Assembly: GCA_016931895.1 (NCBI GenBank)
Contig: JAFGDY010000056.1
Location: 1-47,483, forward strand
DNA length: 47,483 nucleotides
Reading direction: 5' to 3'
DNA from: Anaerolineae bacterium
GTDB lineage: Bacteria > Chloroflexota > Anaerolineae > 4572-78 > J111
Position 1 is the first letter of the stretch; every line of letters starts with the position of its first letter. Under the pieces are notes generated by a model, which saw nothing but the letters and a program-made list of their open reading frames with translations, made no database searches and was not told the origin of the DNA. This document shows, one piece after another, positions 1 to 47,483 of the stretch. The translations under genes were made by a program, and so were the position numbers.

Positions 1-75
1 CTCACGGAAGCCTGTGATGCGGCCAATGGAAACCGACCAGCCCCGTCTTTGCTGCCGACAGCCCCTGCCCCCTGA
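1..75 (+). CDS. possible 3' end of a plus-strand gene (partial)
   Basis: Frame 1 is open from the window edge to a TGA at 73-75 and encodes about 24 residues ending in LLPTAPAP. No function can be read from so short a piece. The case for a real gene is indirect: a hairpin with a plus-strand U-tract follows at 103-129, as expected after a coding region. Frame 2 is also open here, so the frame choice is uncertain. Confidence 0.35.
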   Translation, partial: LTEACDAANGNRPAPSLLPTAPAP

Positions 76-102
76 ACGGTTACCTTTTTTCATAGACAGA
101 CT

Positions 103-129
103 GCCCTTGGCGCAGTTTTTATTTTGCTC
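103..129 (+). terminator. probable intrinsic terminator
   Basis: A short stem ACTGC/GCAGT with a small loop is followed on the plus strand by TTTTTATTTT. It would end transcription entering from the left edge. On the minus strand the same hairpin is not followed by a U-tract, so it is not the terminator of the LysM gene at 137-1156. Confidence 0.45.
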
Positions 130-136
130 CGGCCAA

Positions 137-1156
137 TCAAGGCGTGGCGGTAGGCGAGGAGAACGATTCTGCCGAGGGCGTTGCTTCTGCTGAAGGCACG
201 CTAAACCTGGAAACCTCAACCCCCTGGTTATCCCGCAAGAAAATGGTAGCGCCAGGCGGCCAGGCAGACTCGCCTTGATTTAAATAAAGATCGCTGGCTG
301 TATTTTCACCGGCCCGGGTATGGATGCGGATACTGCCGCCGCTGAAAAGGAAGATGTCGGGAAAAACAAAAATGCCCAACGAGGAGCCTTCCAATTTCCA
401 ATCGGCCAGGCTGGCGCCGGCGCCCTTGTTGAGAATGACCAGGGTTTCCCGGGTAAAATCACCCGGCCCAATAACTTCATTGATCACTACGTTGATTTCG
501 CCAAAGGGCGCGGGGGTAGAGGTGGGAATAGGCGTAGGCGTGCGGGTAGGAGTGTGGCTTGGTGTAGGAGATGGGCCAACCGTGGCCGCCGGTTCAAGTG
601 GGACTTGCGCGTCGGTGGGTAGGGGGGTAGGGGGGTCAAAGGGCAGGGGGGTGTCGGTGGGTAGGGGGACCGGGGTGAAGGTAGGCGTGGGAGTAGCCAG
701 ACCGCCCACCGGGATAATGAGTTCCTGTCCCACCTGGATAAAATCTTGATTGGTCAGGCCGTTGGCCAGCATTAAGTCGGAAACAGATACGGCAAATTTT
801 TGGGCAATTCCGCTCAGGGTGTCGCCGGCTGCAACAAGGTAGGTAACGGATTGAATGGGCGTGCTTTCGGCTGAAGCTTCCGCCTCAACTCCTGCTTCAG
901 CCGGCGGCAAGGCATCGGTTTGCGCTTCGGCCCCGGACTCATCTGTTGCGCCGGGCAGGGCAGCCATGTCGCCCGGCAGCGCCTGCCGGTTGGCCAGCAG
1001 GACCACGCTGATACTAATGACCAGAGAGATAACGGCGTTCACGCCAATAATCAGGGCCAATTGGCTGGCGGGCAGCCCCACATTGGTCACTCCGCTTTGG
1101 CCGTAATCCTCGTAATCGTCATATTCATATTCTGGGTCGTACCGGGGGTCATCCAT
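137..1156 (-). CDS. membrane-anchored LysM and lamin-tail-domain protein
   Basis: A 339-aa protein with an acidic, tyrosine-rich cytoplasmic N-terminus (about residues 1-30) and one transmembrane helix (about 33-56). A LysM domain follows (about 104-150, from VTYLVAAGDTLSGIAQKF to the ELIIPVGG end), then a Pro/Thr linker (about 155-217) and a lamin-tail-like beta domain (about 221-320, starting INVVINEVIGPGD). LysM binds peptidoglycan or related glycans, and lamin-tail domains occur in extracellular proteins as adhesion or scaffold modules. It lies 133 nt downstream of murJ on the same strand, which fits a cell-envelope role. The ATG start has only a weak AGGT-type ribosome-binding site. The exact ligand and job are unknown. 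Confidence 0.8.
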   Translation of the reverse strand: MDDPRYDPEYEYDDYEDYGQSGVTNVGLPASQLALIIGVNAVISLVISISVVLLANRQALPGDMAALPGATDESGAEAQTDALPPAEAGVEAEASAESTPIQSVTYLVAAGDTLSGIAQKFAVSVSDLMLANGLTNQDFIQVGQELIIPVGGLATPTPTFTPVPLPTDTPLPFDPPTPLPTDAQVPLEPAATVGPSPTPSHTPTRTPTPIPTSTPAPFGEINVVINEVIGPGDFTRETLVILNKGAGASLADWKLEGSSLGIFVFPDIFLFSGGSIRIHTRAGENTASDLYLNQGESAWPPGATIFLRDNQGVEVSRFSVPSAEATPSAESFSSPTATP

Positions 1157-1289
1157 GGGTCAACCTATATAATGAAGAGAGCCACTATATATAGTATGAT
1201 AGATTAAAAAAAAGCACAACATCTTGTAGAGTGAATCTGATATATTCATTATACCTCAGATTGACTCGACTGACAATGCGAGGGGGTAT

Positions 1290-2960
1290 TCATTGTTTGG
1301 GTAAAAACCGTTGCAGCAGGGAAGTTAACAAAGCCAGTTCCGGCGTTTTGAGCAGCGCCAGCGCCAAAAAGTAAAGGCCGCCGCCGGCCAGGCTTAAGAG
1401 GCCCACCAGGGTTATTTCAGCCCCAACTCCCTGGCCCGGGAGCCGGTTTTGCAAAAGGGGCAAACCGGCCCACAAACCTATCCCCATTACCAACGAAGCT
1501 GCCATTGCTTTGAGCGTGGTTGGGCCAAGCCCTCGTCCGCGTAAAGTAGCCTGGCGATGGATGAGCCAGATCATTACCAGGGCGTGGCCGGCCAGTTGGA
1601 TGCTGTTAGCCAGAACCAGGTCGGTCATTTGCATTGGGCGGAGCAGGGTGGGCAGTAAGGCCGCAATCAGATAAAAACCAACGCCTAACAGGCCCACCAA
1701 AGCCGGGGTAAGCGTGTTTTGGCGGGCGTAAAAGGCAAATATCAGGGGTTGGTCAACGGCGGCAAAGGTCAGGCCGATAAGGTAGAGGCGTAGGGCCAAC
1801 ACAGTTTGTTGAGTGTCAAAAGGAGTAAAATCGCCATGTTCAAAGATCAGGGCAATCAGGGGTTTGGCCAGCACAAACAAAGCAACAGTGGCCGGGATGA
1901 TGAGGATGAGCACCAGCCGCAGGCCGGTAGCCAGAGTGTTCATGAACTCATCCAGGCCGGCCAGGGCGTCGGTGGTGGCTAGAGCCAGGCGGGAGAGGGT
2001 GGGCAAGATAGCCAGGGAGATGGCCGCGGCCACAAGGCCCAGGGGGAATTGGATAAGGGTGGTGGCGTACTGCATCCAGGCAATGCTCTGCTCGCCGGTG
2101 CGCGAGGCAAAGTTACGATCCAGGGCAATGGCCACCTGGCTGACGACCAGGCCCAGAATAACGGGCAGATACAGTTTACCGATCCGCCGCAGGTGAGGAT
2201 GATGAATGTTTAGCACAAAACGCAGGCGGGCATCGCGCAGGCCGGGGAGTTGCAGCCCCACCTGGAAAAATGCGCCCAGTAGAAGGCCAATGGCCAGGGC
2301 CTCGATGCCCCAGTTAAAAACAAACGCCCCAATTAGCGCTACTACTACAATGGTGGCGTTAAAAATAGCCGCCGTAAAAGCCGGCAAGGCAAACCGTTTT
2401 AAAGCGTAAAGCAGGCCGGTAATAATCCCCGACAAGCTGAGAAACAGCACCGCCGGAGTAGTCAGGCGCATCAGGCGCGCGGTGGCGGCCAACAGCTCTT
2501 CATCAAAGCCACCCACCAGCAAAAAAGCGACCTGCGGCGCAGCCAGTTCCATTATAAGCACGACCACCACCAGCACCACCACGGCCATACTCAACACCAG
2601 GCTGGCCAGGTGCCACAGGGCGTTTCGGTCTCGCTCGGCCTGTTCTGAGAAAACCGGCACCAGGGCGCTGCTCACCATTCCCCCAATGAGCAAATCATAG
2701 AGCATGATGGGGATAATTTGAGCAGCGCGAAAGGCAGAAACCAGGCCGGTGGCGCCAAACAGGTTGGCAATAACAATTTCACGCGCCAGGCCCAAGATAC
2801 GGCTGGTCACGTTGCCGGCCGCAATTATTGAAGCTGCGCGGGCCATGCCCGTGGCCGGGGGAGGTTGGGTAGGGGGGAGAGGGGATAATTGCGCAGGGAG
2901 CGGAGCGGCCTGGTGATTTTTATTTTGCCCCTGGGCCGCTTCATTTTTGTTGATTTCCAA
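1290..2960 (-). CDS. murJ: MurJ lipid II flippase (MviN family)
   Basis: A 556-aa polytopic membrane protein of the MurJ/MviN family, which moves lipid II across the cytoplasmic membrane for peptidoglycan synthesis. The N-terminal core ARAASIIAAGNVTSRILGLAREIV is family-typical, and hydrophobic segments cover nearly the whole length, consistent with about 14 helices. The longest frame starts at TTG (2960) after a poor AGGG site. It gives a Pro/Gln-rich extension of about 38 residues before the conserved core; an ATG at 2846 directly before ARAAS is an alternative start. It follows hspR by 29 nt and is probably cotranscribed with dnaJ and hspR, an unusual link between heat-shock control and wall synthesis. 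Confidence 0.92.
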   Translation of the reverse strand: MEINKNEAAQGQNKNHQAAPLPAQLSPLPPTQPPPATGMARAASIIAAGNVTSRILGLAREIVIANLFGATGLVSAFRAAQIIPIMLYDLLIGGMVSSALVPVFSEQAERDRNALWHLASLVLSMAVVVLVVVVLIMELAAPQVAFLLVGGFDEELLAATARLMRLTTPAVLFLSLSGIITGLLYALKRFALPAFTAAIFNATIVVVALIGAFVFNWGIEALAIGLLLGAFFQVGLQLPGLRDARLRFVLNIHHPHLRRIGKLYLPVILGLVVSQVAIALDRNFASRTGEQSIAWMQYATTLIQFPLGLVAAAISLAILPTLSRLALATTDALAGLDEFMNTLATGLRLVLILIIPATVALFVLAKPLIALIFEHGDFTPFDTQQTVLALRLYLIGLTFAAVDQPLIFAFYARQNTLTPALVGLLGVGFYLIAALLPTLLRPMQMTDLVLANSIQLAGHALVMIWLIHRQATLRGRGLGPTTLKAMAASLVMGIGLWAGLPLLQNRLPGQGVGAEITLVGLLSLAGGGLYFLALALLKTPELALLTSLLQRFLPKQ

Positions 2961-2989
2961 TCAGGGTAGCCCTCAACACGGATAAAGTT

Positions 2990-3331
2990 TTATCCCTCAA
3001 TCAAACGTTTGCGCAAACGGTTAATTTCGGCTTCCATTTCGGCGCGGAGGGTGTCCATTTCCAGTTGCAGGCGCTCCAGCCGTTCCCGCATGTCCAAAAT
3101 AATTTGCACGCCAGCCAGATTGACCCCTAATTCATCGGTTAGCCTGATAATTTGGCGCAGGCGATCAATATCAGCCGGGGAGTAGAGGCGGACATTGCCG
3201 TTACTCCGCCTGGGGATGACCAGGCCCTGGCTTTCGTAATGGCGCAACGTTTGGGGATGCAGCCCCACCATTTTGGCCGCCACACTGATCACGTACATCG
3301 GTTGTTCGGTTAGCGGGTAATCGTCAAACAT
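2990..3331 (-). CDS. hspR: MerR-family regulator, HspR-like
   Basis: A 113-aa protein with a MerR-type winged helix-turn-helix at about residues 12-80 ([21 protein letters not shown], then a wing with [16 protein letters not shown]) and a C-terminal coiled coil. The HPQTLRHYE helix and the position 12 nt after dnaJ match HspR, the repressor of dnaK/clpB/dnaJ operons in actinobacteria, deinococci and relatives. The start is placed at the ATG at 3331; the longer frame adds only a TTG codon. HspR usually binds HAIR inverted repeats, and a repeat of that geometry lies upstream of dnaJ at 4379-4399, suggesting autoregulation. Confidence 0.85.
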
Positions 3332-3343
3332 CAAGTTGTCTCG

Positions 3344-4267
3344 TTATAAACCGCGGATGTCGGCCAATTCCTCAAACAGTTCTATTTCTTCCGGGGTTAA
3401 GTTTTCGGGGAGTTTGACCATGACCTTGGCGTATAAATCGCCCCGCTCGTCAGGCTCGCCCAGGCGCGGCATACCTTGTCCCCGCAGCCGGAAGGTGCGG
3501 CCCGATTGGGTTTCGGGGGGAATTCTGAGTTTCACTTTGCCTCTAAAAGTGGGTACAATGGCCTCGCCGCCCAAAATAGCGGTGTATAAATCTACCGGCA
3601 ATTCGGCATAGAGGTCGTCGCCAACCTGCTCGTAGAGGGGATGGGGGGTAACTTTGATGTCAAGGTACAGGTCTCCCCGGGAGCCATCCCCTTCAGTTGC
3701 GCCTCCTTCGCCGCGGACGCGAACTTTGGTGCCGGTTTTAGCCCCCCTGGGAATTCTTACCTTTATCCGCCGGCCGCCAATATTTAAAATGCGGGAAGCG
3801 CCTTTAAATGCTTCTTCCAGGGATATTTCAATTTCCTGGTGGTAATCTTGCCCCTGCCGGGCAGTTGGGGCAGCCGGCTCTGGGCTACCAAAGATGACTT
3901 CATAAAAGTCAGAAAAACCGCCAGGGCGACTCTTGTTGAGGCTGCTTAAAATCTCCTTGAGATCAACAGGACTGCCGTCGGGGTCAAGGCCGCTCACCCA
4001 CGGTCCCCAATCAAAATCGCCCGTGGCTCCAGAACGCTGGTGAGCGTGCCAACTGGCGTTCAGGCGGTCGTACCTGGCCCGTTTGTCAGGATCGGTTAGC
4101 ACGGCATTGGCTTCGTCAATTTGGTTGTACTTCTCTTCGGCTTTTTTATCGCCGGGGTTAACATCTGGATGATATTTGCGGGCCAGTTTACGATAGGCTT
4201 TTTTTACTTCGTCGGTGCTGGCGGTTTTGTCAAGATCCAGAATTTTATAATAATCCTTAAATTCCAT
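3344..4267 (-). CDS. cbpA: DnaJ-type co-chaperone, CbpA-like (no zinc domain)
   Basis: A 307-aa J-domain protein. The J-domain covers residues 4-70, with the HPD motif at 33-35 that stimulates DnaK ATPase. A variable segment follows, then the two beta-barrel substrate-binding domains (from about 140, QDYHQEIEISLEEAFKG). There are no CxxCxGxG zinc repeats, so it is a type II (CbpA/DnaJ2) co-chaperone rather than canonical DnaJ. A GAGGA site stands about 10 nt before the ATG. It is the first gene of a probable dnaJ-hspR-murJ-LysM operon. No dnaK or grpE is in the window, so it must work with a DnaK encoded elsewhere. Confidence 0.9.
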   Translation of the reverse strand: MEFKDYYKILDLDKTASTDEVKKAYRKLARKYHPDVNPGDKKAEEKYNQIDEANAVLTDPDKRARYDRLNASWHAHQRSGATGDFDWGPWVSGLDPDGSPVDLKEILSSLNKSRPGGFSDFYEVIFGSPEPAAPTARQGQDYHQEIEISLEEAFKGASRILNIGGRRIKVRIPRGAKTGTKVRVRGEGGATEGDGSRGDLYLDIKVTPHPLYEQVGDDLYAELPVDLYTAILGGEAIVPTFRGKVKLRIPPETQSGRTFRLRGQGMPRLGEPDERGDLYAKVMVKLPENLTPEEIELFEELADIRGL

Positions 4268-4370
4268 GTAAGTTATTCCTCACCCTGCCCAAATTTGGCT
4301 TGATAATCAACGTAATCCGGCTAAAGTATTGGCCTATAAAGATTAATCGCCTAACTTAAGCGGGCCTCTA

Positions 4371-4398
4371 TCAATAAACTTGCTAGAGATAGTGTCAA
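4371..4398 (-). promoter_or_regulatory. putative dnaJ-hspR promoter
   Basis: On the minus strand there is a perfect -35 TTGACA (4393-4398), a 16-nt spacer and a TATTGA -10-like box (4371-4376), about 105 nt upstream of the dnaJ ATG. The -35 lies inside the inverted repeat at 4377-4401, a classic arrangement for repression. The -10 is a weak match. Confidence 0.4.
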
Positions 4399-4401
4399 GT
4401 T
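4377..4401. promoter_or_regulatory. HAIR-like inverted repeat (candidate HspR operator)
   Basis: The repeat AACTTG-N13-CAAGTT contains a 21-bp core (4379-4399) with the geometry of the HAIR element, CTTGAGT-N7-ACTCAAG. The outer CTTG/CAAG match exactly, while the inner three bases of each half differ (CTA and, read on the other strand, ACA). The position over the promoter of the hspR operon supports the call; the imperfect half-sites weaken it. Confidence 0.45.
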
Positions 4402-4485
4402 ACTGTTAGCAAAAAGCATTATATTTGCAATAAAAATTTCGGCAAAAGCAGGTCAGGCGTTTTGTGGGTGAAAATCCCCGGCGAA

Positions 4486-4515
4486 TCAAAAACCCCACCC
4501 ATTTAAGGCGGGGTT
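4486..4515 (-). terminator. intrinsic terminator of the LysM pair
   Basis: On the minus strand a 9-bp stem (AACCCCGCC with GGTGGGGTT, one G-U pair, loop of about 7 nt) is followed by TTTGATT. It lies about 55 nt after the stop codon of the second LysM gene. Confidence 0.7.
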
Positions 4516-4570
4516 CTTTGATAGGAAGACTTATTGAACAGGTTGGACCTGGCCACAACTCCCCGCCATC

Positions 4571-5068
4571 TTAATACGGCACAATAACGGGGGGGGCGAC
4601 CACCGGCATGCCGCCGGACGGGTAGTATCCATCGCCGCAGGGCTGCTGATAGCAGCCATACCCCGTAGGGATGTAGAGCACCTGGCCGGCATAAATGCAA
4701 TTCATATTATAGATATGATTGGCCTTGGCAATAGCCCAAGGGCTAACCCCATACCGATAGGCAATATTGGTAAGCGTATCCCCATATCTCACTACATAAT
4801 GATTTGCGCCGGGATGACCGCCCGGATAACCGCCGGTAGGAATATACAGCACTTGCCCGGCGTAGATGTAATTGGGATTATACAGATTATTGACCTCGGC
4901 AATGTAGTAGGGATTTACCCCATAATAACGGCCAATGCTAAAAAGTGTTTCGCCATACCGCACGGTGTGGTAAGCGCCGCCTGAAGCAGAGGCCATCGGC
5001 ACGGACAGGACCAGCAGCATTATTGCCAGGATGATAATGAACAAGGGTTTTTTGATATGCATTTTCAT
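4571..5068 (-). CDS. secreted protein with two LysM domains
   Basis: A 165-aa protein with a signal peptide (Lys-rich start, hydrophobic core to about residue 28, cleavage near ASASGG). Two LysM domains follow, at about 32-76 (YHTVRYGETLFSIGRYYGV, ending GQVLYIPTGG) and about 90-134 (YVVRYGDTLTNIAYRYGV), then a short Gly/Pro/Cys tail. LysM repeats bind peptidoglycan or chitin-like glycans; no catalytic domain is present. The start at ATG 5068 is chosen because GAGGTG stands 5 nt upstream; longer frames begin inside the previous gene. It follows the sister LysM gene by 17 nt, so the two form an operon ended by the hairpin at 4486-4515. Confidence 0.85.
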   Translation of the reverse strand: MKMHIKKPLFIIILAIMLLVLSVPMASASGGAYHTVRYGETLFSIGRYYGVNPYYIAEVNNLYNPNYIYAGQVLYIPTGGYPGGHPGANHYVVRYGDTLTNIAYRYGVSPWAIAKANHIYNMNCIYAGQVLYIPTGYGCYQQPCGDGYYPSGGMPVVAPPVIVPY

Positions 5069-5085
5069 AGTTTCACCTCTGTCAC

Positions 5086-5544
5086 CTAGTAGCAATTGTG
5101 GTAGTAGCCACAGGTGTAGCTATATCGTCTATAAGTGGGATAGTTGTTCCAATAATAGTAGCCGGTGTAGTCGTAGCCATGGCCATAACTAGGGTAACAA
5201 CCGGGATAACGGCAAGGAGAAGGTCTAGGGGCAGGAGGTGGACAAGGCTGACCACAGCCACACCTCCCACAACCGGACCAACCGTCGCCGGACGGGATGT
5301 ACAATACCTGTCCGGCATAAATACAATCCGGGTTGGCCAGGCCATTAACACTGGCAATAGAATAGGGGTTGACTCCATAAATCCGGCCAATGCTAAAAAG
5401 GGTCTCGCCGTACCGGACAGTGTGATACATGCCGCCGCTGGCCGGTGGGGCGGCATAGCTATCGGGCACGCTAACCATTTGCAGTAAAACAACGGTCAAG
5501 ACAATGGGTAAAATTATCTTGAGAATAGGTAATACTTTTTTCAC
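5086..5544 (-). CDS. secreted LysM protein with Tyr/Gly/Cys-rich tail
   Basis: A 152-aa protein starting at GTG with a strong AGGAGG site 5 nt upstream. It has a signal peptide (to about residue 32, cut near SYAAPP) and one LysM domain (about 39-83, YHTVRYGETLFSIGRIYGV). The final 65 residues are dominated by Tyr, Gly, Cys and Pro. The LysM domain is clearly paralogous to the first LysM of the downstream gene. The aromatic, cysteine-containing tail is low-complexity and could be cross-linked or adhesive, but that is speculation. Together the pair look like small wall-associated proteins. Confidence 0.82.
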   Translation of the reverse strand: MKKVLPILKIILPIVLTVVLLQMVSVPDSYAAPPASGGMYHTVRYGETLFSIGRIYGVNPYSIASVNGLANPDCIYAGQVLYIPSGDGWSGCGRCGCGQPCPPPAPRPSPCRYPGCYPSYGHGYDYTGYYYWNNYPTYRRYSYTCGYYHNCY

Positions 5545-5984
5545 GTTTTCCTCCTATACAACTAGTTTTTGACCATACATAGGCCCTTCAATCATCCCCA
5601 ATTAGTAAAAATTTAAAGCTGGAATCCCTACATATATCCTTTTCCTTTCTCTCGGCCGCCGGTCATCCCCATTTCCGGCAACTCAGTCCATCAAACTTTA
5701 GCCATTATGCCAAAATGTTCTTATTAAATTTTTTGCAGGAGCAGAAAAATTGAACGCAGATTCAGGCAACTTCCAGACTTTTTTCAGGAATTTCTTTTAT
5801 TTTGGGCTATCATCAGCCTTTGCATCCAACTCAAAGGCAGGTTATTACTATGTAAAGCTTTTATGTTAAAACAATTATATCGGTACTTTTATTTAATTGC
5901 AACCCTTATTAGACATAATGTAAAAATTAACTTACCATAATGTAGGTAACCTAATAAAATTCGCCAGAAACTCTTCCTTGACCC
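5545..5984. other. AT-rich intergenic region
   Basis: About 440 nt without a credible gene. It must contain the promoter of the LysM operon (minus strand), but no consensus pair was convincing. Two short CATAATGTA-type repeats occur near 5920 and 5936; their meaning is unknown. Confidence 0.5.
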
Positions 5985-5985
5985 A

Positions 5986-6030
5986 AACAAAAAGCCCAAA
6001 CCGATGTTTGACTGATTGGCTTGGGCTTTT
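5986..6030 (-). terminator. second terminator-like hairpin, possibly bidirectional
   Basis: AAAAGCCCAA (5990-5999) pairs with TTGGGCTTTT (6021-6030). On the minus strand TTTTTGTTTG follows the stem, and on the plus strand TTTTGGTTTAT follows. It could back up the terminator at 6072-6094 or define a longer ncRNA. Confidence 0.5.
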
Positions 6031-6071
6031 GGTTTATCTTCATACAAACGCTTCCCTGCGAATTAAATATT

Positions 6072-6274
6072 AAAAAAAGGACCTGCGATGATCCTACTAT
6101 TTGTAGTTGTCAAAGAGCAATGAGGCGTTGTCTAAAAACAACGTCCCAATTTTGTCCACAAATAACAAACGCATATTAGGCCGCGCTATTTATGAACAAA
6201 ATCCCAGGCACTTCTTATTGTATCAATGAATCGCTTTAGTTTCAAGAGATATTTAACATAACGTCATAGACTTT
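6072..6274 (-). ncRNA. candidate structured small RNA of about 200 nt
   Basis: Several minus-strand signals line up: a promoter (TTGACC-N17-TAATAT, 6281-6309), an expected start near 6274, and a terminator (5-bp stem GGATC/GGTCC, then seven U) at 6072-6094. Between them a 16-bp stem forms from ATTTTGTTCATAAATA and TATTTGTGGACAAAAT with two G-U pairs. These are A-C mismatches on the opposite strand, which favours a minus-strand RNA. A smaller inner GCGC/GCGT stem and a CGTTGT/ACAACG hairpin (6126-6143) follow. No ORF of note is inside. The size and position next to the sigma gene bring 6S RNA to mind, but no closing end-to-end stem was found. It does not match RNase P, SRP or tmRNA signatures. 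Confidence 0.5.
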
Positions 6275-6280
6275 TGTCCT

Positions 6281-6309
6281 ATATTATGTCGTGTTTAGAA
6301 AAAGGTCAA
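6281..6309 (-). promoter_or_regulatory. promoter of the candidate ncRNA
   Basis: On the minus strand there is TTGACC (6304-6309), a 17-nt spacer and TAATAT (6281-6286); an overlapping CATAAT box is an alternative -10. No coding sequence follows for 700 nt, so the likely product is RNA. Confidence 0.5.
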
Positions 6310-6329
6310 GAAGAAGTTTTTTAAAGCAA

Positions 6330-6355
6330 GAAACCCGGCCCGTAGGCCGGGTTTC
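6330..6355. terminator. strong GC-rich hairpin
   Basis: An 11-bp perfect stem GAAACCCGGCC/GGCCGGGTTTC closes a CGTA loop. On the minus strand TTGCTTT follows, so it may be an insulating terminator just upstream of the ncRNA promoter. On the plus strand it is followed by an AAAAAGGAGGAG ribosome-binding site instead. Confidence 0.5.
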
Positions 6356-6372
6356 CCAAAAAGGAGGAGAAG

Positions 6373-6411
6373 ATGAACATGCCTTTGGCCCAAGTTAACA
6401 AAGTAACCTGA
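6373..6411 (+). CDS. possible 12-codon leader peptide
   Basis: An ideal AAGGAGG site lies 6 nt before an ATG that opens a 12-codon frame (MNMPLAQVNKVT) ending in TGA. The frame starts right after the hairpin at 6330-6355 and is followed by a small TGACCA/TGGTCA hairpin near 6421-6438. No downstream plus-strand gene is present, so it is not an obvious attenuator, and no plus-strand promoter was found. Confidence 0.2.
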   Translation: MNMPLAQVNKVT

Positions 6412-6525
6412 AAACCCAAATGACCATTGTGCTGGTCACATCCGGCGAACTTAATATAACATAATATATAACAATTTACATTACGCTAACACTACAGAAT
6501 CTATACGCTGACCCCCTAACCCCTC

Positions 6526-6557
6526 ATAAAAATAGGGTAGCTGTTGGCTACCCTATT
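6526..6557 (-). terminator. intrinsic terminator of the sigma factor gene
   Basis: A perfect 10-bp stem AATAGGGTAG/CTACCCTATT with a 7-nt loop is followed on the minus strand by TTTTTATG, about 30 nt after the sigma factor stop codon. Confidence 0.85.
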
Positions 6558-6588
6558 CTTTATTCCAAAACGTCAAATAAGTTAAGTT

Positions 6589-7803
6589 TTAACCCAGATA
6601 GTCACGCAATTGGCGGCTGCGGCGGGGATGGCGCAATTTGCGTAAAGCCTGCCCCTCGATCTGGCGAATCCGCTCTCGGGTGAGGCCAAATTTTTTGCCA
6701 ACTTCTTCCAGGGTGTAACTGCGACCATTTTGCAAACCAAAACGCAAACGCAAAATGCGCGCCTCCCGCGGGGTCAAGGTACTGAGCACATCTTCCAATT
6801 TTTCCTGGAGAAGATGATGAAAAGCCGTATCGGGAGGGGTGGGGGCGTCTTCATCTTCAATAAAATTGCCCAGTTCACTATCTTCTTCTTCACCCACAGG
6901 CCGCTCCAAAGAAACGGGGTGGCGGCTGACCCGCAGCATCCAGCGCACTTTGGAGGCGTCCAGGTCCATATAATCGGCCAATTCTTCGGGGGTAGGTTTG
7001 CGGCCCCAAACTTGCTCAAGCTGGCGAGAAATTTGGTGGAGTTTGCGGATGCGATCACTCATATGAACCGGCACACGAATAGTGCGGCCCTGGTCGGCCA
7101 GGGCGCGGGTGATGGCCTGTCGAATCCACCAGGTGGCATACGTGCTAAATTTGTAGCCGCGCCGGTAGTCAAATTTTTCAACCGCTTTCATCAGGCCCAG
7201 GTTGCCTTCTTGAATCAAATCCGAAAAAGGGACACCTTGCCCCATATATTTTTTAGCAATACTTACGACCAAACGGGTATTGGCTTTTATCAAGTGGTCG
7301 CGGGCTTTATTACCATCGCGAATAAAACGGCGCAGTTTGAGGGTTTCCTCTTCGCCGGAACAATTTTTTCTAAGTTTCTTGAGCGCACTTCGCCCTTTTT
7401 CTAAAGATTTGGCCAACATAATTTCTTCGGCGGGGGCTAACAGGGGCACCCGGGCCATTTCTTTGAGATAAAGGCTGATGGTATCGTCGGCGGCAATGCC
7501 GCTTAAATCAAAAGGGTCAATGGCAGGCAGAGGGATTTCAGTAGGGGATTGTTCTTTGAGACGTCGTTCTTCTTCGGCTTCTTCGACATCTGCATACACC
7601 TCGATGCCTTGATTGATCAATTGGATAAAAATCTCTTCCAATTGGGCCATATTGTCTTCCGCTTCGGGAAAACTGGCCAATAAGTCATCGGTGGTAAGAT
7701 AGCCACAAGATGTGGCTTTGTTCAGTAAATTGTCTAATACATTGTTTTGTTTTGGGTCGTAGATCTCAAAATCTTCTAATTCTTGTACTTTTTCTTCGAT
7801 CAT
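6589..7803 (-). CDS. rpoD: RNA polymerase sigma factor, RpoD/SigA type
   Basis: A sigma-70 protein of 404 aa with all four regions. Region 1.1 is short and acidic, and region 1.2 reads [14 protein letters not shown]. Region 2 carries [19 protein letters not shown] and [18 protein letters not shown], which contact core polymerase and the -10 element. Region 3 follows, then region 4 with [15 protein letters not shown] and [20 protein letters not shown] for the -35. The full set of regions and the C-terminal ALRKLRHP indicate a primary or group-2 housekeeping factor. The ATG at 7803 has a GAGG site 5 nt upstream and is preferred over the ATG at 7839. It is monocistronic, with a consensus promoter and its own terminator. 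Confidence 0.93.
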
Positions 7804-8093
7804 GCTCACCTCAAATCCTACGCCGCCCGATTTTTGCATCCAGACAAACGAAGATAAAATTCAGCTAATCCAGATTTTCAGGTACAACAGGAGTACTTGT
7901 GCTCAATAGAAATGGTTATTGTTAATAAAGATAATAGCGAGGTTATCTCAAATTTTGCGTCTATCAATAACTGTGTGGAAATTTACTAGAATGGAGAATT
8001 AAGTTCCTCTTACAAAGAATGAGCCAGGTAAGACGCTTCTCCTGGCCTGTGAGTTACTGTTTGATGGGGTCACCACTAAATAACTGGAACAAC
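7804..8093 (-). other. long 5' leader of the sigma factor mRNA
   Basis: About 290 nt between the consensus promoter and the ATG. It contains one modest hairpin (CCAGG/CCTGG near 8023-8044 in plus coordinates) and no recognised riboswitch. No ORF with a good ribosome-binding site was seen in it. Confidence 0.4.
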
Positions 8094-8099
8094 GTCGGT

Positions 8100-8128
8100 A
8101 TTATATCATAGCCCAATGGTCGTGTCAA
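8100..8128 (-). promoter_or_regulatory. perfect consensus sigma-70 promoter for the sigma gene
   Basis: On the minus strand TTGACA (8123-8128), a 17-nt spacer and TATAAT (8100-8105) match the consensus exactly. A start near 8093 would give the sigma factor mRNA a leader of about 290 nt. Confidence 0.75.
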
Positions 8129-8227
8129 CCCCCTTTTTTTACATAAATCTGAAATATCAGACCAAAAGAGTAAATTTTAATTGACAAATTTTTTGGCGCA
8201 AGGCCTTGTTTACTTTCCATAATTTAC

Positions 8228-8256
8228 TTGCCATAATACATGAGGGATGATATAAT
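8228..8256 (+). promoter_or_regulatory. promoter for the anchored-linker gene pair
   Basis: TTGCCA (8228-8233), a 17-nt spacer and a perfect TATAAT (8251-8256) lie about 280 nt upstream of the ATG at 8533. It is divergent from the sigma factor promoter. Confidence 0.65.
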
Positions 8257-8321
8257 GAATATGTCAAGTTAAAGTTGTAGACCTTAGATTTTCCGCTTCC
8301 TCATTTTTACAGAGGTGACAG

Positions 8322-8444
8322 TTGTTGTTTAACGACGAATTTTGGCTGGCGGCAATTGAAGTGGATATTATTAAAATTTCTAAAACCCCGCCCAATAATT
8401 CGTCGCATAAACCAGACTATAGCGGGGGTGGGGTCCTATTGTAG
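8322..8444 (+). CDS. possible 40-residue small protein
   Basis: A frame of 40 codons plus stop opens at TTG codons (8322 or 8325) just after AGAGGTGACAG, and it lies within the transcript started at 8228-8256. The peptide begins LLFNDEFWLAAIEVDIIKI and is amphipathic at first, then Ser/Pro/Gly-rich. The use of TTG and the lack of recognisable homology keep confidence low. A stem between ACCCCGCCC and GGGTGGGGT lies in its 3' half. Confidence 0.25.
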   Translation: MLFNDEFWLAAIEVDIIKISKTPPNNSSHKPDYSGGGVLL

Positions 8445-8532
8445 TTTTATTGAGGCCAGACGATAAGGACGCTAGCAACCCATCCCCGCTATATAATTTA
8501 TTGGCAGCCGGGCCAACTGCCCCAAAGATGTC

Positions 8533-9264
8533 ATGAACAAATTTAAGAGAGAAATTTCAACCATCACCAGCCAGCAATGGACGGTCTTGATTTCACTCTT
8601 AACGTTGGTTAATATTGTGGTGTTGGGCGGACTGATCTGGCTGCTGGCTGTCCAATCGCCGGGCAGTTTTCAACGGGTGCTGGCCCAGGCCCCGGCTACG
8701 CGAACCCCCTTCCCCACCTTTACCCCAACGCCGACCAATTTGCCCCCCCCTACGCCCCTCAACACCCGCGTTCCCACCTGGACCCCCACCATTACGCCCA
8801 TTCCCACCGAAACCTCCACCCCCACCCTTATCCCCACTCCCAGCCCTATCCGGGCCACCAGCGTGCCGGTGCCCACCCATACGCCTACCCCGGCGTATGA
8901 TTATATTGGCACGGTGCGCCAATTGACGCCCTGCGAAAACCAGGGCAAACACCACATTTTTGTTTATGTGCGCGATCAAGCCGGTAATGGCCTCCCCGAC
9001 GTAAAGGTTAGGGTTTTTTGGCCCGGCGGCAGCGGCGGCGAGGCCATTATCATCACCGGCACCAAAATGGAAGACCCCGGCCTGACCGATTTTGCCATGT
9101 TCAAGGGGGAATATTTTGTGGAAGTGATGGATGGGTCAAGCCAGGTTATCGGCCCCATCTCACCCGATATTCCTCGCAACGAACTTTGCCCAGCAAACGA
9201 TAATGGCGTGGCCAATTCGCTTTACCATTACTCGTTTGAGGTCATCTTTACCAAGGTCCGTTAG
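8533..9264 (+). CDS. membrane-anchored protein with Pro/Thr linker and beta domain
   Basis: A 243-aa protein with a short basic N-terminus and one transmembrane helix (about 17-42). A Pro/Thr linker of about 70 residues follows (about 53-125). The C-terminal domain (about 128-243) opens with GTVRQLTPCENQGKHHIFVYV and looks like an Ig or carboxypeptidase-regulatory type beta fold (QAGNGLPDVKVRVFW). Two cysteines (in TPCEN and ELCPAN) could form a disulfide outside the cell. The topology is probably N-in with the domain displayed outside. It lies 9 nt before a second protein of the same plan, so the two are an operon. No enzymatic motif was seen. Confidence 0.78.
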   Translation: MNKFKREISTITSQQWTVLISLLTLVNIVVLGGLIWLLAVQSPGSFQRVLAQAPATRTPFPTFTPTPTNLPPPTPLNTRVPTWTPTITPIPTETSTPTLIPTPSPIRATSVPVPTHTPTPAYDYIGTVRQLTPCENQGKHHIFVYVRDQAGNGLPDVKVRVFWPGGSGGEAIIITGTKMEDPGLTDFAMFKGEYFVEVMDGSSQVIGPISPDIPRNELCPANDNGVANSLYHYSFEVIFTKVR

Positions 9265-9273
9265 GGTAAACAG

Positions 9274-10950
9274 ATGCGAGGTTGGAAGCCCTGGCAAATT
9301 GCATTTTTAGGATATTTGTTGTTGCTCAACTGCATTGTTTTGGGGGCATTGGCCTATGTGGTGATTAGCAATGATTTCTGGCGAGTGCCCCCACCCGCCC
9401 CGGCCCAGGTGGTCGTCTTACCCACCACCCCAGCATCAGCGTTACCCGGGCCAACTATTACCGCCGCGCCCTCGGCCACCCCCTTTCCGTCGCCGTTGAG
9501 CCAGGGTGAAACAGCCGGTTTGAACGAAATCATAAACACTGCTACGGCTACCCCTACGTCCATTCCGCCGGTCAATATTTCCCCGGCTCCGCTGCCCTCG
9601 CCGACAAGCCCAACTTCCACTCCCACGGTCCAAGCAACGGTTACTCCTACCCCGCCACCCACTCCTACGCCAACCCCAACGCCCAGCCCAACCAACACTC
9701 CCCCTCCTACCGCTACACCCACCCATACCCTTACTGCCACCAGTACGCCATTGCCCACCGCCACGCCTACCGCCACCTCAACCCATACCCCTCGACCCAG
9801 CGCCTCGACCACCCGCCGGCCTACCTCTACCCCTCGACCCACCGGCACGCCAACGCCAACCCATACCCCTCGACCCAGCGCCACCGCCACGTTTACACCC
9901 AGTTCTACGCCCACCCGTCTCCCATCGCCCACGCCTACCTTTACCGTGACACCCGCCCCACCGGCCACGGCCATTGCCGCAGCCGCCTTAAATGATTCAC
10001 TTGACCCGCTCGCCCAAGCCGAGCAAGCGCCGGCCAGCGTGGCCAGGCCCATCCAGGCCATTCCTTTAACCAACGGCAGTATCGCGCTCAGTTGGGAGCC
10101 ACTGGAAAAAGCCAGGCAATACCGCCTTTACAGCGATATGGGCACCGGCTACGGCGTTTACGTTTATAAAACTCACACTGCCACCCAGCCTGCCTTTGTT
10201 GACGAAATGTTACGGCCGGGCATGACCTATCGTTATCGCCTGACCCACCTGGAACCTGACCAGGAGATTGTTCTTGCTCAAGTTACGGTCAAAACCCCGG
10301 CCAACCCGTCCGTCAGCGACACCCTGACTCATCAACCCGATTCCTCAACGTTTGGCGTAACTGCCGACTCCACCACCCTATCACCTGATACCATCCTTTT
10401 GGGTTTGGTCAGCGATCACAATTTTACCGATAACTTCAACACTCTCACCATTGCCGGCGAGGTGCGCAACGACTCGCGGCAAGAGGTCGGAGAAACCAAT
10501 ATCACCGTTACCTTCTACGATGCCGTTGGCACCGTGATTGACGTGGCCCACGGCCTGGCCTTGCTTGAGGCCATCCCGCCCGGCGAAACTGCTCCCTTCC
10601 TGATTACTCTGACCCGGCCCACCGGCCTGGCTTCCTACAGCCTGCGGGCCACGGCTCGCCCTGTGGCGGCCAAACCAAAACCCCAATTGGCGGTAGTGGA
10701 AACCAGGCGTTTCGAGGATGAGGCAGGCTTCTTTCACGTCAAGGGCATTATTCAAAATACAGGCAACACCATTGCCAAACGCACCAAAGTAGCGGCCGTT
10801 ATTTACGGCCGGGACCATCGAGTGATCAACGTGAATTTTGCCTACGTCTCTCCCCCCAACCTGGCCCCCGGCGATCAGGCCAGCTACGACGTGATCTTTA
10901 CCTATTACCCCGGCTATTTTAAACAAACCGTTATCCCCTTTGAGGAATAG
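9274..10950 (+). CDS. membrane-anchored Pro/Thr-linker protein with FN3-like and FxLYD-like domains
   Basis: A 558-aa protein with a transmembrane helix at about residues 9-31 and a very long Pro/Thr/Ser linker (about 45-230) made of TPTPTP-like units. The following domain (about 260-345, SIALSWEPLEKARQYRLYSDM) resembles fibronectin type III. A C-terminal beta region (about 365-558) has two repeats with an FxLYD-like look (FNTLTIAGEVRNDSRQEVGE and FFHVKGIIQNTGNTIAKRTK). These are typical extracellular display domains. No catalytic residues were recognised. The gene shares its operon and overall plan with the 8533 gene; a joint role in surface architecture is inferred. Confidence 0.78.
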   Translation: MRGWKPWQIAFLGYLLLLNCIVLGALAYVVISNDFWRVPPPAPAQVVVLPTTPASALPGPTITAAPSATPFPSPLSQGETAGLNEIINTATATPTSIPPVNISPAPLPSPTSPTSTPTVQATVTPTPPPTPTPTPTPSPTNTPPPTATPTHTLTATSTPLPTATPTATSTHTPRPSASTTRRPTSTPRPTGTPTPTHTPRPSATATFTPSSTPTRLPSPTPTFTVTPAPPATAIAAAALNDSLDPLAQAEQAPASVARPIQAIPLTNGSIALSWEPLEKARQYRLYSDMGTGYGVYVYKTHTATQPAFVDEMLRPGMTYRYRLTHLEPDQEIVLAQVTVKTPANPSVSDTLTHQPDSSTFGVTADSTTLSPDTILLGLVSDHNFTDNFNTLTIAGEVRNDSRQEVGETNITVTFYDAVGTVIDVAHGLALLEAIPPGETAPFLITLTRPTGLASYSLRATARPVAAKPKPQLAVVETRRFEDEAGFFHVKGIIQNTGNTIAKRTKVAAVIYGRDHRVINVNFAYVSPPNLAPGDQASYDVIFTYYPGYFKQTVIPFEE

Positions 10951-10987
10951 CGGCGGGTGCACCTGTTCCCCCTCCTGCCCCCATACA

Positions 10988-11016
10988 TTGCCCCAATCCC
11001 AATTATTGATTATAAT
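10988..11016 (+). promoter_or_regulatory. gatB promoter
   Basis: TTGCCC (10988-10993), a 17-nt spacer and a perfect TATAAT (11011-11016) lie 45 nt before the gatB start codon. Confidence 0.65.
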
Positions 11017-11061
11017 CTGTTGGCGTTTGGGCAAACCAAAATAGCGCCAGAGGGATGACCC

Positions 11062-12510
11062 GTGAAATACCAACCCGTCATTGGCATGGAAGTGCATGTT
11101 GAACTGAATACCAAGAGCAAAATGTTCTGCGGTTGCAGCGCCGACTTTTTTGGCGTGCCGCCCAATACCAATGTCTGCCCGGTTTGCCTGGGCATGCCGG
11201 GCGTGCTGCCGGTAATTAATCAACGGGCGGTGGAATATACCATTATGACCGGCCTGGCCTTACATTGCCACATTCAATTGCACAATGTTTTTGCCCGCAA
11301 AAATTATTTTTATCCCGACCTGCCCAAAGGTTACCAGATTTCCCAATACGAATTGCCTCTCTGCGTGAACGGCTACGTTAACCTTGAAACTGAAGCAAAC
11401 CATACGCCCAAACGTATCCGCATCCGGCGGGTCCACCTGGAAGAAGACACCGGCAAATTGACGCACGTCAATGACCACAGCCTGGTTGACCTGAACCGGG
11501 CCGGAGTGCCCCTGATGGAGATAGTGACCGAAGCCGACCTTCACTCGGCGGAGGAAGCGTATGCCTACGTGACCAAATTGCGCCAGGTGGTGCGTTACCT
11601 GGGCGTGAGCACCGGCGATATGGAAAAAGGCGCCATGCGCTGCGAGGTCAACCTGTCGTTGCAAGATATGGCCACGGGCGAGTGGGGCACCAAGGTGGAG
11701 ATCAAAAATCTCAACTCGTTCCGCGCGGTGCGTAACTCAATTGCCTACGAGATTGAGCGCCAGCTCAAAGTACTAAATGAAAGCGGCGTGATTGAGCAGA
11801 CCACCCGCGGCTGGGACGAAAATCGCGGCGTCACTTTTTTGCAGCGCAGCAAAGAGGGCGATACCGGCTACCGCTACTTCCCGGAGCCGGATTTGCCGCC
11901 GCTGGAATTGGACCGGGCTTGGGTCGAGGAGATCAAGGCCAGGCTGCCTGAATTACCCGAGGCCAAGTTAATTCGATACACCACAAATTTTGGTCTGACC
12001 CCCAAAGAGGCAGCCATTCTGGTTGAAGATGCGGCCATTGCTACATTTTTTGATAACGTGGTCAAAGCCGCTGGCCAGTCGGCGGAGGTGACACCCAAAC
12101 TCATTAGCAACTGGGTCTCGGGCGAACTGTTCCGCCTGTTGGGCGAAAGCGGCACGGATGTAAGCGAACTCAAAATCAAACCGGAACACCTGGTTACACT
12201 GATTGAGCTGGTCAACGCCAACACTATCAACCGGCCGGCGGCCAAACAGGTTTTTGGGGTCATGTTTGAAACCGGCCGTTTGCCCCAAAAGATAGTGGCA
12301 GAACTGGGCTTGCAGCAGATCAGCAACACCGCCGAACTGGCCGGCATTGCCCAGCAGGTGATTGCGGCCAACCCGGGGCCGGTGGAGCAGTTCAAAGGCG
12401 GCAAAGACACCGTTATTCAGTTTTTGGTGGGGCAGGTGATGCGGGTTACGCGGGGCAAAGCCAATCCCCAATTGGCCGAGCAAATGCTGCGCGAGCAGTT
12501 GCAAAAATAA
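11062..12510 (+). CDS. gatB: Asp-tRNA(Asn)/Glu-tRNA(Gln) amidotransferase subunit B
   Basis: A 482-aa protein of normal GatB length. GatB is the kinase/tRNA-binding subunit of GatCAB, which converts Glu-tRNA(Gln) and Asp-tRNA(Asn) to Gln- and Asn-tRNA. The N-terminal [19 protein letters not shown], the cysteine motifs around residues 27-45 ([19 protein letters not shown]) and the [10 protein letters not shown] segment are family hallmarks. The C-terminal GatB/Yqey domain ends with the typical [20 protein letters not shown]. The GTG start fits the conserved N-terminus and an AGAGGG site 7 nt upstream. gatA and gatC are not adjacent, so the complex is encoded at separate loci. Confidence 0.96.
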
Positions 12511-12581
12511 GCCGTAGCTATTCAGGTCATATCATTCCTTCGGCTGCGCTCAGGACAGGTCTGAGCGAGGAACGAGCGGAG

Positions 12582-12633
12582 AATCTCCATGCAGTATATC
12601 AAAAACGAAGCAAAGCAGGGCCGCATGGAGATT
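12582..12633. repeat. palindromic intergenic element, terminator-like
   Basis: AATCTCCATGC (12582-12592) and GCATGGAGATT (12623-12633) form an 11-bp stem around a 30-nt loop, followed on the plus strand by TTTTT. The flanks (TTCGGCTGCGCTCAGGAC, GAGCGAGGAACGAGCG before it and AAAATGACGG after it) resemble a dispersed intergenic repeat type common in many bacteria. It may also end gatB transcription. Confidence 0.55.
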
Positions 12634-12780
12634 TTTTGGCCTCTGGCCTCAAAATGACGGTCAATGACATGGCAAGGTGAATAGTTTGACAATGTTACAT
12701 TATTACGTCAAGTTGGATTATGGCAACAAAAACAATAAAACCCGCCTCTGCGCAAAAACAAGGTAAAAGAAAAAAGGATT

Positions 12781-12824
12781 CCAAAGCTTGCTTTGGGAAA
12801 AGCTGATTCCAGAGCAAGCTCTGG
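12781..12824. repeat. two adjacent 16-bp palindromes
   Basis: CCAAAGCTTGCTTTGG (12781-12796) and CCAGAGCAAGCTCTGG (12809-12824) are each perfect palindromes. Both are preceded by GATT, and they sit 28 bp apart. They share the pattern CCANAGC-NN-GCTNTGG. They lie in the 446-nt gap between gatB and the BY-kinase-like gene, which contains no gene. Confidence 0.6.
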
Positions 12825-12875
12825 ACTCCTGAACCGACTAAAAATCGTTATGTTATCTAATATCGGCGTATTTAC

Positions 12876-12904
12876 TTGACATAGTAATCTAGCATTGTCA
12901 AAAT
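12876..12904 (+). promoter_or_regulatory. promoter of the BY-kinase-like gene
   Basis: A perfect TTGACA (12876-12881), a 17-nt spacer and CAAAAT (12899-12904, 4 of 6) lie 52 nt before the ATG. Confidence 0.55.
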
Positions 12905-12956
12905 AGCCACATATCCGGTAATAAACTCAAAAAAAGTAGGGATTAGAGATTAAATT

Positions 12957-13610
12957 ATGTCAGACACACTTGTCACTTTAACCAACCCTCGTTCAACGGC
13001 GGCGGAAGCCTATCGCACCTTGCGCACCAATATTGAGTTTTCCAGCGTGGACGAACAACTAAAAACGTTGCTGGTCACCTCGCCCGCGCCTGCCGACGAC
13101 AAAAGCATCACGGTGGCCAACCTGGCCGTAGCTATGGCCGACGGCGACCGTCCTGTTATTCTGGTTGACGCCGACCTACGCCGCCCCATGCAGCACACTC
13201 TCTTCAACCTGTCAAACGAACACGGCTTCACCAGTCTCTTCAGAAATGACGAGACTTTTAAAACGCCGTCTTTACAAACTGTCCCCAACACCAGTTTGCG
13301 GGTGCTGACCAGCGGGCCCCTCCCTCCCATTCCCAGCCAGCTATTGGCCTCAAAAAAAATGGCCGTTGTGCTGGCTCACCTGGCCGACATGGCCGAAATG
13401 GTAATTTTTGATGCGCCGCCCCTCATTACCGTAAACGATGCCTCCTTGCTGGCTTCAATTGTGGATGGGGTGTTGTTGATTGTTAGCGCAGGCAGCACCA
13501 AGCGGGATTACGTGAAAGCCGCCAAAGATCGCCTGGAAAAAGTCAACGCCCGTTTGATTGGGGCCGTGTTGACCAACGCCCGGGCCGATGGCGCTTTACA
13601 ATATACGTAA
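12957..13610 (+). CDS. BY-kinase-like (CpsD/CapB) protein with degenerate P-loop
   Basis: A 217-aa cytoplasmic protein of the CpsD/CapB/MinD-like P-loop family, which normally regulates exopolysaccharide polymerisation by tyrosine autophosphorylation. The family N-terminus (STAAEAYRTLRTNIEFSS), the Walker A' motif (VILVDADLRRP, about residues 62-72) and Walker B (MVIFDAPPL, about 145-153) are intact. The Walker A region reads SPAPADDKSITVANLA where the family has SxxPGEGKSTxxxNLA, so both glycines and the Thr are gone while Lys-Ser remain. The C-terminus has a single Tyr (ALQYT) instead of a tyrosine cluster. No Wzz partner is adjacent. It may be a non-catalytic relative or bind nucleotide weakly. 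Confidence 0.8.
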   Translation: MSDTLVTLTNPRSTAAEAYRTLRTNIEFSSVDEQLKTLLVTSPAPADDKSITVANLAVAMADGDRPVILVDADLRRPMQHTLFNLSNEHGFTSLFRNDETFKTPSLQTVPNTSLRVLTSGPLPPIPSQLLASKKMAVVLAHLADMAEMVIFDAPPLITVNDASLLASIVDGVLLIVSAGSTKRDYVKAAKDRLEKVNARLIGAVLTNARADGALQYT

Positions 13611-13640
13611 AATAATACGCCAAAATTAGAGAAAGCATGG

Positions 13641-14993
13641 ATGTACGCTAAACAACTGCCATTATTTATTATTGAAGAAGAGGAAGAAATAACCAATACT
13701 GAAGAATGGGGCACTTTCAAAGATAGTCTACGCGCCCCTATTCATAGTTGGTTTACTTACCCGGCCGGATTTTCATATAAGGCAGTTGAAACCAGTCTCA
13801 AAAATAACCATATTACCCCCGGCAAGGTTGTTTATGACCCGTTTATGGGATCAGGCACAACAAATGTGACCGCCAAGAAGTTAGGGGTCAATTCTTATGG
13901 TGTTGAAGCGCATCCGTTTGTTTTTAAAGTAGCTAAAGTTAAACTTAATTGGGATATAAATCGAAGAGCAGTTATTGATGCGATCTCCAAAATTGAGACA
14001 ATGGTTCGCAAAGCCCGAAACCATTTCTCTGGCGATCTTCATGACTACCTGCAAACTGAGTTTCCAGAATTGGTATTAAAGTGTTACGAAGATAAGACCT
14101 TGTTAGACTTGTTATTTCTGCGTAATGCTTTAAGCGAGGGTGATTTTGCCCCCGACGTCACGGATTTTCTTTTTGTCGGTTTAACCAATATCCTCCGTCA
14201 AGTTTCCACGGCGGCTACCGGCTGGCCTTATGTCGCGCCCAAAAAACAAAAGTCAACCTCTCTCAATAAAGATGCGTTGCTTGAATTTTCCAGGCAAATT
14301 TGGCAGATGTTAGATGATATAGAAATCACTGTCAATGAAGCAGAGCAAGATTACCAATGGTCATTTCACAAAATTTTCAATGCCGATTCCCGTAATACCA
14401 CCGCCCAGATTCCTGAAGAGTCGGTTGATTTTGTTTTTACTTCCCCACCCTATCTTAATAATTTTGATTATGCCGACCGCACCCGGCTTGAACTTTATTT
14501 CTTTGGCGAGGCCAAAACCTGGGGCGATATCACCAAAAATGTCCGCGCCAAGCTGATTACTTCTGCTACCACCCAAATCTCCAGAAATGACCCCAAATAC
14601 AATTTATCCAAGAATCTACAAAAAGCCTCCCCGAAAATTTTTGGATTTCTCTCTGACGCCGTATCTAAACTCAGTCAAATTCGCTTAACCAAAGGCGGCA
14701 AAAAGAGTTATGACCATCTTGTTTCAGGTTATTTCAACGATATGTTTTTAATTATTTCGGATGTATTTAGGGTATTAAAACCGGGTCATAGGGCCATTTT
14801 TGTGTTAGGCGATTCTGCGCCTTATGGCGTTCACATCCCTACCGATGAACTAATTGGCCAAATCGGCGTAGATATTGGTTTTGACCGATACACAATAGAT
14901 GTATTGCGCACCCGTGGCGGGAAATGGAAAGATAATCCCCAACGGCATAATGTTTTGCTAAGAGAATCTATCGTTACCCTGACCAAAAATTAA
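13641..14993 (+). CDS. site-specific DNA methyltransferase (amino-methyltransferase)
   Basis: A 450-aa SAM-dependent DNA methyltransferase. The SAM-binding motif DPFMGSGTT (residues 66-74) comes first, and the catalytic motif TSPPY (267-271), which acts on N4-cytosine or N6-adenine, comes about 200 residues later. This order differs from the common beta class, where the TSPPY half precedes DPFxGSGT. Between the motifs is a helical region of about 180 residues. After motif IV come the YLNNFDYADRTRLELYFFGE segment and a C-terminal LRESIVTL strand. The start has a weak ribosome-binding site. It lies 1 nt before the endonuclease gene, and base composition is visibly more AT-rich than the flanking genes. 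Together they form a type II-like module. Confidence 0.85.
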   Translation: MYAKQLPLFIIEEEEEITNTEEWGTFKDSLRAPIHSWFTYPAGFSYKAVETSLKNNHITPGKVVYDPFMGSGTTNVTAKKLGVNSYGVEAHPFVFKVAKVKLNWDINRRAVIDAISKIETMVRKARNHFSGDLHDYLQTEFPELVLKCYEDKTLLDLLFLRNALSEGDFAPDVTDFLFVGLTNILRQVSTAATGWPYVAPKKQKSTSLNKDALLEFSRQIWQMLDDIEITVNEAEQDYQWSFHKIFNADSRNTTAQIPEESVDFVFTSPPYLNNFDYADRTRLELYFFGEAKTWGDITKNVRAKLITSATTQISRNDPKYNLSKNLQKASPKIFGFLSDAVSKLSQIRLTKGGKKSYDHLVSGYFNDMFLIISDVFRVLKPGHRAIFVLGDSAPYGVHIPTDELIGQIGVDIGFDRYTIDVLRTRGGKWKDNPQRHNVLLRESIVTLTKN

Positions 14994-14994
14994 G

Positions 14995-15801
14995 ATGAAT
15001 AACGACATCCAAAACCCCGGTAGCGCGCTCGGTGAGGCAATTGGTGCCGAGATGGAAAAGGCGTTAAATATTTTTTTAACCGACCTCGTTGAAAGTCAAA
15101 ATTTTTATTTCATCAGTAAAAGCCCCTTCAAGAATAGAAAAAAACTTTTAATGTATGATAAATTTGGCACTGCTTACAATGTGGATGCGGTTATAGCCAA
15201 TGAAAGTATGCAGCCTGTGATTCTTATCGAGTCAAAATATATCCGGTATAAAAAGCACAACCGCGATAAAGGCAGTTGGGTCTGTACGGCTCACCCCGCT
15301 TTACGGAGGAGATACGCCAGCATCAGAAGTTCCATCGCCGTTTTGGCCGGGAATTGGAGTTCATCATCCATCACCATGATGAAAAGCCACGATATCAATA
15401 TTTTTCTTATCCCTTTTAGTCGTATCTGTGATTTGCTGGCCCAACATGATATTGATTTTGACTGGGACGAAAAAGATAGAGAAAGCGCAATTGTTTCATG
15501 GCAAAGATACTTGAGGTTAAGTAATGACCAGCGAGCGAATATTGGCGTAGAAATGGTCAACGATATCAAAGCTGAATTAGAAATGCTTGTATTGAATATT
15601 CTTGACGACACAGTTGAACGCCAAATCAGTAAAGTTGTCCTTGAATTCCACTCTAATCTGGGCGAAGTGCAATCTTATGAATTTGAAGCTATCCCCGAAG
15701 CAATTGACTTTCTAAATCAGACGGAACTCAAAGATATTTTTATCATCAGCGATTCTTTAACCTTGTTTGACCCACCACCAATATTTGAAGATGATATTTG
15801 A
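14995..15801 (+). CDS. putative PD-(D/E)xK restriction endonuclease
   Basis: A 268-aa protein that follows the methyltransferase stop codon by one base, so the pair is translationally coupled. A PD-(D/E)xK-type active site can be read as D64 in YNVDAVI followed by E79-S-K81 in VILIESKY, with a hydrophobic strand before each. Basic residues follow (RYKKHNRDKG). This is the layout of many type II restriction enzymes, which cleave unmethylated sites protected by the partner methylase. The family and recognition site cannot be named from sequence alone. AT-richness like that of the methylase suggests joint acquisition. Confidence 0.7.
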   Translation: MNNDIQNPGSALGEAIGAEMEKALNIFLTDLVESQNFYFISKSPFKNRKKLLMYDKFGTAYNVDAVIANESMQPVILIESKYIRYKKHNRDKGSWVCTAHPALRRRYASIRSSIAVLAGNWSSSSITMMKSHDINIFLIPFSRICDLLAQHDIDFDWDEKDRESAIVSWQRYLRLSNDQRANIGVEMVNDIKAELEMLVLNILDDTVERQISKVVLEFHSNLGEVQSYEFEAIPEAIDFLNQTELKDIFIISDSLTLFDPPPIFEDDI

Positions 15802-15822
15802 AAATAAGGAGACAGTTAATCC

Positions 15823-16905
15823 ATGAAAGGATTAATCTTAAGCGGCGGCAAAGGCACTCGCCTGTACCCGCTCACCTATACCAGCGCCAAACAGCTTATC
15901 CCCGTGGCCAATAAACCCGTTTTGGTGCGGGTGATTGAGGCTATCCGCGATGCCGGCATTAGCGACATTGGCATTGTGGTTGGCGATACCGCCCCCGACA
16001 TAGAGCGGGCAGTGGGCCAGGGCGGGCAGTGGGGCGTCAACATCACGTACATCCCCCAAGAAGCGCCACTGGGTTTGGCCCACGCGGTAAAAATTTCAGA
16101 GGATTTTTTGGGCCAGGACCGTTTTGTGATGTTTTTGGGCGATAATGTAATTGAAGGAGGCATCAGCCCCCTCATTGCCGAGTTTGCCAACAGCGATTAC
16201 AACTCGCAGATTGTGTTGACCCGCGTTGACCGGCCCCAGGAGTACGGAGTGGCTGTTCTCGACGACAAAGGGGGGATTGTCAAACTCATTGAAAAGCCCA
16301 AAGAGCCGCCCAGCGATTTAGCCCTGGTGGGCATTTACATGTTTGATCAGCACATTTTTGAAGCCGTCAAAGCCATCACCCCCAGTTGGCGCGGCGAATA
16401 TGAAATTACCGACGCCATTCAATGGCTCGTTGATGCCGGCCATAACGTTCATGCCTACGTCCACCGGGGCTGGTGGATTGATACGGGTGCGCCCGGCGAC
16501 ATGCTGGAGGCCAACAGCCTGGTATTGGAAGAACTGACCCCCACTGTTGAGGGTTACATTGACCGCGATAGCGAAGTGGACAGCCGGGTAACGGTGGAAC
16601 AAGGCGCGGAAATCATCAACAGCGTGGTGCGCGGCCCGGCCATTATTGGCAAAGAGACCCGCATTATCAACGCCTACGTTGGCCCCTTTACCAGCATCTA
16701 CCATCACTGCCTGATTGAAAACGCCGAAATCTCCCGCTCCATTGTATTGGAGCACAGCCAGATTCGTAACATCAACCACCGCATTGAAGACAGCCTGATT
16801 GGGCGGAATGTGGTGGTGCATCGCTCGCCCATTCGCCCCCGGGCCTACAAATTTACCCTGGGCGATAACTCGCACCTGGGCCTTTTGGGCAACGGCGGAG
16901 AGTAA
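15823..16905 (+). CDS. rmlA: glucose-1-phosphate thymidylyltransferase, long form
   Basis: A 360-aa nucleotidyltransferase. The N-terminal LSGGKGTRLYPLTYTSAKQ (about residues 6-24) is the nucleotide-binding signature, and FLGDN (about 105-109) holds the metal-binding Asp. The C-terminal 110 residues form hexapeptide-like left-handed beta-helix turns (VEQGAEIINSVVRGPAIIGK). Length and sequence fit the long RmlA/StrD type, which makes dTDP-glucose for deoxysugar and surface polysaccharide synthesis; a related sugar nucleotide is possible. An AAGGAG site stands about 10 nt upstream. No rmlBCD follows. With the CpsD-like gene at 12957 it suggests a polysaccharide locus interrupted by the restriction-modification pair. 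Confidence 0.88.
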   Translation: MKGLILSGGKGTRLYPLTYTSAKQLIPVANKPVLVRVIEAIRDAGISDIGIVVGDTAPDIERAVGQGGQWGVNITYIPQEAPLGLAHAVKISEDFLGQDRFVMFLGDNVIEGGISPLIAEFANSDYNSQIVLTRVDRPQEYGVAVLDDKGGIVKLIEKPKEPPSDLALVGIYMFDQHIFEAVKAITPSWRGEYEITDAIQWLVDAGHNVHAYVHRGWWIDTGAPGDMLEANSLVLEELTPTVEGYIDRDSEVDSRVTVEQGAEIINSVVRGPAIIGKETRIINAYVGPFTSIYHHCLIENAEISRSIVLEHSQIRNINHRIEDSLIGRNVVVHRSPIRPRAYKFTLGDNSHLGLLGNGGE

Positions 16906-16990
16906 CTAATTTCAGACCAAATTAAACAAACAATTGCCACAAAATCCATTCACTTCAGCCAATTCTCCGGTATCCTGATAAGGGTCGGCA

Positions 16991-17064
16991 ACCGACAACC
17001 GACGAACGGCCCATAAATAAGTGGCACAGATATTGTTGGTCGTTCGTCGTGGGTCGTTCGTCGT
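16991..17064. repeat. CGTCGTTCG-type repeats forming a possible hairpin
   Basis: GGTCGTTCGTCGT occurs twice in tandem (17038-17050, 17052-17064), and an inverted relative, CCGACAACCGACGAACG, precedes it (about 16991-17007). The inverted copies could pair across a 30-nt loop. A related stretch occurs near 46680-46705. The element fills most of the 183-nt gap before the methyltransferase gene. Confidence 0.5.
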
Positions 17065-17088
17065 AAAAATTTAATTTTGGAGGCAAAC

Positions 17089-17967
17089 ATGACCAAAAGC
17101 CTGACCACCACGCTTTCATCAGCCACTCAAACTGTGGAAATCAACCGGGACAACCCCACCGTTATCATTGGCGAGCGGATCAATCCAACAGGCCGTAAGA
17201 CCGTATTGGCGGCCTTGCAAGCAGGCAACTTTGAGCTGGTGCGCCAGGATGCCGCCGCGCAAGTTACGGCCGGCGCTGCCGTTCTTGATGTTAACGCCGG
17301 GGTGCCCGACGCCGACGAACCGGAGCTACTAAAACAGGTTTTGCGCACGGTCATGGCCGAAACCGATGTACCCCTGTGTATTGACACGGCCAATCCTAAA
17401 GCCCTGGAGAACGCCCTCTCAATTTACCAGGGCAAGGCTCTGGTAAATTCGGTCAACGGCGAGGAGAAATCATTAGCGGCGGTATTGCCCCTGGTTAAAG
17501 AGCACGGGGCCGCCGTGATTGGTCTGTGCATGGACGACAACGGCATCCCGGCCACCCCCGCCGCGCGGCTGGCGGTGGCGGCCAAAATCATCGAGCGGGC
17601 CGGCCAACTGGGTATCGCTCCGGCAGACATTGTGATTGACCCCCTCACCCTGACCATAGGCTCCGATAGTGATGCGGGTCGCGTTACGCTGGAAACTATT
17701 GAGTTGGTGGTGCAGGAATTTGGGGTCAACATCACCATGGGCGCCAGCAACGTTTCCTTTGGCTTGCCTGATCGTAAATACATCAACGCCGCCTTTATGG
17801 CTATGGCCATAAAGGCGGGCCTAACCTGCCCCATCACCAACCCCCTAGTCACGGAAATTATCACCGCCGTTTTAGCCGCCGACCTGGCCCTGGGCCGGGA
17901 CGAATACGCCATGCGCTGGCTGCAAGCCTATCGCCGGCGGCAAAAGGCCGTGGCAGCCCAACCTTGA
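17089..17967 (+). CDS. methyltetrahydrofolate:corrinoid methyltransferase (pterin-binding family)
   Basis: A 292-aa pterin-binding TIM-barrel protein. It contains the family N-terminus TVIIGERINPTGRK, the AAAQVTAGAAVLDVNAGVPD segment, PLCIDTANPKAL, and the DPLTLTIGSDSDAG and TMGASNVSFGLPDR loops. These match the methyltransferase that passes the methyl group of methyl-THF to a corrinoid protein (AcsE-like, or the related MetH module). ATG 17089 is chosen because GGAGG lies 5 nt upstream; the longer frame starts with a TTG inside that site. The TGA stop overlaps the TTG start of the cobyrinate synthase gene, tying the two together. No corrinoid iron-sulfur protein is next to it, so the acceptor is unknown. 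Confidence 0.87.
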   Translation: MTKSLTTTLSSATQTVEINRDNPTVIIGERINPTGRKTVLAALQAGNFELVRQDAAAQVTAGAAVLDVNAGVPDADEPELLKQVLRTVMAETDVPLCIDTANPKALENALSIYQGKALVNSVNGEEKSLAAVLPLVKEHGAAVIGLCMDDNGIPATPAARLAVAAKIIERAGQLGIAPADIVIDPLTLTIGSDSDAGRVTLETIELVVQEFGVNITMGASNVSFGLPDRKYINAAFMAMAIKAGLTCPITNPLVTEIITAVLAADLALGRDEYAMRWLQAYRRRQKAVAAQP

Positions 17968-19355
17968 ACCGGGCCAGGCTGACCATTGCGGGAATACACA
18001 GTGGGGTTGGTAAAACCACCCTCACCGCAGGCTTGATTGCCGCTTTTGCCCGGCGCGACCTGGCCGTACAGCCGTTCAAGGCCGGCCCGGACTATATTGA
18101 TCCCACCTACCACACCCTGGCCGCCGGCCGTCCTTGCCGCAATTTGGACACCTGGATGGTTCCCCCAAATTATGTGCAGGCGCTATTTGCCCATGCCGCC
18201 AGCCTAGTTGACCTGGCGATTGTTGAGGGCGTGATGGGGCTGTACGATGGTTTTAGCTACCAGGACGAAACCGGCAGCACGGCGCAGATTGCCAAACTTT
18301 TAGATACTCCGGTGGTGCTGGTGCTGGACGCCGGTAAAATGGCCCGCAGCGCCGGGGCTATGGCTCTGGGTTATGCGCAGTTTGACCCGGACTTGCCGCT
18401 GGCCGGGTTTGTGGTCAACCAAGTTGGCAGCGACAGCCATGGCCAGGGCGTGGCCGCGGCCATTGAACAGGCCACCGGCCGGCCGGTGTTTGGCTGGCTG
18501 CCCCGCCACGCCGCCCTGGAAATCCCCGAACGGCACCTGGGTTTGGTGCCCACCGCCGAACCCGGGCGCTGGCAGGCTTTTATTGATGCCGCCGCCGCGC
18601 AGGTTGAACGTTATCTTGACCTGGATCACCTGCTGGCCGTGGCCCGGCAAGCGCCCCCTTTGCCCGCGCCAAACCTGTCTAATATTTTGCCAATTGAGCC
18701 GCCGGTTGCGGGCGACGCTCCGGTCATCGCCGTGGCGCGGGATGAGGCGTTCAACTTTACTTACCAGGACAACCTGGATTTACTCCGCGCTGCCGGGGCC
18801 GAACTTGCCTTTTTTAGCCCCCTGCACGATGTTGGCTTGCCCCCGGCCGCCGGCTGCATTATCCTGAGCGGCGGTTTCCCGGAGTTGTACGCCGCCCCAC
18901 TATCGGCCAATGTTGAGTTGCGGCGGGCGCTGCGCCAGGCCCATGCGCGCAAAATCCCCATCTACGCCGAATGTGGCGGCCTGATGTACCTCACCGAATC
19001 CATCACCGACCTGGCCGGACAAAAATACCCCATGGTCGGCCTGCTGCCGGGCCATTCGGTGATGACCGAACGCCGCCTCACCCTGGGTTACCGGCTGGCC
19101 CGGGCGGCCAATGATTCCTGGTTGCTAGCGGCAGGCGAAACGGTGCGCGGCCACGAGTTTCACTATTCTGAGTGGTCAGGCCGTCCCTCTGAGTTACCCC
19201 CCACTTATCATTTACTCCCTGCCGCCGGTCAGGGAGAACCCCAACCAGAAGGCGCTTACTTCGACAATCTCTGGGCCTCTTACGTGCATCTCCATTTTTG
19301 GAGCAAGCCGGAATTGGCGGTTCGTTTTGCGCGTTTGGGCAGGATAAGTCTATAA
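17964..19355 (+). CDS. cbiA: cobyrinate a,c-diamide synthase
   Basis: A 463-aa CbiA/CobB enzyme that amidates the a and c side chains of cobyrinic acid using ATP and glutamine in cobalamin synthesis. The N-terminal ATPase has the P-loop GIHSGVGKTTLTAGLI (about residues 9-24), followed by FKAGPDYIDPTYH. The C-terminal class I glutamine amidotransferase domain has the Cys nucleophile in YAECGGLMYL (Cys near 335) and the late GHEFHYSEW and SYVHLHFWS segments. The TTG start overlaps the previous stop (TTGA), indicating translational coupling with the methyl-THF methyltransferase. Pairing a corrinoid-dependent methyl-transfer enzyme with a corrinoid biosynthesis step makes functional sense. Confidence 0.93.
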   Translation: MNRARLTIAGIHSGVGKTTLTAGLIAAFARRDLAVQPFKAGPDYIDPTYHTLAAGRPCRNLDTWMVPPNYVQALFAHAASLVDLAIVEGVMGLYDGFSYQDETGSTAQIAKLLDTPVVLVLDAGKMARSAGAMALGYAQFDPDLPLAGFVVNQVGSDSHGQGVAAAIEQATGRPVFGWLPRHAALEIPERHLGLVPTAEPGRWQAFIDAAAAQVERYLDLDHLLAVARQAPPLPAPNLSNILPIEPPVAGDAPVIAVARDEAFNFTYQDNLDLLRAAGAELAFFSPLHDVGLPPAAGCIILSGGFPELYAAPLSANVELRRALRQAHARKIPIYAECGGLMYLTESITDLAGQKYPMVGLLPGHSVMTERRLTLGYRLARAANDSWLLAAGETVRGHEFHYSEWSGRPSELPPTYHLLPAAGQGEPQPEGAYFDNLWASYVHLHFWSKPELAVRFARLGRISL

Positions 19356-19389
19356 AAAGTTGTGACTAAAAAGTACCAAAATCTGGGGA

Positions 19390-19417
19390 TTGATTCAACC
19401 CAAATGTCTGGTACAAT
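19390..19417 (+). promoter_or_regulatory. putative promoter of the sensor-phosphatase gene
   Basis: TTGATT (19390-19395), a 16-nt spacer and TACAAT (19412-19417) lie about 107 nt upstream of the ATG at 19524. Confidence 0.45.
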
Positions 19418-19523
19418 AAGATTAGAATCAAGTGTGGCTTGTTTGATCAAAGCCAGTTTTGACCTGAGTCTATCCCCAAAATAGCCTCTGCCTAAAAAAT
19501 TTCAACAACAATGAGGCAACCAG

Positions 19524-22500
19524 ATGATGAAGAGCAAAAAACCTGACCATAAAAAACAAACCGGCCTACAGCCTAAACGTCCGACCATTGGCCTATTTGT
19601 CAAGAGTCTTGGCGAGTTCCATGCCACCATCCAGGCCGGGGTAACTGAAGTTACCGGGGAATGCGGGGCTAATTTTATAATGTACGTGGGCGAAGCCGTG
19701 CGCAATCCGGGGCAAAATTTTGAGGCCCAGGGCAATATTATCTATAATTTGGTCAGCCCGGAACGGATTGATGGGCTGATCATGGTGTCCAGCAGTATCG
19801 GCTCGTACGTGCCCACCGCAGAGTTTACGGCTTTTTGTCGCCGGTATGCGCCCTTGCCGGTGGTGAATGTGTTGGAAAAGTTGGAAGGCATTCCCAGCGT
19901 TATCATTGATGATACAAAAGGGCTGCAAGACCTGATCACCCACCTGATTGTTGACCACGGTTACCGCCGGATTGCGTTTCTGCAAGGGCCTCAACATAAC
20001 CTGGAAGCCAAGCAGCGTTACCAGATTTATGCCGAAGTTCTGACCAAACATAACCTGCCCCTTGACCCGGCCCTGGTGGTGCCGGGTGACTACCAGGTTG
20101 AGGCCGGCATGAAATCTATGCAGATGCTGCTCGACCGAAATGTTACCTTTGAAGCCATTGTGGCCGCCAATGATTTGGCCGCGATAGGCGCTTTGCAGGT
20201 GTTGGAAGCCAGGGATATCCATGTGCCGGGCGATGTGGCCATTGTGGGCATTGGCGACGGAACGGTCAATCGGGTTGTTCCTCCTCCCCTGAGTACCGTG
20301 GGGCGACCCCTGGCTGCAATGGGACGTAAAGCGGCCGAGATGGTGCTGGCTCAAGGCCAGGGTGAAGAAGTGCCTCAACTGGTCACGCTCCAATCAGAAA
20401 TGATTATCCGCCAATCGTGCGGTTGTTCTTCCCTGGCGGCCAGGCAAGCCGTTGTGCAGCGGGTAGTGCCGGTAGATGAGGGCTTTGAGGCTGTTTTTTC
20501 TAAGCAACGGGATGACATTCTTACCGCCATATTAAAAGCAATAGCTCCCATCTTCACGGAAGTTGAACCTGCCAGGATGTCGGAATGGGCCGAAAAGTTA
20601 CTGGATGCCTTTGCCGCCGCGCTTATGGCCGCAAACAAAGAGGAAACGCCGAACGTTTTTTTGCAGGAATTGGACAGAGTATTACGCCAGGCCAGGCATG
20701 CAAATCGCGGCGTAACCGCCTGGCAAAGGGCCATTTCGGTGCTGCAACGTCACCTGCGCCCTTATCTGGCCAATGATGACCTTGTTCTGGCCGATAGTCT
20801 GTGGCAACAGGCTCGCGTGGTGATTGGCGAAACGGCCGAGCAGGTCGTCATGTTCCAAATGGTGCAAACCGAACAACGAACCCAGAGGCTGGACAGGTTC
20901 AGCCAAACCTTGATCACCACCTTTGACATGACCAAGCTGATGGATATCCTGGCGGAAGGCTTGCCGCCTTTGCCCATTCCCAGCGCCTACCTGGCCTTAT
21001 TTGAAGACCCGGCAGCGCCTGACGAATGGGCGCGGCTGATGTTGGCCTACGACGCTGCAAACCCTGCCGCGCCAAAACGGATTGATTTACCCCCTGAAGG
21101 GCTTCGTTTTCCGGCGCGGGAATTGGCGCCGCCGGGCATGCTGCCCCCAGACCGACGGTATAACTATGTGGTTGAACCCCTCTATTTTCAGGACCAGCAA
21201 ATAGGCTTTGTTCTATTTGAAATGGGGGCCGTAGTCCTGATTGATCGGTTGACCTCAGTTTATGACACCCTGCGGGGGATGATTAGCAGCGCCCTGAAAG
21301 GCGCGCTCCTGGTGCAACAAGAGGAAAAGCGGTTCCGGCAATTGCAAACCGTGGCCAAAGTCAGTACCACGGTTTCCACGGTTTTGGATACAACCGAACT
21401 GCTGCAAAAAGTGGTTGACCTGACCAAAGAAAGTTTTGGGCTGTATCACGCGCATCTTTATCTGTTTGACGAGAGCGGGGAAAATCTGGTGTTGGCCGCC
21501 GGAGCCGGTCAAGTGGGGCGACAAATGATCGCCAAAGGGTGGTCCATTTCTCGCCGCCAGGAACAATCATTGGTTGCGCGGGCAGCCCGCACGGGTCAAG
21601 GATTTATCGTTAACAACGTGCGCGAAACCCCCCACTGGTTGCCCAATCCGTTATTACCTGATACATGCTCGGAACTGGCCGTGCCGTTGATGGTGGGTGA
21701 TTATGTGTTGGGTGTGCTTGACGTGCAGGCCGATGAAATCAATTATTTTACAGATGATGATATTCAGATCCAAAGCACGCTGGCCGCGCAGATAGCCGTA
21801 GCCCTGAACAATGCCTCTTTATTTGAACAGATCAACCGGGCCAACGCCGAAATTGCCAGCCTCAACGAGCGGCTCAAATTTGAAAACGTGCGGATGACGG
21901 CAGAATTGGACGTGAGCCGCCGTTTGCAACAGATGCTTTTGCCTACCAAAGAAGAGCTACAACAAATCAAGGGATTGGATATTGCGGGTTATATGGAACC
22001 GGCGGACGAAGTGGGGGGGGATTATTACGACGTGCTCAAACATAACGGCTCGGTTAAAATTGGCATTGGCGATGTGACCGGCCATGGCCTGGAAAGCGGC
22101 GTGGTGATGCTCATGCTGCAAACCGCTGTGCGCACCCTGCTGACCAGTGGCATTGACGACCCTATCCGGTTTCTGGACATTATCAACCGCATGCTGCACG
22201 CCAACCTGCAACGAATGAGGGTAGACAAAAGCCTATCGTTGGCCTTGCTTGACTATGCTACCTCCCAGGAAAACCAAATGGGCCGGATGCGCTTGAGCGG
22301 CCAACACGAGCAGTTAATTGTGGTCCGCCAGGGGGGACAGATAGAGTTGCAAAATACCCTGGATTTGGGTTTTCCCGTTGGGTTGGTCACTAACATTGGC
22401 CAGTTTGTAGACGAGTTGTCCATTGATTTGCAGTCCGGCGATGGGGTGGTCTTGTACTCCGACGGCATTACCGAGGCCGAGAACAAAGCCGGAGATTTCT

Positions 22501-22652
22501 ACGGTTTGGAACGGCTATGCACGGTAGTGGGCCAACATTGGGCGCAACCCGCCGAAGTAATCAAAGAGGCGGTGGTAACCGATGTTCGGCAGTTTATTGG
22601 CCAACAAAAATTATATGATGATTTAACCTTGTTGGTTATCAAGCAAAAATAG
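19524..22652 (+). CDS. LacI/PBP1-like sensor, GAF, SpoIIE-type phosphatase fusion
   Basis: A 1042-aa soluble signalling protein. Residues about 20-295 form a LacI/periplasmic-binding-type sensor domain (TIGLFVKSLGEFHATIQAG, LQDLITHLIVDHGYRRIAFLQG, VAIVGIGDGTVNRV) without the LacI helix-turn-helix, ending in a SCGCSS motif. A helical linker and a poorly conserved region (300-600) follow, then a GAF domain (about 605-768), a coiled coil (770-810) and a PP2C/SpoIIE phosphatase domain (about 812-1042). The phosphatase has the metal-binding motifs DEVGGDYYD, GDVTGHGLESG, LYSDGITEA and DDLTLLV. Such phosphatases usually reset anti-sigma antagonist switches. The sensor is cytoplasmic, since no signal peptide is present, and may sense a sugar. 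Confidence 0.88.
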   Translation: MMKSKKPDHKKQTGLQPKRPTIGLFVKSLGEFHATIQAGVTEVTGECGANFIMYVGEAVRNPGQNFEAQGNIIYNLVSPERIDGLIMVSSSIGSYVPTAEFTAFCRRYAPLPVVNVLEKLEGIPSVIIDDTKGLQDLITHLIVDHGYRRIAFLQGPQHNLEAKQRYQIYAEVLTKHNLPLDPALVVPGDYQVEAGMKSMQMLLDRNVTFEAIVAANDLAAIGALQVLEARDIHVPGDVAIVGIGDGTVNRVVPPPLSTVGRPLAAMGRKAAEMVLAQGQGEEVPQLVTLQSEMIIRQSCGCSSLAARQAVVQRVVPVDEGFEAVFSKQRDDILTAILKAIAPIFTEVEPARMSEWAEKLLDAFAAALMAANKEETPNVFLQELDRVLRQARHANRGVTAWQRAISVLQRHLRPYLANDDLVLADSLWQQARVVIGETAEQVVMFQMVQTEQRTQRLDRFSQTLITTFDMTKLMDILAEGLPPLPIPSAYLALFEDPAAPDEWARLMLAYDAANPAAPKRIDLPPEGLRFPARELAPPGMLPPDRRYNYVVEPLYFQDQQIGFVLFEMGAVVLIDRLTSVYDTLRGMISSALKGALLVQQEEKRFRQLQTVAKVSTTVSTVLDTTELLQKVVDLTKESFGLYHAHLYLFDESGENLVLAAGAGQVGRQMIAKGWSISRRQEQSLVARAARTGQGFIVNNVRETPHWLPNPLLPDTCSELAVPLMVGDYVLGVLDVQADEINYFTDDDIQIQSTLAAQIAVALNNASLFEQINRANAEIASLNERLKFENVRMTAELDVSRRLQQMLLPTKEELQQIKGLDIAGYMEPADEVGGDYYDVLKHNGSVKIGIGDVTGHGLESGVVMLMLQTAVRTLLTSGIDDPIRFLDIINRMLHANLQRMRVDKSLSLALLDYATSQENQMGRMRLSGQHEQLIVVRQGGQIELQNTLDLGFPVGLVTNIGQFVDELSIDLQSGDGVVLYSDGITEAENKAGDFYGLERLCTVVGQHWAQPAEVIKEAVVTDVRQFIGQQKLYDDLTLLVIKQK

Positions 22653-22786
22653 ATTGGTGCTATTGCCACTCGATGAACTATAGCCCTTGCCTTGAGGTTT
22701 ATTGTACCCCTCTGGCAAGAATATACTTCTGCCCCTCATTCTTACACAAAATTCTATTTTCCCCTGCTTGGCTGAACCGGAAGATT

Positions 22787-22814
22787 TTGAGGGAGATCTA
22801 ATAGGTGCTACAAT
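22787..22814 (+). promoter_or_regulatory. promoter of the two-component pair
   Basis: TTGAGG (22787-22792), a 16-nt spacer and TACAAT (22809-22814, 5 of 6) lie about 80 nt before the histidine kinase start. Confidence 0.5.
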
Positions 22815-22893
22815 GGTTTGTAGGGACTCCCCCATACGCCAAAATAATGAATACAGCGAGGGCTGAAGTGTAAACCGGCTTGCGGAGATGTTT

Positions 22894-24111
22894 ATGGCCC
22901 GATACAGAACATTAATCACATACGTGATTATTTACTTTTTTGCCCTAAGCGCGACCATTCGTGGCTTGATTCATTTTCAGGGCCGGACTTACCAGTGGCT
23001 AGTAACCGGGCTATTAGCTGCCTTCTTTCTGTTATTGGCGATTGAGCCGTGGCTCTCTCGCCGTTCGCCGTGGTATACGCCGCTCTATCTGGCGGTACAA
23101 ACTGTCATCACTGCTGTCCTGCTGCTTATCCCAGCCGGTTCAATTGTCACCGATTATTTTGCTGTTTTGTTGATCCCGCTCACGCTTCAGGCCATGCGTG
23201 TTCTCCCGCCACGGATCGGATTTCGATGGATAATTTTATTCACGGTGGTGATGGCTATCCTGATGCTCTATCGCTTTGGCTGGGGTGAGGGGATACCGTT
23301 TATCTTAACCTACACGGTGGCCTATCTTTTTGCCGGTTCCTACGTGGCCTTCATGCGCCAAGCCGATACCGCCCGTGAGGAGGCCGAGGCCGCGCGTCAA
23401 GAGAGTCAAAAGTTGCTAACGGAGCTTCAAGAGGCACACCGGCAATTGCAACACTATGCGGCCCAGGCCGAGGAACTGGCCGCAACCAAAGAACGCCACC
23501 ATCTGGCCCGGGAACTACACGATTCGGTGACGCAAACCATTTTTAGTATCACCCTCACCGCCAAATCGGCGCGGCTGTTACTGGACAAAGACCCCGCCCA
23601 GGTTGCCCCTCAGCTTGATCATCTGCAGGAATTGGCGCAAGGTGCCCTGGCCGAGATGCGGGCTTTGATTTTTGAACTCCGTCCTCCCGCGGTGGAAGAA
23701 GAAGGATTAGTTTCGGCGTTGCGCAAACACCTGGCTGCTCTGAAAAGTCGAGCAGGACTGGAGGTTGACCTTCAAATAGAAGGAGAAAGGCGACTCTCCG
23801 GCATTCAAGAACGCCGATTGTTCCGCATTGTTCAGGAAGCGCTCAACAATGTCGTCAAGTATGCCCAGGTCGGTAACGCTGTAGTTACGTTGATCATGGA
23901 GGATAACCGGGTGCTGCTCCAGATTGAGGATGAAGGGATAGGTTTTGACCCTGCCGCCCTCAAATTTAACGAGACGAAGATGGGGCTTTCCAGCATGCGC
24001 GAGCGTGCGGAAATGATGGGCGGTACGTTTCAAGTAGACTCTCAACCCAGCGCAGGAACCCGGATCAGGGTAGAGATTCCCCAGGTTGAAGGAGAGGAAG
24101 CGGATGGATGA
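22894..24111 (+). CDS. membrane sensor histidine kinase, NarL/DesK type
   Basis: A 405-aa kinase. The N-terminal third has about six hydrophobic segments (to about residue 150), followed by a coiled coil (about 152-200). The HisKA_3 motif ERHHLARELHDSVTQTIF has the phospho-accepting His at residue 209. The HATPase domain has the N box FRIVQEALNNVVKYAQ, the G1 box DEGIGFDP and the GLSSMRERAEMMGG segment. Start ATG 22894 is preferred over 22888 because GGAG then stands 6 nt upstream. The stop overlaps the response regulator start by 8 nt, so the pair is coupled. The signal is unknown, as there is no large extracellular loop. Confidence 0.92.
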   Translation: MARYRTLITYVIIYFFALSATIRGLIHFQGRTYQWLVTGLLAAFFLLLAIEPWLSRRSPWYTPLYLAVQTVITAVLLLIPAGSIVTDYFAVLLIPLTLQAMRVLPPRIGFRWIILFTVVMAILMLYRFGWGEGIPFILTYTVAYLFAGSYVAFMRQADTAREEAEAARQESQKLLTELQEAHRQLQHYAAQAEELAATKERHHLARELHDSVTQTIFSITLTAKSARLLLDKDPAQVAPQLDHLQELAQGALAEMRALIFELRPPAVEEEGLVSALRKHLAALKSRAGLEVDLQIEGERRLSGIQERRLFRIVQEALNNVVKYAQVGNAVVTLIMEDNRVLLQIEDEGIGFDPAALKFNETKMGLSSMRERAEMMGGTFQVDSQPSAGTRIRVEIPQVEGEEADG

Positions 24112-24778
24112 GATCAAGGTTTTGATTGTTGATGACCATGCGATGGTCAGGCAGGGGTTGCGCACCTTTCTCACGTTGAGTGAAGGGATTGAAGTGGTGG
24201 GCGAGGCAGCCAATGGTTTGGAAGCGGTGGAGCAAGTGCGTCAACAACAACCCGATATTGTGTTGATGGACCTGGTGATGCCCCAACTGGACGGTATCGA
24301 AGCCACGCGCCGTATCCGGGAACTCAGCCCCGAAACTCAGGTGTTGGCCTTAACCAGTTTTATTGAAAATGAGAAAGTTTTTGCGGCAATTGAGGCGGGG
24401 GCCTTGGGTTATTTGTTAAAGGATGTGTCGCCCGACGATTTGGTAGAAGCAATCAAAGCTGCGCAGCGGGGCGAGGCCCAACTGCATCCCGAGGTGACTA
24501 AAAAACTCATGCAGCAGGTAACCGCAAAAGCAAAACAGCAAAAGACTGCGCCTGCCAAACCCGGTGAAACTGATTCTGAAGATCTCACTGAACGGGAACT
24601 CGAAGTGCTGCGGCTCATTGCCACCGGTCTGAGCAACCGCGAGATCGCTCAGATGTTGACCATTGCCGAAAAAACAGTCAAAACCCATGTGAGTAATATC
24701 CTGAGCAAACTGCACCTGGCCGACCGTACTCAGGCGGCAATTTACGCGCTGCAAAAGGGCCTGGGGCCAGAACAATAG
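24104..24778 (+). CDS. NarL/FixJ-type response regulator
   Basis: A 224-aa regulator. The receiver domain (residues about 4-120) has the acidic pair in VLIVDDHAMVRQG, the phospho-accepting Asp56 in DIVLMDLVMPQLDG, the conserved Thr in LALTSF and Lys in YLLKD. The C-terminal LuxR-type helix-turn-helix (about 158-220, LTEREVLRLIATGLSNREIA-like, TVKTHVSNILSKL) binds DNA. ATG 24104 is chosen because of a GGAGAGGAA site; a TTG further upstream gives a longer frame. It is the partner of the kinase just upstream, and a strong terminator follows at 24816. Confidence 0.94.
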   Translation: MDEIKVLIVDDHAMVRQGLRTFLTLSEGIEVVGEAANGLEAVEQVRQQQPDIVLMDLVMPQLDGIEATRRIRELSPETQVLALTSFIENEKVFAAIEAGALGYLLKDVSPDDLVEAIKAAQRGEAQLHPEVTKKLMQQVTAKAKQQKTAPAKPGETDSEDLTERELEVLRLIATGLSNREIAQMLTIAEKTVKTHVSNILSKLHLADRTQAAIYALQKGLGPEQ

Positions 24779-24815
24779 CTCTCCCCCTGTAGTCCTAAGA
24801 CCAAAGACCTACCCG

Positions 24816-24842
24816 GACCGATCTACGAGATCGGTCTTTTTT
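24816..24842 (+). terminator. intrinsic terminator after the two-component pair
   Basis: A perfect 9-bp stem GACCGATCT/AGATCGGTC with a 3-nt ACG loop is followed by TTTTTTATT. It separates the kinase-regulator pair from the next cluster. Confidence 0.9.
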
Positions 24843-24952
24843 ATTACCTAAAATACACGGCTGGCCCGATGTGGATGGCGGAAAAACTTGATACACTATT
24901 TTCAAATAAACATTCAATTGCAAAGGCGGCAGCACAGAAACAGGAGGAACCA

Positions 24953-25141
24953 ATGAACGCTTTACAGAGAACCATCACCATCGGAGTTGATCTACCCAGT
25001 GTCATTCATGACTGGTTCACCACAAAGTTGGATGAGCCAGCCCACCCCAATGTCCCTGAACAAAATAGTGAATTGGATGAAAATCAGGAGTCAACGCATC
25101 CGGTGTGGAATGGCGATTTAGATGAGCCTATCTGGTGGTAA
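24953..25141 (+). CDS. 62-residue acidic small protein of unknown function
   Basis: The ATG at 24953 has a near-perfect AGGAGG site 5 nt upstream, strong evidence of translation. The start chosen trims 28 residues from the longest frame. The peptide opens MNALQRTITIGVDLPSVIHD, has a polar Glu/Asn/Pro-rich middle and ends GDLDEPIWW. It has no cysteines, signal peptide or membrane helix. The stop codon is 2 nt before the ATG of the receiver-only protein, and an acyltransferase-3 membrane protein follows, so the three are one operon. Possible roles include a partner or inhibitor of the receiver or a modified-peptide precursor; nothing in the sequence decides. It does not resemble a family known to me. 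Confidence 0.65.
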   Translation: MNALQRTITIGVDLPSVIHDWFTTKLDEPAHPNVPEQNSELDENQESTHPVWNGDLDEPIWW

Positions 25142-25143
25142 AA

Positions 25144-25566
25144 ATGACGGCAACGAGTGTACATTCCTCTCCAATTGAATCGACCAGGATAACGGTGCTT
25201 ATCGTAGACAATTTGGCTCACGTCCGACAAGGGATCAAAACTCTGCTGCAACTGGCAGACGATTTCGAAGTGGTCGGTGAGGCAGCCAACGGTTTGGAAG
25301 CCGTGCAGATGGCTGAGCAATTGAGGCCCGATATTGTCATTATGGATCTAAAAATGCCGGAGATGGATGGCTTTGAGGCCACCCGGCAAATCAAGAGCCG
25401 CCATCTGGCCGGGGGCGTAATAACGCTCACCCTCTATGGTAGCCAACACAATCGGGAACGAGCCGCACAGGTCGGGGCTGACGCCTTCATTGAGAAAGAC
25501 GCAGCCGCCGGCATGTTAGAAAAAAAGATACGCGAAATTTATAAAACCATTCAACATTTTAATTAA
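25144..25566 (+). CDS. receiver-only (single-domain) response regulator, altered acidic pocket
   Basis: A 140-aa protein with just a CheY-like receiver domain and no output domain. Phospho-accepting Asp68 (DIVIMDLKMPEMDG), the switch Thr (VITLTLYG) and the Lys (FIEKDA) are present. The usual Asp-Asp pair that binds Mg is VDN (VLIVDNLAHVRQG), so one acidic residue is replaced by Asn. It is closely related to the NarL regulator 1 kb upstream, with near-identical DNA around the GEAANGLEAV segment, which suggests a duplication that lost the DNA-binding domain. The ATG at 25144 is preferred over a GTG at 25135 that overlaps the previous gene. Confidence 0.82.
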   Translation: MTATSVHSSPIESTRITVLIVDNLAHVRQGIKTLLQLADDFEVVGEAANGLEAVQMAEQLRPDIVIMDLKMPEMDGFEATRQIKSRHLAGGVITLTLYGSQHNRERAAQVGADAFIEKDAAAGMLEKKIREIYKTIQHFN

Positions 25567-25583
25567 TTCCCAGGAGGATAATG

Positions 25584-26792
25584 ATGACAACTCTATCAAT
25601 CAATGCAGCAAATAGAGCTATAGAAATGCCGATATCGGCTAAAGCAGTGGCCAAAGCTCGATTATATTTTATTGATAATTTAAGAATATTGCTGATCACC
25701 CTGGTGGTTCTGCTCCACTTATCCATCACTTACGGCCATGGCGGGGGATGGTATTATTATGAAGGTCAGCCGGACGACCTCACCACTATCCTGCTTACAA
25801 TGTTTAACGCCGTGAACCAAGCTTTCTTTATGGGCTTCTTTTTTATGATATCGGCCTATTTCACCCCCGGTTCTTATGATCGCAAGGGGGCCAGGCTGTT
25901 TCTCAAAGATCGGCTTTTGCGTTTGGGCATCCCCTTGCTGTTCTACATGATCATCATCGAGCCACTGCTCGTTTACGTACTGATGGTTAATGTTGACGGC
26001 TTCGAGGGGTCCGTGTGGCGGGGCCTGGCCCGATATTTTGAAACTCATTATTTGGAAAATATCAGGCTGGGCGTCGGCCCTTTGTGGTTTGTTGAAACCT
26101 TGTTGATCTTCGCCGCCATCTACGTGCTGTGGCAACGATTAGCAAAGCCTGGGATTCCTGTCCCGTCCCAGCGTGATGAAAAAGTGCCCGGTAATATGGC
26201 AATTGCCATGTTCGCCCTGGCTCTGGGGGTAGTCAGTTTTATCGTGCGGATATGGCTGCCCATAGGTTGGAATTTTGACCTGTTGAATCTGCAATTTCCC
26301 TACTTTCCCCAATACATCGCTCTGTTTGCACTCGGTCTGATGGCCTATCGCCGTAATTGGTTTATGAGCATATCCGAGGCCACCGGCAAATTGTGGCGCA
26401 ACATCACCATCGCCCTCATTGTGCTGTTCCCCGCTATGATCATATTTGGCGGAGCGGACGACCCCACCCCATTTATGGGCAGCGTTCATTGGCAGGCTTT
26501 GGCTTTGGCCCTGTGGGAGCAACTCCTTTGTATGGCGATGATCATCACCCTCCTGGTCTGGTTCCGCCAGCGGTTTAATCATCAGAGTAACCTGACCAAA
26601 ACAATGTCGGACAGCGTCTACACCGTGTATATTATTCACGCCCCGGTTGCGGTTATGGTTGCGCTGGCTTTGCAGGATTTGAGCCTGTACCCATTGATCA
26701 AGTTCCCTTTAGTGGCCCTCATTGTGGTCCCGCTCTGTTTCTGGCTGGCTACCTTTATCCGCAAACTCCCGCTGGCCAGAAATATCCTATAA
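25584..26792 (+). CDS. acyltransferase 3 (OafA/MdoC-like) membrane protein
   Basis: A 402-aa polytopic protein of the acyltransferase-3 family, which transfers acetyl, succinyl or similar groups to glycans, peptidoglycan or lipids at the membrane. The N-terminal IDNLRILLITLVVLLHLSIT contains the conserved His of the first helix, and about ten hydrophobic segments follow. Start ATG 25584 (the second of two adjacent ATGs) has AGGAGG at 6 nt. It lies 17 nt after the receiver-only gene. The N-terminal 25 residues before helix 1 are a short cytoplasmic extension. Substrate unknown; a link to the small peptide upstream is only inferred from operon structure. Confidence 0.85.
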   Translation: MTTLSINAANRAIEMPISAKAVAKARLYFIDNLRILLITLVVLLHLSITYGHGGGWYYYEGQPDDLTTILLTMFNAVNQAFFMGFFFMISAYFTPGSYDRKGARLFLKDRLLRLGIPLLFYMIIIEPLLVYVLMVNVDGFEGSVWRGLARYFETHYLENIRLGVGPLWFVETLLIFAAIYVLWQRLAKPGIPVPSQRDEKVPGNMAIAMFALALGVVSFIVRIWLPIGWNFDLLNLQFPYFPQYIALFALGLMAYRRNWFMSISEATGKLWRNITIALIVLFPAMIIFGGADDPTPFMGSVHWQALALALWEQLLCMAMIITLLVWFRQRFNHQSNLTKTMSDSVYTVYIIHAPVAVMVALALQDLSLYPLIKFPLVALIVVPLCFWLATFIRKLPLARNIL

Positions 26793-26954
26793 AACGCAAC
26801 ATTCGATAAGCTGGAGATTTTTGTAGAAGTTACACAGTTCACCTTTCCAGAAGCTAAATTCAGTTTCTGGGAAGATTTTATAACTGCGTAATTTTTTATT
26901 ACGTACCAACAGTCGCTCAAGTCGTGTTTAATAGAGCGGAGTGTTTGATTTGGG

Positions 26955-26984
26955 TTGGCCGTGTTGACCAAGTTGGTGTAAAAT
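26955..26984 (+). promoter_or_regulatory. putative promoter of the GH9 gene
   Basis: TTGGCC (26955-26960), an 18-nt spacer and TAAAAT (26979-26984) lie about 140 nt upstream of the GH9 ATG. Confidence 0.35.
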
Positions 26985-27065
26985 CAGGTTGTACTCGCCA
27001 GGAGATTTTTTGTCCACCGCCTAAATGGAGCGAGGGGTCTCATTGCAAAAATAGAGGTGAGGCAA

Positions 27066-27086
27066 CTCAAGGTAGGCTATCTTGAG
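27066..27086. promoter_or_regulatory. operator-like palindrome before the GH9 gene
   Basis: A 21-bp inverted repeat CTCAAG(G)TAG-g-CTA(T)CTTGAG with one G-T mismatch lies 37 nt before the ATG. It overlaps a second short repeat, TTGAG/CTCAA (27082-27097). It could be a repressor site or an mRNA hairpin in the leader. Confidence 0.4.
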
Positions 27087-27123
27087 CAAATACTCAATCT
27101 CTAATCTAACCGGAAGGAAATTA

Positions 27124-29571
27124 ATGAACATTCACCAACCTTTAAATGCGGCCAATGATCTCAACCTGAATGACCTCGACTATTTTGAAACGCGCGGGCT
27201 TAATGTGCTGGTTTTTAGCAATTGGTACAACAGCAACTTTAGCGATTCTAAAATAAGTGGCGTGGAAATTATCCACCATGAAGTGCGCACCGCCACCAAT
27301 GGCGACGTAAGACTGCACTCCACCCCCGAACAATGGGACCCTATCCCTGAATTTGTAAAACGCGAAGTAGATAGACGCGCTAATCGGATTGAGGCTTATG
27401 CCAGATATGCCGAATATGATTTTGATTTTATGATCAGGGCCGAGGCGCGCGAGGGCGGTATCCTGCTGAGTGTTCATCTTGAAAAGCCGCTACCTGACGA
27501 GCTTGAGGGCCGGGCCGGCTTTAACCTGGAATTCCTGCCCACCGCCTATTTTGGCAAAGCGTACCTTATGGATGGCCAAAGCGGGATTTTTCCACTCTAT
27601 CCCGGCGGCCCAACGGCCGTGGACAAGGCGGGCCAGGTTGAGCCAAAACCCATTGCCGCCGGTAAAACCCTGGTCTTGGCCCCGGAAGACCCGGCGCGGC
27701 GCGTCACCATAGCCGCCAGGGATGGTAGCAAGCTGCTACTGTTTGATGGCCGCAATAAAGCCCAAAACGGCTGGTATGTGGTGCGCAGCCTGATCCCGGC
27801 GGGCAAATCCGGCCAGGTTATTGAATGGCGACTGGCGGCTAACACGATTCCCTATTGGACGCGCCCGCCGATGATCGCCCATTCGCAGGTTGGTTACCAT
27901 CCCTGGCAAAACAAAATTGCCGTGATCGAACTTGACAAAAACGATAGCTCGCAGGCCACGGCTCGCCTCCTGAAAGTCACCGAAACAGGCGCATTAAAGG
28001 AAAAACTCAAGGGTGAGATCAAAGAATGGGGGCAATATCTCAGATATAACTACTTCACGTTTGATTTTACCGCTATCAAAGAAAGTGGGCTGTATGTTAT
28101 TGAATACGGCCAACAACGTACCAGACCCTTTGGCATTGCCGAAGATGTATTTGAAAATGCCTGGCAACCCACCCTGGACATCTTTTTTCCGGCCCAGATG
28201 GACCACCTATACGTGAATGAAGCGTATCGCGTTTGGCATGGCGCCGCCCATCTTGATGATGCTTTGCAGGCGCCGGTGGATCACGTGCATTTTGATTTGT
28301 ACGCCCAAGGCCCCACCACCGACACCCCTTACCAACCAGGCCAGCATATTCCGGGCTTGAATGTGGGCGGCTGGTTTGATGCCGGGGATTTTGATATTCG
28401 CACCCAGTCACAATACGCAGTCGTGTTGAGTATGGTGCAAACCTGGGAAAGCTTTGGCCTGAATAGGGATGAGACCACGATTGATCAGGAAAAGCGCTAT
28501 GTGGACATACACCACCCCGACGGCAAACCCGATTTGCTACAGCAGATTGAACACGGCGTGCTGGCCCTCATTGCGCAACACCGCGCGGTTGGCCACGCCA
28601 TTCCCGGCATCATTGCGGCCAACATCTCCCAATATACCCATCTGGGGGATGCCATGACCATGACCGATAATATTGTAACCGAAGACCCCGAACTGGCTAC
28701 CCGCAAACGGGATGGATTTAATAACAGCCCGATTGACGATCGCTGGGCTTTTACCAGTAAATCTACCCCCTTGAACTACGGCTCTAGTGCCGCTTTGGCC
28801 GCCGCCAGCCGCGCTTTGCGTGGCTTCAATGATGAACTGGCGGTTGAATGTTTGGCTACGGCTGAAAAAGTATGGATAGAGGAACACAGCCATGCGCCAG
28901 ACACTTTTTCTCACGGCAACACCACCGGCGGCAGCCTGGAAGAAGAGGAACTCAAAGCGGCTGTTGAACTATTGATCTGCACCAAAGAGGCTAAATATGC
29001 CACCCGGATAGAAGCATTGTGGCCGACGATTGAAAACCAGTTTGCCCACAATGCGGCAATGGCCGCGCGGGCGATGCCTTATATGAATGAAACTTATGCA
29101 GCCAAATTAGAAAAGTTGGTTCAAGCTTATAAAAATGAATTGGCCGAGTTTGATAAAATCAATCCTTTTGGCGTGCCTATTTCCAGGGGAGGGTGGGCCG
29201 GAAACGGCCAGATTATTGGCTGGGCCATTACCAATTATTTATTGCACAAAGCCTTTCCCAACATCATTGAGCCCGAATATACGTTTAGAGGCTTAAACTA
29301 TATCTATGGCTGCCATCCTGGCTCTAATATTTCCTTTGTTTCGGGCGTTGGCGCCCATTCAAAAAAGGTGGCCTATGGCACCAACCGGGCTGATTTTTCA
29401 TTTATTGCCGGCGGCGTTGTGCCGGGGGTTTTAATTATTGAGCCGGATTTCCCTGAAAACCAGGAAGACTGGCCCTTTTTATGGGGCGAGAATGAATATG
29501 TGATTAATGTCGGCGCGGGATATATCTTCCTGGTCAATGCCGCCAATGATTTATTGAACGGGACCAGCTGA
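27124..29571 (+). CDS. glycoside hydrolase family 9 protein (cellulase-type)
   Basis: An 815-aa protein. The N-terminal 270 residues are unassigned and partly beta-rich. An Ig-like cellulase N-domain follows at about 275-370 (MIAHSQVGYHPWQNKIAVIE), then the GH9 catalytic domain from about 375. The catalytic base motif GGWFDAGDFD (Asp near 419 and 422) and the C-terminal acid motif WGENEYVINVGAGY (Glu near 789) are both present. GH9 enzymes cleave beta-1,4-glucans, with some acting on glucosaminides. ATG 27124 is chosen because GGAAGGAAA stands upstream; the longer frame begins at a TTG. No signal peptide is visible, so a cytoplasmic role on short imported oligosaccharides is possible. The gene runs convergent to ecfT with 8 nt between stops. 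Confidence 0.85.
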   Translation: MNIHQPLNAANDLNLNDLDYFETRGLNVLVFSNWYNSNFSDSKISGVEIIHHEVRTATNGDVRLHSTPEQWDPIPEFVKREVDRRANRIEAYARYAEYDFDFMIRAEAREGGILLSVHLEKPLPDELEGRAGFNLEFLPTAYFGKAYLMDGQSGIFPLYPGGPTAVDKAGQVEPKPIAAGKTLVLAPEDPARRVTIAARDGSKLLLFDGRNKAQNGWYVVRSLIPAGKSGQVIEWRLAANTIPYWTRPPMIAHSQVGYHPWQNKIAVIELDKNDSSQATARLLKVTETGALKEKLKGEIKEWGQYLRYNYFTFDFTAIKESGLYVIEYGQQRTRPFGIAEDVFENAWQPTLDIFFPAQMDHLYVNEAYRVWHGAAHLDDALQAPVDHVHFDLYAQGPTTDTPYQPGQHIPGLNVGGWFDAGDFDIRTQSQYAVVLSMVQTWESFGLNRDETTIDQEKRYVDIHHPDGKPDLLQQIEHGVLALIAQHRAVGHAIPGIIAANISQYTHLGDAMTMTDNIVTEDPELATRKRDGFNNSPIDDRWAFTSKSTPLNYGSSAALAAASRALRGFNDELAVECLATAEKVWIEEHSHAPDTFSHGNTTGGSLEEEELKAAVELLICTKEAKYATRIEALWPTIENQFAHNAAMAARAMPYMNETYAAKLEKLVQAYKNELAEFDKINPFGVPISRGGWAGNGQIIGWAITNYLLHKAFPNIIEPEYTFRGLNYIYGCHPGSNISFVSGVGAHSKKVAYGTNRADFSFIAGGVVPGVLIIEPDFPENQEDWPFLWGENEYVINVGAGYIFLVNAANDLLNGTS

Positions 29572-29579
29572 GATTTATA

Positions 29580-30368
29580 CTAAAGTCGGGGCAGCACCGC
29601 GCCGTAACCCTGCCAGCGCAAGTAGAGCATGCCCAACCACACCAGGGCCAATACAATCAATACGGCGTAATCTCCCCCTCTCATTTGCGGATTGAGATAC
29701 AACGACCGTTGATGTTCCGGGCTAAAGCCGCGTGATTCCAGGGCCATGGCCAGCAGGTTGGTATGACGGATGGCGTAGATAAACAATGGCACGGCCAGGG
29801 GAATGAATTTTCCGGCCCGGGTGAAAATATTGCCAGATTCCAGGTCCAGGCCGCGCGAGATTTGGGCCTGCACAATGGTGGCCCCGGCCCCGGCAAAGGT
29901 GGGCACCAGCCGGAAGGCCGTGGAAAGGGCAAAGGCAAAGGGATAGGGCAGCTTCAGGCGGATTAAGCCGTTGGTTAATTCCTCATTCTTTGTGGTTGAG
30001 AGCAACAGCAGGCCGGAGCCGACAAAAGTCGAAAGCCGCAACCCCATCGCCAGGCCGTAGAGCAACGACTCCTGGCTAACCTGCAACCGGCCCCACGACC
30101 AGAGCACGGTCGGCCCCTCGGCAAAAAAGGGCCACATCACAGTGCTGAACACGGTCAGCAAAACCAGGATAAAGCGCAAGCGCCAGAAATTGGGCAGAGC
30201 TTTGGCCGCAACGGCAATGGCGAACACGAACAGGGTCACACTGCCCACGCCCAGGGGATGGTTAAAGGTTAAGGCCATCATAAAGAGAATGAACATGCCA
30301 ATGAGCTTGGTGCGCGGGTCCAGCCGGTGAAACCAGGTATTTTCGTCGAGATATAAAAAGATATTCAT
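29580..30368 (-). CDS. ecfT: ECF transporter transmembrane (T) component
   Basis: A 262-aa EcfT/CbiQ-family membrane protein that couples the ATPases to the S component in energy-coupling-factor vitamin or metal transporters. It has five to six hydrophobic segments. The N-terminal WFHRLDPRTKLIGMF and the ALESRGFSPEHQRSLY motif, the second coupling helix that docks on the ATPase, are family-typical. Its start overlaps the stop of the double-ATPase gene by 4 nt, so the genes are translationally coupled. It is the last gene of the S-A-T operon. Confidence 0.9.
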   Translation of the reverse strand: MNIFLYLDENTWFHRLDPRTKLIGMFILFMMALTFNHPLGVGSVTLFVFAIAVAAKALPNFWRLRFILVLLTVFSTVMWPFFAEGPTVLWSWGRLQVSQESLLYGLAMGLRLSTFVGSGLLLLSTTKNEELTNGLIRLKLPYPFAFALSTAFRLVPTFAGAGATIVQAQISRGLDLESGNIFTRAGKFIPLAVPLFIYAIRHTNLLAMALESRGFSPEHQRSLYLNPQMRGGDYAVLIVLALVWLGMLYLRWQGYGAVLPRL

Positions 30369-32041
30369 CGCGCTTTTAACTCCTGGGCCATTTTCCCCAC
30401 GGTGAGCGCCTGGGTACCCAGCCAGTTACCCAGGCGCAACAATGTGGGCGGCCGCAGAGCGGCTGCGGCCAGCTCGGTTTCGTGGGCAAAGACGGCCCGG
30501 GTTGGACCGTCCAGCATCACCTGGCCATCTTGCAACACAATTGTGCGCCGGGCATACTCCACGGCTACCCACATTGAATGGGTGATGATGATGATGGTAT
30601 GCCCCTGTTGGTTGAGCGTGTGCAGCATGTCCATCATACTCCGCTGGTGATGATAGTCCAATCCCGTGGTCGGCTCGTCAAGAATGATCACCTGGGGTTG
30701 AGCGGCCAGCACCGAGGCCACCGCCACTCGCTGGCGTTCGCCTTTGGTCAAGATGAAGGGCACTTCTTCCTCGTAGCCGGAGAGACCCACCACCGCCAAA
30801 GCCTCGCCCACCCGCCGGTTGGCGGTTTGGGCGTCAAAACCGGCCACCTTGAGGCTAAACCCCACCTCCTCGCGCACCGTGTTGGCAAAAATTTGGTGAT
30901 CAGGGTTTTGGAAAACATAACCTACGGTTTGGGCCAATTTGCGGCGACCGATCTCCCGGGCCGGACGGCCGGCCACGCGGATTTCGCCGCTGGTCGGTTG
31001 TAACAGGCCGTTAAAATGTTTGGCCAGAGTAGTTTTGCCCGAACCGTTCTGCCCCAAAACAGCTACGAACTCGCCTTCATTGATCTTCACATTCACCTGA
31101 CGCAGGGCCTCAACGCTGCGGGTGGGGTAAATGTGCCTGACCTCCTGCGCCTCCAAAATGGCCGGGCGGCCGGTGTTGGCGGCCGGGAAGGAAAGATTAA
31201 GGGGACGCGGCTGGGCCAGGTGATGTTTTTCGATGGCTGCCCTGGCTTCGGCCAGGGTGAGGGGCGAGCCGGGCCAGCCCATCTTTTGAAAAAGCTCTAC
31301 GGTGGGCGGCGGTTTGACCCCACAGGCTTCGAGCGCGGCCAGATCGGTCATCACCTGGCGAGGAGGCCCCTGGGCCATAATCCGGCCCTTTTGCATGAGC
31401 CAAACCTGGTCGGCCTGCTCGGCCGTTTCCGGCTCGTGGTCAACAATGAGCAGCGTTCGATTTTCTTGACGCAGCAGGTCGGCCACCGATAGGACTTCCT
31501 CCCGGCCTAGCGGGTCAAGGTCGGTGGTCGGCTCGTCCATCACCAGCATGCCCGGCTCCAGGGCCAGCACCGAGGCAATGGCCAGACGCTGTTTTTGCCC
31601 GCCGGATAGGCTGGCCGGTTCGCGCTGGCGCATCGCTGCCAGGCCCACAAAATCCAGGTAGCGCGTGATACGCCGCTCAATTTCGTCACGGTTCAGGCGA
31701 TGGTTTTCCGGGCCAAAGGCGACCTCCAGCTCCACGCTGGTAGAAAAAAGCTGGGCCTCAAAGTCTTGCAACACCAGCCCCACCAGCCGCGACATTTCGG
31801 CCACCCGGGCTTCGCTCACCACTTGCTCTTTAACGGTCACCCGGCCCTGATAATCGCCCCGAAAGAACCGGGGCACGAGAGCATTGAGCGCGTAACACAG
31901 GCTTGATTTGCCTGCGCCCCCGTGCCCCATTAATACCGCAAACGTGCCGTCCTCAATCTGGCCGTTGACATGGTTGAGGGCCGGTTGTTGGGTTTCTCGA
32001 TAGGTAAAACTCAAGTCTTCAATTAAGGCGGCAATGCCCAT
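30365..32041 (-). CDS. ECF transporter double ATPase (fused A and A' domains)
   Basis: A 558-aa protein with two complete ABC ATPase domains, so one polypeptide replaces EcfA and EcfA'. Domain 1 has the Walker A motif GHGGAGKSS (about residues 39-47), signature LSGGQKQR and Walker B LVMDEPTTDLDP. Domain 2 has the Walker A motif GQNGSGKTT (near 330), an unusual signature LTKGERQR in place of LSGGQ, and VIILDEPTTGLD. The ATG at 32041 is chosen because conserved sequence starts here (MGIAALIEDLSFTY) and a GGGAG site precedes it; the longer frame runs into the neighbouring gene. It powers import through the S and T proteins encoded on either side. Confidence 0.92.
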   Translation of the reverse strand: MGIAALIEDLSFTYRETQQPALNHVNGQIEDGTFAVLMGHGGAGKSSLCYALNALVPRFFRGDYQGRVTVKEQVVSEARVAEMSRLVGLVLQDFEAQLFSTSVELEVAFGPENHRLNRDEIERRITRYLDFVGLAAMRQREPASLSGGQKQRLAIASVLALEPGMLVMDEPTTDLDPLGREEVLSVADLLRQENRTLLIVDHEPETAEQADQVWLMQKGRIMAQGPPRQVMTDLAALEACGVKPPPTVELFQKMGWPGSPLTLAEARAAIEKHHLAQPRPLNLSFPAANTGRPAILEAQEVRHIYPTRSVEALRQVNVKINEGEFVAVLGQNGSGKTTLAKHFNGLLQPTSGEIRVAGRPAREIGRRKLAQTVGYVFQNPDHQIFANTVREEVGFSLKVAGFDAQTANRRVGEALAVVGLSGYEEEVPFILTKGERQRVAVASVLAAQPQVIILDEPTTGLDYHHQRSMMDMLHTLNQQGHTIIIITHSMWVAVEYARRTIVLQDGQVMLDGPTRAVFAHETELAAAALRPPTLLRLGNWLGTQALTVGKMAQELKAR

Positions 32042-32061
32042 TTGCGGACTCCCGGCTGGCG

Positions 32062-32811
32062 CTACAGCAAGATGCTGCCAACAATAATAACAATGGCGAA
32101 AATGACGCCGATGGTCAGGGCCTGGCCAGTCAATAGATAACCTCCCAAAATCCAACCAAGCAGCGCGCCGGCCGTGACCAGCCAGGCGCCAATAACCCCG
32201 GCAATGGGCTTGCCGATGTCTGATTCTTCCATCACGTCCCACCAAACCAGGCCCAGTTGTTTTTTGGTGACGCCATAGATGGCCAGCAGCAAAATGCCCC
32301 CAATCAATCCGCCCACCGTATCGTTAATGGCAATGATGCTGACCAGGATAGGGTAAGGCACCAGCCCCAATGCAGCTACTCCCGTAGCGATGATCACGCC
32401 GCAGGCAGCGGCGGAAACCAGGGCAATAACAATGTAGAGCACCCACGAGCGCCAATTGGCCACCGCCAGTTCCCGCTGGCCGTCGGCCAGGGGTTTGAGC
32501 GTGGCCCACATGGTGTAGGGCAGGTAACCCAGCAAAAAGTTGCCGATAAAACCAAAGACACTGCCCGGCCCTAACGTGCCGCCAAAGATATCGCCGATGA
32601 GATTGCCGATGGCCGAACCCCAGGCGCCGGCCGGCCCAAACAACAGGCCAAAAACCATCGGAAAGATGTTGGCCACCCTTACCTCGGTGATGCCGGGAAT
32701 AAGGGGAATAGCGGTTTTAAAGGCGATAAGCGCCGCGCCGTAGATGGCGGCACATACTGCCACCAGGATGATCATCCTGGTATTCTTCCACATTGAAAAA
32801 GCAGCCTTCAT
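32062..32811 (-). CDS. ECF transporter S-component-like membrane protein
   Basis: A 249-aa protein with about seven hydrophobic segments. The segment ITEVRVANIFPMVFGLLFGPAGAWGSAIGNLIGDIFGG resembles QueT-like and related S components that bind vitamins or precursors. A strong AAGGAG site precedes the ATG. As first gene of the S-A-T operon it gives the transporter its specificity. The substrate cannot be named: no riboswitch or biosynthetic gene is adjacent to indicate it. The C-terminal 60 residues add extra membrane segments beyond the usual S-component length of about 190. Confidence 0.75.
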   Translation of the reverse strand: MKAAFSMWKNTRMIILVAVCAAIYGAALIAFKTAIPLIPGITEVRVANIFPMVFGLLFGPAGAWGSAIGNLIGDIFGGTLGPGSVFGFIGNFLLGYLPYTMWATLKPLADGQRELAVANWRSWVLYIVIALVSAAACGVIIATGVAALGLVPYPILVSIIAINDTVGGLIGGILLLAIYGVTKKQLGLVWWDVMEESDIGKPIAGVIGAWLVTAGALLGWILGGYLLTGQALTIGVIFAIVIIVGSILL

Positions 32812-32838
32812 TGCGTTTGTCTCCTTTCACTTTACGTA

Positions 32839-32904
32839 TTAAATTTTTGGATCACGAGAAAAATAGCGGAAGCGTTGCTCTACCTTGGTCCGTTCAATAA
32901 CCAT
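32839..32904 (-). CDS. possible 21-codon leader ORF with extended Shine-Dalgarno
   Basis: In the leader of the ECF operon AAGGAGGTGAT matches the 16S anti-Shine-Dalgarno over 11 nt and runs directly into an ATG that opens a 21-codon frame (MVIERTKVEQRFRYFSRDPKI). The spacing (2 nt from GGAGG) is too short for efficient initiation. It may be a leader peptide, a ribosome-trapping site or chance; the frame also extends upstream to a GTG at 33060. Confidence 0.2.
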   Translation of the reverse strand: MVIERTKVEQRFRYFSRDPKI

Positions 32905-32956
32905 CACCTCCTTGTGTGCCTGTTGAAGCCGGGGGGATACGGGGGCATCCGTCGGT

Positions 32957-32985
32957 AGTTTATTACAATCAGAAAGAAGTGTCAA
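32957..32985 (-). promoter_or_regulatory. putative ECF operon promoter
   Basis: On the minus strand a perfect TTGACA (32980-32985), a 17-nt spacer and TAAACT (32957-32962, 4 of 6) lie about 145 nt upstream of the S-component ATG. Confidence 0.5.
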
Positions 32986-33060
32986 ACAATTAATGGCCTG
33001 GGCAAGAGATTGTTGATTTTTCGGCAATATGCTATACTTAGCACGGTCATAAAGGAACAC

Positions 33061-33326
33061 TTTTTACTCTGGTAGAAATGTCCCTTTATGCCCGTTGGCA
33101 GTATACCATTGTTCTCGGTGAAAGGAGGTTTTTATTTAGAGCAATGATGGCCAAGATTGACGATTTTCTGACGGTTTACGAGTGATTTGCAAAGGACACC
33201 CATAGGGGACATTCCGGTATTCTCAGAATCTGTCACTGCCCTGCTTGCGCTTATCACCGGCTTTGGATTATTATATCAAAAATAGATAAAGTATTTAGCC
33301 AAGAATAATAAAAAAAGGAGAGGACA
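33061..33326. other. intergenic region upstream of the flavodoxin gene
   Basis: About 265 nt. A possible plus-strand promoter (TTGTTG-N17-TATACT) lies near 33011-33039. A 12-codon frame at 33147 ends in TGA but reads on for 40 more codons; this was judged spurious. Nothing else was seen. Confidence 0.4.
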
Positions 33327-33866
33327 ATGAGTATTCAAGTTCTGGTGGCCTATGCCACCAAGTATGGCGCAACGGCAGAGATTGCCGAAAGAATTGGCAA
33401 AGTGCTCCGGCAAGCCGGTTTGCCGGCCGATGTGCTGCCTGCGGATAAGGTTAGCAACCTGACCCCTTACCAGGCCGTTGTATTGGGCAGTGCGGTTTAC
33501 ATTGGCAAATGGCGCAAACAGGCGGCGAGGTTTTTGCAGGCCAACGAGAAAATGCTGGCCCAGCAAAAGGTGTGGTTGTTTTCCAGCGGGCCTACGGGCG
33601 AGAGAGAGCCGGTAGAATTATTGCAGGGGTGGCGTTTGCCCAAGGCCCAGCAAGCTATCGCCGATCGTATCCAGCCCCGCGACATTGCCGTTTTTCATGG
33701 CAACGTGAATGCGGACAAACTGAATTTCATCGAGAAGTGGATGATCAAAAACGTCAAAGCCCCGGTTGGCGATTTTCGCGATTGGGAGGCCATCACTGCC
33801 TGGGCCGCCACTATCGCCGATGCGCTTAAGGAAACAGCCGGCCCGCCAGAAACAGAGGCAAAGTAA
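33327..33866 (+). CDS. flavodoxin-domain protein (HemG-like)
   Basis: A 179-aa protein with the flavodoxin FMN-phosphate loop at the N-terminus (VLVAYATKYGATAEIAERIG, residues 5-24), followed by YQAVVLGSAVYIGKWRKQA and VWLFSSGPTGE. These match the flavodoxin_5 group that includes menaquinone-dependent protoporphyrinogen oxidase HemG, but many members have other electron-transfer roles. An AAGGAGAGG site lies 6 nt before the ATG. It stands alone between the ECF operon and the phosphodiesterase gene. No other haem genes are in the window, so HemG function is not supported by context. Confidence 0.8.
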   Translation: MSIQVLVAYATKYGATAEIAERIGKVLRQAGLPADVLPADKVSNLTPYQAVVLGSAVYIGKWRKQAARFLQANEKMLAQQKVWLFSSGPTGEREPVELLQGWRLPKAQQAIADRIQPRDIAVFHGNVNADKLNFIEKWMIKNVKAPVGDFRDWEAITAWAATIADALKETAGPPETEAK

Positions 33867-34391
33867 GAGCGTCCACAGAGATTTGTATATTCCCTCTTCC
33901 TCCATCCGCCGGTCATCATTCCCGTTAGCTTAAATGCCACCCGGCGGCACAAAAAGCCGATTTGTGTTATTATGGGCAATGTGGTAAAGTTGACGGCATT
34001 GATAAATTGTCACTAAAATAAAACGCCGCGTTCCATATTGGGAAGCTGCGCTCCACATGGGGGGGGACAATCCTTGCAAATATTTGGCTTAACGGCTGGA
34101 TTGTCTAATAAAACATTATCCGGAGAGTAATTGAACAGAATGGGGCTAAACGTAAACTCAGAGATTGAGTTTACGCAAGGGCTTACGGCATTTGGTCGTG
34201 AATAACAAGCGCAATCTGCCCAGATAAGATGCGCGTTCATAAACAGAGCCTGAAGAACAACTTCCTGATCAGAGGTTGAGATATTGGAACAATGAGTGTT
34301 TGGGGAAGTTGTTTGATTTAAGCCGATCATGCAAAACTAAAACCCTAGCTTTGCTAACCTTGTCATCCTGGTTTCATAAGGAGGTTGCCCT
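33867..34391. other. intergenic region with promoter-like pair and hairpin
   Basis: 525 nt without a credible gene. It holds a promoter-like TTGACG-N18-TAAAAT (33990-34019, plus) and a perfect 10-bp inverted repeat CGTAAACTCA/TGAGTTTACG with a 5-nt loop at 34151-34175. The hairpin has no U-tract, so it is more likely an operator or mRNA structure than a terminator. Confidence 0.5.
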
Positions 34392-35723
34392 ATGCCACCT
34401 ATATTATCGTCTTTATGTTATAAAAGCAATATGCCGCCGCCATCGGCCCCTCAACGGCAGAGATTTACCCCATCGGCTCGGTATTGGCCAAAACCCTTTG
34501 CCCAAAAATTGACAATTTTACTCATTGCTGCGCTGGCCATTCTGGTTCAGGGTTGCGCCCTTGTTCCGGCGTCACCCCTATCTTCCACCCCAGGCGAGGC
34601 CACTGCTGTTTCCTCAGAGGCGGTGGAAGAGGTTGCCCATCTTAACCCGGATGAGGTCTACCAGCCGGTTCCGGTTCCAGAGGCAACGGCCAAGCCCAAA
34701 CGGTCTAAGCCGATGCCCCCCCAGAGTATGCTCATCCCCACGCCGCTAACCCTACCCCAGGCCACCATGCCGCCGGAGCCAACCCCTACCGCAACGCGCG
34801 TTATTATTGATACGCCAACCTTTACCCCAACTCCTTTGCCTACGGCCACCGGCCTGCCCCCAGACCCGCCCCCGCCGGCGCCCATAGTGGAGGAAATACC
34901 CACTGAAACGCCCCCGCCGGAACCGGGCATTAAATACGTGGTCCTGATCAGCATAGACGGCTTGCGGCCCGACGCCTTAGCCCTGGCCCACACCCCTACC
35001 CTGGATGAACTCATAAAACAGGGCGCTTTTACCCCTACCGGGCAAACCATTGTGCAGAGTTTTACCCTGCCCAGCCACGCCTCCATGTTAACCGGGGTGG
35101 TGGCCGAAAAACATGGCCTGCTGGATTCGCTGCCGTACATAGGCTGGCCGGGCTTAAAAGTGCCTACGCTGTTTAATATAGCCCACGATGCCGGCCTAAC
35201 TACAGGCATGGTGTTTGGGAAGGAAAAACTCAATTACCTGGTTTGGGGTGATTCAGTGGACAACCTTTATGGTACTGACGGCTATGATGAGCTGGTCAAG
35301 GAAGAGGCGGTCAAGTTGATTGGTCAGGGTTTGCCCAACGTTCTTTTTATCCACTTTCCAGACGTTGATCGGGCAGGACACGAAATAGGCTGGATGTCGG
35401 AGCACCAGTTAAATACCGTAGTTTACGTGGATAAATTGATTGGTGAAGTTGTGGCCGAACTTAAAAACAATGGCTATTGGCCCAATACGCTCCTGATAGT
35501 TACGGCTGACCACGGCGGCCATGGCCAGCGCCACGGCGATGATTCGCCCGTTGACCGGACCATTCCCTGGCTGGCGGTGGGGCCGGATGTGCCTAAAGGC
35601 ATTACCATGGGGCACATTAATATTTACGATACAACCGCCACCGTGTTATACGCCTTAGATGTGCCGATTCCCGAATATTTTGATGGGCGGCCCGTGATGG
35701 AAATTTTCCCCCAAACAAATTAA
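34392..35723 (+). CDS. lipoprotein phosphodiesterase/nucleotide pyrophosphatase (alkaline phosphatase superfamily)
   Basis: A 443-aa protein. A long basic, Pro-rich N-terminus leads into a hydrophobic helix and a lipobox (LVQGC, Cys55), so it is a probable lipoprotein. A Pro/Thr linker covers about 85-175. The catalytic domain starts at KYVVLISIDGLRPDAL (metal-binding Asp). The nucleophile region QSFTLPSHASMLTG is followed by EKHG, and the later metal ligands are FPDVDRAGHEIGW and TADHGGHGQRHG. These are hallmarks of type I phosphodiesterases/NPP enzymes, which act on phosphodiester or phosphomonoester bonds outside the cell. An AAGGAGG site stands 7 nt before the ATG. The substrate is unknown. 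Confidence 0.87.
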   Translation: MPPILSSLCYKSNMPPPSAPQRQRFTPSARYWPKPFAQKLTILLIAALAILVQGCALVPASPLSSTPGEATAVSSEAVEEVAHLNPDEVYQPVPVPEATAKPKRSKPMPPQSMLIPTPLTLPQATMPPEPTPTATRVIIDTPTFTPTPLPTATGLPPDPPPPAPIVEEIPTETPPPEPGIKYVVLISIDGLRPDALALAHTPTLDELIKQGAFTPTGQTIVQSFTLPSHASMLTGVVAEKHGLLDSLPYIGWPGLKVPTLFNIAHDAGLTTGMVFGKEKLNYLVWGDSVDNLYGTDGYDELVKEEAVKLIGQGLPNVLFIHFPDVDRAGHEIGWMSEHQLNTVVYVDKLIGEVVAELKNNGYWPNTLLIVTADHGGHGQRHGDDSPVDRTIPWLAVGPDVPKGITMGHINIYDTTATVLYALDVPIPEYFDGRPVMEIFPQTN

Positions 35724-35733
35724 TTCAAACGGG

Positions 35734-35754
35734 GGCGACGGTTAAACTGTCGCC
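35734..35754. terminator. hairpin between convergent genes
   Basis: GGCGAC/GTCGCC extended by GG/CT pairs forms a stem of about 8 bp in the 43-nt gap between the two convergent stop codons. No clear U-tract is present on either side, so bidirectional termination is only a possibility. Confidence 0.35.
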
Positions 35755-35766
35755 GCCGCCGTAACT

Positions 35767-38673
35767 CTACGGTTCATCCGTTCCGGGAGAACCGTACAGG
35801 TTGCGACTGGCCAGCCAGTTATTGGGATCGTTAGGGTCGCCGTTCTCATTTCTCAAAACCAGCGAATCCCCCCGCCCGTCCGGGCTGACGGGCCAACCGT
35901 TTTCATCATTATACTCAAATTCCAACAGCGCCTGCCCCCCGGCATCCCGCAGAATAATTTTCTCCCCTTTGTTTGAAAAATGCCCCTCGTACGCGCCGCC
36001 AATGGTTACGTTTGGATACTTTTCGGCAAAAAAGGCAGGATTGCTGACCAGCACCACAAAGCCATTCGCCTCTAACGGAGGGGTGTTGGGCGGAAAGGTA
36101 AACCGAATCCCCTCGTCAAGAGAGATATTGGCCAACTCTATCACGCTATCGCCCACATTTTTCAACTCGATAAATTCATAATCATCGCCATCGCGGGGGT
36201 TGTACATCACTTCGGTGATGCGCAGTTTGTTGCCCGGCTGGGTCACGTGATACGTGGCCTGGTTTAAGGCGCTCCAACTTTGCTCGGCCTGCGGATTGAA
36301 GGTTCGCGCTTTGAGTTGGGTGGTTTTGGTTAACACTACCGGGCCGGTGTAAATCATCGCCTCGGGATACACCTGGCCGGTGTAGGGCATCCTGGGATCG
36401 GAACCACTGGTGGTATAGTAAATCACACAATCCGGGCATGAGGCCGGCGCCGCCATGGACAACGCAAAGCCAGATTCAACCAAACCGCCGTTCGTGCTGA
36501 ACACCGGCGGGTCAAATTGAGGATAAAGACCGGCCTCCCGGGCCTGGGCCATCAACCTGCCGGCATTGCCGTCCATTTGAACCAGCACCGCCTTAGTGGC
36601 CTGGCCCCAATCATCTTGTATGGGTGAGTTTTCCCGGTTGGCATCGCCCCAGCGGGCCGCCTCGCCCAAGATGACGGGGTCAATTTCAGCGGCCAGTTGT
36701 TGCCAACGCTGTTGAGCATTGGCATCCGTTAGCGCCCCTCCGGCAAATAGATGCTGATACAGCCGGTCGGCCAACTGGAGCCGAAAATCAGGGTCCTGTT
36801 TTAGGCTTTGAAATAACACCTCAAGAGGGTCGGTGGCAAAGCCGTTCACCTGCCCCAGGTTAGCGCCATCACGCCTAAAAGCCTCATCATTTTCATCGGC
36901 AATGATCTTACCCCGCCGGCCCATCACATCCTGGCGACGAATAGCCATGGTCCATTGCCGGGGTAACTGCTCAACGCCCACATACCAATTCAAGATGAGG
37001 TAATCGCTTAATTGGGCCGGATCAAGCGAGCCGGTTATTTCGGCGAGCAGGGGGGCCAGTTGGTCTGGGTCATGGCCCACCCGCTCGGACAGGCTGACGA
37101 GCGTGAACAAATCATCTAACCGGCCTGCTCCATCATTGTTGCCCAGCGGCCCTTCTTGGTTGGCCATAAACCAATCTTCTTTTTCGCCCCCCAGATACGA
37201 AGCCATAAATGACGCATCAGGCCGTTCGGCCAGGTTGTACACGCCCCAGTATAGGCCGTTGAGGTAAAGGTGCACAAACCTATCGTGGACGCCCAGATCA
37301 GACATAGCTAACTGCGAGGCCCGCAACCACGGATTGCGAGCGTAGGTGAAATTGGACTCGGTTGAGGTTGAGCCGGCAAAACCATCATCGCCGCCGGCCA
37401 GCAGTAAAAGAGAGTTAAATTGGGTGACCGAAGAGTCAGAAAATAGCGGGTAAACAAGTTTGGACGCCCCATACTCGCCCTTAAAGAGCAGGCGAAAGGA
37501 TTGTTTGGGCGACGCCGGGTCACCCTCCGGCCTGATCCCTGCATTTATTAAAAAGTTGGTTTCGCTCCCATCCGGCGAGATAAATTCAACCGACACCGGC
37601 TGCTCTGAGGATTTACCCCTGTCGGCGGGGTTGGTGTAGAGATGGTCAAAACTTGGCCCGTCCATCACCAGCGACAGCGTGGGCAGGACGGTCAGGCCCT
37701 CTTTGACCATATTTTTGAACTCCGGGTCGTTGACGATATCCGGGTCCATTTCATAATCCGCCGCCACCAGCGAGCCACTTGCGGCCCCTTGCGGCCCCTT
37801 TAATTGAGTCCCCCAATGGGAGGGAAAGCCGGCCGGGGCTGCGGGTTGCGCCAGAACGTCATCCAAAAAGATATAACTGTGCGTTTCTACCGGCGATGGC
37901 CGGGAGTTGGGCTTGAAGGCGGCTACCCGCAGCAGCGTGGTTGTTTTAACCGGAATGGGTTCGGTGTAAACCGCGCCGTTGCTTTCGGTGGGGGCGCTGC
38001 CGTCGGTGGTGTATTTGATCGTGGCTCCCGGCGTAACGCCGGTCAGTTCAACCAAAAACGGTTGGCTGTAAAAGCCCCGTTCTGCACTGAATTGCACGGG
38101 AGCAATAGTGTCGAGCCGCGCCGAAGTCATATCGTTGGTAAAGCCGGGCGTGGGGTGGGTCAGGAAAGCAAAGTTTAAGTCATCCCCGTAGCGACCGTAT
38201 GATGTATCCCTAAACTGCTCCGGGTACTGCGGCTCAATGATATCCATAAACCTATCTTCAAGGATATGGTACAGGGCCAAAAACTCGCCGGTTTTGCTGA
38301 GTTTAAAATTGGTGTGCAAAACCGCGCCGGGGTCCGTTGAGGTGCGATTTTTGCCGGAAGCAAACACCAGCAGGTATTCATCACTGCCCAAAATCATATC
38401 CGGCAAAGGCCATTTTTGCGGTTGGACGGGATCGTCTGTTAAAGCCCAGCCGCCCAGGTTAACGGCCGACCGGCCACGATTATAGATTTCAATCCAGTCT
38501 GAATAATCGCCATCCTCATCGGTCAGGCCGGAGCCGTTGTCGGCCAAAAATTCATTGATAATCAAGTCGCTGGCGTTGCTGGCAGACGTGGTGAAACTCA
38601 TTCCGCCGCTGAGCAGCAGGCTGAGGACCAATACCATCCAAAAGAATCTTTTTCTAGTTTTTAGGTGAATCAT
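35767..38673 (-). CDS. secreted lamin-tail and CotH-like protein
   Basis: A 968-aa exported protein with a signal peptide (to about residue 32). A lamin-tail domain comes first (about 36-150, DLIINEFLADNGSGLTDEDG), then a short beta domain of the chitobiase C-terminal type (about 195-260, PGATIKYTTDGSAPT). A CotH-like region follows (about 330-650), then a second chitobiase-type domain (about 740-800) and a C-terminal lamin-tail domain (about 820-930). CotH proteins are atypical secreted kinases, but where active members have WDxD/E here there is ADENDEAF, so the site looks degenerate. A second CotH gene lies upstream on the same strand. A structural or adhesive role is likely. Confidence 0.82.
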   Translation of the reverse strand: MIHLKTRKRFFWMVLVLSLLLSGGMSFTTSASNASDLIINEFLADNGSGLTDEDGDYSDWIEIYNRGRSAVNLGGWALTDDPVQPQKWPLPDMILGSDEYLLVFASGKNRTSTDPGAVLHTNFKLSKTGEFLALYHILEDRFMDIIEPQYPEQFRDTSYGRYGDDLNFAFLTHPTPGFTNDMTSARLDTIAPVQFSAERGFYSQPFLVELTGVTPGATIKYTTDGSAPTESNGAVYTEPIPVKTTTLLRVAAFKPNSRPSPVETHSYIFLDDVLAQPAAPAGFPSHWGTQLKGPQGAASGSLVAADYEMDPDIVNDPEFKNMVKEGLTVLPTLSLVMDGPSFDHLYTNPADRGKSSEQPVSVEFISPDGSETNFLINAGIRPEGDPASPKQSFRLLFKGEYGASKLVYPLFSDSSVTQFNSLLLLAGGDDGFAGSTSTESNFTYARNPWLRASQLAMSDLGVHDRFVHLYLNGLYWGVYNLAERPDASFMASYLGGEKEDWFMANQEGPLGNNDGAGRLDDLFTLVSLSERVGHDPDQLAPLLAEITGSLDPAQLSDYLILNWYVGVEQLPRQWTMAIRRQDVMGRRGKIIADENDEAFRRDGANLGQVNGFATDPLEVLFQSLKQDPDFRLQLADRLYQHLFAGGALTDANAQQRWQQLAAEIDPVILGEAARWGDANRENSPIQDDWGQATKAVLVQMDGNAGRLMAQAREAGLYPQFDPPVFSTNGGLVESGFALSMAAPASCPDCVIYYTTSGSDPRMPYTGQVYPEAMIYTGPVVLTKTTQLKARTFNPQAEQSWSALNQATYHVTQPGNKLRITEVMYNPRDGDDYEFIELKNVGDSVIELANISLDEGIRFTFPPNTPPLEANGFVVLVSNPAFFAEKYPNVTIGGAYEGHFSNKGEKIILRDAGGQALLEFEYNDENGWPVSPDGRGDSLVLRNENGDPNDPNNWLASRNLYGSPGTDEP

Positions 38674-38751
38674 GATTACCTACAACTTCTGATTTATAAT
38701 GAAGGTGGGGATACTGTATGCAGCACCCCCACTACTGTAACCAGAGTAGTA

Positions 38752-40482
38752 CTATTTGCACTGAGTAAAAGTCTGGTATCTCAAATCATCAAGATGGTGT
38801 AAAATAACCTTTTCTCGCTCATCCACAAAACGCAGCATGTTCTGAACGTTTTGGTCAAAGAGCTGCAAGCCGGGCAAATCCGGCGCCCAGCGGTCCGTTT
38901 CCATTTGGATGAAGGGCCGCACAATTTCCGCCTGGGTCATAATTTCGGCTTTGACATTTTCTTTGGAAAGCTGGCCCACTTCGGTGGGTGGTTTGCCGTA
39001 TTTGTTCTCAACCCCCAGATATTCCCGGGCGCGGTCTACAAAACGGTGTTTGAAGCCGCAAAAGCCGATCATGGGTTTTTCCATGAGCCGGGTAATGCTA
39101 TCGTGCGGGCTGTAGGCGCGTTCCAGGGTATTCATGTCGGTTCTGAAGCCCTGGGAGCCGCTGCCAAAGCTGAATTCAGCGTCCCAAACCATAATGCGCC
39201 ATTTGGCATCGCTGCCATAAGCCTCCGGGTCCCAGCGCCGGTAAACCAGCCAGTTGCTCTGCGGCCAATCATAATTTTGCACGTACGCCTGGAGAAACAT
39301 ATATGAAAATAGATTTTCCAGGTCTACCCGCCATTCCAGGCCGCCAATGTTGCCCGGATTGGAAAAATCGGCGCTGCCCACCCAGTTCTGGTTCTCCAGC
39401 CAACTGCCGTAACCGCCGTCTCTCACTTCTTCCTGCTCAACCCACAAACCTTGCTCGTCATAGTAACGGGCTTTTTCTATAACGTCCCATTCGGCGTCTT
39501 TGGTAGAATATGAGCGCAGCATTTGCTGGTCAATCCGCTCGGTTAAATTGTAAAGGCCCCAGAATTGGCCGTTGAGGTAAACCAGCACCCAGCGACCATG
39601 GGCAATGGGTTGGCCCATATTGCGGTGCAAATTGCGCGTTACCTGGTCGCCGATGTACTTGGCGGTATAAACCTGGTCGCCTCTAACGCCGTTTTCGCCC
39701 CAGTAAGCAAAACTGTCGTTGTAGCCGGCGCGCAGCACCAGTTTGTCAAACTTGGTTACGGGACTATCTTCAAACAGGGGATATTCCAGGTTGCCCGGCC
39801 CGCCATACTCTTTGCGAAAGTAGAGGCGATACGATTTTTTGGGACTATACCAGCGAGATTTGCCGCCATGGATGCGAATACCGGCATTTACATTAAACTC
39901 TTCCCGTCCGCCGGGCGCAAAGTATTCTATGGTCACGGGGCGTTCCCATTCTTTGCCCCTTTCTTGCGGCGCAGTGTGCAGGGTGTTAAAGTGAACCCAA
40001 TCGGAGGAGAGAGAAATCACCGGAATGGTCTGCTCATAATCAGCTACAATGTAAGAGCGGGTATAGGGATAACCGGCGGGCGTGCCGTCATATTTAAACA
40101 CCTGGGCCCGGATAACGGTTGACTGGTTGATGGCGATGGGGCCGGTATAAGGGGCGCTGGCGGCCATGGGCAAAGAACCGTTGGTGGTGTAGCGGATGGT
40201 CCCGCCGGTGAGATTTTTCAGAGTTAAAACAAAGGGTTGGTGGGTCACCATGGCCTCATGCGAAAAGACAATGGTTTCGGGAAACACAACCACTTTCGGT
40301 TCAGACGCTTCACCAGGCTCGGCTTCGGTATCTGTTTGTGCCTCATCACTTACTGTACCCCCTTGGGCAAAAACAACGCTTTCACCAGCTGATAACTCAA
40401 TCCCCACCCATAAGGCCAGGAGCAATCCCATTAAAAATATTCTTAAACCAAATTTATTGAACCAACCTAAGCTCATCATCAT
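38752..40482 (-). CDS. CotH-type secreted protein (putative kinase)
   Basis: A 576-aa protein with a signal peptide (to about residue 40, near VVFAQGG), a chitobiase-type beta domain (about 75-140, GTIRYTTNGSLPMAA) and a CotH domain (about 160-500). The CotH domain carries KKSYRLYFRKEYGGPG, the glutamate-containing LNGQFWGLYNLTERID and the metal-binding VWDAEFSFGSG (about residue 430). These motifs are the conserved catalytic ones of CotH protein kinases. Three ATGs stand in a row after an AGGAGG site; the first is used, but the second or third has better spacing. It lies between the lamin-tail/CotH protein and the double-glycosidase gene, all reading the same way. Confidence 0.85.
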   Translation of the reverse strand: MMMSLGWFNKFGLRIFLMGLLLALWVGIELSAGESVVFAQGGTVSDEAQTDTEAEPGEASEPKVVVFPETIVFSHEAMVTHQPFVLTLKNLTGGTIRYTTNGSLPMAASAPYTGPIAINQSTVIRAQVFKYDGTPAGYPYTRSYIVADYEQTIPVISLSSDWVHFNTLHTAPQERGKEWERPVTIEYFAPGGREEFNVNAGIRIHGGKSRWYSPKKSYRLYFRKEYGGPGNLEYPLFEDSPVTKFDKLVLRAGYNDSFAYWGENGVRGDQVYTAKYIGDQVTRNLHRNMGQPIAHGRWVLVYLNGQFWGLYNLTERIDQQMLRSYSTKDAEWDVIEKARYYDEQGLWVEQEEVRDGGYGSWLENQNWVGSADFSNPGNIGGLEWRVDLENLFSYMFLQAYVQNYDWPQSNWLVYRRWDPEAYGSDAKWRIMVWDAEFSFGSGSQGFRTDMNTLERAYSPHDSITRLMEKPMIGFCGFKHRFVDRAREYLGVENKYGKPPTEVGQLSKENVKAEIMTQAEIVRPFIQMETDRWAPDLPGLQLFDQNVQNMLRFVDEREKVILHHLDDLRYQTFTQCK

Positions 40483-40553
40483 TTGCCTCCTTGAGCTATC
40501 TTCCTGAAAGCGTCTAAGGTGTATTTTATTAGACGCGGTGTAAACTAGAATTC

Positions 40554-43448
40554 TTATTTTGGCAAACCGGCCAGAACGTGGTAAGCGGGTGTATTGAGAA
40601 TACCAAAACCGGCCAGTTCAGTACCCGGCGCGGTTACGCCGTAGTCCAAATTCCAAAGGAACATTGGCCCCACCCAGCCCCACTGTTTGCTCATTTGATA
40701 CGCTTCAGCAATCCACCGGGCTTGCTCTTCAGGGGTGTTATCGAGGGCATATTCATAACCCGGTTTGGGCTTGCCGGAAACAGCCCAGCCAAATTCCGTA
40801 GGGACAATGACTCTGTGGCCGTCTCCGTTGGCCGCCATTACTTCGCGGTAGCCTTCCATTGTGCCCCGAAAACACCAACTGTGGTGCCGGTTCTCAAACG
40901 GTCCCCGGAAATTGGTTGCGGTTAAGTCGGTCACAGTGCGCCAATCGCCTTGAGCCGGACAGTTGTAGCCGCTAGGGTGCGCGCCGAGGGCGTCAAAAAA
41001 TCCCCTGGCGCCGTTAGCGTACATCTGGTTAAGGTAGTCAATATCATCCACTGCGGCCTCACCCACATTGCCGGCCGGGGTTAAGGCGCCGCTCACCACA
41101 AGCATTTCTGGATTGACGGACTTAATAGCCCGGTAAGAGGCTTGCAAAAGCTGCACGTAATTGGCGGCATTAATGCGGCCCATCCCGCCGGCTTCATACC
41201 AAAGATTCTGCTCGTTCCAAATTTCAACGGCCTGCACTTTACCGCGATAGCGGCCGGATACTTGCGCCACAAACTGGGCGTAGAGATTCGGGTCTTGGGG
41301 CGGGCCTTCCACGCTTTTGTCATCATCCGGCGGCCGCGCCCAATCAGGGGCCTTGGGAATGCTTAACAGAATGTTAATGCCGTTGCCGTGGTAGGCGTTG
41401 ATCAGCCCATCCCACATTGCCCAGGCGTAATCACCGGGCGCCGATTCTACATCTTTCCAGGCCATTTGAAACTTGACCCAATTGAAACCCAAAGCTCTGA
41501 TGTGCTCAATATTGGCCGAGGTATCGCCGCGCGGGTCAGCCTGAATACCGTAGCCAAAGGGAATGTTCATGGCCGGTACGGCCGGCGGCTGCGGCGCGGC
41601 TTGTTGTTGAGCCGGCCTGGGCGTGGCAGTTGGAATTGCGGTTGGCGCCGGAGTGGGGGTAGCAGTTAGGCTGGGCGTGGGCGTGGGCGTAGGAGTTGGT
41701 AAAGGGGTGGGCGTGGCCACTTGCACAACCAGCGTTCCCTGCGGAAGGGGCGTTGGATTTTGGCCGGAAAAGATACCGGCGATCACGGCAAAAACACCGC
41801 CCTGTTTCGGGGCAGTCCATTGATAATCAGGACGGCTCAGATCAACCGTTGTTTGGCTCACAATGACTCCATCTTGATCTTGCACTCGCCAGGCCACGGA
41901 ATATTCATTGTCCGCCAAAGCCGGGGTAAAGGTTGAATTTTGGAAAGTCCGCAATATTTCCCACACCTGTTCATCCGCTTCAGCACCAACATTCTCAAAA
42001 GCTACACCATACAAATTGTAATAATTCACCAACTCCAGGGCATCCACCAACCGGGCCGGGTTCGCCAGGTAAACGGTATGGTGGCGATTGTCTTGGTCCA
42101 GATAGCCAAACCAATACGTGCCGGTTGTGCCGTCAATTTGAACGCCGGTTGAGGCTTGGCCGGACAACGTAAAATCCAGATTCCTGCCAGGATTAATTCC
42201 CTCAAAAACATTCACCACCATAACCCCGCCGATTTTTTCAAGCGCTTGCGCGGAACTAACAGATTGGGCCTGCCCATCTACCCACTCAATATTGTGGGGG
42301 GTATAGCGCAACTGTATTTTGTAACGATTAATTTGCCCGGTAGCCCAATCGAGCATCTGCTCCATTTGTCCGCCCGGTGCATAAGCTTTTGGATCAGGCC
42401 AGGTGGGCACTTTAACCCGGTCTGCAATGCGGCCAATAGCCGGCCAATCATAAGCGCCGGTATCCCAAGCGCCTGTAGATAACTGTTGGGGCAGGGCAAC
42501 GTGTACCAAAAGCTGCTTATCTTCTGGCAGCGCCCGGCGTAACTCCAGCAAAAAATCGGTGTACTCCTGGCGTAAATCGGGAGAAATGTCCCGGTAATCA
42601 AGATCAATACCCCGATATTGGCTGCCGGTAAACAGATCAACAATGGCCTTGAGATGCTGTTGGCGCAGGGCCGGGTCAACCAACAAGTTATCAATCTCAG
42701 CCCCATTACGAATGGTGGGGATAACTGCCAGATCGGCATCTTGAATTTCTAAAGGAATTTGGCCAACATTGCCGGTAAGGCAACCATCACCGGCCAAATA
42801 AAAAATCGGGAGGTTGATTTCAACCGTTCTGGTTTCGTCAACATCGGGCAAATCGGGCAAGATGTTATGATGCCTACCGGCGTAATCGGTAGAGATACCA
42901 AGATCAAGCGCGTGTGTTTGCATGAGAGCCACTGCCTTGGGCAAAAAATCCAGTTCAGCTTGAATAATATTTTGGGCCAAAATTCTGCGGCTGGGCTGCC
43001 ATTCCCATGTTTCGCCGTTAAAGGCGTACAGGTCCAGGGTATGGTCGTTTTTGGCGGCAGGGTTGGGCAGGCTTAAGTTCAGGGTGGGTAAAAGCTTTCC
43101 GCTATAGGTAATACGATAAACCGGCCCTTTGGTTTCTAAATTGGCGGGCAACTTTTCTGGCGCGGTTGCCAGATTGTCACTCGCCGCCGCCGGCTGAAAC
43201 TGATCGTCTGGCAGAATATCCAACTTAACCCAAGCAGGCTGGCCCGTTACCGGCGTAAAAATTAATTCTGCTCCATTATCAGTATACAAGCTATAATTGT
43301 CTACGTCAATGGGTTTGTAATCCCCATAAAACAGTCGATCGGCCAATGAAATTGGCGGCAAAAACAGCACCATCGCCATTGCCCCCCCAAAAACTACGAG
43401 CAAAATTATCCAACTTGATTTAATCTTGTACTGTTTCAGCAACAACAT
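40554..43448 (-). CDS. exported two-module glycosidase (GH18-like and clan-A TIM barrel)
   Basis: A 964-aa protein with an N-terminal signal anchor (about 12-33) and an unassigned beta domain (about 45-190). A GH18-like barrel follows (about 210-500), in which the DxxDxDxE motif reads RGIDLDYRDIS (about 276-286), so the catalytic Glu is replaced. Then come a beta domain and a Pro/Thr linker (about 580-620). The second barrel (about 640-964) has IWNEQNLWY with the acid/base Glu near 744 and PTEFGWA with the nucleophile Glu near 883, as in clan GH-A families such as GH39 or GH5. Only the second module looks active. GAGG precedes the ATG. Confidence 0.82.
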   Translation of the reverse strand: MLLLKQYKIKSSWIILLVVFGGAMAMVLFLPPISLADRLFYGDYKPIDVDNYSLYTDNGAELIFTPVTGQPAWVKLDILPDDQFQPAAASDNLATAPEKLPANLETKGPVYRITYSGKLLPTLNLSLPNPAAKNDHTLDLYAFNGETWEWQPSRRILAQNIIQAELDFLPKAVALMQTHALDLGISTDYAGRHHNILPDLPDVDETRTVEINLPIFYLAGDGCLTGNVGQIPLEIQDADLAVIPTIRNGAEIDNLLVDPALRQQHLKAIVDLFTGSQYRGIDLDYRDISPDLRQEYTDFLLELRRALPEDKQLLVHVALPQQLSTGAWDTGAYDWPAIGRIADRVKVPTWPDPKAYAPGGQMEQMLDWATGQINRYKIQLRYTPHNIEWVDGQAQSVSSAQALEKIGGVMVVNVFEGINPGRNLDFTLSGQASTGVQIDGTTGTYWFGYLDQDNRHHTVYLANPARLVDALELVNYYNLYGVAFENVGAEADEQVWEILRTFQNSTFTPALADNEYSVAWRVQDQDGVIVSQTTVDLSRPDYQWTAPKQGGVFAVIAGIFSGQNPTPLPQGTLVVQVATPTPLPTPTPTPTPSLTATPTPAPTAIPTATPRPAQQQAAPQPPAVPAMNIPFGYGIQADPRGDTSANIEHIRALGFNWVKFQMAWKDVESAPGDYAWAMWDGLINAYHGNGINILLSIPKAPDWARPPDDDKSVEGPPQDPNLYAQFVAQVSGRYRGKVQAVEIWNEQNLWYEAGGMGRINAANYVQLLQASYRAIKSVNPEMLVVSGALTPAGNVGEAAVDDIDYLNQMYANGARGFFDALGAHPSGYNCPAQGDWRTVTDLTATNFRGPFENRHHSWCFRGTMEGYREVMAANGDGHRVIVPTEFGWAVSGKPKPGYEYALDNTPEEQARWIAEAYQMSKQWGWVGPMFLWNLDYGVTAPGTELAGFGILNTPAYHVLAGLPK

Positions 43449-43533
43449 GCTTCTACCTCTATATCCTTATACGTCATCAGCCACAAAAATTATGACACGG
43501 TTCCCGGCAGCTTAAGAAATAGCCCCAGATCAA

Positions 43534-43554
43534 GGTTGCCCCGGTATGGCAACC
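43534..43554. promoter_or_regulatory. inverted repeat upstream of the exported-protein genes
   Basis: GGTTGCC-N7-GGCAACC lies 86-106 nt upstream of the glycosidase start (minus strand). A partial inverted copy, GTTGCCATGATACC, follows at about 43574. It could be an operator or a leader-RNA structure of the 43448-35767 gene series. Confidence 0.35.
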
Positions 43555-44106
43555 AATTTGCATTAACCGGCCCAGTTGCCATGATACCAGTTCTGCCGCC
43601 AATTGACCTCACCTGTTTGAATTATTTTGGGGGGGCTAACTTGAGTAATATTTAGGCGGGCACGGCCCCACTCAGGTGAGTAAGGGCATGTAAGAAGGAA
43701 TTTGACAAGAGACCAAGAAAATGTTCTGAAGCTTGGGTTCCTTCAAGCTACGCTCAACTTATTAAACTCAATGCCGCAAATTCTCTTAAAACGACATTCC
43801 TACCGGATGTAAATTTTTCAAGTAGGTGTGTGCTCTTTAGCCATGACAACATTAATATATACGAACCACGCCAGCAAAAGGTTTTAAAACTTCAAAAATC
43901 CAACCTGACCGGCAACTTGCCCAGAGATACATTAACCCAGGCCCATTAACTACGGGCACGGCCGGTTTGACGGTTTTAGATCAGTATATACCAAAATTGG
44001 CCATAGCGTCATCCATCAAAGGGGGGATTTATGGGGATGGAGGGGGTGGATATGAGAAGCCATGTTTTAACCAACCACTTCTGCCAGATCCATCTATTCA
44101 CCTCTA

Positions 44107-44161
44107 TTTTGGCGGTAGGGACCGGGCAATGTTCGGCCCCTACCCTATGGCCTAAAAAGGG
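44107..44161. repeat. 55-nt palindromic repeat, copy A
   Basis: Homologous over its full 55 nt to copy B at 46487-46541 (6 differences by eye). The 29-nt core (44115-44143) folds into a hairpin with one A-C mismatch and one or two G-T pairs, and ends in GTAGGG/CCCTAC. The flank CCTATGGCCTAAAAAGGG is identical in both copies. Confidence 0.75.
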
Positions 44162-44201
44162 GGCCAGACCCGGCCGGGGTGCGTCCCGGATGTCAGGCAG
44201 A

Positions 44202-44227
44202 TAGGGGCGACCGGCCGGTCGCCCCTA
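44202..44227. repeat. 26-bp perfect palindrome
   Basis: TAGGGGCGACCGG followed by its exact reverse complement. It resembles the GTAGGGGCG...CGCCCCTAC intergenic palindromes that are frequent in Chloroflexota genomes. It shares the TAGGGG/CCCCTA ends with the neighbouring 55-nt repeat core. Confidence 0.75.
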
Positions 44228-44435
44228 CTTTCTGTTGCCCTACTTTTTGGCAACGAGCCTGCAATGAATTGATTAACTGACACAAGGTGTCAACAATTCT
44301 GAAGTAAAGTGGAGATATAATTAAAGTGTTCACAGACTGCTTTGCGGTGGGTGAGCCAGATAGCCTTAGCCCCCATCCCTTACGCATTTGCTCAAAGTAC
44401 GGTGCGCTTTAGCCTATAGCCGGGATGAACAAAGG

Positions 44436-44608
44436 AGAGTCCTTGCTCTGTTGGCCAATCCAAATAAGAACGGCAACACCGCTACTTTGTCTAAAAAACT
44501 GCTAGCAGGTTTAACCGCGGGGAGGGGCATGAGCAGGAGATAAAAGACTTTTGGCTCACTGCCGGTCTAAGCTGGATGAAGCATTTGCCCTGGGCCAAGC
44601 GTTAGCTA
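44436..44608 (+). pseudogene. remnant of an NADPH-dependent FMN reductase/flavodoxin-like gene
   Basis: Frame from 44439 encodes VLALLANPNKNGNTATLSKK and on to LLAGLTAG, the typical FMN-binding N-terminus of the NADPH-dependent FMN reductase family. After a frame change near 44522 the text continues GHEQEIKDFWLTAG, matching the next element (GHEVEIxDL) of that family, then ends at a stop near 44606. The start codon is missing and the rest of the protein (about 130 residues) is absent. So this is a decayed 5' fragment. It lies just upstream of the VOC gene. Confidence 0.5.
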
Positions 44609-44630
44609 CAAACGGTAGCGCAAGCTAACG
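44600..44630. promoter_or_regulatory. inverted repeat upstream of the VOC gene
   Basis: CGTTAGCT (44600-44607) and AGCTAACG (44623-44630) form an 8-bp inverted repeat with a 15-nt loop, 58 nt before the VOC gene start. The role is unknown. Confidence 0.35.
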
Positions 44631-44688
44631 AGCGTTGGTTAAATGGATCTGCCCAGCTAAATTTCTTCTTGATTGAAGGAAGGAAACC

Positions 44689-45075
44689 ATGCGTGAATCT
44701 ATCAATGATCTTATCAAAAATGATACCATTATGTTTGAGTATGATGTGCATGATATGCAGCGAGCAGTAGCCTGGTACAAAAATGTTCTTGGCTTTGAGG
44801 TGATTTTTTCCGGCGGCGATTGCCATACGGAGTTTGCCTTGCCGGTTAAGGGCGCGCGGCTGGCTTTGAGTTGGGTTGAGCCGGACGTAAAAATTAAAAA
44901 AGCGGCCCGGTTATTCATTTCCACCCCCGATGTTTACGCGGTTGAGGCGTATTTGCAGGGCAAAGACGTCAAGACTGGGCCGCTTGAGAAGGTAGATGGT
45001 GTGGTGTTGATTCTGTGGGTTGAGGATTGCGAGGGCAACCATTTTGCTTTTGAACAGTGGCTGGCGCGGTCATAA
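44689..45075 (+). CDS. VOC (glyoxalase/bleomycin-resistance fold) family protein
   Basis: A 128-aa single-module VOC protein. The strand FEYDVHDMQRAVAWYKNVLGFEV is the usual beta-alpha start, and the C-terminal VEDCEGNHFAFEQW matches the DPxGNxxxF ending that supplies a metal ligand. Such proteins include lyases, dioxygenases and resistance proteins; the exact activity cannot be told. An AAGGAAGG site lies 5 nt before the ATG. The stop lies 26 nt before the start of the flavin-dependent oxidoreductase gene, suggesting an operon. Confidence 0.82.
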   Translation: MRESINDLIKNDTIMFEYDVHDMQRAVAWYKNVLGFEVIFSGGDCHTEFALPVKGARLALSWVEPDVKIKKAARLFISTPDVYAVEAYLQGKDVKTGPLEKVDGVVLILWVEDCEGNHFAFEQWLARS

Positions 45076-45101
45076 AAACAACAAAACTAAGGGAGCAAAC
45101 T

Positions 45102-45959
45102 ATGCTGAACTATGCTGTTTTTTTACCAAACTTTGGCCCCTACGGCGATGCCCGGACCCTGGCTAACCTGGCCCGCGATGCCGAAGCAGCCGGCTGGGAC
45201 GGCTTTTTTATTTGGGATCACATTGCCGCCTGGGGCAATAGAGAAATGGTTGATCCCTGGGTGGCGCTGGCGGCCATTGCCCTGCAAACCGAGTGCGTAC
45301 GCTTGGGCGCCATGATCACGCCTCTGCCGCGCCGCCGCCCCTGGAAAGTGGCCCGGGAAACGGTGTCAGTTGACCATCTTTCTAGGGGACGGTTGACCCT
45401 GGGCGTGCACGAAGAAGAATTTGCCTACCTGGGCGAAGAAACCAATCCCAAAATACGTGGTGCAATGCTGGACGAGGCGCTGGAGGTGTTGCTAAAATTG
45501 TGGACGGGGGAAACAATCACTAACCGGGGGCCATATTACCCCATCAAAGAGGCCCGTTTTTTACCCAGGCCGGGGCAATCGCCGCGTATTCCGGTATGGG
45601 TGGGCGGCGTTTGGCCCAATAAAGCTCCGCTACGGCGGGCGGCGCGGTGGGATGGAATGTTTACCCTATTTAACAAAGAGGGTGACGTTGAGGTTGAGAT
45701 TGAGAACATTAAACAAGCCGTAGCCTACGTGCAAGCTCACCGGCAAAACAACCAACCCTTTGACGTGATTTACGCGGGCCGGCCCACGCCCGGCGACGAC
45801 CCGGCGCAAGCTGCGGAAATTGTCAGCCGATATGCCAAAGCAGGCGTTACCTGGTGGTTGGAAAATATCACCCCCTTCAGTTTTGGCCAAACTATGGAAG
45901 AAACATGGCCCCTAGAAGCCATGCATCAACGCATCCGGCAAGGGCCGCCAACAATTTAG
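45102..45959 (+). CDS. LLM-class flavin-dependent oxidoreductase
   Basis: A 285-aa luciferase-like monooxygenase-fold protein. NYAVFLPNFGPYGDARTLANLA is the first strand and helix, and AAGWDGFFIWDHI, AMITPLPRRRPWKVARETVSVD and GRLTLGVHEEE are the expected core segments. Members use FMN or F420 to oxidise or reduce small molecules; F420 use is common in related groups but is not proven here. ATG 45102 is chosen because GGGAG stands 6 nt upstream; the longer frame overlaps the VOC gene. An LD-carboxypeptidase pseudogene follows at 14 nt. Confidence 0.87.
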   Translation: MLNYAVFLPNFGPYGDARTLANLARDAEAAGWDGFFIWDHIAAWGNREMVDPWVALAAIALQTECVRLGAMITPLPRRRPWKVARETVSVDHLSRGRLTLGVHEEEFAYLGEETNPKIRGAMLDEALEVLLKLWTGETITNRGPYYPIKEARFLPRPGQSPRIPVWVGGVWPNKAPLRRAARWDGMFTLFNKEGDVEVEIENIKQAVAYVQAHRQNNQPFDVIYAGRPTPGDDPAQAAEIVSRYAKAGVTWWLENITPFSFGQTMEETWPLEAMHQRIRQGPPTI

Positions 45960-45973
45960 AGAGAGGTTGAGTA

Positions 45974-46470
45974 ATGATTGCTCCAAGATTAAAAAAAGGC
46001 AATAAAATTGGGATTGTTTCGCCCTCAAACCCGGTGGCTCAAGATGACCCGCAAATATGAACAACGGCATCAAGTTTTTGGCGGAAATGGGGTTTGAAGT
46101 GGTACTTGGCCAACACGTATTTTCAAACACGCTGGGCTACGCCGCCTTGCCTCAAAAAAAGGCAGCGGACATTAACGCCATGTTTGCCGACGAGTCCGTC
46201 AAAGCCATTATCTGTTCGCAAGGCGGCTATACGGCCAATGTTTGTTTGCCCTATCTCCACTGGCAAACCATCAAAGCCAACCCCAAAATATTTTTGGGCA
46301 TCAGCGACATTTCGGTATTGCTGAACGCTACGGCTGAGTATGACTTCCCTATTCTCAAAGTCAATGAGTTTGGCCATAAGTGCCCTAATACCGTCTTGCC
46401 GGTGGGAGGGAGGGTGAGCATGGACGCCGCCGGGCACAAAATAGAAATCTTGCAACAATGTGTTGGGTAG
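45974..46470 (+). pseudogene. LD-carboxypeptidase (peptidase S66) pseudogene, frameshifted and internally deleted
   Basis: The gene starts normally with RBS-ATG (45974) and the family N-terminus KGNKIGIVSPSNPVAQDD, but a stop occurs at 46058. The reading frame shifts by one at that point and continues as GIKFLAEMGFEVVLGQHVFS, then ICSQGGYTANVCLPYL and IFLGISDISVLLNA. It then jumps straight to the family C-terminus, FPILKVNEFGHKCPNTVLPVGG. About 150-170 central residues, including the catalytic Glu region, are missing. Intact S66 enzymes trim peptidoglycan tetrapeptides or inactivate microcin-like peptides. This copy cannot be functional. Confidence 0.75.
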
Positions 46471-46486
46471 CGGGTACATTCCAAAA

Positions 46487-46541
46487 TTTTGGCAGTAGGG
46501 ACAGGACAATGTCCTGTCCCTACCCTATGGCCTAAAAAGGG
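46487..46541. repeat. 55-nt palindromic repeat, copy B
   Basis: Full-length partner of copy A at 44107-44161. Its 29-nt core (46495-46523) is a perfect 14-bp inverted repeat around a single central base. It lies 17 nt after the LD-carboxypeptidase pseudogene. Confidence 0.75.
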
Positions 46542-46824
46542 AAACAGATCCTTTGGTAACCTCAAGGGACGCAAAACCCGCTCCGGCCCACATCCACCTC
46601 AATTCTCCATCTCAACCCCGGTGTGCAAAAATTACCAAATCATGTTAAACTAACGCCGGCGGTCTCCTGGCCGCTTTTCCGTCGTCTGCCGTCGGTCGTT
46701 CGACCAAAAGGCGAATGAGCAAGAAATCAGGAATAAATTGGGGCAGCCAGATTCAAAAATGTATGGGCATAGGTTGCAAAAAATACGACCATTGAGTTTA
46801 ATAAAAAACAACGGATTTTTCTTT
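46542..46824. other. intergenic region before the GH43-like gene
   Basis: 283 nt without a gene. A CGTCGTCTGCCGTCGGTCG stretch at about 46680-46698 is related to the repeats at 16991-17064. No clear promoter was seen. Confidence 0.5.
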
Positions 46825-47483
46825 ATGTGGCAGCGTAAAAAATCTTCAGGCTTGATTGGTTTTATGGCCGTTTTTTTTACGGCGTTAGGCGTATGCGCCT
46901 GCACTCAGTTTAAAATTCAAACATCGCCAACCAATATTCCTGCCCGCCCTGCCACGCCCACTCCCACTGCAACCGGCAAAGTAGAACTTATGAAAAAACC
47001 ATTGATCACCCACCTCTACACCGCCGATCCTTCTGCTCACGTGTTTGCCAACAAACTGTACATTTATCCCTCTCATGATTTAGACCACAACAACCCGGAA
47101 ACCCAAATGGGGGACCAATATGACATGGAAGATTACCACGTTTTTTCAATGGAGAACATGCATTCTCTGCCGGTGGACCACGGGCAGGTTTTACACGTAA
47201 ACGATGTTCCCTGGGCCGAAAAACAGATGTGGGCGCCCGACGCCGCCTTTAAGAACGATACTTACTATTTGTATTTCCCGGCCAAGGATGACGAGGGTAT
47301 TTTTCGCATTGGCGTGGCGACCAGCCCCTCACCGGCTGGACCGTTCATCCCTCAACCGGAACCTATTCCGGGCAGCTTCAGCATTGATCCGGCTGTTTTT
47401 ATAGACGATGACGGCCAGGCTTACCTCTACTTTGGCGGGCTGTGGGGCGGGCAACTGGAAAAATGGCAGACCGGCTCTTTTGA
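46825..47483 (+). CDS. GH43-like glycoside hydrolase, probable lipoprotein (3' end outside window)
   Basis: The open frame runs from ATG 46825 to the window edge, giving 219 codons. The N-terminus has a basic start, a hydrophobic stretch and a cysteine pair (GVCACTQ) that could be a lipobox, then a short Pro/Thr linker (ATPTPTATG). The domain starts at about residue 60 with THLYTADPSAHVFANKLYIY, where the Asp-Pro matches the catalytic base of GH43. WAPDAAFKNDTYYLYFPA and SIDPAVFIDDDGQAYLYFGG are further GH43 five-blade propeller motifs. Family members release arabinose or xylose from plant polysaccharides. The ribosome-binding site is poor, so the start is less sure than the family. Confidence 0.82.
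   Translation, partial: MWQRKKSSGLIGFMAVFFTALGVCACTQFKIQTSPTNIPARPATPTPTATGKVELMKKPLITHLYTADPSAHVFANKLYIYPSHDLDHNNPETQMGDQYDMEDYHVFSMENMHSLPVDHGQVLHVNDVPWAEKQMWAPDAAFKNDTYYLYFPAKDDEGIFRIGVATSPSPAGPFIPQPEPIPGSFSIDPAVFIDDDGQAYLYFGGLWGGQLEKWQTGSF

Follow-up and report, generated by a model that had tools for sequence, protein, structure and literature searches.

Small RNAs that act in trans can usually be traced only within a genus or a family. Betaproteobacteria_toxic_sRNA (RF02278) is a small RNA with an anti-Shine-Dalgarno motif. Response regulators of the OmpR/PhoB type usually have sites laid out as direct repeats at an 11-bp pitch that reach the -35 position.

The cia-dependent small RNAs (csRNAs) of Streptococcus are controlled by CiaR, the response regulator of a two-component system, and are marked by 11-bp direct repeats, by anti-Shine-Dalgarno and anti-AUG sequences in an unpaired region and by several paralogues (PMC3091779). 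Many of them fold into two stem-loops and some into the terminator alone, and the CiaR site reads TTTAAG-N5-TTTAAG (PMC3091779).

Here we describe a locus in a 47,483-nucleotide contig of an Anaerolineae bacterium (GenBank assembly GCA_016931895.1, contig JAFGDY010000056.1), the whole of which is referred to below as the window. On comparative evidence, the minus strand at about 6446-6325 carries one of a family of predicted small RNA genes that extends through the class. In these genes an anti-Shine-Dalgarno sequence is preceded by a variable leader, which often forms a hairpin, and followed by a terminator hairpin whose pairs covary (Table 1). The csRNAs are the family's closest parallel in design. 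Like them, the predicted RNA is short, often has several paralogues per genome, is preceded by promoter repeats at an 11-bp pitch and forms either two stem-loops or a terminator only. Its anti-Shine-Dalgarno sequence precedes the terminator hairpin and is predicted to be unpaired; in the window's own family (f1) it is joined by an anti-AUG sequence. Unlike the csRNA promoters, however, the promoter does not contain the CiaR box; its boxes, of which there may be up to five, are CGTAGGG-like at the same pitch, and the RNA is found across a whole class of another lineage, with a sequence that is unrelated as far as the absence of an Rfam match can tell. Because both the boxes and the RNA sequences differ, we propose a similar way of working and claim neither membership nor homology. 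The match to RF02278 is weak, at 17.4 bits over the terminator region against a gathering score of 50 bits for that family.

Table 1. Features of the locus, in the order in which they are read on the minus strand (positions in the window).
Feature	Position	Strand	Basis
Gene for the primary sigma-70 factor; a neighbour on the upstream side, outside the RNA	6589-7839	-	
Three direct-repeat boxes: CGTATAG 6507-6501, TGTAGTG 6496-6490, CGTAATG 6485-6479; starts exactly 11 bp apart	6479-6507	-	Sequence and class-wide box statistics
Extended -10 of the small RNA promoter, TGTTATATT; the -10 begins 27 bp past the last box	6453-6461	-	Sequence, conservation in relatives, spacing statistics
Predicted small RNA gene, about 120 nt, class-wide family member; both ends inferred	6325-6446	-	Conservation, folds, covariance models R1 and R2
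5' hairpin of the small RNA, GUGACC...GGUCAU; variable between relatives	6420-6439	-	Folds
Unpaired anti-Shine-Dalgarno and anti-AUG stretch, AUGUUCAUCUUCUCCUCCUUUUU	6358-6380	-	Predicted unpaired; core near-invariant in 83 sequences
Terminator hairpin of the small RNA (6355-6345 paired with 6340-6330), then a U-rich tail	6323-6355	-	Pair counts
Imperfect dyad ACATAATATAGGACAAAAGTCTATGACGTTATGT (ACATAA...TTATGT) upstream of promoter 2, possible regulator site	6256-6289	-	Retained in G001, with similar sequences in G005 and G009
Promoter 2, TTGAAA-N17-TACAAT with TG extension	6217-6245	-	Promoter scan; 17-bp spacing kept in G001, G005, G009
Dispersed palindromic repeat copy; its two hairpins are the structure first described	6123-6204	.	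R3 match 6124-6203, 76.7 bits
Terminator-like stem, weak, seven U	6072-6095	-	Promoter/terminator scan; none seen in G001
Terminator that closes the promoter-2 unit, AAAGCCCAAGCC...GGTTTGGGCTTT and a T-rich stretch; stronger than the 6072-6095 stem	5985-6029	-	Sequence; similar in G001
Promoter of the LysM gene, TTGCAA-N17-TATAAT	5874-5902	-	Promoter scan; conserved in relatives
LysM-domain protein gene, downstream	5086-5544	-	

The small RNA gene, its relatives and its promoter

Alignment with the corresponding locus of the sister species (G001) showed strong conservation of a block at about 6509-6325. The block recurs in G002, G003, G005, G006, G009 and G010, and the window's own genome (G000) holds a paralogue. 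Read on the minus strand, it consists of a promoter, a variable leader, a near-invariant (G)TTCATCTTCTCCTCCTTTTT and a GC-rich hairpin with a U-rich tail; in most copies from the window's family the leader contains a hairpin, and in the folds the anti-Shine-Dalgarno sequence CUUCUCCUCC is predicted to be unpaired. Among nine sequences, 8 of the 11 pairs of the terminator hairpin change on both sides, with 99% of cells paired.

A covariance model of the family (R1) matched 91 of 396 genomes of the class. Its matches were inspected, seven that did not contain the CU-rich motif were discarded as false, and the 83 sequences aligned were used to rebuild the model as R2. In this alignment 93.5% of cells pair and 166 cells are doubly changed, compared to 41 in shuffles, and sliding the hairpin partners against each other abolishes the covariation signal. 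The rebuilt model matched 46 of 55 class genomes, with scores of up to 74 bits. Genomes from outside the class served as the negative control: of 345 belonging to the phylum's other classes, 28 reach an E of 0.001 or lower, the best of them with 35.3 bits, and the weak matches include those in one genus (g322, family f107). Several paralogues per genome are often present.

Of the unpaired stretch, only the generic anti-Shine-Dalgarno core is class-wide, and the anti-AUG portion is limited to family f1. Within a family the sequences flanking the core are conserved, as GGTGATTTC in f29 and GGCATGTTCA in f1. The U-tracts behind the hairpin are imperfect in several of the 83 aligned members. We also observed frequent GGC in the loop of the terminator hairpin (alignment A5, columns 51-62), which a plain terminator would not need. 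At three small RNA loci (L116, L126 and L134, in G036, G097 and G037) there is a variant with a longer leader, in which GGCATGGTTC or a similar sequence pairs with a GAACCATGCC-like stretch just before the anti-Shine-Dalgarno sequence.

No family of Rfam 15 exceeded its gathering score in the window, a check that the preliminary description of this locus had proposed for 5980-6320 (minus strand), or in seven relatives from the class. Matches below the gathering scores (rnk_pseudo, Thermales-rpoB, Thr_leader, SorX, SorY and the toxic sRNA) were taken as chance, and several of them rest on terminator hairpins. A search of the literature for anti-Shine-Dalgarno small RNAs in Chloroflexi or Anaerolineae returned nothing relevant.

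The boxes upstream of the gene were not included in the covariance model, and the promoter therefore provides independent evidence for the small RNA. CGT boxes spaced at 11, 22 or 33 bp occur in 78 of 82 distinct loci, compared to 2.6 in shuffles and 1 of 81 in a downstream control. Counts of the distances between boxes peak at 11 (135), 22 (77), 33 (31) and 44 bp (13), with very few in between. Each promoter carries two to five boxes with an 11-mer consensus of about CGTAGGGTAAG, and in 55 of 80 cases the distance from the last box to a TAnnnT -10 is exactly 27 bp. The exact pattern CGTAG-N6-CGTAG-N6-CGT occurs once per genome in three f29 genomes, solely at the small RNA. The boxes of G000 are more degenerate, and this pattern does not occur in that genome.

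The dispersed repeat and the unit that contains it

The preliminary description had placed a single structured noncoding RNA of about 200 nt at 6274-6072 on the minus strand, within the interval 6072-6309, and had considered it 6S-like in size or else a new RNA family beside the gene for the primary sigma factor. When 6060-6320 was used as a query, the matches split it in two: one half found the equivalent intergenic region in the sister species, and the half that contains the hairpins matched unrelated loci in both the sister species and the window's own genome. Together the hairpins make up one copy of a small palindromic repeat, dispersed and restricted to this genus. An alignment of five full copies spans about 80-110 nt and shows a few compensatory changes in their stems. 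Among the 12 family genomes searched, the covariance model of the repeat (R3) matched 5 times in G000 and 10 times in the sister species; the other ten genomes gave no strong match, with two near-threshold matches in G003 and none in the remaining nine. The corresponding place in the sister species is without such a repeat. A single genome carries the palindrome several times at loci that are unrelated, and the element resembles REP/MITE-type repeats in being short, palindromic, scattered and restricted to one genus. In the flanks of some copies that were read, neither a partner transposase nor a target-site duplication was identified.

Smaller palindromes were considered as well. Those like AGTTGTYYAAAAACAACT were rejected as a separate family, since they number 47 at up to three mismatches, compared to 48 in a reversed control. 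Palindromes like AGTTGTTCAAAAACAACT directly follow stop codons at three loci of the window's genome (L030, L032 and L036) and are perhaps solo copies of the first hairpin of the repeat, though their overall count is not above control. Matches to positions 116-142 of the query in G002, G003, G008 and G011 look motif-like but fall within what appears by eye to be coding sequence for a metal P-type ATPase, and we attribute them to chance similarity.

All the elements that had been named in this interval are physically there. The long stem with G-U pairs is present at about 6203-6150, the second hairpin is borne out at 6145-6124 (minus strand), and the proposed terminator, a stem AGGATC...GGTCCT followed by seven U, can be read as described. 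The fold of 6274-6072 (203 nt, minus strand) is better than those of all 200 shuffles, with a z of -3.6, and the two hairpins folded alone reach a z of -5.9, so the hairpins are not due to chance. The argument that the G-U pairs confine the RNA to the minus strand nevertheless fails for the element as a whole, because wobble pairs run in both orientations among the repeat copies; in other copies they are valid on the opposite strand only (repeat alignment, columns 52-53 versus 51). The promoter assigned to the RNA, TTGACC-N17-TAATAT (6309-6281, minus strand), exists as a sequence and matches at 9 of 12 positions, but it is not kept in the sister species, where TTGACC is lost. A scan of the region found 5 promoter-like sites compared to 2.7 (sd 1.8) in shuffles, and this site is no better than chance. 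Its TAATAT falls within the conserved dyad.

Promoter 2 is a better site than this one and is conserved. The hairpins sit within a short putative transcription unit, bounded by promoter 2 and the stronger terminator, whose body is not conserved. For the unit at 6211-5985 (minus strand), it is the promoter and the terminator that are kept in relatives and the RNA between them that is not. The transcript from promoter 2 was accordingly rejected as a conserved small RNA: the bodies from G000, G001, G005 and G009 align near the shuffle range, with a z of at most 2.8, except for G000 against G001, where z is 4.8 and the match extends into the shared terminator. ACATAAT-type motifs are found upstream of both promoter 2, at the dyad, and the conserved LysM promoter (about 5906-5948), as if one regulator might serve the two.

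A 6S identity was refuted. The RNA had resembled 6S RNA in the size range proposed for it, but the 6S covariance model (RF00013) does not match anywhere in the window, and the 6S RNA that the genome does have exceeds the Rfam cut-off on another contig (G000:C162:52590-52773, locus L207). A 6S match is present in 11 of the 12 family genomes.

Taken together, these results largely refute a single, possibly 6S-like noncoding RNA of about 200 nt at 6274-6072, whether acting on RNA polymerase or otherwise. In its favor are a fold better than shuffles and a terminator-like end with seven U. Against it, the body is not conserved in relatives, the hairpins belong to a repeat that recurs at unrelated loci, the named promoter is not conserved and the 6S RNA lies elsewhere in the genome; we consider this reading very improbable. 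A lack of conservation in relatives was the sequence part of the grounds named at the outset for abandoning it, and that is what the relatives' sequences gave. The case demonstrates that a dispersed repeat can mimic a structured RNA when a single sequence is read. The observations of the preliminary description were confirmed in part and its interpretation is supported in part: a new noncoding RNA family does lie beside the sigma factor gene, but at about 6446-6325, upstream of the interval to which it had been assigned.

The association with the sigma factor gene itself is incidental, because in the sister species the block follows a radical-SAM-like gene. Both species share a block of small RNA, LysM, DnaJ and MerR genes, and it is the gene in front that differs, the sigma factor gene in one and the radical-SAM-like gene (L026:1660-2793) in the other. 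A scan of genome contigs based on the LysM gene yielded no useful relative.

Proposed mode of action and alternative readings

From the arrangement of boxes, unpaired stretch and hairpin, we infer a small RNA that would be controlled by a response regulator and would block the initiation of translation. A regulator of the OmpR/PhoB type would bind the boxes as tandem subunits and turn the small RNA on, although 11-bp repeats are no proof of such a protein. The unpaired CUUCUCCUCC would then pair in trans with GGAGGAG Shine-Dalgarno sequences and prevent binding of the 30S subunit; in the window's family, the stretch would cover the AUG as well as the Shine-Dalgarno sequence. The terminator hairpin would both end and stabilize the RNA. 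We place at roughly 65% the probability that the locus holds these two unrelated things, namely a genus-level repeat within an unconserved unit and a class-wide anti-Shine-Dalgarno small RNA that is driven by a response regulator and blocks the 30S subunit.

Nothing beyond the small RNA locus itself was found when this genome was searched for the 19-nt complement, allowing 2 mismatches or fewer. With no specific target found, titration of Shine-Dalgarno sequences in general, rather than of defined mRNAs, is a live alternative, in which the RNA would serve as a global brake on Shine-Dalgarno-led translation. That only the generic core is class-wide also favors this idea, but the conservation of the core's flanks within families (f29 and f1) suggests a more specific pairing, and we regard global titration as possible at well below even odds. 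More doubtful is a class-wide two-step stress switch, in which a dedicated response regulator, having its strongest genomic site at one small RNA promoter, would turn on an anti-Shine-Dalgarno RNA that titrates Shine-Dalgarno sequences broadly.

The conserved block could instead belong to a neighboring gene. It lies upstream of the LysM gene in most f1 loci inspected, as a leader or attenuator would, but the LysM gene is served by a separate conserved promoter that follows the terminator, and across the class the next gene and even its strand vary. Such variation fits a free-standing, trans-acting RNA, and it is quite improbable that the block is a leader and not a free small RNA. A small gene on the plus strand, with the Shine-Dalgarno sequence AAAGGAGGAG followed by ATGAACATG... 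(6372-6410, MNMPLAQVNKVT), can likewise be read in the window with a good Shine-Dalgarno sequence and start codon. The encoded leader peptide was rejected, since it is not conserved beyond MNMP, the ATG is absent from this place in most of the class, and the promoter boxes, the -10 and the U-rich tail are all arranged for the minus strand; this reading is extremely unlikely.

The reading that we prefer remains a small RNA that would be regulated by a response regulator and would block translation initiation. The family is conserved throughout much of a class, its promoter architecture is rigid and Rfam has no entry for it, and it offers a way into post-transcriptional control in this group of bacteria. 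Furthermore, the strong form of its box pattern is nearly unique in a genome, which means that the regulator and the signal to which it responds can be found.
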